NCBI GenBank assembly: GCA_913778085.1
Contig: CAJYXJ010000012.1
Coordinates: 1-32,425, forward strand
From: an uncultured Chryseobacterium sp.
GTDB taxonomy: Bacteria > Bacteroidota > Bacteroidia > Flavobacteriales > Weeksellaceae
Length of the DNA: 32,425 bases
Direction: 5' to 3'
Position 1 is the first letter of the stretch, and each line of letters starts with the position of its first letter. The translations under genes were made by a program, and so were the position numbers. Of the stretch, positions 1 through 32,425 are shown piece after piece. Below the pieces are notes generated by a model, which saw only the letters and a program-made list of their open reading frames with translations, was not told the DNA's origin and made no database searches.

Positions 1-70
1 CCGTTTTCCCCTGATTTTGTTCAGATAAGATTTTAACAATCTGAACCTCTGTAAATTTGCTTTGTTTCAT
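1..70 (-). CDS. IS3-family transposase OrfA, N-terminal part only
   Basis: The minus strand from 70 begins ATG and encodes MKQSKFTEVQIVKILSEQNQ, then G-K-T, running off the window. This is the conserved opening of IS3-family OrfA proteins (HTH_Tnp_1 type), which carry a helix-turn-helix that binds the element ends. The protein is normally made with OrfB (DDE integrase) by programmed frameshift; OrfB would lie outside the window. The call rests on about 23 residues recognised from memory. That is short but distinctive, because the segment 'F-T-E-x-Q-I-V-K' is typical of the family. Confidence 0.78.
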   Translation of the reverse strand, partial: MKQSKFTEVQIVKILSEQNQGKT

Positions 71-126
71 CTTTCCCAAATTTAAAACTATATTTATATT
101 CGTTTCGGTTTTTGGGGAAGATTACA
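1..126 (-). mobile_element. End of an IS3-family insertion sequence, cut by the window edge
   Basis: The first ~126 bases read on the minus strand as the start of an insertion sequence. The terminus probably lies near 126-128, where the minus strand reads TGTAATCTTCCCC and begins the usual 5'-TG of IS3-family ends, about 55 bp before the transposase start. The other end is outside the window, so the inverted repeat and target duplication cannot be confirmed. The reading frame to the right has no start of its own, which fits insertion into that gene. The family assignment follows from the OrfA start; the exact boundary is inferred. Confidence 0.6.
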
Positions 127-127
127 C

Positions 128-511
128 AAGTCGTATTTTGAAGATTTAGGTAAAAAGGAGTATTTCTTAGAAGCAGGATCTTATAGTAATCTTATGGAAG
201 CCTATGAAAAAACATTAAGAGAACTTTTGGAAGAAGAACATAAAGTACCTAAAGAATATTACAATAGTCTTGATGAATATAGAAAGGTAGTGTATAAAAA
301 ATTATTCACTAATGAAGAATTTGCACATAATGATCATCGCTATGACGAAATTCATGAAGTGTTAGGTGAATATTATGTTTTTCGCATGAGATTTCACAGA
401 ATTACTTATAATTTTTATCAAATTTATTATCTCAAAATGAAATCTTTTTATGATGGTGGGGAATCTTTGTATATTAGTAAGGTATTAAATTACAAGGAAT
501 TAGGGTTTTAG
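128..511 (+). pseudogene. Gene of unknown function that lost its 5' end at the IS boundary
   Basis: The frame is open from the IS boundary to the TAG at 509-511. It has an internal ATG at 194 giving 105 residues, but about 22 codons upstream of that ATG look equally coding (KSYFEDLGKKEYFLEAGSYS), so the original start was to the left and was removed or separated by the IS. The product is acidic, aromatic-rich, has no signal peptide or membrane segment, and ends LYISKVLNYKELGF. Its last residues and its terminator resemble those of the remnant at 579-734. I do not recognise the family. Small paralogous cytosolic genes of this kind often belong to polymorphic-toxin immunity arrays, but nothing here proves that. 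A shorter functional protein from the ATG at 194 is possible. Confidence 0.5.
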
Positions 512-520
512 TATTTGAAG

Positions 521-545
521 CCGTCTCATTATTGGGACGGTTTCT
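521..545 (+). terminator. Terminator hairpin after the truncated gene
   Basis: CCGTCTC at 521-527 pairs with GGGACGG at 534-540 (one T-G wobble) around a 6-nt loop, followed by a short T-rich run. It starts 10 bases after the stop codon of the truncated gene. Confidence 0.6.
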
Positions 546-578
546 TATAATTAAAAGATAATCTGTAATTTGACATAA

Positions 579-734
579 TTTAAAGACACAATAGAAAAGA
601 ATGGGATAGTTGTTGGAAATATTTCAGAAGCTGAAATTATAGAGGCTGTAAAACAAATTACACCCTATGGATGGGTAAAAGGGAAACCTTTATACATAAG
701 TACCGCAATTCCGTTTGAAGAATTAGGATTTTAA
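579..734 (+). pseudogene. Remnant of a second, related gene (C-terminal ~50 codons)
   Basis: An open frame without any usable start codon runs from a stop at 576-578 to TAA at 732-734. It encodes a sensible protein segment (D-T-I-E-K-N-G-I-V-V-G-N-I-S-E-A, later KPLYISTAIPFEELGF). The end matches the preceding gene in spirit (LYIS, then ELGF at the stop), and the DNA around the stop and terminator is close to that at 493-527. I read it as the leftover 3' end of a neighbouring paralogue whose upstream part was deleted. Function unknown. Confidence 0.5.
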
Positions 735-742
735 TATTAAGC

Positions 743-766
743 CGTCTCAGAATGAGACGACTCTTT
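743..766 (+). terminator. Hairpin after the second gene remnant
   Basis: CGTCTCA (743-749) and TGAGACG (753-759) form a perfect 7-bp stem with a 3-nt loop, followed by a weak T-rich stretch. It occupies the same place relative to its stop codon as the hairpin at 521-540. From here to about 960 I see no gene or further structure. Confidence 0.5.
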
Positions 767-961
767 AATGCATTGATGAACTAAATAAATGTATTACATC
801 AACAAAATCAATAGATTATATGGATGTCTTTTTGATTGAAGCGAGCCTATGTGTAATCTAATCTGTAAATAGACAAAACGATAAAACGGATAATTCTCCC
901 ATTTACATAAAAGCGATTCTTTAAAACTCTCCAAAGCCTGATGATATCTCATAAAACTGAC

Positions 962-1020
962 ATTGTTATAATTTGTAACAATAAAAATACAAATTTTGTT
1001 CAAAAACGTAACTAATTTTG
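962..1020 (+). promoter_or_regulatory. dinB promoter region with a perfect inverted repeat
   Basis: The element TAATTTTG at 1013-1020 fits the Bacteroidetes -7 consensus TAnnTTTG. A TTG at 996-998 is only 14 bases away, so a good -33 element is missing. Upstream lies ATTGTTA (962-968), 7 bases, then TAACAAT (976-982), a perfect inverted repeat centred at 972, and a smaller palindrome ACAAATTTTGT follows near 989-999. A repressor site controlling the mutagenesis cassette is a reasonable inference, but the binding protein is not in the window. Transcription would begin near 1025, at the GTG itself. Confidence 0.5.
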
Positions 1021-1024
1021 TCGG

Positions 1025-2185
1025 GTGGACCGAGCGATTGTACATATGGACTTGGATGCGTTTTTTGTATCCTGTGAGAGGCTCAATAACTCTCAGCTTG
1101 ACGGTATTCCCCTTATTATCGGAGGAGGCGACCGTGGAGTAGTGGCATCGTGCTCCTATGAAGCGCGGAAATTCGGGATACGTTCCGCCATGCCGATTCG
1201 GATGGCATTAAGGCTGTGTCCTGACGCAAAGATCATCAAAGGCGACTATGAACTGTACTCAAATTTATCCCACACCGTAACGGATATTATTCAGCAAAGG
1301 GTTCCGGTTCTGGAAAAAGCAAGTATTGATGAATTTTATCTGGATCTCTCCGGGATGGATAAATTTTTCGGCTGCTATCAGTGGACCCAGGAAATCGTAG
1401 CGGCTGTGAAAAAAGAAACCGGACTGCCCATCAGTTTTGCTTTATCCGCTAACAAGACCGTTTCCAAGATCGGAACCGGGGAAGCCAAACCGGCCGGGAA
1501 AATGGAAATCAAAAACCCTGAAATCAGGCCTTTTCTAAACCCTCTTTCCATCAGGAAGATTCCAATGGTGGGAGATAAAACTTTTCAGCTCTTATCACGG
1601 GTAGGAATCCGTACCATTCAGACACTGTCTGAAATGCCTGTTCTTGTTCTGCAGCAGATGATCGGGGTCAATGGAAAAGAACTATGGAGGAAAGCCAATG
1701 GCATCGACGAAAATCCGGTAATCCCGTATTCCGAGCGTAAATCCATTTCTACGGAAAAAACCTTTTCAACAGACACCATTGATATCCCGGAATTAAAAAG
1801 AATCCTCAACGGAATGTCGGAAAAGCTGGCTTACCAGCTCAGGCAGGAAAAATGGCTGACCTCGACCGTGGTTGTTAAGATCCGCTATGCCAATTTCGAC
1901 ACCGAAACCAAGCAGAGCCGTGTAGCCTACACTTCGGCAGACCATACCTTATCCAGAGTGGCCCTGGAACTTTTCAGCCGGTTATATACCCGCAGGATGA
2001 GGATCCGCCTGATCGGTCTCCGCTTTACCGACCTGGTCCACGGAAACCACCAGATGAACCTCTTTGAAGATACCGAAGAACAGATGAATTTATACCAGAC
2101 CATGGATTACCTTAAAAACCGTTTCGGAGCGGATGCTGTCGGCAGGGCTTCGGGATTCGATTTAGAAAATAAAACAATACTTTAA
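1025..2185 (+). CDS. dinB: DNA polymerase IV (Y-family translesion polymerase)
   Basis: A 386-residue Y-family polymerase that copies past damaged template bases with low fidelity. The catalytic metal-binding motif MDLDAFFVSCE is at residues 8-18, and the second acidic cluster KASIDEFYLDLS follows around residues 99-110. A fingers segment with S-C-S-Y-E-A-R-K is also present. The palm and thumb are followed by the little-finger domain, and the length is normal for the family. The GTG start is preferred over the ATG at 1046 because family members begin with a few residues before M-D-L-D. The dnaE-like gene starts 10 bases after the stop, so the two are almost surely one operon. An inverted repeat upstream suggests damage-linked repression, as is usual for such cassettes. 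No LexA or ImuA gene is adjacent on the side visible here. Confidence 0.93.
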   Translation: MDRAIVHMDLDAFFVSCERLNNSQLDGIPLIIGGGDRGVVASCSYEARKFGIRSAMPIRMALRLCPDAKIIKGDYELYSNLSHTVTDIIQQRVPVLEKASIDEFYLDLSGMDKFFGCYQWTQEIVAAVKKETGLPISFALSANKTVSKIGTGEAKPAGKMEIKNPEIRPFLNPLSIRKIPMVGDKTFQLLSRVGIRTIQTLSEMPVLVLQQMIGVNGKELWRKANGIDENPVIPYSERKSISTEKTFSTDTIDIPELKRILNGMSEKLAYQLRQEKWLTSTVVVKIRYANFDTETKQSRVAYTSADHTLSRVALELFSRLYTRRMRIRLIGLRFTDLVHGNHQMNLFEDTEEQMNLYQTMDYLKNRFGADAVGRASGFDLENKTIL

Positions 2186-2195
2186 TCTTTTTGCT

Positions 2196-5100
2196 ATGTA
2201 CCTCAATTGCCATTCCTTCCACAGCCTTCGTTACGGCACTTTGTCCGTAGAAGAACTCGTACAGAAAGCCCAAGCTTTGGGTATTAAAACATTGGCGCTT
2301 ACCGATATCAATACCGTTACCGCCATTTATGATTTTAAAAAACAGTGTGATGAGGCAGGAATCAAACCTATTGCCGGAATGGAGATCAGGAAAGGAAACC
2401 GGCTCCTGTATATCGCCATTGCCCGTGAATTTTCCGGAATGGGCGAAATAAACCGGATGATAACGGCTTATAACTGCGACGGTGCAGAACTTTCGGAAAC
2501 AGCACCTGCTTTTGAAAACGTATCCGTAATTTATCCGCTGCAGAATATTCCGAAACAACTTAAAGACCATGAATACATAGGCATCCGGGAAGAAGAACTG
2601 AACTTGCTGGTACGTCCTGAACTGAAAAAGCTTATGGACCGGATGGTAATTCTTCAGCCCGTAACTTTCACTTCCCAGAAAGAATACAATCTTCACATGA
2701 TACTGAGAGCGATTGATAACAATACTTTGTTGTCCAAACTTTCCGAACATGACATTTGCCGCAAATCCGAATATTTTAAATCCGAAAGAGAAATTGCCGA
2801 AGACTTTCAGTTTTACCCTGAAATCATGGAAAACACCCAAAAGCTCCTCGACACGTGCAGCTTTGAGTTTGATTTTAAAAAAGTCCGTAACAAGCAGCAT
2901 TACACCAGATCAAAAGCTTCTGACCTGAAAATGCTGACCAAGCTGGCCTATCTTGGACTTGAGAAAAGGTATGGAGCCGATCATGCGGAAGCCAGGCAAA
3001 GAGTAGAAAGGGAACTGGAAATCATTAATAAGCGTAATTTCTGCTCTTATTTCCTGATCACCTGGGATATTGTCCGGTACAGCAACCGCATGGGACTGAT
3101 GCATGTGGGAAGAGGAAGCGGTGCGAATTCCATTGTAAGTTATTGCCTGGGGATTACCGACATCTGTCCGCTTGAGCTTGATCTCTATTTTGAACGCTTT
3201 CTGAACCTGAACCGGGATTCACCCCCGGATTTCGATATCGACTGGAGCTGGCAGAACCGGGATACGATTCTGGAATATATTTTTAAAAGATACGGGAAAG
3301 AGCATGTCGCCTTCTGCGGGACCAATGTTCAGTTTAAATACAAATCGATTTTCCGGGAAGTCGGGAAGGTTTTCGGGCTTCCGAAAGAAGAGCTCGACAG
3401 CCTGGCCAATGATCCTCTTGAAAAACATGATGTGAATTCCATTGTAAAGCATGTTCACCGGTATGGTGCTTTAATGGAGAAATTCCCGAACCAGCGCAGC
3501 ATGCACGCCTGCGGAATCCTGATCTCCGAAGAACCGATTACCAATTTTACCGCGCTGGAAATGCCGCCTAAAGGTTTCCCGATCGCGCAGTTCGATATGG
3601 ATACGGCGGAAGACATGAAGCTTGAAAAGTTAGACATCCTTTCCCAGCGCGGGTTGGGGACGATCAACGATACGGTGGCACTCATTAAGAAAACCAGGGG
3701 AATCGATATTGATATCCGTGATACAAGTATTTCCAAAGATGAATCAAAATGCAATGAGTACTTAGCCATAGGGAAAACCATCGGCTGCTTTTATATCGAA
3801 TCTCCGGCGATGCGCGGGTTGTTGAGAAGATTAAAATGCGATAATTACAGGATCCTGGTTGCTGCGTCTTCCATTATCCGGCCCGGTGTGGCCCAAAGCG
3901 GAATGATGCGGGAGTATATTTTCAGGCATAACTATCCCGATCAGTTTGAATACTTCCATCCGGTATTCGAGGAAAACCTGAAAGAAACGTACGGAATTAT
4001 GGTTTACCAGGAAGATGTGATCAAAATTGCCCAGTATTTCGGGGGCGTTTCCCTGGCTGATGCAGATACCCTCCGCAGGGCGATGAGCGGAAAAGGGCGG
4101 TCGATTGAGAAGCTGCAGGAAGTAAAGGCTAATTTTTTTGAAAAATGTTTGAAAAAAGGCCATTCCGAAGCCCTTACCATTGAAGCCTTTCGCCAGATCG
4201 AGTCTTTTGCCGGCTATTCCTTTTGTAAAGCGCACTCGGCTTCCTATGCGGTGGAAAGCTATCAGAGCCTGTACCTGAAGGTGTATTATCCCCTGGAATT
4301 CATGGTTTCGGTAATCAATAACCAAGGCGGGTTTTACCGTACCGAAGTCTATATCCATGAAGCGAAAATGTCCGGCGGGAATATTCAACTTCCCTGTATA
4401 AATTCAAGTGACATAAAGACTACACTGAAAGGGAGTGATATTTATCTAGGATTTGGCCTGCTGGAGGGGCTTGAGACAAAAATGGTCCATAAAATTACAG
4501 AAGAACGGGAAATAAACGGAGATTATACTTCGTTGGAAGATTTCATCAGGCGTATTCCTGCCGGGGTGGAAACCGTGCAAACGTTGATTTTCATCGGGGC
4601 CTTCCGGTTCACCGGTAAGCAAAAGAATGAGCTGCTGTTGGAAGCCCGGATGCTGCTGGCTAATTTCAAACCTGAAAACCGTGGAATGATGCTGATTGAA
4701 GAGCCTATGCAGCCATTCCGGCTCCCGGAACTGAAAAGGGAACGTTTTGAAGATGCTTTTGATGAAATCGAGATCATCGGTTTTCCGGTTTCCTGTACAC
4801 CGTTCGATCTATTGCAGACCAAATACCGGGGATCGGTGTTGGTAGCGGATTTGCCAAGATTCCACAAACAACAGGTGAAGATGCTGGCTTATCTCATCTC
4901 AAGAAAACATGTGCCAACAAAAAAAGGAGCGATGTATTTCGGGACATGGATCGATGCGAACGGAGAATATTTTGATACGGCCCATTTCCCGGACAGCCTG
5001 AAGGAATACGATTTCCAGGGCGGGGGCTGTTACCTGCTGCTCGGAACGGTGGAAATTGATTATCATTTCCCGACTGTTACCGTGCACAAAATGGCAAAAA

Positions 5101-5261
5101 TGCAGATGATTGCCGACCCGCGGTATTCTTCCGACCAGGAAAAAAATTACCAGGTGCATCACAAGCTCCGGGAAGATGTCAGCATGACCTCACGAAAACC
5201 ATATCCACAGGCGCATGAAATCGGGCTTCCGAGACAAAGAATCAATAATGGAATGAGATAA
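2196..5261 (+). CDS. DnaE-type DNA polymerase III alpha subunit, error-prone (DnaE2/ImuC-like) class
   Basis: A 1021-residue C-family polymerase, clearly shorter than the replicative DnaE of Bacteroidetes. Order of parts: PHP domain from residue 1; palm with GRGSGANSIVSYCLGITD and the catalytic acidic motif P-P-D-F-D-I-D-W; fingers with YQEDVIKIAQYFGG; the GYSFCKAHSASYAVESYQ block; helix-hairpin-helix region; and an OB-type segment near the C terminus. The PHP metal motif that normally reads H-x-H is N4-C5-H6 here, so PHP nuclease or metal binding is probably weakened, as in other error-prone relatives. No clear extra C-terminal tau-binding region is visible. Directly behind dinB, it would extend damaged templates together with Pol IV. 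I am sure of the family; the error-prone role is inferred from length and context. Confidence 0.9.
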   Translation: MYLNCHSFHSLRYGTLSVEELVQKAQALGIKTLALTDINTVTAIYDFKKQCDEAGIKPIAGMEIRKGNRLLYIAIAREFSGMGEINRMITAYNCDGAELSETAPAFENVSVIYPLQNIPKQLKDHEYIGIREEELNLLVRPELKKLMDRMVILQPVTFTSQKEYNLHMILRAIDNNTLLSKLSEHDICRKSEYFKSEREIAEDFQFYPEIMENTQKLLDTCSFEFDFKKVRNKQHYTRSKASDLKMLTKLAYLGLEKRYGADHAEARQRVERELEIINKRNFCSYFLITWDIVRYSNRMGLMHVGRGSGANSIVSYCLGITDICPLELDLYFERFLNLNRDSPPDFDIDWSWQNRDTILEYIFKRYGKEHVAFCGTNVQFKYKSIFREVGKVFGLPKEELDSLANDPLEKHDVNSIVKHVHRYGALMEKFPNQRSMHACGILISEEPITNFTALEMPPKGFPIAQFDMDTAEDMKLEKLDILSQRGLGTINDTVALIKKTRGIDIDIRDTSISKDESKCNEYLAIGKTIGCFYIESPAMRGLLRRLKCDNYRILVAASSIIRPGVAQSGMMREYIFRHNYPDQFEYFHPVFEENLKETYGIMVYQEDVIKIAQYFGGVSLADADTLRRAMSGKGRSIEKLQEVKANFFEKCLKKGHSEALTIEAFRQIESFAGYSFCKAHSASYAVESYQSLYLKVYYPLEFMVSVINNQGGFYRTEVYIHEAKMSGGNIQLPCINSSDIKTTLKGSDIYLGFGLLEGLETKMVHKITEEREINGDYTSLEDFIRRIPAGVETVQTLIFIGAFRFTGKQKNELLLEARMLLANFKPENRGMMLIEEPMQPFRLPELKRERFEDAFDEIEIIGFPVSCTPFDLLQTKYRGSVLVADLPRFHKQQVKMLAYLISRKHVPTKKGAMYFGTWIDANGEYFDTAHFPDSLKEYDFQGGGCYLLLGTVEIDYHFPTVTVHKMAKMQMIADPRYSSDQEKNYQVHHKLREDVSMTSRKPYPQAHEIGLPRQRINNGMR

Positions 5262-5282
5262 AGTTTTATCGTAAAATAGGTC

Positions 5283-5346
5283 AACTTCCCCTCCAGACCG
5301 GAGGGGTGGCGAAAATCCAAAGAATTTTTGACGGGGTGGTTTTGTG
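5283..5346. repeat. Dispersed flavobacterial repeat with CCCCTCC hairpin
   Basis: CCCCTCC (5288-5294) and GGAGGGG (5300-5306) form a perfect stem, followed by GGTGGCGAAAATCC, then AATTTTTGACGGGGTGG. I recall this arrangement as a common intergenic repeat of Chryseobacterium and relatives. It sits 20 bases after dnaE and may also terminate that transcript, though no T tract follows the stem. The rest of the 5262-5580 gap is AT-rich, and I see no gene in it. Confidence 0.5.
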
Positions 5347-5580
5347 TTTTGTATGCAAAATAGGCTCATCCGGAATGATCTTGAAGATTATTTGGACCCT
5401 GTTTAAATTTAGCCTTTATTTTTAACCATAAAGCTTAAAGTTTTTTTACTTCAGAAAATTAAGAGAAATGACGGAAAGTCTCCTGAATTAAATCTAAATA
5501 AGCTCTTAACATAAAAAGTCATATTAAATCCTTTAAGACAGCAGATTTTAAATTCCTCTTGATTATGGCGAGAAACAAAA

Positions 5581-6723
5581 TCAATTGTTTCCGCTAAAAA
5601 AATTCACCGTTTCATTCACCAGGAATTTCACCTGATCCGGCCTGCCCCGGTCGGTTTTCGGGAGATTGTTGTAGCTTCCGGTTCTTACAATGACCATATT
5701 GTATTCAGGAACCATAATAATATACTGTCCCTGTAGGCCAAGGAAATAATAATGTTTAATCGGGTTGTCGTTATTGATCCAGAAGCCCATTCCGTAAATT
5801 TCTTCCGAGTGTTTTGTCGGAGTTTTCATCAGGTCCATGAAATCGGAGTTCAGAATCTGTTTGCCATTAACTTTTCCATTATTCAGGAACAATTGTCCCA
5901 GCTTGGCAAAATCCCGGGCATTGGAATGGATGCAGCAATAGGTTTTTTCCATTCCGCTCTCGTCGGTGCTCCAGGTGGCGTTCTGCTCCATGCCCATCGG
6001 GATCCAGAATTTCTCGGAAAGGTAGCTGGCCAGCGACTGTCCGACCGCTTTCCTTACGGCAAACCCCAAGAGCTGCGTAGATCCGCTCTGGTATTCAAAC
6101 TTTTCGCCCGGATTTTGTTTAAATTTTCTGGAAAATGTTGCTTTCATCAGGCTTCTTCCGTAATAGGCTCTGGCATTGGGCAGGAAAGGGTTCTTATAGT
6201 CCTCGTTCCAGTCAAGGCCGGATTCCATTTGCGCTAAATGTTTCAGGGTTAGGCTTTCCCCAAACCCTTTATTTTTAAATTCTTCAACATAATCCGAAAA
6301 CCGATCGTCGATGCTTTTGATCTTTCCTTCTTCCAGGGCTTTTCCCAACAGCATCACCGTTACGGCTTTTGCCATAGAAAAAGAATTGGTCGCGGATAAT
6401 GCATGGTAGCCTTTCCAGTACTGCTCATGAAGTAATTTTCCGTCTTTAATCACGATAAAAGACGCAGTATCCGTATGGGTAAGATCATCGGCTATATTTT
6501 GTGGAAGGTCTTTTTTATTATATTCCGGAGATTTTTCCCAAAGTACCGGAGATTCCGTAGCGATGAGGTTGGCAGAGAAAAATTTACCGTCGTCGATATT
6601 GGCGCTCATCTTTCCCCTCAGATAGGTTTTTGAAATTCCGTTGAAAAGATAGCCGTAGCCTAAAATATAAAAAAGAGCCAGGGCCATGATGATGAATGCG
6701 GTAAGATAAATAAGAGTGGTCAT
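5581..6723 (-). CDS. Membrane-anchored serine hydrolase of the beta-lactamase/PBP family
   Basis: A 380-residue protein of the Beta-lactamase family (PF00144; class C beta-lactamase, esterase and D-alanyl peptidase relatives). A hydrophobic helix at residues 4-28 anchors it in the inner membrane, with the rest facing the periplasm. The nucleophile motif S-x-x-K is S116-M-A-K119, the second motif Y-x-S/N is Y211-Q-S213, and a GLQGQY segment near the C terminus stands where the K/H-x-G motif is expected. Real substrates of these proteins are rarely known: resistance, peptidoglycan trimming and ester hydrolysis are all possible. It is divergent from the M48 peptidase, with 84 bases between the two starts, and has no partner on its own strand. 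Confidence 0.8.
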   Translation of the reverse strand: MTTLIYLTAFIIMALALFYILGYGYLFNGISKTYLRGKMSANIDDGKFFSANLIATESPVLWEKSPEYNKKDLPQNIADDLTHTDTASFIVIKDGKLLHEQYWKGYHALSATNSFSMAKAVTVMLLGKALEEGKIKSIDDRFSDYVEEFKNKGFGESLTLKHLAQMESGLDWNEDYKNPFLPNARAYYGRSLMKATFSRKFKQNPGEKFEYQSGSTQLLGFAVRKAVGQSLASYLSEKFWIPMGMEQNATWSTDESGMEKTYCCIHSNARDFAKLGQLFLNNGKVNGKQILNSDFMDLMKTPTKHSEEIYGMGFWINNDNPIKHYYFLGLQGQYIIMVPEYNMVIVRTGSYNNLPKTDRGRPDQVKFLVNETVNFFSGNN

Positions 6724-6739
6724 AATAATCGGTCTTCAA

Positions 6740-6747
6740 CAAATTTA
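6740..6747 (-). promoter_or_regulatory. -7 element for the serine hydrolase
   Basis: The minus strand reads TAAATTTG, matching TAnnTTTG, 16 bases before the start codon. No TTG lies at the proper -33 distance, so the call is moderate. Confidence 0.4.
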
Positions 6748-6755
6748 AAATAAAT

Positions 6756-6787
6756 TTGAAAACATGAAACGAAATGATTTACTTTTG
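6756..6787 (+). promoter_or_regulatory. Bacteroidetes promoter for the M48 peptidase
   Basis: TTG at 6756-6758, then 21 bases, then TACTTTTG at 6780-6787 is a full match to the flavobacterial TTG-N17-23-TAnnTTTG promoter. Transcription would start near 6792, leaving a leader of about 15 bases before the ATG at 6808. This also argues against a GTG start at 6787. Confidence 0.65.
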
Positions 6788-6807
6788 TGATTATTGATCT
6801 GAAAACG

Positions 6808-8106
6808 ATGAAAAAACTGATTGCCATGCTGCTTTTATATTGCTGCAGTATAGTTTCCGGACAGGTATACAAACCCATAGACACTGCTGATGATGCACAA
6901 CGGAAAGCCTTCCTTGCCGGCTTTTCCCAAAACACAGAAAATATCGGGAAAAAAAGCAGATCTGATTATCCAGGGAATAAGGGAAGCGAATTATCTAAAA
7001 TTTATAAAGAATTCGGAAAAGAGTTTGAAAAAAAAGTAAAGGAAAAAGACTTCGTCTTCAATTCCGTATTTGATGCCAAGGTAAAAAGCCTGATCGAGCG
7101 TCTCCGGAAAAATAACCCTCAGATTCCGCAGCAGCTGAAGATCCTTATCGCGAAAGACAATACGCCGAATGCCTATTGTTTTGCCGACGGTACTTTTGTC
7201 ATCAATATGGGGCTTTTCAACTGGCTGAATAACGATGATCAGCTGGCCGCCGTTATTTCCCACGAGCTGGGGCACAAAATTTCGGAACATACCCTGAAGG
7301 ATTTCCTGAAAATGATCGATCAGGACCAGATGGACCGCCTGGTGATCCAGAATATCAAATCTACCAAAGAAAACCGTAACCAGAAGGCGTTCGATGTTCT
7401 GAAAAACCGGATTTACCGGAAAGGTGCCGAAAACAGAAAGCAGGAAATGCAGGCCGATTCTTTAGGCTATGTTGTTTTCAGGAACAGTGATTTTAAGAAA
7501 ACGGAATTTATCAACACTTTAAAAAGACTGGAAGACTTTGATACCATTTCGCCAAGAGCGCTGAAGGTAGAAACATATAAAAAGTATTTTAACCTTCCGA
7601 ATCAGGAGTTTAAGGACAAGTGGCTGAAAAAGGAAGATTTTTCCCTCTACAACTACAGTCATTTTAAGGAAAAGCTGAATAAGGATTCCCTAAAATCCCA
7701 TCCTGAGATTACTTTAAGAATCAACCAGCTTAAAAAGCTTTTTCCCGAACTTAAAACAGAGACGGCAGACGAAAAACCTTCGGAGTCTTATACGCTCCTG
7801 GAAAAAACGGCGCGGATGGAGACCCTGCCGAACTTTTACCATTCGGAGGATTACGGGGTCGGCGTTTATGCAAGCCTTCAGTTTCTGCAGGACGGTGAAG
7901 AGGAAAAATATTATAAAAGCTGGCTCGGAAAATGTTTTGCCAAAATCTACGAAGCACGGAAAAATTATAACCTAAACCGGTATCTGGACAGGGTAGATCC
8001 CAAAAACCAAAGCGAAAGCTATCAGCAGTTCCTGAATTTCATGTGGAACCTGAGCCTGGACGAAATAAAGAATATTGCAGACTACTACCGGAAAACAGAA
8101 TCCTGA
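6808..8106 (+). CDS. Exported M48-family zinc metallopeptidase
   Basis: A 432-residue protein. MKKLIAMLLLYCCSIVSGQ is a Sec signal peptide, probably cut before Q19, so the enzyme acts in the periplasm. The zinc-binding motif H-E-x-x-H is H152-E153-L-G-H156, and the third ligand is E213 in E-M-Q-A-D, exactly the M48 pattern. About 200 residues follow the catalytic part without a repeat or domain that I can name. Secreted M48 proteins of this size are thought to act in envelope protein quality control, like BepA or LoiP, but the substrate here is unknown. A longer frame begins at a GTG at 6787, but that codon lies inside the promoter, so the ATG at 6808 is used. The stop codon lies inside its own terminator. 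Confidence 0.86.
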   Translation: MKKLIAMLLLYCCSIVSGQVYKPIDTADDAQRKAFLAGFSQNTENIGKKSRSDYPGNKGSELSKIYKEFGKEFEKKVKEKDFVFNSVFDAKVKSLIERLRKNNPQIPQQLKILIAKDNTPNAYCFADGTFVINMGLFNWLNNDDQLAAVISHELGHKISEHTLKDFLKMIDQDQMDRLVIQNIKSTKENRNQKAFDVLKNRIYRKGAENRKQEMQADSLGYVVFRNSDFKKTEFINTLKRLEDFDTISPRALKVETYKKYFNLPNQEFKDKWLKKEDFSLYNYSHFKEKLNKDSLKSHPEITLRINQLKKLFPELKTETADEKPSESYTLLEKTARMETLPNFYHSEDYGVGVYASLQFLQDGEEEKYYKSWLGKCFAKIYEARKNYNLNRYLDRVDPKNQSESYQQFLNFMWNLSLDEIKNIADYYRKTES

Positions 8107-8127
8107 CCGAAGTCAGGATTTTTATTT
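8099..8127 (+). terminator. Strong terminator overlapping the M48 stop codon
   Basis: Arms 8099-8107 and 8112-8120 (AATCCTGAC / GTCAGGATT) pair perfectly over nine bases with a CGAA tetraloop, followed by TTTATTTAA. The TGA stop at 8104-8106 is part of the left arm. Confidence 0.8.
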
Positions 8128-8290
8128 AATGTGAACTCAACCATATTGGTTTATTTCCAGGTAATTATTGGGTCTGAAGTTTGGCATTCAGCTTAGTAAA
8201 TCAGGCTTTTAAATAGATTTCCTTTTAAGGGAGTAACAAATGGTTTGATTTGCTCATTGATACTTTTGAAAGGAGTGCTGGAAAAAGATA

Positions 8291-8316
8291 AACTTCCGGC
8301 TTCCCTCTTCCAGCCT
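8291..8316. repeat. Copy of a GGAAG-rich dispersed repeat
   Basis: AACTTCCGGC followed by TTCCCTCTTCCAGCC is, on the minus strand, a run of GGCTGGAAGAGGGAAG units. Similar runs occur at 11549-11565, 11792-11811, 15381-15400 and 25503-25533, always between genes. I recall this family from Chryseobacterium genomes. Nothing else is seen in the 8128-8349 gap. Confidence 0.45.
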
Positions 8317-8349
8317 TTTAATTTGATCTCTATTTTGGTTTACATTTAT

Positions 8350-9879
8350 TTAATAATTTAATCTTTCAAGGCGGATCTTATTGAACTTCTCTTTTTCATT
8401 AAATTCACGAAGCAGAATATAACCCTCTTTTGCTATATACGGCGTTACGATATAATTGTCCTTTTCCGAAATCGGAACGGCTTCCTGTTTAAATTTCCCG
8501 TCGATGATCGTATTGATGAAGAGGTTCCATTTCTTTTCCTTTGTTACCTGGTCTTTTTTGTAATCACGGAAGAAAAATACAACATCCTTACCATCGTTGA
8601 GGTACTGTGAAAACAGGTAATCGCTGTTTACCCATTTGGACTTCTCTTTCTCAAAAACCTGCACGTCTTTGGCTTTAAAATCTTTGTCGGTATTGATGTA
8701 GACCAGGTCGGTCGTTTTAGGCGCGTTGTACTGTCCTGCCGGCTTGAATTTTTCCGAAAGGATTCCTACGCTTCCGTCGCTCATGAAATACACATCTTTT
8801 GTCTGCAGATAATATCCGTTTTCTACTCCGCCATCGGCGCTCAGTTTAGGTATATAGCGGTAAAGATCCGGTTTGTAACTTAAGGTCTTCATATCCACAC
8901 TGTAATTGTTCTTATCCAGTATGAACCGCGCAAACCCCCTGTTTTCTTTATCGATGTAATTTCTTCCCAGCAAAACCACTTTATCGTCAAAGGTTTTATC
9001 ATTATCAATTCTTCCTCCGCCGGAATTCAGAACGTCGATATTGTAGATCGTTTCCGGGGAAAGACCGGTAAGCGGTTTGTTGGAAAGCTCTTTTCCGGTT
9101 TTCATATCAAGTACCAGAAGGGAAAAGGTTTTGTCGTCATCATTTACTTTCCGTAAAATTCCGTACAGGCGGCTGTCGTCTTTTTCCAGGATGGTAAGAT
9201 CGGAGAAAACTTTCTTATTGCCGTCGGTATTATAACTGTATCTCCAGACTTCTTTTTTATTGTCATCGAATTTAATCAGGCTGTTTTTGTTGACGTATTT
9301 CCCATAATCATTATATTCCAGGGCAAGGTAGCCGCCTTCTTTAATTTCGCCGACCGACGAAATATAATTGTAGCCTTTTTCTTTTTTTTCGGCGCGGTTT
9401 TCTTTCCGTTCTTCCTTGAAGGTCTTGGGCTGCGTGATCTCTCGGAACGTCCCGTCTTCCAGATAATCGTAATATACTTTCGGCTTTACGGTATTCGTTT
9501 TTGGATCGATTACCATCGACACCGGTGCGGCGGCATCTTTTGCAAAAGCCTGGGTATAGTTAAAATCGGAAGGCCGCAATATGATCTGGCCTTTGAAATC
9601 CACATATCCGAAATAATTGGATACCAGAAGTCCTGCTTCAAATTCTTTATTGGCAACGGGATTAAGGTTTTTATCCAGGATTACATACTCAAACTTTTGT
9701 TTCTTATCGCCTGTTTTTCCGTAAGAATAGATGGAAACATATCCGTAAAGATTGTCTTTGGTATCAAAAAGGGCATTCATCCCTACATTATCCCCTGAGG
9801 CCAGAGCGGCAAGATCCTGGCTCTGGGCATAAGAAACGGCCTGCACAAGGCCAAACATCAATAGTGTTATTCTTTTCAT
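8350..9879 (-). CDS. Exported protein of unknown function
   Basis: A 509-residue protein with the signal peptide MKRITLLMFGLVQAVSYAQ, probably cut before the following S-Q-D. No transmembrane helix is visible after that. The mature part is rich in short beta-strand-like, Lys/Asp/Tyr-rich segments with recurring 'D-x-K-T' and 'L-D-K-N' turns (for example VILDKNLNPVANKEFEAG). This suggests a repetitive beta-sheet or propeller-like secreted protein, but I cannot name a family; one of the Bacteroidetes DUF families is likely. A lysine/glutamate-rich stretch around residues 155-170 could be a flexible linker. The frame extends to a TTG at 9885, but the ATG at 9879 starts the signal peptide directly and is preferred. 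It stands alone, with its own promoter and opposite in direction to the M48 gene. Confidence 0.7.
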   Translation of the reverse strand: MKRITLLMFGLVQAVSYAQSQDLAALASGDNVGMNALFDTKDNLYGYVSIYSYGKTGDKKQKFEYVILDKNLNPVANKEFEAGLLVSNYFGYVDFKGQIILRPSDFNYTQAFAKDAAAPVSMVIDPKTNTVKPKVYYDYLEDGTFREITQPKTFKEERKENRAEKKEKGYNYISSVGEIKEGGYLALEYNDYGKYVNKNSLIKFDDNKKEVWRYSYNTDGNKKVFSDLTILEKDDSRLYGILRKVNDDDKTFSLLVLDMKTGKELSNKPLTGLSPETIYNIDVLNSGGGRIDNDKTFDDKVVLLGRNYIDKENRGFARFILDKNNYSVDMKTLSYKPDLYRYIPKLSADGGVENGYYLQTKDVYFMSDGSVGILSEKFKPAGQYNAPKTTDLVYINTDKDFKAKDVQVFEKEKSKWVNSDYLFSQYLNDGKDVVFFFRDYKKDQVTKEKKWNLFINTIIDGKFKQEAVPISEKDNYIVTPYIAKEGYILLREFNEKEKFNKIRLERLNY

Positions 9880-9898
9880 GGTCAAAAAACTTGAATTC

Positions 9899-9906
9899 CA
9901 AAAATA
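9899..9906 (-). promoter_or_regulatory. -7 element for the exported protein
   Basis: The minus strand reads TATTTTTG, matching TAnnTTTG, 19 bases before the ATG. No well-spaced TTG is present upstream. Confidence 0.4.
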
Positions 9907-9930
9907 ATGAATTCGGCAATAGGTTTTCAG

Positions 9931-9963
9931 AAAAAAATTAAAGCCCCGATTTCTCAGGGCTTT
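9931..9963 (-). terminator. glyS terminator
   Basis: On the minus strand AAAGCCC (9963-9957) pairs with GGGCTTT (9946-9940) across a 10-nt loop and is followed by TAATTTTTTT. It begins 4 bases after the glyS stop codon. Confidence 0.75.
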
Positions 9964-9966
9964 GTT

Positions 9967-11508
9967 CTATATTTTTGAAAGTAAGTTTCTGAAACTTGTC
10001 TTTTCGTCGATAATTCTTCGAAGGTCTGAAACGGGAACCCTTTCCTGCTGCATCGTATCCCGGTCTCTGATGGTTACCGTATGATCCGTTAAAGAATCGT
10101 GGTCGATCGTGATACAGTAAGGCGTACCGATCGCGTCCTGTCTGCGGTAACGTTTTCCGATGGCATCCTTTTCTTCGTAGAACAGATTGAAATCGTATTT
10201 CAGGTCGTTGAAGATCTGTTCGGCGTATTCTGCTAAGCCGTCTCTTTTCATTAATGGAAGGATGGCCGCTTTAATCGGTGCCAGTGCCGGTGGTAAAGAT
10301 AAAACCGTTCTTTCGGAACCGTCTTCCAGGGTTTCGTCCCTCAGGCAGTGGGAGAATAACGCAAGGAATAAACGGTCAAGTCCCACCGAAGTTTCCACCA
10401 CGTACGGAACATAGTTTTCGTTTCTTTCAGGATCGAAGAACTGAAGTTTTCTTCCGGAGAATTCCTCGTGCGCCTTCAAATCGAAATCCGTTCTGGAGTG
10501 GATTCCTTCCAGCTCTTTAAAGCCAAACGGGAAATTAAACTCGATATCGGCCGCGGCATTGGCGTAATGCGCCAGCTTCTCGTGGTCATGGAACCGGTAA
10601 TTGTCATCCCCTAATCCCAAAGCCAGGTGCCAGTTCAGACGTTTCTGTTTCCACTGCTCGTAGAATTCCAGTTCAGTTCCCGGAGCTACGAAAAACTGCA
10701 TTTCCATCTGCTCGAATTCACGCATCCTGAAGATAAACTGTCTCGCGACGATCTCATTTCTGAATGCCTTTCCGATCTGGGCAATCCCGAAAGGAAGTTT
10801 ATGGCGGGAAGTTTTCTGTACATTTAAAAAGTTTACGAAAATACCCTGTGCCGTTTCAGGACGTAAATAAAGGTCCATCGCAGAATCTGCAGAAGCTCCC
10901 AATTTCGTTCCGAACATCAGGTTGAACTGCCTCACTTCCGTCCAGTTTTTGGAACCGGTATCAGGATCGGCAATTTCAAGCTCTTCAATCAGGGCTTTTA
11001 CATCGGCAAGGTCTTCATTTTCCAGAGATTTTGCCAGCCTGGAAAGAATAGCTTCCCTTTTGGCTCTGTATTCCAGTACTTTTGGGTTTGTCGCCACAAA
11101 CTGGTCTTTATCGAAAGCATCACCGAATCTCTTGGCCGCCTTTTCGATTTCTTTATTCTCTTTGTCTTCGATTTTGGCACAATAGTCCTCCACCAGAACG
11201 TCGGCTCTGAACCTTTTCTTGGAATCTTTATTGTCAATCAATGGATCGTTGAAAGCGTCTACGTGGCCGGATGCCTTCCAGGTCGTCGGGTGCATCAGGA
11301 TGGCCGAATCAATCCCTACAATATTCTCGTTCAGCTGGACCATCGCTTTCCACCAATACTGTTTGATATTATTTTTAAGTTCGGCACCGTTCTGCCCATA
11401 ATCATACACAGCGGATAACCCGTCGTAGATCTCACTTGATGGGAAAATAAAACCATATTCTTTAGCGTGAGAAATCACTTTCTTGAAAACATCTTCTTGC
11501 TTTGCCAT
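9967..11508 (-). CDS. glyS: Glycine--tRNA ligase (class II, dimeric alpha2 type)
   Basis: A 513-residue cytosolic enzyme that charges tRNA-Gly. Class II motifs are clear: RPETAQGIFVNF, the motif 2 region GKAFRNEI then FRMREFEQMEMQFF, and motif 3 in ETSVGLDRLFLALF. The WKASGHVDAFNDPL segment and the C-terminal anticodon-binding domain (roughly the last 100 residues) are also typical. The length fits the single-chain alpha2 enzyme rather than the alpha2beta2 GlyQ/GlyS type. The frame is open upstream to 11703, but that stretch (residues such as CPAKTCCLRLP) is low-quality sequence crossing the promoter and an intergenic repeat, so the ATG at 11508 (M-A-K-Q-E-D-V-F) is the start. A single-gene transcription unit. 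Some annotations use the symbol glyQS for this type. Confidence 0.95.
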   Translation of the reverse strand: MAKQEDVFKKVISHAKEYGFIFPSSEIYDGLSAVYDYGQNGAELKNNIKQYWWKAMVQLNENIVGIDSAILMHPTTWKASGHVDAFNDPLIDNKDSKKRFRADVLVEDYCAKIEDKENKEIEKAAKRFGDAFDKDQFVATNPKVLEYRAKREAILSRLAKSLENEDLADVKALIEELEIADPDTGSKNWTEVRQFNLMFGTKLGASADSAMDLYLRPETAQGIFVNFLNVQKTSRHKLPFGIAQIGKAFRNEIVARQFIFRMREFEQMEMQFFVAPGTELEFYEQWKQKRLNWHLALGLGDDNYRFHDHEKLAHYANAAADIEFNFPFGFKELEGIHSRTDFDLKAHEEFSGRKLQFFDPERNENYVPYVVETSVGLDRLFLALFSHCLRDETLEDGSERTVLSLPPALAPIKAAILPLMKRDGLAEYAEQIFNDLKYDFNLFYEEKDAIGKRYRRQDAIGTPYCITIDHDSLTDHTVTIRDRDTMQQERVPVSDLRRIIDEKTSFRNLLSKI

Positions 11509-11531
11509 AAATTTTTTTAACGTCTGAACTG

Positions 11532-11539
11532 CAAAAGTA
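11532..11539 (-). promoter_or_regulatory. -7 element for glyS
   Basis: The minus strand reads TACTTTTG, a full TAnnTTTG match, 23 bases upstream of the glyS ATG. No TTG is found at -33 spacing. Confidence 0.5.
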
Positions 11540-11654
11540 GTGAAAAAGAGGGAAGTTGGAAGCCGCAGGCAGCAAGTTTTTGCAGGACAGGTTGGTAAGG
11601 AGCCGGGAACCTGCTTTCCGCTGTATCTTTTTCGCCATCGCAAAAGGCCCGCCC

Positions 11655-11733
11655 GAAAAAGGATGCCGCTGCAATCAGGGCTACGGATAAAGGACCGCAT
11701 CAACCTGACGGGTTTCCAAAACCCGTCAGGTTT
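11655..11733. repeat. 79-nt dispersed repeat, copy 1, ending in a perfect hairpin
   Basis: It matches 13280-13358 with six differences in 79 positions. It ends in AACCTGACGGGTTT (11702-11715), CCA, and the exact reverse complement at 11719-11732. I recall this 'AACCTGACGGGTTT' hairpin with the preceding GCTGCAATCAGGGCTA block as a widespread Chryseobacterium/Flavobacterium intergenic repeat. Short frames through it are accidental. The remaining gap to 12141 holds GGAAG-type runs (11549-11565, 11792-11811), an inverted repeat (CAGATTTAT 11912-11920 with ATAAATCTG 11937-11945), and no gene that I can support. Confidence 0.75.
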
Positions 11734-12141
11734 CTTATAGTATAAGAACTCAAAGGAGTGGTCTGGTACAGGACCGTAAAAGAAGCCGGATGCCGGAAGT
11801 TTCTTTTTAAACTAATGAATTCGTTTAGGATTTAAATTTTTGAAAATTATTGAATATTATCCATTAACCATATAGGTTATTGATGATTAAGTATTTAATT
11901 AGTCCATTGGACAGATTTATAAATACCAGAATGTAGATAAATCTGAGTTTGGTGCCTAATGGTATTTCGTTTTACAGGTGAAAAATTTTCCATAACTTGC
12001 CATCACCGGCGAGTGAGGTGAAGATAGCTCTAGGCTATGAACTCTGATTTTTTGATGAAACATAAAATTCTACTGGCCGGTCTATCTTAAAAATTATTTT
12101 ATCAACAGTTTTTAAACAAACTCTTAATTTAAAATCCCATA

Positions 12142-12861
12142 GTGAAAAAGATTATTTTATTTTCAATTTTATACTTCACCATAGTAAGCTGTAGCAATCA
12201 ATTATTTAATTATGCCCTTCAAAAATACGGAATATATGATGATACTATTTCTCTAAAAAAAATAAAGTATAAGGAGAAAGAGATTATTTTTTTACCAATG
12301 CATCATATAGGAACTGAAAAATTCTATGTAAATGTTAATAATAAGATAGATTCATTAAGTAAGTCGAACTATTTTTTCTTTACAGAAAAAGTAAATATGA
12401 AGGATGCTGAAAAAACAGATTTAATGAAATTGAGAAAAGTTATAGGGTTTGCTTTGCCAAACGGGGGATATGAAAAAATACTGGACTCAATCCTCACTGA
12501 GAAAAAAATAGTGTTAAAAAAGAAAATCGTTTTTCAGCCTAATTATTCGGACTGGCAACTGAATGATAATAATAGTAAAAATACAGACGCAACAGTTCAT
12601 GAACTAATTAACTATTATGAGTCTAAATATGGAAAGATTAAACTGGAAGAATGCGATCTTGCAGTGCCTGATGTGTCGAACAGTACAAGATGTAAAAAAA
12701 ATAAACATTCCGGAGCCTATGAGACCTTGGTTTTGAATTATCGAAATAATCTTATAGCAGATGCTATAAAAAATGATCCGAGGCAAAAAATAGCATTGAT
12801 TTATGGAGCCGGACATTATGAAGGCATAAAGAAAATTCTAGACTCTTTGGATAAAAAATAG
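12142..12861 (+). CDS. TraB/GumN/ChaN-like lipoprotein
   Basis: A 239-residue protein starting at GTG. The signal ends in a lipobox, I-V-S-C17, so it is probably a lipid-anchored envelope protein. Two segments recall the TraB/PrgY/TIKI/ChaN fold: FLPMHHIGTEKF (residues 51-62), where a histidine plus glycine loop is expected and an F-T-E-K follows, and IALIYGAGHYEGIKKIL near the C terminus, like the family's closing G-A-x-H motif. Known relatives are metal-dependent hydrolases or haem/pheromone-handling proteins; the activity here is unknown. The gene is clearly richer in A+T and in AAA/ATA/TTA codons than its neighbours, and lies between the two copies of the 79-nt repeat, which suggests later acquisition or relaxed selection. 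No consensus promoter was found. Confidence 0.6.
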   Translation: MKKIILFSILYFTIVSCSNQLFNYALQKYGIYDDTISLKKIKYKEKEIIFLPMHHIGTEKFYVNVNNKIDSLSKSNYFFFTEKVNMKDAEKTDLMKLRKVIGFALPNGGYEKILDSILTEKKIVLKKKIVFQPNYSDWQLNDNNSKNTDATVHELINYYESKYGKIKLEECDLAVPDVSNSTRCKKNKHSGAYETLVLNYRNNLIADAIKNDPRQKIALIYGAGHYEGIKKILDSLDKK

Positions 12862-12918
12862 ACAGCGAAAAAATGACCTGAGAAGCTTTGGATTTTATTT
12901 AGTAATAAGACTACATGT

Positions 12919-12961
12919 GGATTCCGTAAAGGATGGAATCCTGCAAAATCATGATATCATG
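12919..12961. other. Two hairpins downstream of the TraB-like gene
   Basis: GGATTCC (12919-12925) pairs with GGAATCC (12935-12941). A perfect 12-bp palindrome CATGATATCATG follows (12950-12961), flanked by an A run on the left and TTTT on the right, which would serve as a weak terminator. No other structure stands out up to 13279. Confidence 0.4.
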
Positions 12962-13279
12962 TTTTAACTAATGAATTAGCTCAAATCAACAGTCTTTTCA
13001 AGTTTCAGATTAAATATTTCTTATCAAAAATACGATTGAAGGAATTGATTATTAAATGAAATTGTTTATTCGTTCTATCAAAAGTCATCCTGTTTGGATC
13101 CTAACTTGACAGCCTCACTTTTTTAAGGTAAAAAAAACAGCTGAATATGATTGAATATCGTCAGATTCACACTGTTTTAATTCCCGGAGAGTCGGCTTTT
13201 TTTGCAGGATAGGATAAAATTCTGTCAGAAGAGCTATAATGTCAGCGATTATTTTTTCCCCTTATATCAGGTTTTGCTG

Positions 13280-13358
13280 GAAAAAGGATGTCGCTGCAAT
13301 CACGGCTACGGATAAAGCAGCGCATAAACCTGACGGGTTTCCAAAACCCGTTAGGTTT
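13280..13358. repeat. 79-nt dispersed repeat, copy 2
   Basis: Same element as at 11655-11733. The closing hairpin here has one C-to-T change (13352), leaving a G-T pair, so this copy is slightly degraded. A shared TTTTTGCAGGA stretch occurs further upstream of both copies (around 11573 and 13198), so the original unit was longer. The frame at 13239-13433 passing through it is not a gene. Confidence 0.7.
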
Positions 13359-13409
13359 TACAGATTAAGATTTTGCAAATTTCAGAAATCATATAGATTG
13401 ATCTTATTA

Positions 13410-13442
13410 TTGTCTCAGTTTGAGATAAATTAGCGATATTTG
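13410..13442 (+). promoter_or_regulatory. Probable promoter of the esterase gene
   Basis: TTG at 13410-13412, then 22 bases, then GATATTTG at 13435-13442, which differs from TAnnTTTG in one base. The spacing is right and the start codon is 20 bases downstream. A small hairpin, TCTCA-GTT-TGAGA, lies between the two elements. Confidence 0.45.
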
Positions 13443-13462
13443 TTATCACCAAACAAATTACA

Positions 13463-14518
13463 ATGAAAAGACCGGTTTTTCTGATCACTATTTTATTGCT
13501 GTTTACCCATTACCTAGCCGCACAGGAAATCCCGGCAGGCAAGGTAATCGCGACATACATTACGGCGAAAACCCTGGAAAACAAAGCCGGGGAAAATACG
13601 GAACGAAGAATTTCGGTATACCTTCCGCCGGATTATGAAACCTCTTCAACGCGGTATCCGGTGATTTACTTTTTGCACGGGTTTTTCTGGAGCGACAGCC
13701 TGCTGGTGAATAATGACAAGATCAACCGTATTTTCGACCGTGCCATCCATCTGAAAAAAATAAAACCGGTTATTGTCGTGATGCCGGACGAAAGCACGGT
13801 TTTCAAAGGAAGTTTTTATGCCAACTCACAATCTGCCGGCAAATGGGCGGATTTTACATCGCAAGAACTGGTCAATTTTATCGACAGCCATTACCGGACG
13901 ATCCCCAATAAAGAAAGCCGCGGCATCGCAGGCCATTCCATGGGCGGAAACGGTGCTTTGCGGAATGCCATCCTTCATCCCGAAACCTTTTCCTCTGTTT
14001 ATGCCCTTTCTCCAGGCGTACTGGATGCCCGGTATTTTGCACTCACGGAAATAGAGGCTTATAAAATAACAGCCCGTATAAAAGAAGTCAAGGATCTTTC
14101 AAAATCTGAAAATGCCGGAGCCACCATTCTTTATGCCATTGCCAGAGCATATAACGGAAACAACCGTAAACCTCCGTTCTTTGCAGATCTTCCTTTCTCC
14201 TTCGATGGGGAAAATCTGAAGATCAATGCCGGGGTCCTGGAAGAATTGAAAAACAATTCCGTTTCAGAGCTGCCCTTCACCCATGATGAAAACCTCAGGA
14301 AATTAAAAGCCATTAAATTCGATTGGGGAAAGAATGACGAATTCAAGCACATTCCGGTGACCTGCAGAAACTTCAGCCAGACCCTCGAACTGCTGAAGAT
14401 CAGGCATGAAGCCGAAGAATACATCGGAACCCACGGAAGCGAAGTCAGCAGGGAAAACGGAAGAATAGAAAACAGCATGCTCCCGTTTTTCAATATTAAC
14501 CTGAAATTTAACCAGTAA
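13463..14518 (+). CDS. Secreted alpha/beta-hydrolase of the esterase D family
   Basis: A 351-residue protein with a signal peptide (MKRPVFLITILLLFTHYLAA, cut before Q21-E). The body belongs to the putative esterase family PF00756, which includes esterase D, feruloyl esterases and mycolyltransferases. The oxyanion region reads PVIYFLHGFFW, the nucleophile elbow is G-H-S159-M-G-G, and H324 in GTHGSE is the likely catalytic histidine. An acid from the KFDWGKNDEF segment would complete the triad. Substrate unknown; secreted members cleave acyl groups from sugars, lipids or siderophores. It is a single gene with its own promoter. Confidence 0.83.
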   Translation: MKRPVFLITILLLFTHYLAAQEIPAGKVIATYITAKTLENKAGENTERRISVYLPPDYETSSTRYPVIYFLHGFFWSDSLLVNNDKINRIFDRAIHLKKIKPVIVVMPDESTVFKGSFYANSQSAGKWADFTSQELVNFIDSHYRTIPNKESRGIAGHSMGGNGALRNAILHPETFSSVYALSPGVLDARYFALTEIEAYKITARIKEVKDLSKSENAGATILYAIARAYNGNNRKPPFFADLPFSFDGENLKINAGVLEELKNNSVSELPFTHDENLRKLKAIKFDWGKNDEFKHIPVTCRNFSQTLELLKIRHEAEEYIGTHGSEVSRENGRIENSMLPFFNINLKFNQ

Positions 14519-14619
14519 TTATAATCTGAATCCGATTCTGGAAACAGAAACATAATAAGAATAAAGAAAGCTTGTCAAAATCTACTTGAAGTTACTAGGT
14601 AAGTAGAATCAACGCGGTA

Positions 14620-14652
14620 TTGACTTAATATCAGTCAAAATCTCTACTTTTG
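14620..14652 (+). promoter_or_regulatory. truC promoter with a palindrome over its -33 element
   Basis: TTG at 14620-14622, 22 bases, then TACTTTTG at 14645-14652 is a full match to the flavobacterial promoter. The -33 TTG is also the first half of TTGACT-N7-AGTCAA (14620-14638), a perfect 6-bp inverted repeat. The ATG follows only 4 bases after the -7 element, so the transcript would be leaderless or nearly so. Confidence 0.65.
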
Positions 14653-14656
14653 TCGC

Positions 14657-15361
14657 ATGTTAGAAATCCTTTACCGCGATGAATATCTTGTTGCCATCAA
14701 CAAACCCAGTGGAATGCTTGTTCATAAATCCTTTTATGCAGGAACAGCAGATACTTACGCTGTTCAGGAACTGAAGAAACAGATCGGACAAAAAGTGCAT
14801 CCTGTACACCGTTTGGACCGGAAGACTTCGGGCGTTCTGCTGTTTACTTTAGATAAAGAAACACTGCGGACCATGAGCGATCAGTTTGCCACCCGGGAAG
14901 TCGAAAAGAAGTACATCGCTATTCTACGGGGCTGGACGAAAGAAGAAGAAACCATTGATTATGATTTGGTTAATGAAAATGAAGTGAAGCAGAATGCCGT
15001 CACTTACTACCGCCGTCTGCAGACTTCGGAAATCGATCTTCCTTTTTTGAAACATCAGACTTCCAGGTACTGCCTGGTGGAAGCTATTCCGGAAACAGGA
15101 CGGTTTCATCAGCTGAGAAAACATTTTAAGCATATTCTGCATCCGATCTTAGGCTGCCGCAAACACGGGTGCAACAAGCAGAATAAATTGCTGCTGCAGA
15201 CTTTTAGCATGACCCGGATGCCGCTTCATGCCCTTCAGCTCACTTTTACCCATCCGGTTTCTGATGAAAGAATTACGGTAACCGCCACGATAGACGAAGA
15301 GTTTAAACAAGTAGGCGATCTCCTCGGGCTTGACCTGAATGCTTATGTAAAGGATCATTAA
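14657..15361 (+). CDS. truC: tRNA pseudouridine(65) synthase
   Basis: A 234-residue RluA-family enzyme that isomerises a uridine in tRNA. The catalytic aspartate is D54 in H-R-L-D-R-K-T-S-G, the same position as in E. coli TruC. The opening (MLEILYRDEYLVAINKPSGM) and the block GRFHQLRKHFKHILHPILG followed by K-H-G match TruC rather than the larger RluC/RluD proteins. No S4 domain is present, also as in TruC. One oddity is cysteine where relatives have aspartate after the I-L-G (C-R-K-H-G-C), which may be lineage-specific. Monocistronic, with a near-leaderless start. Confidence 0.88.
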   Translation: MLEILYRDEYLVAINKPSGMLVHKSFYAGTADTYAVQELKKQIGQKVHPVHRLDRKTSGVLLFTLDKETLRTMSDQFATREVEKKYIAILRGWTKEEETIDYDLVNENEVKQNAVTYYRRLQTSEIDLPFLKHQTSRYCLVEAIPETGRFHQLRKHFKHILHPILGCRKHGCNKQNKLLLQTFSMTRMPLHALQLTFTHPVSDERITVTATIDEEFKQVGDLLGLDLNAYVKDH

Positions 15362-15380
15362 GATGCAGGCTTGAAGAAGA

Positions 15381-15400
15381 AAGCTGGATGCTGGAAGTTC
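15381..15400. repeat. GGAAG-type dispersed repeat
   Basis: AAGCTGGATGCTGGAAGTTC belongs to the same family as the run at 8291-8316, in the opposite orientation. It lies 20 bases after truC. The remainder of the gap to pyrD is AT-rich and contains a small hairpin (ATAAATG at 15434 with CATTTAT shortly after). Confidence 0.4.
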
Positions 15401-15611
15401 CTTAGGTTAATATTTTAATTAAGGTATTGATTAATAAATGAAATCATTTATCAAGGAGGGCTTTATTTAAATCCTTATTTAGGAATCTGATTTACTTTAT
15501 GTTTTGTTAACCAATTGAATATAATTAAGCAAGTCTGGATTTGCATCAAATTAGGAGATTTGCCTCACTTTCAAATTTCCAAATTCTTCCATTTCCAAAT
15601 TAAAAAATCAG

Positions 15612-15619
15612 TATCTTTG
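15612..15619 (+). promoter_or_regulatory. -7 element for pyrD
   Basis: TATCTTTG matches TAnnTTTG, 17 bases before the ATG. A matching -33 TTG was not found. Confidence 0.5.
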
Positions 15620-15636
15620 TACCCCAAAAACCAGGC

Positions 15637-16674
15637 ATGTACAAATCGCTGATCCGCCCGATCCTTTTCAGATTCGATCCTGAAGCCGTGCATCACTTTA
15701 CGTTCTCGATGCTCAAGAATTTCGGCTTTGTTACCAGATTGTTTTTACCCAAACCCATTGAAGACAAACGCCTTGAAAGGGAAGTCTTCGGACTGAAGTT
15801 CAAAAATCCGGTCGGATTGGCCGCCGGATTCGATAAAAATGCCGTGCTCTTCAATGAACTGGCAGACCTTGGGTTCGGATTCGTGGAAATCGGTACGGTG
15901 ACGCCTAAAGCACAGGCCGGGAACCCTAAAAAAAGACTCTTCCGCCTCATCGAAGACGGCGGGATCATCAACCGGATGGGATTCAATAACGACGGTCTGG
16001 AAGCTGCTATCGAAAAACTGAAAGGCAACAAAGGCAAAATCATCATCGGCGGAAACATCGGAAAAAATACGGATACGGCTCCGGACCAGTATACCAACGA
16101 TTACCTGCAGTGCTTTGAAGGCCTGCATCCGCATGTCGATTATTTTGTGCTCAACGTAAGCTGCCCGAATGTAGGGAGCCATGCCAAGCTGGAAGATGTG
16201 GAATACCTGCGTGAGCTGATTACCGAAGTTAAAAAAATCAACCTGTCCAAAAGCGTTCAGAAACCGATTCTTTTAAAAATCGCTCCGGATCTCAATGACC
16301 GTCAGCTCGATGAGATCATTGATCTGATCGCAGAAACAAAAATCGACGGCGTTATTGTTTCCAACACTTCCGTCAACCGGGAAGGACTGAAAACATCACC
16401 GGAAATCCTGGCGCAGATCGGCAACGGCGGCCTGAGCGGAAAACCGATCCGTGAACGCAGCACCCGCATGATCCGCTATCTTTCCGAAAAGAGCAACCGA
16501 GCCTTTCCGATTATCGGCGTGGGCGGAATTCACTCCGCAAAAGATGCCATTGAAAAACTGGATGCCGGTGCGAGCCTGGTGCAGTTGTACACCGGCTTCA
16601 TTTACGAAGGCCCGGAACTGATTAATGACATTAATAGGGAAATTATAAAAAGAGCAGGAAGGCTTCCCCGGTAG
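15637..16674 (+). CDS. pyrD: Dihydroorotate dehydrogenase, class 2 (membrane-associated)
   Basis: A 345-residue FMN enzyme that oxidises dihydroorotate to orotate in pyrimidine synthesis. The N-terminal amphipathic helices ([20 protein letters not shown]) are the quinone-side membrane-docking part that defines class 2. FMN and substrate motifs follow: [34 protein letters not shown], then SNTSVNR and the C-terminal IIGVGGIHS phosphate loop. The catalytic base lies in N173-V-S-C176-P-N. Class 2 enzymes studied in E. coli and human have serine there (N-x-S-S-P-N), while cysteine is the class 1 residue. The reading of TGC is unambiguous. Its own -7 element lies just upstream, and the gene converges on the lipoprotein gene. 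Confidence 0.95.
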
Positions 16675-16707
16675 AAGTAATTATCCCTAAAAAGCCAGAT
16701 TACTTCT
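16673..16707. terminator. Hairpin shared by the convergent pyrD and lipoprotein ends
   Basis: AGAAGTAAT (16673-16681) and ATTACTTCT (16699-16707) pair perfectly around a 17-nt loop. The left arm touches the end of pyrD and the right arm contains the stop codon of the opposing gene, so it may act in both directions. No strong T tract is present. Confidence 0.4.
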
Positions 16708-17698
16708 GTGGCGTTTTCTGTTTCTTTAATATGGAATATGGATGATTGAAGGGGTCATCGTTGATGATGAGAAAATCCAGGGAGGCATCGGAATAGATAT
16801 CAAAGTAATCCTCCGGTGAATCAACGGATCCGATATCCTGGTTTTTGTGATACTTTATCTTTATGCCATAATTTTTAAAAGAAAGAAAAGCGGTTCCAGT
16901 GTAATAAGTTCTGTCCGGCCCACACCCATTTACTGAAAAAAACGCACAGTTGACCGGATGAAATATTTTTTGCTTTGCATAATAATTATCAAATGTGATG
17001 TACGTCTTTTTATCAATTGTCTTTAAATCCCTGAATATTTCCTTTGCTCTATTCTCATAGCCATTATATTTCAGTCCGTGAAAATCACGGTCCCCTTCTC
17101 CGATATTCACTTTGAAAATCTGACGGTCCTCGACAAAATATGCATAGCTGTAAATTTCCGGTATACTGTCTTTGGCTGCAGGTTTGGTTGTTTCCTTTTC
17201 GGATTTGATAATATAAGAAAGACGGTCGTCTAAAATTTTTCCGATAATGGTATTGCGTCTTAGGGTATCTTTCGGGTTTACATGAAGGTTTTTTATTTTT
17301 TTCTTCGAGTTGTTACCGTCATGGAGCCAGGTCATATAATAATCATCGGCTAAAATATAGTGTTGTAAAAAAGTATACTCTTCTTCAATCTTCAGGGAAT
17401 CCAGAATATTGCCTGAACAGTCCAGCTTTTGATAACGTCCGTAACCCGGCAACTGTAAAATTAAGGTGTTTGTCTCTGTGTTGATAAACGGATCGGTAGG
17501 TCTCTCGCCAAGAACTATTTTTTCTGCCCTGTTTTCCTTCCGGAGTTCCGCAAGTGTATGGTAAAGTGCAGTATCTATCTTTTTTTCATATAAAAATTTA
17601 TTATAGTCTTCTTTGATGTCTTCCCGATAGCTTTTGCTGCAATTCATGAGAAAAATAAGAAATAGGACAGAGGAAAATCCGGAAATTTTTATTTTCAT
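16700..17698 (-). CDS. Lipoprotein of unknown function
   Basis: A 332-residue protein. MKIKISGFSSVLFLIFLMNC20 is a lipoprotein signal with the lipobox L-M-N-C, so it is probably anchored in the envelope. The rest is hydrophilic, with many Tyr, Lys and Asp residues. I recognise no domain. A pair of cysteines (N-C-A-F-F-S-V-N-G-C-G) late in the protein could form a disulfide. The frame extends to a TTG at 17719, but that codon is part of the -7 promoter element, so the ATG at 17698 is the start. It lies 37 bases after DUF445 on the same strand, with a promoter between them, so co-regulation is uncertain. Confidence 0.65.
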   Translation of the reverse strand: MKIKISGFSSVLFLIFLMNCSKSYREDIKEDYNKFLYEKKIDTALYHTLAELRKENRAEKIVLGERPTDPFINTETNTLILQLPGYGRYQKLDCSGNILDSLKIEEEYTFLQHYILADDYYMTWLHDGNNSKKKIKNLHVNPKDTLRRNTIIGKILDDRLSYIIKSEKETTKPAAKDSIPEIYSYAYFVEDRQIFKVNIGEGDRDFHGLKYNGYENRAKEIFRDLKTIDKKTYITFDNYYAKQKIFHPVNCAFFSVNGCGPDRTYYTGTAFLSFKNYGIKIKYHKNQDIGSVDSPEDYFDIYSDASLDFLIINDDPFNHPYSILKKQKTPQK

Positions 17699-17716
17699 AA
17701 CGATTAAAAAACGAAG

Positions 17717-17724
17717 CAAATGTA
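17717..17724 (-). promoter_or_regulatory. -7 element for the lipoprotein gene
   Basis: The minus strand reads TACATTTG, a full TAnnTTTG match 18 bases before the ATG at 17698. It lies in the 37-base gap after the DUF445 gene. Confidence 0.5.
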
Positions 17725-17735
17725 AAAGAAAATAA

Positions 17736-18980
17736 TTACAGGAAAAAATGCGCCACCGTATAAATAATCAATCCGACCAATCCACCGACGATCGTTCCGT
17801 TCACCCGGATAAACTGCAGGTCTTTCCCGACTTCCAGCTCCAGCTTTTCGCTTAATTCCTTTCCCTGCCAGTTCCCGACCGTCGAGCTGATGAGGTTGCC
17901 GAACTGATGGGTATTTTTAAGGATGTATTTATAGGCTGTCACACGCACCCAATTATCGATTTTGGCCTGTAAGATTTCGTTGGTCTTCAGATTCAGGGCA
18001 AATTCATTCAGATTTTTAGACAGATAAATTTTCAGGGAAGAATGTTTCTGCTGAAGTTCTTCCATAGCGGTTTTTTTAATGGAAGCCCAGATGTCGCGGG
18101 AATATTCATTCAGTTTTTCCGGCTGCAGGAGATCGTTTTTAATCGTAGTAAACTCCTGCTCCCATTGAGGGTCTTCAGCCAGGTTAACGGAAAATTCCTG
18201 AATCCTTTTCGTGATCAGGTCCCTGATCTCATGATTCGGGTCTTCTTCGATTTCAGCAAAAAAATCAGAAAGCCCGGTGGTGACCTTATCGGCAATCTTG
18301 TTATCCACAAAAGCAGGAATAAAGGTGTAGCTTCCTTTTCGGACACGTTCTTTGATCAGTTCGCTGTTTTCAAGAATATAATTTTTAATCTGGGAAGAAA
18401 GGCTTGTCACCATTCGCTGATGGTCATTCTTTTCCGTAATATAGGTAATCCCGTTTCCTACGATTTTATTAAGTTTCACATCACTGGCCATTTCAGATAC
18501 TTTACGGCTGATAAACCGGCTCACCTCCGCATCATCAAGCTTATTCAGGATATCCAGGACAATATCGGAAATATTGCGGATCAGGATCTCCTGGTTTTTT
18601 TCTTTTCCGAGCCATTCCCCTGCAAAAGTTGAGAGGTTCAGCTTCTGGATGTAGGGACGGATGTTTTGGGGAGACAGGAAATTGTCTACTACAAATCCCC
18701 CGAGGTTATCGCCCAGCTGTTGCTTGCTGTTCTCAATGAGGTTGGTGTGCGGAATCGGCAGGCCCAGCGGATGGCGGAAGAGAGCGGTGACGGCAAACCA
18801 GTCGGCAAGGGCACCTACCATGGCAGCTTCGGAAAAAGCACGGACATAGCCGATCCAATGAGAGTCCATACGCTTCTGGATAACGGTTGTGATAATAAAA
18901 ACAACGGCCATCAGCAGGAACAGTCCGGTGGCAAAGGCCTTGTATTTATTAAGCTGCTTTCTTTTTATTTCATCATTCAT
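17736..18980 (-). CDS. DUF445 family inner-membrane protein
   Basis: A 414-residue protein of the DUF445 family (PF04286). A transmembrane helix at about residues 13-35 is followed by the family's best-conserved part, EAAMVGALADWFAVTALFRH, then P-L-G-L-P-I-P-H-T-N. A long helical, coiled-coil-like region with many Glu, Lys and Leu residues makes up most of the protein, and a second transmembrane helix closes it (GTIVGGLVGLIIYTVAHFFL). The bulk probably lies on one side of the membrane between the two anchors. The function of the family is not established. No clear promoter is seen in the AT-rich region upstream, which is shared with msrB. Confidence 0.85.
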   Translation of the reverse strand: MNDEIKRKQLNKYKAFATGLFLLMAVVFIITTVIQKRMDSHWIGYVRAFSEAAMVGALADWFAVTALFRHPLGLPIPHTNLIENSKQQLGDNLGGFVVDNFLSPQNIRPYIQKLNLSTFAGEWLGKEKNQEILIRNISDIVLDILNKLDDAEVSRFISRKVSEMASDVKLNKIVGNGITYITEKNDHQRMVTSLSSQIKNYILENSELIKERVRKGSYTFIPAFVDNKIADKVTTGLSDFFAEIEEDPNHEIRDLITKRIQEFSVNLAEDPQWEQEFTTIKNDLLQPEKLNEYSRDIWASIKKTAMEELQQKHSSLKIYLSKNLNEFALNLKTNEILQAKIDNWVRVTAYKYILKNTHQFGNLISSTVGNWQGKELSEKLELEVGKDLQFIRVNGTIVGGLVGLIIYTVAHFFL

Positions 18981-19202
18981 AAAGTCGGATATAAGGTTAT
19001 TACTGATGATTTTATTCTTTAATTTAATTTCTTATCGCCAGAATATTTAGTGGTTTTAAGGCTTAATTTATTTAAATTCAATACTTTATAATTTAATTAT
19101 TGACTATAAATCTTAATTAATTACTTAAAAATAGTTAAATTTTAAAACTTTCACTCGATTATGGTTTGATTTTAGCTGGTACAAATCCGTTAAACAGACG
19201 AC

Positions 19203-19646
19203 ATGGAACACGAAGCAAAAAACAATCCATACTATTCCCGGACCGACCGTACGAAACTGGATGTTCCGAATCAGGAATGGAGAAACATTCTATCTCCTGA
19301 TCTTTATGCGGTCTCCAGAGAAGCGGCAACAGAACGTCCTTTTACCGGAAAATATAATGAGTTCGATCAGCTGGGAGAGTATTATTGTGCCGTTTGCGGA
19401 AACCATCTGTTCCGTTCGGATGCTAAATTTTCCAGCAGCTGCGGTTGGCCCAGTTTTTTTGAGGCTGATAAGGAAGGCGTATATTATAAAAGAGATACTG
19501 CATTTGGAATGGAAAGGGTAGAAGTACTCTGCCAACGATGCGATTCTCACCTTGGCCATGTCTTCGATGATGGCCCTCAGCCTACCGGATTGCGGTATTG
19601 CATGAACTCCGTGAGCCTTGAGTTTGTTCCGGATTCTGAAAAATAA
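19203..19646 (+). CDS. msrB: Peptide-methionine (R)-S-oxide reductase
   Basis: A 147-residue enzyme that reduces methionine-R-sulfoxide in oxidised proteins. Zinc is held by C62-x-x-C65 and C110-x-x-C113. The catalytic cysteine is C133 in R-Y-C-M-N-S-V-S-L, and C80 in S-S-C-G-W-P-S-F is the candidate resolving cysteine. H117 and H119 lie in the SHLGHVFDDG signature. No signal peptide is present, so it is cytosolic, and it is not fused to MsrA. It has about 50 extra N-terminal residues before the first zinc pair, which is normal for the family. The 222-base upstream region is very AT-rich, with only a loose match to the -7 element (TATGGTTTG). Confidence 0.95.
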   Translation: MEHEAKNNPYYSRTDRTKLDVPNQEWRNILSPDLYAVSREAATERPFTGKYNEFDQLGEYYCAVCGNHLFRSDAKFSSSCGWPSFFEADKEGVYYKRDTAFGMERVEVLCQRCDSHLGHVFDDGPQPTGLRYCMNSVSLEFVPDSEK

Positions 19647-19693
19647 ACAATGGTTTAAATTCTAAAAACCAGCACGTTAAAGTTTCTTAAATA

Positions 19694-19720
19694 GCGTTAA
19701 ACTTTTTAGAGTTTTAACGC
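19694..19720. other. Hairpin between msrB and the transpeptidase gene
   Basis: GCGTTAAA (19694-19701) and TTTAACGC (19713-19720) pair perfectly over eight bases. The related segments AAAGTTT (19681-19685 region) and AAACTTT nearby allow alternative pairing. No T tract follows, so it could be a weak terminator of msrB or a regulatory site for the next promoter. Confidence 0.35.
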
Positions 19721-19739
19721 CGGACCCGTTATGTTTTTA

Positions 19740-19747
19740 TACATTTG
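19740..19747 (+). promoter_or_regulatory. -7 element for the transpeptidase-like gene
   Basis: TACATTTG matches TAnnTTTG and lies 31 bases before the ATG at 19779. Its position inside the longer frame starting at 19731 supports the downstream start. Confidence 0.5.
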
Positions 19748-19778
19748 TCCCGCAATTGTATTTAACATAATATTTTTA

Positions 19779-20534
19779 ATGAAAGGAATTTATAGCGTAC
19801 TCGGTATTGTTTACATGATTACCACTTCATTTTACGGGTCTCCTGAAAAGACGGTTATGAAAAATGAAATCAATACCAAAAGAATTGAAAAATCAGTTGA
19901 AATGAATTCTGTGAAAGCAGAAAAGACCATGTCTTCATCCGAAGAATTATACCATTCCATCACTTTTGAACAGGGGCACGAGCTTAATCCCGACGTTTTC
20001 TTTAAAGCCATAACAGGATTTGAAAACCTGAAGAAAGCAGGTCTTCTCAATTCGGATTCGCATCTGCTTACGGTATGCGATTTCTCCATGTCATCCAACA
20101 CCAAAAGGCTTTGGGTGATCGATATGAACGAGAAAAAAGTTTTGTTCAACTCATTGGTAGCACACGGTAAAAATACAGGCGAAGAATTTGCGACGAATTT
20201 TTCTAATACGGAAAGTTCGTTGCAGAGCAGCTTAGGATTTTATATTACGGATGCTACTTACCAGGGCGACAACGGCTATTCTCTGAAACTGTTGGGAATG
20301 GACAAAGGATTCAATGATGCGGCTTACAGAAGAGCGATCGTGATGCACGGTGCCGATTATGTAAGTGATGATTTTGCCGCTGTGCACAAAAGAATCGGAA
20401 GAAGCTGGGGATGTCCGGCGGTGCCGAGGGATCTCACCCAGCCGATCATCAATACGATTAAAGGAAGAACCCTTCTTTTCATCTATTACCCTGATCAGAA
20501 CTACCTTTCCAAATCGGAATGGCTGAAGGCATAA
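19779..20534 (+). CDS. Murein L,D-transpeptidase catalytic-domain protein (YkuD_2 type)
   Basis: A 251-residue protein with an N-terminal hydrophobic segment (MKGIYSVLGIVYMITTSFYG) serving as signal or anchor. A Lys/Glu/Ser-rich linker runs to about residue 55, then the catalytic domain follows. H190 in I-V-M-H-G-A-D-Y and C212 in G-R-S-W-G-C-P-A-V-P are the expected histidine and nucleophilic cysteine of the L,D-transpeptidase catalytic family (PF13645). Such enzymes may form or trim 3-3 cross-links in peptidoglycan or attach proteins to it. The exact reaction for this branch is not established. The 16 codons before 19779 overlap the promoter and are left out. Confidence 0.85.
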   Translation: MKGIYSVLGIVYMITTSFYGSPEKTVMKNEINTKRIEKSVEMNSVKAEKTMSSSEELYHSITFEQGHELNPDVFFKAITGFENLKKAGLLNSDSHLLTVCDFSMSSNTKRLWVIDMNEKKVLFNSLVAHGKNTGEEFATNFSNTESSLQSSLGFYITDATYQGDNGYSLKLLGMDKGFNDAAYRRAIVMHGADYVSDDFAAVHKRIGRSWGCPAVPRDLTQPIINTIKGRTLLFIYYPDQNYLSKSEWLKA

Positions 20535-20553
20535 AACAACAGGATAAAAACAG

Positions 20554-20583
20554 AAAAAGCAGTCTCAGGCAAGGCTGCTTTTT
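20554..20583. terminator. Bidirectional terminator between convergent genes
   Basis: AAAAAGCAG (20554-20562) pairs with CTGCTTTTT (20575-20583), with A and T runs on both flanks. It terminates the transpeptidase transcript and, read on the other strand, the histidine kinase, whose stop codon lies in the loop. Confidence 0.8.
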
Positions 20584-21956
20584 TTATTGTCGGAGCTGAA
20601 CCGCACCTGGAAAATACTTCCTTCGCCGGGTACTGAGGTCAGCACGATGCTGCCATGATGCATTTCAATGATTCTTTTGACAATGGATAAACCTATTCCG
20701 TTCCCTTTTTCGTCATGTTTATTGGCTCCGCGGTAAAAAAGATCGAAAATTTTATCCCGGTCTTTTTCATCAATCCCGATCCCGTGGTCGATAAAACGGA
20801 TGTCCAGTATCCGTCCATAAACTTCAATTTCGACCCGGCAGCTTCTGTCCGCCGAATATTTACAGGCATTTTCCATCAGGTTAAGAAAGGCAACCTGCAG
20901 CAGATAAGGATTTCCATAGAAATCGTAATTGCTTTCGTCCTTATCGGCCATGTTATCCATATAATGAATGCCGATCCGGTAGTTCTGGTTCTTCTGGAGC
21001 AGATCGACCTTTGCATCGGCAAGAATCTCATCCAGCCGGAGATCTGTAAAGCTGATCTGGGAAGCATCATAGCTGGCCCGCGCAAAATCCAGGAGGGCAG
21101 AGGAAAGCTGTGAGGCATGCGTCGCATCCTGCAGGGCATTGTTGATGGAAATCTTATAATCATCCAGGGTGACATTCAGTTCTTTCGCAAGTTCCAGCTC
21201 GGCAATCAAAGTGGAAAGCGGGGTCCGGAATTCATGGGAGATCGTCGTTACAAACTGCCGGTGGTTGCTGAAGGATTTTTCCAACCGGTTAAAGGTTGAA
21301 TTAAACGTTTCGGTAAGCTCATAAATTTCATCTTTCGCTTTGGGAACCACCAGTCTTTTGTGAAGGTTATGCTCTGAAATATCGCGGATCTGAACAATAA
21401 TGTCTTTTAAAGGCTTTAGTGTATAGTAGGAAAACAGGAAACCGATGACGAAAATAATGAGAACGGAGATAATGTAAACCACAATAATATCATTCCTGAA
21501 TTCTTTAATGTGGGCCAGTCCGGTTACGTCAACGGCGCTTCCGATAATGTAAAAATTATCGCCGTTAAATTCATACCGGAACGCCATATACTGCCGGGTT
21601 CCGCGTTGCCAGGTAATTTTGTCTTTCCGGGTTTTGATCAGTCGTCCAAGGTAATATGGATTTTTTGAACTGGGTTTAATATCCGTAAAAATCAGCTGTT
21701 TTTTACTGTTATAGACGCTGATGTCGGCTTCATTCAGCATCTTTTTGTTTCGTTCATGAAGCTTTTTTATTTTGTTGCCGTCTATATTGGCATCAAAGAT
21801 AAATTCTGCCCTCCAGATAATTTTGTAACCTAGGCGGTCATTGAATTCATCGTTCCTGTTTCTTTCGGAAACGAAATAAAGGACATAGGCAAAAATAAAC
21901 AGGATGCCTGCGGTAATCAGTGCGTACATCAACGCGGTCCGGGTAGCGATTTTCAT
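20565..21956 (-). CDS. Sensor histidine kinase
   Basis: A 463-residue inner-membrane kinase. Transmembrane helices lie at about residues 9-29 and 157-178, enclosing a periplasmic sensor of about 125 residues. A HAMP linker follows (PLKDIIVQIRDISEHNLHKR). The phosphorylated histidine is H241 in T-I-S-H-E-F-R-T-P. ATP-binding boxes are N363 in N-L-M-E-N-A-C-K-Y-S, DHGIGIDEKD, FDLFYRG and KGNGIGLSIV. All catalytic elements are intact. It overlaps the response regulator by 4 bases (ATGA), so the two are translationally coupled. The periplasmic sensor shows no named ligand-binding fold to my eye. The context points to the divergent porin operon as its target. Confidence 0.93.
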   Translation of the reverse strand: MKIATRTALMYALITAGILFIFAYVLYFVSERNRNDEFNDRLGYKIIWRAEFIFDANIDGNKIKKLHERNKKMLNEADISVYNSKKQLIFTDIKPSSKNPYYLGRLIKTRKDKITWQRGTRQYMAFRYEFNGDNFYIIGSAVDVTGLAHIKEFRNDIIVVYIISVLIIFVIGFLFSYYTLKPLKDIIVQIRDISEHNLHKRLVVPKAKDEIYELTETFNSTFNRLEKSFSNHRQFVTTISHEFRTPLSTLIAELELAKELNVTLDDYKISINNALQDATHASQLSSALLDFARASYDASQISFTDLRLDEILADAKVDLLQKNQNYRIGIHYMDNMADKDESNYDFYGNPYLLQVAFLNLMENACKYSADRSCRVEIEVYGRILDIRFIDHGIGIDEKDRDKIFDLFYRGANKHDEKGNGIGLSIVKRIIEMHHGSIVLTSVPGEGSIFQVRFSSDNKKSSLA

Positions 21957-22642
21957 AAGTTCCGGGTAAAAATAAATCCCGTTCCGGGCTTGGTATGAAT
22001 CAGTTTTTCATCGAAATCCTTATCGATTTTCTTACGCAGATAGGCAATGTATACATCAATATAATTGGTTCCCGTATCAAAATGGTTGCCCCAGACATTT
22101 TCTGCAATTTCTTCCCGGGTCAGGATACGTTCTGCATGGGTCATGAGGAAAACCAGCAGTTTGAATTCCTTAGGGGTGAGGGTAATTTCTTTTCCATCCC
22201 GGAATACGCGGTTGGTCTTCTGATGAATCACCAGCTGATGGTACTGAATAAGATCCGGGGTTTCTTCTTTTTTCGGCAAAGATGATTTTCTGAGCAGGAT
22301 GGCTTTGATCCGGGCATACAGTTCCCGGATCTCAAAAGGTTTCACCATATAATCATCGGCTCCGGCATCAAAACCTTCGATCTTTTCATCGATGGTTCCC
22401 AGGGCGGTCAGCATAATAATCGGCAGGTCCGGATGTTTCTGCTTAATGATTTTACTGAATTCGATCCCGTTCATCTGCGGAAGCATAATATCCGTAATGA
22501 TCAGGCCGAACGCGATCCGGTCTGCTAAAATCAGGGCATCTTCCGCATCTTCCGAAATATAGATCTGGTAGCCCTGGCTTTCAAGACCCCGTTTCAGCAG
22601 GGCAGAAACCCGGGCATTGTCTTCTATGATTAAAATTTTCAT
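21953..22642 (-). CDS. OmpR/PhoB-family response regulator
   Basis: A 229-residue transcription factor. The receiver domain (residues 1-120) has the acidic pocket E7-D8, the phosphorylation site D51 in I-I-T-D-I-M-L-P, T79 and K101 in V-K-P-F. The C-terminal winged helix (about 130-229) contains LTPKEFKLLVFLMTH and a recognition region near GTNYIDVYIAYLRKKID, as in OmpR and PhoB. It is the first gene of the pair with the histidine kinase. Winged-helix regulators of this family bind tandem direct repeats spaced by one helical turn, and exactly such repeats (22777-22806) lie in the upstream divergent region. Confidence 0.94.
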   Translation of the reverse strand: MKILIIEDNARVSALLKRGLESQGYQIYISEDAEDALILADRIAFGLIITDIMLPQMNGIEFSKIIKQKHPDLPIIMLTALGTIDEKIEGFDAGADDYMVKPFEIRELYARIKAILLRKSSLPKKEETPDLIQYHQLVIHQKTNRVFRDGKEITLTPKEFKLLVFLMTHAERILTREEIAENVWGNHFDTGTNYIDVYIAYLRKKIDKDFDEKLIHTKPGTGFIFTRNL

Positions 22643-22724
22643 CTGGAATACTGTTTCAGACAGGAAAGATAAGCCGGACAGTGTTTCTTAAAAGCCTGGA
22701 TTCCGACCCTGTACAAATCCCATA

Positions 22725-22732
22725 CAAAGGTA
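22725..22732 (-). promoter_or_regulatory. -7 element for the response regulator/kinase pair
   Basis: The minus strand reads TACCTTTG, matching TAnnTTTG, with a leader of about 75 bases before the regulator. No TTG is spaced correctly, and the TTTTCTAA repeats lie 45-80 bases upstream of it, so autoregulation is possible. Confidence 0.45.
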
Positions 22733-22776
22733 TTTCATATTTTATTCATGGAAAAACGGAATCCGGCGTTTAATGG

Positions 22777-22806
22777 TTTTCTAAAGATTTTCTAATGGTT
22801 TTCTAA
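22777..22806 (+). promoter_or_regulatory. Three direct repeats TTTTCTAA at 11-bp period: probable regulator binding site
   Basis: Exact octamers TTTTCTAA start at 22777, 22788 and 22799, so each lies one helical turn from the next on the same face of the DNA. The third ends 23 bases before the porin -7 element. OmpR-family dimers bind such tandem sites, and the regulator gene is adjacent, so this is most likely its operator. The binding itself is inferred. Confidence 0.7.
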
Positions 22807-22829
22807 CGACGTTCCCGGGTTTTCAAAAC

Positions 22830-22837
22830 TAATTTTG
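22830..22837 (+). promoter_or_regulatory. -7 element for the porin operon
   Basis: TAATTTTG matches TAnnTTTG and lies 35 bases before the porin ATG. There is no TTG at -33; the TTTTCTAA repeats stand just upstream instead, which is what an activator-dependent promoter would look like. Confidence 0.55.
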
Positions 22838-22872
22838 TCCCGTCAAAACAACTAAAAGAGGACTGAAACACT

Positions 22873-24201
22873 ATGGACAGAAGATATCTTAAAACAGGGC
22901 TTATCATTGCTTCATTAATAGTGATGAGCCAGAAAGCGGAAGCACAGAAGAAAAACGATTTCGGGAATCCCGCACTTACCCATTATCTCAATGAACAGCA
23001 CACCCGATACATTTCGTTCAGCGGATATGCCGAATTGTGGGCACGCTATGCCCAGCTAAATCCGGGGAGCATGGTCAACAACGATGCAAAATCGGATGTT
23101 GCCGATCTTTCTCTTCGCCGGATCAGGGTAAAAATGACGTACAAACCGACGGAAAAACTGATGTTTGTGCTTCAGGGAGGAACCACCAATGTGAATGTGA
23201 ATGCGAAAGGCAGCAATTATTTCGATCTGCTGGATGCCTACGCAGAATATGCTTTTAATGATAAGATTGCTGTCGGAGCCGGGCGTTCCACATGGAGAGG
23301 GCTTTCCCGTTTCACCACAGGTCCTTTGAATACGCTGCTGTACGATCTTCCGGCTTATGCCACTTCCAATGCCGGAGCAACGGATTATACTGTAAGGGAG
23401 CTCAGTGCCTACATCAAGGGGCAGCTGGGAAAATTTGATTACCGGTTGGTCGTAGCCGATCCTTATACGATGGCGACCGCAGATCCGAAGCCCAATGTTT
23501 CCACATTCAGTAAAAATTCGCCGCATAAAGATTTCTCAGGGTATTTCCGTTATGCTTTTCTGGAAACTGAAAATATTTCCACCCCGTTCAATTCCGGAAC
23601 CTATGCTGGGAAAAAGAAGGTGCTGAGCCTGGGAGCCGGATTCGATTACATCCACAATGCCATGTGGCACCAGGATGCCGCTAAAAATACGGTGAATGAC
23701 GATATGAAGAGCTTTGCCGCAGATCTGTTCTATGATGCACCGCTGAATAAAGAAAAAGGAACCTCCGTAAGTGCCTATGCCATGGCGATGCACAATGATT
23801 ACGGCCCGAATTATGTCCGCTACGTGGGAACCAATAATCCGGCAACTTCAGTGGATGCTTCCCTGACAAGCCTGAACGGCGCCGGAAATGCCATGCCCGT
23901 AATCGGGACCGGCAATACCTATTATCTGCAATTGGGAGGGACATTACCTTATTTTAACAAAGAAAAGAAAGACCTTCAGTTACAGCCTGCCGTCGGAATA
24001 CAGCTTTCCGACCTCAAAGGCCTTCATGACAATGCCATTATCTATGATGCCGGAATTTCTTTGCTGATGAACGGGATGTCATCCCGATTCACTTTCGATG
24101 CGCAGAACCGCCCCGTCTTTACACCGGACGCCGCTAATAACGCCATGGTTTCAGACCGGAAATGGCAATTCGTCCTGAAATACAGGATTGATTTTAACTA
24201 A
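22873..24201 (+). CDS. Outer-membrane porin (phosphate-selective porin O/P-like)
   Basis: A 442-residue beta-barrel protein. The signal peptide ends in Q-K-A-E-A-Q at about residue 25. The body is a series of short amphipathic strands with aromatic girdles (ISFSGYAELWARYAQLNPG, then DLSLRRIRVKMTYKPTEKL), as in the OprO/OprP-type porins of Bacteroidetes. The last strand ends VLKYRIDFN, with an aromatic residue near the C terminus as a BAM signal. It is not a TonB receptor: no plug domain is present and the length is half. The substrate cannot be read from sequence. It is the first gene of an operon with the Dabb and cupin genes, apparently controlled by the divergent two-component pair. Confidence 0.82.
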   Translation: MDRRYLKTGLIIASLIVMSQKAEAQKKNDFGNPALTHYLNEQHTRYISFSGYAELWARYAQLNPGSMVNNDAKSDVADLSLRRIRVKMTYKPTEKLMFVLQGGTTNVNVNAKGSNYFDLLDAYAEYAFNDKIAVGAGRSTWRGLSRFTTGPLNTLLYDLPAYATSNAGATDYTVRELSAYIKGQLGKFDYRLVVADPYTMATADPKPNVSTFSKNSPHKDFSGYFRYAFLETENISTPFNSGTYAGKKKVLSLGAGFDYIHNAMWHQDAAKNTVNDDMKSFAADLFYDAPLNKEKGTSVSAYAMAMHNDYGPNYVRYVGTNNPATSVDASLTSLNGAGNAMPVIGTGNTYYLQLGGTLPYFNKEKKDLQLQPAVGIQLSDLKGLHDNAIIYDAGISLLMNGMSSRFTFDAQNRPVFTPDAANNAMVSDRKWQFVLKYRIDFN

Positions 24202-24255
24202 AAAACTACCGCTGTTCGTGAAGAGCAGTAAACCATAAAACCAATCATACTTATT

Positions 24256-24678
24256 ATGGAAAGAAGAAAATTTTTATTCCGTTCGGTACAGGCTTCAGCT
24301 TTATTGCTGGTTTCAGGAAATCTGTTTGCTTCTGCCTTACCGATATTTAACCCCATAAAAAAGAAAAAAGTGTACTTCCATTATTTATTGTTCTGGCTCC
24401 GGAAAGACCTTTCCGAAGCTGAGGTGAAAGACTTTGAGAACTTTTTCAAAGGATTGGCCAAGCTCCCTTATCAGAAAAACCTGCGTTACGGAAGACCGGC
24501 AGCTTCCAGTCCAAGAAATGTCCTGGACAACAGCTTTACCTACAATGCCTCCATGGAATTCGACAGCCTTGAAGCGCTTGAAGCCTACGGACAACTTCCG
24601 GAGCATCTCGCCCTCGTACAGAAATACAAGCCATTCTTTGAAAGAATGCTGGTTCACGATACCGTTTATAACCCCTAA
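24256..24678 (+). CDS. Dabb-domain protein with a twin-arginine type signal
   Basis: A 140-residue protein. M-E-R-R-K-F-L-F-R-S-V plus a hydrophobic segment (ASALLLVSGNLFASA) is a Tat-type or Sec signal, so the protein should be exported, although no thylakoid-like maturation can be proven. The rest resembles the stress-responsive alpha/beta-barrel family Dabb (PF07876): V-Y-F-H-Y-L-L-F-W-L at the first strand, then SMEFDSLEALEAYGQLPEHL, the typical 'F-x-S-x-x-A-L-x-A-Y-x-x-x-P-x-H' segment. Dabb proteins are small dimeric ferredoxin-like folds, with ligand-binding or catalytic roles in only a few members. Spacing is 54 bases after the porin and 19 before the cupin, so one operon. Confidence 0.78.
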   Translation: MERRKFLFRSVQASALLLVSGNLFASALPIFNPIKKKKVYFHYLLFWLRKDLSEAEVKDFENFFKGLAKLPYQKNLRYGRPAASSPRNVLDNSFTYNASMEFDSLEALEAYGQLPEHLALVQKYKPFFERMLVHDTVYNP

Positions 24679-24697
24679 AAAAAGAATCCGATCAGAA

Positions 24698-25183
24698 ATG
24701 AAAAACTTCGTTAAAGGCATAAGCCTTGTTGTAGCATTTTCAACAATGAGTTTTATGAATGCACAAGACCATCACAAGAAACACATCAGCGTAAAAGCAG
24801 AGGAAACCACTGAATTTATCCCGGCCATCAGGCTGGTGAATAAACCTGATGGGTCCTGCAATTTCGAGAAAGGTAAAATTCCTACGCTGAAGCATATGAA
24901 TACCAACACTTTCTGGATGAGCAACAAAACCGAGGAATGGGAAAAGAATGCACACCCTGCACCGAGAAGACAATATGTGATTACCATCAAAGGAAATATC
25001 AAATTCAAGGTAACCGACGGTTCCACTTTTATGATTAAACCGGGAACGGTATTGCTGGCGGAAGACCTGAAAGGAAAAGGCCACAGCTGGGATATGGTAA
25101 AAAGCAAAGTCTGGGAAAGGCTTTATATCCCGATCGCGGAAGATGCCGATGATTTCTTTATTGCAGACAAAGATCAGGATTAA
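24698..25183 (+). CDS. Exported cupin-fold protein
   Basis: A 161-residue protein with a signal peptide (MKNFVKGISLVVAFSTMSFMNA, cut before Q23). A single cupin domain follows: motif 1 around HPAPRRQYVITIKGNIKFKV (H86 onward) and motif 2 GTVLLAEDLKGKGH with H129. Metal-binding residues of a classical cupin (two His and Glu, then His) are only partly present, so ligand binding is more likely than catalysis. A His-rich N terminus (D-H-H-K-K-H) may bind metal. The frame runs upstream to 24434 across the Dabb gene, but the ATG at 24698 begins the signal peptide. It is the last gene of the porin operon and has a strong terminator after it. Confidence 0.75.
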   Translation: MKNFVKGISLVVAFSTMSFMNAQDHHKKHISVKAEETTEFIPAIRLVNKPDGSCNFEKGKIPTLKHMNTNTFWMSNKTEEWEKNAHPAPRRQYVITIKGNIKFKVTDGSTFMIKPGTVLLAEDLKGKGHSWDMVKSKVWERLYIPIAEDADDFFIADKDQD

Positions 25184-25221
25184 CTTCAGTTTCATCCGAT
25201 GTTATATAAATCGTACAATGG

Positions 25222-25246
25222 AAAAGCAGCCCGAGGGCTGCTTTTT
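25222..25246 (+). terminator. Terminator of the porin operon
   Basis: GCAGCCC (25226-25232), a GA loop, and GGGCTGC (25235-25241), with AAAA before and TTTTT after. It is a textbook intrinsic terminator, 38 bases after the cupin stop. Confidence 0.88.
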
Positions 25247-25289
25247 ATATATTCAAAATGTTTCTTCTCTTTTTAGATCTGAATTTTCA

Positions 25290-25452
25290 AACGCAAAGTT
25301 TTATTTTCCCAATGCATAAGATAAGGTAGCTAAGAAGGATCAGCAAGCTGATCTGATAAAGCGCACGTATGATCCATCTGTTTCATCAGCGGCATTGCCG
25401 CTTCACTTTGCTCCCTTCATAAATAAGCAGGATAATCATTAAACTTTGCGTT
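25290..25452. repeat. 163-bp element with 12-bp terminal inverted repeats and internal hairpins
   Basis: AACGCAAAGTTT (25290-25301) and its exact complement AAACTTTGCGTT (25441-25452) bound the element. Inside are a near-perfect palindrome GATCAGC-AA-GCTGATC (around 25337-25356) and AGCGGC-ATT-GCCGCT (around 25388-25403). There is no reading frame of note. I recall similar 'CGCAAAG...CTTTGCG' elements between genes in Chryseobacterium. It resembles a MITE or REP-like element, but the matching transposase is not seen here. Confidence 0.6.
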
Positions 25453-25502
25453 AATTCCCTTCATAAATTTTTGGTAATTTAAATAAAATGTGAATAATTA
25501 AA

Positions 25503-25533
25503 ACTTCCAGTACCCTGCTTCCCTCTTCCAGCC
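25503..25533. repeat. GGAAG-type dispersed repeat
   Basis: ACTTCCAGTACCCTGCTTCC, then CTCTTCCAGCC, in the same family and orientation as 8291-8316. It lies just past the fabF stop and might act in transcript ending; no U tract is present. Confidence 0.4.
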
Positions 25534-25541
25534 TATCAAAA

Positions 25542-26783
25542 TTACTTAAACTTCTTGAAAATCAGCGTAGCATTGTGCCCTCCAAATCCAAAAGCATTGC
25601 TTAAGGCATAATTGATGTTCTTTTCTTTGGCTTCTCCGAAAACAATATTCAGATCCTTCGGAATGTTTTCATCGATGCGGTGAAGGTTGATCGTCGGCGG
25701 AATAATTCCGTTTTCAATAGCCTTAATCGATAAGATCGCTTCTGCGGCTCCCGCTGCACCCAGTAAGTGCCCGGTCATGGATTTGGTGGCACTGATGTCC
25801 AGATTTTTGCTTCCTTTAAACAGTTTGTTGATCCCGTTCAGTTCCACGAGGTCGCCCATCGGGGTAGAAGTGGCGTGAGGATTGATATAGTCGATATCTT
25901 CCGTGTTGATTCCTGCTTCATTTAGGGCCAGTTGCATGGCTTTGATGGCTCCTGTTCCTTCCGGATGGGGGGCCGTCATGTGATAGGCATCGGCGGTCAT
26001 GGCAGCTCCCGCAAGTTCGGCATAGATTTTTGCACCTCTGGCTTTGGCATGTTCGTATTCCTCCAGGATTAAAGCACCCGCTCCTTCTCCCATCACAAAT
26101 CCGTCCCGGTCTGCATCATATGGCCGGCTGGCGGTAGCGAAATCATCATTCCGGGTAGACATGGCTTTCATAATGGAGAATCCTCCGATCGATGCCGGGG
26201 TAATGGCTGCTTCGGATCCGCCGCTAACGATTACTTTGGCCTTACCGAGCCTGATGTAGTTGAAGGCGTCCATCAATGCTGTATTTCCCGTAGCACATGC
26301 CGAAATCGTTGTATAGTTGATGCCCTGTAGTCCGAATTTCATCGAGATCATTCCCGAAGCCATGTTGGCAATGAATTTAGGGACGAAAAAAGGATTAAAT
26401 CTCGGGGTTCCGTCTCCTTTAGTGAATTCCATCACTTCGCTTTCAAAGGTCCACATTCCGCCCTGCCCGGTTCCCCAGATCACGCCGGTATCAAACGGAT
26501 CCATCTTTTCAAGCTCAAGACCGGAATCTTTCAGTGCTTCAGCCGCAGAATACATGGCATATTGAGAAAAAAGATCGCTTCTTTTAATTTCATTATGGGT
26601 TAAATAGGCCTTCGGGTCAAAATTTTTAACCTCACAGGCAAAATGGACTTTAAATTTTTCGGTGTCGAAATGGGTAATTTTTCCCACACCACTGATTCCG
26701 TTAATACTGTTCTGCCAGAATTCCCCGACATTATTTCCTAAAGGCGTCACTGCGCCAAGACCTGTAATAACAACTCTTTTCAT
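25542..26783 (-). CDS. fabF: Beta-ketoacyl-ACP synthase II
   Basis: A 413-residue condensing enzyme of fatty acid elongation. The active site is complete: nucleophile C163 in S-A-C-A-T-G-N, H303 in N-P-H-A-T-S-T-P, K334, and H339 in S-M-T-G-H. Numbering and length match FabF. A second fabF is expected elsewhere in such a genome next to acpP; this copy instead follows a TetR regulator and a hot-dog thioesterase, with its ATG directly abutting the thioesterase stop (no gap). The placement suggests a regulated auxiliary fatty-acid or acyl-chain route rather than the housekeeping copy, though a housekeeping role is not excluded. Expression should follow the TetR operator at 27862-27885. Confidence 0.93.
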   Translation of the reverse strand: MKRVVITGLGAVTPLGNNVGEFWQNSINGISGVGKITHFDTEKFKVHFACEVKNFDPKAYLTHNEIKRSDLFSQYAMYSAAEALKDSGLELEKMDPFDTGVIWGTGQGGMWTFESEVMEFTKGDGTPRFNPFFVPKFIANMASGMISMKFGLQGINYTTISACATGNTALMDAFNYIRLGKAKVIVSGGSEAAITPASIGGFSIMKAMSTRNDDFATASRPYDADRDGFVMGEGAGALILEEYEHAKARGAKIYAELAGAAMTADAYHMTAPHPEGTGAIKAMQLALNEAGINTEDIDYINPHATSTPMGDLVELNGINKLFKGSKNLDISATKSMTGHLLGAAGAAEAILSIKAIENGIIPPTINLHRIDENIPKDLNIVFGEAKEKNINYALSNAFGFGGHNATLIFKKFK

Positions 26784-27209
26784 TTAATTGCTTATTTTGA
26801 ATAAATTAGAGGTTCCCCTGGCAATCAGGCGGGTTTTGTCCGCATTCCAGATTTCGCATTCTGCATTGACAAACTGCTTTCCTCTTTTGATGATTTTTGT
26901 TTCGGCTATAATAGGATCGTTTTCTTTGGCAGTTGAGAAATAATCAATGCTGTTGTTGATGGTGACTATAAAATTTTCTTCATTCAGGGAAAACATCGTA
27001 GCGCCTATGATGTCGTCCATGATCGCAGCGGTAACACCTCCGTGAAGGTTACCCATCGGATTCAGCCATTCCTGCCTGACCGTATACTGAAATTCGATCC
27101 GGCCTTCCTCTGCAGAAACCACCACCGGGTTCAGCCAGCGCATAAACGGAGAAGGGGAGGACGTGAATTCTTTTCCGGTAAAGCTTTTCAGGACTGCTAG
27201 TTTATCCAT
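26784..27209 (-). CDS. Hot-dog fold thioesterase (PaaI/4HBT family)
   Basis: A 141-residue cytosolic acyl-CoA or acyl-ACP thioesterase. The PaaI-type signature is N-L-H56-G-G-V-T-A-A-I-M-D-D, where the H-G-G turn and the acidic residue on the central helix form the active site. The C-terminal strands INNSIDYFSTAKENDPIIAE and KRGKQFVNAECEIWNADK are also typical. The frame is open further upstream, but M-D-K-L-A-V-L at 27209 is the natural start, 7 bases after the TetR stop. It is immediately adjacent to fabF. Its substrate is unknown; the neighbour suggests acyl-ACP or acyl-CoA. Confidence 0.85.
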   Translation of the reverse strand: MDKLAVLKSFTGKEFTSSPSPFMRWLNPVVVSAEEGRIEFQYTVRQEWLNPMGNLHGGVTAAIMDDIIGATMFSLNEENFIVTINNSIDYFSTAKENDPIIAETKIIKRGKQFVNAECEIWNADKTRLIARGTSNLFKISN

Positions 27210-27216
27210 ATTATAT

Positions 27217-27834
27217 TTAATTTTTATTTTCTGAAGATGCCGTTGCCAATTCGGTATCAATGATTTTGAGGATATGATCTAATGCAAGATTCAGGAATTT
27301 CTCATCGCCTGTGGTTTTGGCTAATAAAATTCCGCCCTCGATCATCATGACAAACAGGGAGGCATATTCCTCTGCATCCGGTTTTTCATTCAGTTCTCCG
27401 GTTTTCTGACCTTGGGTTATGGCTTCTGAGATTTTAGAAATCCATTCCTCAAAGGATTTTTTTACCTGATCTTTCAGATCCGGAAACGTATCATCGGCTT
27501 CCGTTGCTGCATTCATCAGCGGGCATCCACCATTTAAGAATACGGAATGCCAGTTTTTTCTGTAAAAAGCGACAAAAGCATACAGTTTATCAATGGAAGT
27601 CGGAAATTCGTCGCTGAAGGCCAGAGACATTTTCTTTCTTAATGAACCGGCATTGTACCGGTAGGCTTCAAGGGACAGTTGGTCTTTGTTTTCAAAATTG
27701 CCGTAGATGCTCCCTTTCGTCAGTCCGGTTGCTTCAGCAATATCGGATAGGGACGTAGAAATATAGCCTTTGGTATTGAACAAAGGAGCGGTTTTCTCAA
27801 TAATAAATTGTTTAGTCTTTTCCGCTTTCGACAT
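27217..27834 (-). CDS. TetR/AcrR family repressor
   Basis: A 205-residue regulator. The N-terminal helix-turn-helix is TSLSDIAEATGLTKGSIYGN at about residues 26-45, followed by F-E-N-K-D-Q-L as in nearly all TetR proteins. The C-terminal ligand domain contains G-G-C-P-L-M-N-A-A-T-E, a segment often seen in a subgroup of TetR regulators. It is the first gene of the operon with the thioesterase and fabF. A perfect 24-bp palindrome upstream lies against the -7 element, so it very likely represses its own operon until a fatty-acid-type or other ligand releases it; the ligand is unknown. Confidence 0.92.
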   Translation of the reverse strand: MSKAEKTKQFIIEKTAPLFNTKGYISTSLSDIAEATGLTKGSIYGNFENKDQLSLEAYRYNAGSLRKKMSLAFSDEFPTSIDKLYAFVAFYRKNWHSVFLNGGCPLMNAATEADDTFPDLKDQVKKSFEEWISKISEAITQGQKTGELNEKPDAEEYASLFVMMIEGGILLAKTTGDEKFLNLALDHILKIIDTELATASSENKN

Positions 27835-27851
27835 AGGACTGGATGAAGATA

Positions 27852-27885
27852 CAAAGATATAAAAATATACCGATCGGTATATTTT
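27852..27885 (-). promoter_or_regulatory. TetR-operon promoter with a perfect 24-bp operator palindrome
   Basis: The minus strand reads TATCTTTG at 27859-27852 (TAnnTTTG match), 17 bases before the ATG. Directly upstream, 27862-27885 is a perfect palindrome with half-site AAAATATACCGA. The core ACCGATCGGT is typical of TetR-family operators. It covers the place of a -33 element, so bound repressor would block RNA polymerase. Confidence 0.8.
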
Positions 27886-27939
27886 ATTTTGAAATTAATT
27901 GGTTTCAATCTGATGAAATTGATTATTACCCTGTTGATT

Positions 27940-28010
27940 TTTAGGCTTTGGCTGAAGCCAATCGGAATGTTTTTAAAAAGAGAAAACGGGCTAAAGCCCG
28001 TTCCCATTGA
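27940..28010. repeat. Dispersed repeat with two hairpins (TTGGCT and AACGGGCT)
   Basis: TTGGCT-GA-AGCCAA (27948-27961) and AACGGGCT-AA-AGCCCGTT (27985-28002) are perfect stems, followed by CCCATTGATAT. I recall this 'CGGGCTAAAGCCCG' element from many Bacteroidetes intergenic regions. It lies between the TetR promoter and the osmC 3' end and may also protect or end the osmC transcript. Confidence 0.55.
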
Positions 28011-28097
28011 TATTTAAATCTACTTTTATATCGTCCCTTCCTTAGAAATCGATCTTCTGATTAAGATTTTTACGGAATAATCATAAAGTATCTGGCT

Positions 28098-28517
28098 TTA
28101 ATTGGCCAACGTAGCATTCAGTGTGATCTCAAAGTTGAAAGCGGCACTTACCGGGCATCCTTCTTCGGCGATCTTTGCATATTTCTGGAATTCTTCTTCA
28201 GAGATTCCCGGAACTTTTGCCGTTAGTGTAAGTTCGGATTTTGTAATCTTTCCGGCACTTGGATCTAAAGTGATCACGGATTTAGTTGTTAATTCTTCAG
28301 GAGTAAAACCTGCCTGTGAAAGCTCTGCACTCAGTTTCATGGTAAAACATCCTGCATGTGCTGCTGCCAGCAATTCTTCGGGGTTGGTTCCTGTGCCTTC
28401 TTCAAAACGGCTGTTGAAAGAATACTGGGTCTGGTTTAGAGTGGTGCTTTGTGTTGTTAAATGTCCTTTTCCTTCTTTAATGGTACCGTTCCAAACGGCT
28501 GTTGCGTTGCGTTTCAT
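28098..28517 (-). CDS. osmC: OsmC-family organic hydroperoxide reductase
   Basis: A 139-residue thiol peroxidase that reduces organic hydroperoxides. The two catalytic cysteines are C57 in A-H-A-G-C-F-T-M and C121 in E-G-C-P-V-S. The supporting R37-F-E and G-T-N-P-E-E-L-L are present. The sequence follows E. coli OsmC closely (start with K-x-x-A-x-W-x-G-x-I-K-x-G-K-G, then P-E-E-L), more so than Ohr, so the osmC symbol is used. It has its own promoter and lies downstream of an AraC regulator on the same strand, which may or may not control it. Confidence 0.93.
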   Translation of the reverse strand: MKRNATAVWNGTIKEGKGHLTTQSTTLNQTQYSFNSRFEEGTGTNPEELLAAAHAGCFTMKLSAELSQAGFTPEELTTKSVITLDPSAGKITKSELTLTAKVPGISEEEFQKYAKIAEEGCPVSAAFNFEITLNATLAN

Positions 28518-28560
28518 ATTATTTTAATTTATTGTCGTTAACTGTGTTATTCTGATAGGA

Positions 28561-28568
28561 CAAAGGTA
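28561..28568 (-). promoter_or_regulatory. -7 element for osmC
   Basis: The minus strand reads TACCTTTG, a TAnnTTTG match 43 bases before the osmC ATG. It is separate from the AraC gene upstream. Confidence 0.5.
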
Positions 28569-28604
28569 TAGCAGATATTATTCCGAAGCGTTAGATAAAA
28601 AGAA

Positions 28605-29462
28605 CTAAATCTTGTACTTTTTTCCCGAAATGTAATTTTTTTTGAACTGAGCAGGTGTATTTCTGGTTTTAGCGGTAAAAAGGCGGTTGAAATAAGCCGG
28701 ATCTTCATAACCCAGATCGTAGGCAATCTCTTTCACAGGCTTATCGGTATAGAACAGAAGCCGCTTGGCTTCCAGTAAAATCCGGTTGATAATAAATTGG
28801 TTCGGGGATTCCAGGTTTAGATTTTTAAATTTATGCGTCAGAGTTTTAGGAGCCATGCGAAGGAGTTCCGCATATTCTGCAACATGATGTTTTTCCCGGA
28901 AATGAATTTCCAGCAGCCGGCTGAAATCCCTGAAAATATCCAGTTCGTTACCCGGAATTTTTAGGTCTCCATTGTCAAGATTCTGCGTTTTCCACTTCCG
29001 GGTAGCACGGATAATGATCTGTTTTACATACGTACGGATCATTTCCTCAGCCGAAGAATCCTTCCCTTCCAGTTCTTCTTTTATGCTTTCAAATAAATGA
29101 TTAACAACTGTATCCTCCGCTTCATCAAGCTCCACAAAAGGAATTTCAAAAACATTATGGAAGAGCAGTCCGTCGCAGGCCACTTCTTTATCGTGGATCT
29201 GGATGCAATAGAAATCACGATTGTAGTAAATCAGCCGGGATGTGCCTGATGCTTTTTCTACCTGCAGATGCTGATTGGTCAGGAAAAACAGGGCCGGCTT
29301 TTCAGTACTGTACTGTTTGAAATCCACCATCAGCTCATATCCTGCCGGGACATGAAAAATTCTGATTTCGGAGGTATATTTAGGCTCTGTAAAGGTTTGC
29401 AGATTCTCTTCGGAAAAGGTTTCAAAACCCAGTTTTTTATATTGGTCTTCAAAAATAAGCAT
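28605..29462 (-). CDS. AraC-family transcriptional regulator
   Basis: A 285-residue regulator. The C-terminal AraC domain has two helix-turn-helix units: HVAEYAELLRMAPKTLTHKF and the more conserved P-V-K-E-I-A-Y-D-L-G-Y-E-D-P-A-Y-F-N-R-L-F, ending T-P-A-Q-F-K-K. The N-terminal ~170 residues form a cupin-like sensor (HVPAGYELMVDFKQYS, later FYCIQIHDKEV). The ligand is not readable. An imperfect -7 element (TATCTTTC on the minus strand, 29486-29493) stands right against the preceding terminator. The nearest same-strand gene downstream is osmC, a possible target. Confidence 0.9.
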   Translation of the reverse strand: MLIFEDQYKKLGFETFSEENLQTFTEPKYTSEIRIFHVPAGYELMVDFKQYSTEKPALFFLTNQHLQVEKASGTSRLIYYNRDFYCIQIHDKEVACDGLLFHNVFEIPFVELDEAEDTVVNHLFESIKEELEGKDSSAEEMIRTYVKQIIIRATRKWKTQNLDNGDLKIPGNELDIFRDFSRLLEIHFREKHHVAEYAELLRMAPKTLTHKFKNLNLESPNQFIINRILLEAKRLLFYTDKPVKEIAYDLGYEDPAYFNRLFTAKTRNTPAQFKKNYISGKKYKI

Positions 29463-29493
29463 TTTCGCTGATGGATTTCTTTAGGGAAAGATA

Positions 29494-29544
29494 CAAAAAA
29501 GCATGGTTTCTGAAATCCCATATTTCAGAAACCATGCTTTTTTG
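29494..29544 (-). terminator. Terminator of the TonB receptor gene, 23-bp perfect arms
   Basis: Positions 29494-29516 and 29522-29544 are exact reverse complements, with the loop CCCAT. On the minus strand the stem ends in GCTTTTTTG, a good T tract. It lies 49 bases past the receptor stop and ends directly at the -7 region of the AraC gene. The A and T runs on both sides would make it work both ways. Confidence 0.85.
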
Positions 29545-29592
29545 TTATTTAAATATGATTTGTTTTAAATTCTTCAAGTTTCATGTTTAAAT

Positions 29593-32268
29593 CTAGAAAC
29601 TCACATCCAACCCGATATAAAAATTAGCCTTCATAATCGGAGCATATACCATCCCGCCGTCGAAATAATTTCCAAAAGGATTCTTCACATCCACAATTGC
29701 GTTTTTCTGGTAGTACGAAGTGAGGTTTTCGCCACCAATATAAGCCCTGATTTTTTTATTGAAGTTCTTGGAAATCTGGGCATTCAGAACCGCATAAGAT
29801 CCGGAGTACGCCGGAATCCTGAATGCAGCAGGGTTGGAGGAAGTATCCGGCAGCCTTTGCTTTCCGACCAGATTTAAAGTGGTATCGAAACTCCAGAATC
29901 CGCTTTTGCTGTTTTTATTGGTAGCATAGGCTAAATTCACAAAGCCTCTGTGTTTCGCCATGAAAGGAACTTCTCTTCTACCGCTCAGGTAATCGGCCTG
30001 AACATCGTAATATTTGTAAGCCAGCCTTACTTCTAAATTCTTAAACGGAATGAAATCCCATTGCGTCTGGAATGAGTTGGCAAATGATTTTCCTTCCAGA
30101 TTATAAAAAACCAGTTGCTGAGGGGATCGGTCCAGATCCACCATCACCTGATCCTGGAAGTCGGTTCTGAAGAAATCGGCCACGACGGTTGATTTTCTGC
30201 CGAAGATTTTAAACTCCTGCTGAAGGCTTGCTCCATAGTTCCAGGCAATTTCAGGTCTCAGGCCGTAGATGTTCCCGCCGTTTTCTAAAATCTGGATGCT
30301 TCTGTTGGACGCAAAATAATGCTGGCTTTCGGCGAAAACATTGGCTGTTCTGAAGCCTCTTCCCGCAGAAAGCCTTAGGATGGTCTGCGGTGTAAAATCA
30401 TATTTAAAGTTTAATCTTGGGGTAAACTGAGTACCTGCCAGATTATGAAAATCCAACCGCGCTCCGGCAACCAAAGTATATTTCAGTCCGGTTAAGGTAT
30501 ATTCCGCAAACGCTCCGGGAACCATTTCATTTCTTTTGAAGTTGCCCGTTAAGTAGGTTTCATCGTAACCGTCGTACATAAAGCTGGCTCCGGCTTTGTA
30601 TTTATGGTTGGTATTTCCTAAAATACTTTCAAAAATAAGGTTGGAATAATACGTCTGCTGCTTTCCGGAATAATTCCTCAATCCGAAGAAGCTGTCCTGC
30701 TGGTGATAGGTATATTGGTTCATCCAGCCCAGGCTCTGATAAGGCTTTCCCTTGAATACATAGCCTGTTTTGTTCCAAACCTGAAACCTGGAAATATCAA
30801 TGCCTACGCCGTAAAGCGATTGCTTTTCCTGAGGGACTTTCTTATCAAAACCAATCTGTCCGGAAGTCCTTTCGTCCTTGATGAAATTGATCCCAAAATG
30901 CGAACCTAATCCTGATTTTTCCAGATCGTTGTAGTTCAGCAAATAAGCGGCATTCAGCTGGGTTCCTTTCGGGCGGTCCAGAAAGCCGTCGTCATTCATA
31001 TCTGTATCGCCGAAAGTTCCATTGCCATGTAACAGAAAGGTCTGCGACCATTTTTCGTTGATCGGTGAGACGCTGGTGATGTTCGCTTCGGTTCTTCCGT
31101 TGAAATCGGCGAAGAGGTTGAGTGAAGTTTCAGGGGTTTTGGCGTTTTTCAGCAACTCCGTATTGATCTGTCCGGTAATGCTTTCGTAGCCGTTGGATAC
31201 CGTGCTTCCGCCTTTCGTCAGCTGAATGCTTTCAATCCATCTTCCCGGGATAAAACTCAGTCCGTATGCAGAAGCAAGTCCCCTGATCTCAGGCAGCAGC
31301 TCTTTCGTTAGGCTGGTGTATTTCTGGTCCAGTCCCAGCATTTTCAGCTGCTTGGTTCCCGTCACCGCATTGCTGAAGGACACATCTACCGTGGCGTTGG
31401 TTTCAAAGCTTTCGGATAAGTTGCAGCAGGCAGCTTTCAACAGTTCTTTTTTATCGATATTAAAAACAAGTCCGGCCTCCTTTTTCTGTAATGAAGTAGC
31501 TGCTTTGGATCCTGTTACCGTAACGCCCTCAATGTCTTTTCCGCTATGGTCTTCAGTACTGGAAACCTGGTGTCCCGAATGCTCCTGAGATTCCCCTTCT
31601 TCTGAGTGTACTTGCGGATTGGCTTCCCCGAAAGGAACCGTTCTGTCATACAGGCAGCAGGAAGGAAGGTTCTTATACGTAGTATCGCTGGATTTGTACT
31701 TTTCGTTATCGTGTCCAACCGCCGCTATTTTCTTTAAAATCTTATCGGATGAGGTCTTTGCAGGATCGAAATGTAAAGTTACGGTCTGGGTTTCCGCATT
31801 CCATTCTGCCGCATCGGCACCGGCATCTTTAGCGGCTATTTCAATCCGGGCCTTGCAGGATTCGCAATTGCCTTTTACATAGAATTCATTTTCCTTTTTT
31901 GAAGAATGATCGTGGTTTTCTGTGATGGCAGCCTGTGAATTCCGCTCATAATGACAGCAGTCGGGAAGGATCTGATAGCTGCTTTCAGGAGCTCTGAATT
32001 TTTCATTGTCATGGCCGGCATCCGCTACTTTTTTTAAGATTTCGTCCGACGAAACGGCATTGTCGGTTTCTAAGGTTAAGGTTTGGAGGTCTACGGAATA
32101 GACTGCTGTTTTAGCTCCTGCTTTTCTGGCGGTGCCTTCAATCCTTTCTTTGCACATATTGCAGTTTCCTTTTACGGTAAAACTGTGTTTTAAAAGATTT
32201 TGAGCTGATATAAATGGGGCAGATACTAAGAATATACCAAGAATAATCCTGAAAATATATAATTTCAT
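29593..32268 (-). CDS. TonB-dependent receptor with two tandem HMA metal-binding domains
   Basis: An 891-residue outer-membrane receptor. Signal peptide at residues 1-22 (SA, then QN). Next are two homologous heavy-metal-associated domains: C36-N-M-C39 with a tail L-P-D-C104-C105-H-Y, and C135-E-S-C138 with a tail L-P-S-C204-C205-L-Y. Each contains a GHDNEK segment, so the unit is clearly a duplication. A linker with H-S-E-E, H-S-G-H and D-H-S-G follows (residues 221-242). The plug domain begins at I-E-G-V-T-V-T-G and contains K-A-A-C281-C282-N-L-S-E-S-F-E-T-N, and the barrel ends in FYIGLDVSF. The CxxC pairs and His-rich linker indicate a soft metal, most likely copper, for uptake or sensing at the surface. 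That is inference. HMA domains replace the carboxypeptidase-like domain these receptors often carry. Confidence 0.88.
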   Translation of the reverse strand: MKLYIFRIILGIFLVSAPFISAQNLLKHSFTVKGNCNMCKERIEGTARKAGAKTAVYSVDLQTLTLETDNAVSSDEILKKVADAGHDNEKFRAPESSYQILPDCCHYERNSQAAITENHDHSSKKENEFYVKGNCESCKARIEIAAKDAGADAAEWNAETQTVTLHFDPAKTSSDKILKKIAAVGHDNEKYKSSDTTYKNLPSCCLYDRTVPFGEANPQVHSEEGESQEHSGHQVSSTEDHSGKDIEGVTVTGSKAATSLQKKEAGLVFNIDKKELLKAACCNLSESFETNATVDVSFSNAVTGTKQLKMLGLDQKYTSLTKELLPEIRGLASAYGLSFIPGRWIESIQLTKGGSTVSNGYESITGQINTELLKNAKTPETSLNLFADFNGRTEANITSVSPINEKWSQTFLLHGNGTFGDTDMNDDGFLDRPKGTQLNAAYLLNYNDLEKSGLGSHFGINFIKDERTSGQIGFDKKVPQEKQSLYGVGIDISRFQVWNKTGYVFKGKPYQSLGWMNQYTYHQQDSFFGLRNYSGKQQTYYSNLIFESILGNTNHKYKAGASFMYDGYDETYLTGNFKRNEMVPGAFAEYTLTGLKYTLVAGARLDFHNLAGTQFTPRLNFKYDFTPQTILRLSAGRGFRTANVFAESQHYFASNRSIQILENGGNIYGLRPEIAWNYGASLQQEFKIFGRKSTVVADFFRTDFQDQVMVDLDRSPQQLVFYNLEGKSFANSFQTQWDFIPFKNLEVRLAYKYYDVQADYLSGRREVPFMAKHRGFVNLAYATNKNSKSGFWSFDTTLNLVGKQRLPDTSSNPAAFRIPAYSGSYAVLNAQISKNFNKKIRAYIGGENLTSYYQKNAIVDVKNPFGNYFDGGMVYAPIMKANFYIGLDVSF

Positions 32269-32285
32269 GAGTTTAAAAAATTTAG

Positions 32286-32300
32286 ATTAATCAAATTAAT
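32286..32300 (-). promoter_or_regulatory. Palindrome over the likely -7 region of the receptor gene
   Basis: ATTAAT-CAA-ATTAAT is a perfect 6-bp inverted repeat with 3-base centre. On the minus strand it contains TTAATTTG, one base off TAnnTTTG. It lies 18 bases before the ATG. A regulated promoter is possible, but the gene may also be transcribed from the upstream frame. Confidence 0.35.
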
Positions 32301-32326
32301 ACCAATTATGTATATACAATAGTCTT

Positions 32327-32425
32327 TTAGTTAAAAAAATAATCAAATCCACAGAGGTCGATAATCATTTCTCTGGTAATTAGATTTTTCACAATTTTGT
32401 TTATTTCCGTTTTAAGTTCTTCCAT
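32327..32425 (-). CDS. C-terminal end of an unidentified protein, cut by the window edge
   Basis: The minus strand from the window edge encodes M-E-E-L-K-T-E-I-N-K-I-V-K-N-L-I-T-R, later MIIDLCGFDYFFN, then TAA at 32327-32329. The methionine may be the start or an internal residue; the frame continues to the edge. Too short to assign. It ends 58 bases upstream of the TonB receptor on the same strand, so the two could share an operon. Confidence 0.35.
   Translation of the reverse strand: MEELKTEINKIVKNLITREMIIDLCGFDYFFN

Follow-up and report, generated by a model that had tools for sequence, protein, structure and literature searches.

What does a two-component system facing a small operon of exported proteins respond to, and what do its products do? 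This is the question raised by the 32,425-nucleotide, Chryseobacterium-type stretch of DNA analysed here (the window), in which a kinase/regulator pair (20565-22642, minus strand) lies opposite a porin-Dabb-cupin operon (22873-25183, plus strand). An earlier note had described this two-part arrangement, with one regulatory region shared between the sensor pair and the operon, and both the arrangement and the shared region were confirmed in the window.

Conservation and surroundings of the five genes

Among 46 loci retrieved via the cupin, the five genes lie side by side in 44, a count that includes L005 although its kinase frame is split; the exceptions are L007, whose contig begins within the porin, and L047, a lone cupin. 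The kinase/regulator pair and the operon are divergent in 42 of the 44 complete loci. The proposal of a single module made of two divergent units is supported, and a scattering of the genes in relatives, looked for as the check on it, was not found. Orthologs of the porin, Dabb and cupin are all-or-none, being present in 21 of 197 family genomes: thresholds of at least 57% identity for Dabb and at least 72% for the porin select the same 21 genomes, and the cupin adjoins in all of them (21/21). The surroundings, counted by mechanical ORF calls, comprise 18 kinds of neighbour family on the kinase side (n = 48 loci) and 21 on the cupin side (n = 47 loci), with all five genes present in 47 of these 48 loci. 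Judged by comparison of sequences, the five genes are a true cassette that travels as one unit. Our reading is of an accessory module for envelope stress that spreads horizontally.

On the kinase side the adjoining gene is YkuD in 27 of 48 loci; on the cupin side it is FabF in 17 of 47. A functional tie to the MsrB, YkuD and FabF neighbours was rejected, since they are missing from the retrieved stretches of other cassette loci (Epilithonimonas, Flavobacterium-type, Sphingobacterium and two Chryseobacterium loci, L030 and L031). Plasmid carriage was unsupported, the matches in a plasmid collection being isolated distant genes with best identities of 35% for the cupin, 22% for Dabb and 29% for the porin. 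By eye, individual loci do have a transporter gene next to the cassette, for example one that is MFS-type in L034 and one that is antiporter-like in L017. In the window, a terminator-like hairpin (20552..20585, no strand assigned) straddles the 3' end of the kinase gene beside a convergent YkuD-family gene, with −16.4 kcal/mol on the plus strand (0 of 200 shuffles as good) and −11.2 kcal/mol on the minus strand (1 of 200), and a predicted intrinsic terminator (25221..25246, plus strand; −17.5 kcal/mol, 0 of 200 shuffles as good) lies at the operon end. A separate terminator scan listed neither of them, and scanning for sigma-70 promoters and for terminators yielded no more than shuffled sequence did.

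The earlier note had gone further and proposed an uptake system for one compound. This part of it found no support: the five-gene core contains no inner-membrane transporter or catabolic gene, none is common to the different contexts, and the sisters of the regulator sit with Mg2+/heavy-metal genes. Its remark that no known system has such a gene set agrees with our search of the open-access literature, where none with this kinase, regulator, porin, Dabb and cupin was found.

The probable regulator box and sister two-component systems

The membrane sensor histidine kinase (463 aa; 20565..21956, minus strand) has HAMP, HisKA and HATPase domains and, by inspection, two transmembrane stretches flanking a periplasmic domain of ~120 aa; no convincing PDB relative of the sensor region was found by sequence. 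The response regulator (229 aa; 21953..22642, minus strand) is of the OmpR/PhoB type by profile matches. For both proteins the best NCBIfam match is to the CzcRS/CopRS/CusRS heavy-metal models (TIGR01386/TIGR01387), at scores that miss the curated cut-offs (173.4 vs 292.55 bits for the kinase, 210.5 vs 279.2 bits for the regulator), and PhoB models score almost equally for the regulator. Unlike CzcRS, CopRS and CusRS, the cassette has no efflux pump or known metallochaperone.

Upstream of the operon, a tandem regulator box (22767..22806, plus strand) carries exact copies of TTTCTAA at 22778, 22789 and 22800, an 11-bp period, with a degenerate fourth copy at 22767. The -7 element of the porin operon, TAATTTTG (22830..22837, plus strand), lies exactly 23 bp downstream of the last repeat, and a candidate -7 element of the regulator-kinase operon, TACCTTTG (22725..22732, minus strand), was assigned by its resemblance to TAnnTTTG, which we take to be the Bacteroidota -7 consensus. 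When spacers of 19-27 were accepted, all 53 of 53 porin upstreams (47 distinct; six rows come from the genome of the window) showed the box at a distance of 23 bp from TAnnTTTG. A single exact match to the three-repeat pattern exists in the window genome, at the porin; up to 3 mismatches give 4 matches (one in an overlapping register of the same array) vs 5 when the pattern is reversed as a control. For the promoter pattern there is one exact match, and 5 vs 6 in the control at up to 3 mismatches. The array is found at the porin in 19 of the 21 cassette genomes; of the other two, G099 has two repeats with that spacing (by eye) and G119 is decayed. To our knowledge, few Bacteroidota two-component systems have known boxes. 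The TTTCTAA array, newly visible here, is probably the target of the regulator, and the conserved site before the operon is putatively of the activator type. The same heptamer sits inside a CRISPR repeat in the available part of one paper (PMC5395568).

Sister two-component systems, of which no description was found in the literature searched for Bacteroidota systems with mgtC, a Mg P-type ATPase or a CzcCBA-type RND, have regulators 52-55% and kinases 33-38% identical to those of the cassette, and the recognition helix is near-identical in cassette and sister regulators (FDTGTN(Y/F)IDVYI.YLR). In 7 sister loci the box-to-TAnnTTTG spacing is 23 bp in 10 of 10 promoter matches (15-30 allowed), and promoters with this layout precede mgtC and CzcCBA-type genes: MgtC was identified by Pfam in L129, L130, L131, L132 and L135, a Mg P-type ATPase in L127 (1251 bits vs a cut-off of 975) and a CusA/CzcA RND in L128 (951 bits vs 701), and this promoter also lies before mgtC-mgtE in a distant genome, G711. 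Not all sister loci hold mgtC, mgtA and RND together. Three of ten inspected array places away from the porin are not before mgtC: in L133 (beside a TerD gene and 4 kb from MerT) and in L134 a -7 element at 23 bp is lacking, and L136 has the element at 23 bp, yet no ORF of at least 90 aa directly after it and a nearby RND gene on the opposite strand. The cassette resembles L127, L128, L131, L132 and L135 in its related regulator, recognition helix, array and spacing, whereas these sisters have other target genes, a weakly similar sensor region, and their two-component and target genes on the same strand. The window cassette shares the array and TAnnTTTG at 23 bp with this group, but control of mgtC, mgtA or RND genes is not seen in its genome, where the sole exact array is at the porin and MgtA of the sister type is absent (best-scoring match 26% identity).

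Since sister systems with a near-identical helix share the promoter layout before mgtC/CzcCBA-type genes, the cassette sensor probably belongs to a cation/metal/envelope-stress lineage and not to a nutrient-uptake one. Over the first 200 residues, cassette and sister sensors are only 26-31% identical, so that the stimulus may differ. This low identity, compared with that of the regulators, would fit a simple regulatory paralogy, in which the two-component system and box were recruited from a Mg/metal system and now sense something unrelated, the kinship being uninformative on the stimulus; the available part of PMC11195947 reports related regulators in Pseudomonas that have similar DNA-binding motifs, the signal being unknown for some of them. 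Genome G060, for one, carries both a cassette system and a sister system. We regard a mere paralogy as very improbable, given that N70, NE75-76, D92, Y128, A141, D143 and G146 are kept in 17 of 17 aligned cassette and sister sensors. The same part of PMC11195947 describes a horizontally acquired Pseudomonas CusRS alongside the core CopRS, which resembles the cassette as an acquired two-component system with its own operon whose close regulators share DNA-binding motifs, but it goes with copper resistance genes where the cassette carries porin, Dabb and cupin.

The family of the window organism also includes the bird pathogen Riemerella anatipestifer, itself equipped with a two-component system, PhoPR. 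By DAP-seq and deletion, PhoPR is a broad regulator with 583 DAP-seq peaks and a conserved core TTTAACA in the available part of PMC9603813, unlike the cassette system with its TTTCTAA; PhoP was considered as the same regulator and rejected on this difference in core motif.

The three exported products

All three operon products carry export signals by eye, as had been claimed. The outer-membrane beta-barrel porin (442 aa; 22873..24201, plus strand) is Porin_O_P/ExtI-like by profile matches: the Porin_O_P (PF07396) gathering cut-off is passed marginally (22.2 vs 20.9 bits, over just 8-89 of 370 profile positions), the equivalog cut-off of the ExtI selenite/tellurite porin (NF040900) is not reached (43.8 vs 150 bits), and the search for PDB relatives by sequence gave one chance match and no convincing one. 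A phosphate system was rejected, the Porin_O_P match being marginal and no pho gene being seen adjoining the cassette. Kin of the porin adjoin metabolite/H+ symporter-like genes, alpha-carbonic anhydrase, bestrophin and acetate-CoA ligase, and the paralogous porins of the window genome adjoin metabolite/H+ symporter-like genes.

The Dabb (dimeric alpha-beta barrel) protein (140 aa; 24256..24678, plus strand) passes the PF07876 gathering cut-off (50.3 vs 25 bits), and its profile matches across the Dabb domain the Dabb-type protein 3bn7 (8.5e-11) and olivetolic acid cyclase (OAC; 1.2e-6). The Tat-type signal claimed for it is present in the window protein as a Tat-like signal (by eye), but is not essential, being replaced in L090 and L091 by a Sec-like one that leaves the N-terminus signal-like (by eye). 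H42, Y111 and H117 align with OAC H5, Tyr72 and His78, the roles of the latter two being given in the available part of PMC7962319. OAC numbering was deduced from the 3-residue offset of the PDB chain and, unlike the exported window protein, OAC is a plant polyketide cyclase. Together with the symporter-like neighbours of the paralogous porins, the aligned residues would suit nutrient handling, in which a small aromatic or carboxylic acid enters through the porin, is sensed by the kinase and is converted in the periplasm by Dabb and cupin. We consider this unlikely: Tyr and His at these positions are common across the whole Dabb family, OAC H57 aligns with Y96 here, the regulator lineage indicates Mg/metal genes, and the inner-membrane transporter or catabolic gene that would serve such a route is missing from the five-gene core, as described above.

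The exported cupin-like protein (161 aa; 24698..25183, plus strand) matched no Pfam cupin profile and no NCBIfam model, and no convincing PDB relative was found by sequence. Its candidate metal ligands are the conserved H86, D123 and H129, in 12 of 12 sequences, and Q92, in 11 of 12, the Sphingomonas row being left out of these counts. The distant cytosolic cupin relatives L098 and L100 adjoin a glyoxalase/dioxygenase-type gene, L098 also a carboxylesterase, in neighbourhoods that presumably resemble Mhq operons, and in L033 and L035, two of the 13 Flavobacterium-type loci, the genes beside the kinase include a LigB-type dioxygenase and a carboxylesterase; neighbour domains were assigned by Pfam for L098 only of the first pair and L033 only of the second. 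These neighbours speak for a detoxifying role in the periplasm, with quinones or phenols as the targets: reactive aromatics admitted by the porin would be acted on by Dabb and cupin. We give this a low probability, as the cupin kinship is just 28-30% identity and 11 of the 13 Flavobacterium-type loci lack such neighbours in the ~1.7-1.9 kb retrieved on the kinase side.

Proposed envelope response and origin of the cupin

Our preferred reading, to which these comparisons lend about an even chance, is a five-gene envelope-response cassette that is self-contained and spreads horizontally, with cation/metal/envelope-stress sensing and a porin-Dabb-cupin output. The kinase would sense some change on the periplasmic side; a signal of the cation, metal or envelope-stress type is the most likely one, because the closest sister systems found adjoin mgtC, Mg2+ P-type ATPase and CzcCBA-type efflux genes. 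Molecules of the phosphorylated regulator would then line up in tandem on the box, along one face of the DNA, and bring RNA polymerase to the porin promoter, and porin, Dabb and cupin would be produced together. The porin may alter the passage of small anionic solutes across the outer membrane, while the periplasmic Dabb and cupin may act on a small molecule or metal complex by binding, chelation or chemical inactivation; since it has no inner-membrane transporter of its own, the cassette would protect or condition the periplasm instead of feeding a catabolic pathway. The 23-bp rule and the TTTCTAA array predict targets of the whole regulator group (mgtC, mgtA, mgtE, CzcCBA-type genes and the cassette), and an unannotated neighbourhood can now be treated as a defined and testable unit for which a Bacteroidota architecture of regulator, site and promoter is predicted. 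Its cargo offers a clean entry to the chemistry of periplasmic Dabb and cupin proteins.

More tentatively, the cassette could be a mobile stand-alone outer-membrane/periplasm unit that joins a sensor of the Mg/metal lineage and a private promoter to new cargo, namely a dedicated porin and a Dabb-then-cupin reaction on one small molecule or metal complex, the cupin having been taken over from a cytosolic cupin located at this chromosomal site and redirected to the periplasm. A cytosolic-first origin is favoured by the cupin tree, and no more than favoured because the tree has a midpoint root and a long outgroup branch. No decayed signal peptide was seen in the 150 bases upstream of 14 lone cupins; some lone cupins start with MNGQ or MNAE, which could be a signal-peptide remnant instead.

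Organisation and conservation of the cassette

The five genes are found in the window at the positions that the earlier note had assigned to them. The histidine kinase (HK, 20565-21956) and response regulator (RR, 21953-22642) genes overlap by 4 bp on the minus strand and face a plus-strand operon encoding a porin (22873-24201), a Dabb protein (24256-24678) and a cupin (24698-25183). Pfam support is clear for HK, RR and Dabb, marginal for the porin and absent for the cupin. Of 15 gene comparisons, 12 show a dN much lower than dS and three have a saturated dS. Judged by the cupin, Chryseobacterium hagamense (98%) is the nearest named relative. Both ends of the cassette carry hairpins, which are absent from the output of the terminator scan.

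A cupin scan with one genome per species gave 46 loci (fetched loci are given L numbers and scanned genomes G numbers). Porin and Dabb lie upstream of the cupin in 45 of these and the kinase and regulator are also present in 44, the exceptions being L007, a short contig cut within the porin, and L047, a lone cupin, that is, a cupin relative without the rest of the cassette. The 44 complete loci include L005, a metagenome assembly in which the kinase frame is split into two overlapping pieces (1421-2808), either by a true frameshift or by an assembly error. Forty-two of these 44 have the operons in divergent orientation; L045 and L048, from Sphingobacterium, have the order RR-HK-porin-Dabb-cupin, all on one strand. 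Among 197 genomes of the family, a set that may share some species with the 46 loci, Dabb orthologs (at least 57%) and porin orthologs (at least 72%) occur in the same 21 genomes, and the cupin adjoins them in every one. Further family genomes hold only distant Dabb matches (13 genomes, at most 32% identity), only distant porins (65 genomes, at most 38%) or, in 42 genomes, a cupin match but no Dabb ortholog. This co-occurrence upholds the proposal that the genes form one conserved unit and, together with the differing neighbour genes (18 families over 48 loci on the kinase side and 21 over 47 on the cupin side, by mechanical ORF calls), identifies the five genes as a self-contained cassette. 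Decay of the cassette is seen in G119 (L091, 5185-7737), where porin and kinase are truncated and the regulator is gone, with the Dabb and cupin frames open.

In the Flavobacterium-type loci L033 (201-1882) and L035 (80-1707), the kinase end adjoins genes for a carboxylesterase and for a LigB-type dioxygenase whose N-terminus resembles an export signal.

We found no description of a Dabb, cupin and porin set in the open-access literature, of which coverage was incomplete. Among the open-access matches listed, judged by titles and abstract starts, none that joins at least two of Dabb, cupin and two-component system, and none on Dabb family proteins, describes such a cassette; none of those listed for Dabb with Flavobacterium seemed relevant. 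Envelope cassettes controlled by two-component systems are a known kind; the regulatory finding made on this one is solid.

The porin promoter and its relation to metal systems

Within the 230 bp that separate the two operons, TTTCTAA occurs at 22778, 22789 and 22800, spaced at the 11-bp period usual for OmpR-family sites. All of 53 regions upstream of the porin (47 distinct sequences; the window's own genome contributes 6) have two to four repeats, the last of them exactly 23 bp ahead of TAnnTTTG, the consensus of the Bacteroidota -7 element, in a search that allowed 19-27 bp. The same spacing was seen by eye in L090, outside the 53. Three repeats in a row match exactly once in the window genome; allowing up to three mismatches gives four matches, one of them this array again in a shifted, overlapping frame, versus five for the reversed control. 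The full promoter pattern (array, 23 bp, TAnnTTTG) likewise has one exact match, and five versus six for the control with up to three mismatches. Across the class (395 genomes), the window's genome and G711 are the only two with an exact promoter match. The array is thus close to private to the porin operon in the window genome.

With one mismatch allowed, the array is present in 36 of the 197 family genomes; 19 of these carry the cassette and have their array at its porin. We examined ten arrays away from the porin, including L132, a second array of cassette carrier G060. An mgtC-like gene follows in seven (L127, L128, L129, L130, L131, L132 and L135), called by Pfam or NCBIfam in six and by likeness to L127 in L128, and several of the seven have Mg P-type ATPase and CzcCBA-type genes, either downstream or behind a separate array. 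By NCBIfam, L127 encodes an MgtC family protein (below the equivalog cut-off) and a magnesium-translocating P-type ATPase (above cut-off), and L128 a CusA/CzcA RND protein (above cut-off). Five of the seven mgtC-like loci (L127, L128, L131, L132 and L135) have an adjacent sister HK/RR pair, with 52-55% identity to the cassette in the RR and 33-38% in the HK; the recognition helix is near-identical in cassette and sister RRs and differs from that of another RR in L134. In a search that allowed spacers of 15-30 bp, the ten sister promoter matches all showed 23 bp, and in the distant G711 the same promoter precedes mgtC-mgtE. Most simply, a single regulator group with a single box would serve Mg/metal genes in many species and the cassette in others. 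Related regulators of Pseudomonas metal systems are reported to share motifs (PMC11195947). In another paper (PMC5395568), TTTCTAA stands within a CRISPR repeat.

L127-L132, L135 and L148 share the conserved TTTCTAA/23 bp/TAnnTTTG promoter ahead of mgtC, some of them also ahead of CzcCBA-type genes; together they outline a predicted Mg/metal regulon of Bacteroidota. The arrays of L133 and L134 lack a -7 element at the 23-bp distance; that of L133 (4880-5546, TTTCTAA-like) lies shortly before a TerD-domain gene, with a metal-sensor-like gene and MerT 4 kb off. In L136 (5186-5255) the -7 element is at 23 bp, no ORF of at least 90 aa directly follows the promoter, and the opposite strand carries an RND efflux gene close by.

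Porin and Dabb protein

Relatives of the porin within the window genome (L085, L086) adjoin metabolite/H+ symporter-like genes, and others adjoin alpha-carbonic anhydrase in L088 (by Pfam) and L089 (by eye), bestrophin or acetate-CoA ligase genes; from these neighbours, the porin is likely an anion-type channel. In L088 (5140-7249) and L089 (4393-6651) the paralogous porin and the exported-looking anhydrase are directly adjacent, which suggests a bicarbonate/anion channel pair.

Inspection of their N-termini indicates that Dabb and cupin are exported. The Dabb signal is Tat-like in most cassettes read and Sec-like in L090 and L091, so export matters more than its route. The Dabb protein resembles olivetolic acid cyclase (OAC) and 3bn7, and its Y111/H117 are of a kind common across the family. 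They align with Tyr72/His78 of OAC, catalytic according to PMC7962319, and OAC His57 is matched by Y96.

Possible origin and spread of the cupin

Cupin residues H86, D123 and H129 are kept in 12 of 12 near and distant relatives and Q92 in 11, making H86/Q92/D123/H129 a plausible candidate metal or ligand site. The lone cupin adjoins YkuD, usually with FabF beyond, in L047, L092, L156-L169, L173-L178, L180-L182 and L186, which make up 26 of the 33 lone-cupin loci listed, and starts there without an evident signal peptide; this is the chromosomal site occupied by the cassette in the window. A tree built from 25 cassette cupins and 32 lone ones (57 rows; L047 was left out as identical to L163) requires two changes between the labels; the cassette group (support 94/93) is nested in the lone cupins and itself contains four lone ones. 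Allowing for the midpoint root, the length of the outgroup branch and this level of support, the cassette cupin appears to derive from a resident cytosolic protein by gain of an export signal, with later losses. One clade (97/98) unites the Flavobacterium and Sphingobacterium cassette cupins with four lone cupins and with L090 and L091 from the window's own family, which suggests that the cassette spread horizontally.

Distant cytosolic cupin relatives lie within Mhq-like clusters in L098 (3440-5924) and L100 (3933-6422), beside glyoxalase/dioxygenase, carboxylesterase and MarR or monooxygenase-like genes, named partly by eye. In the plasmid collection, L103 (NZ_OL790811.1) is a 4.08-Mb Proteus mirabilis record labelled as a plasmid, of chromosome-like size.
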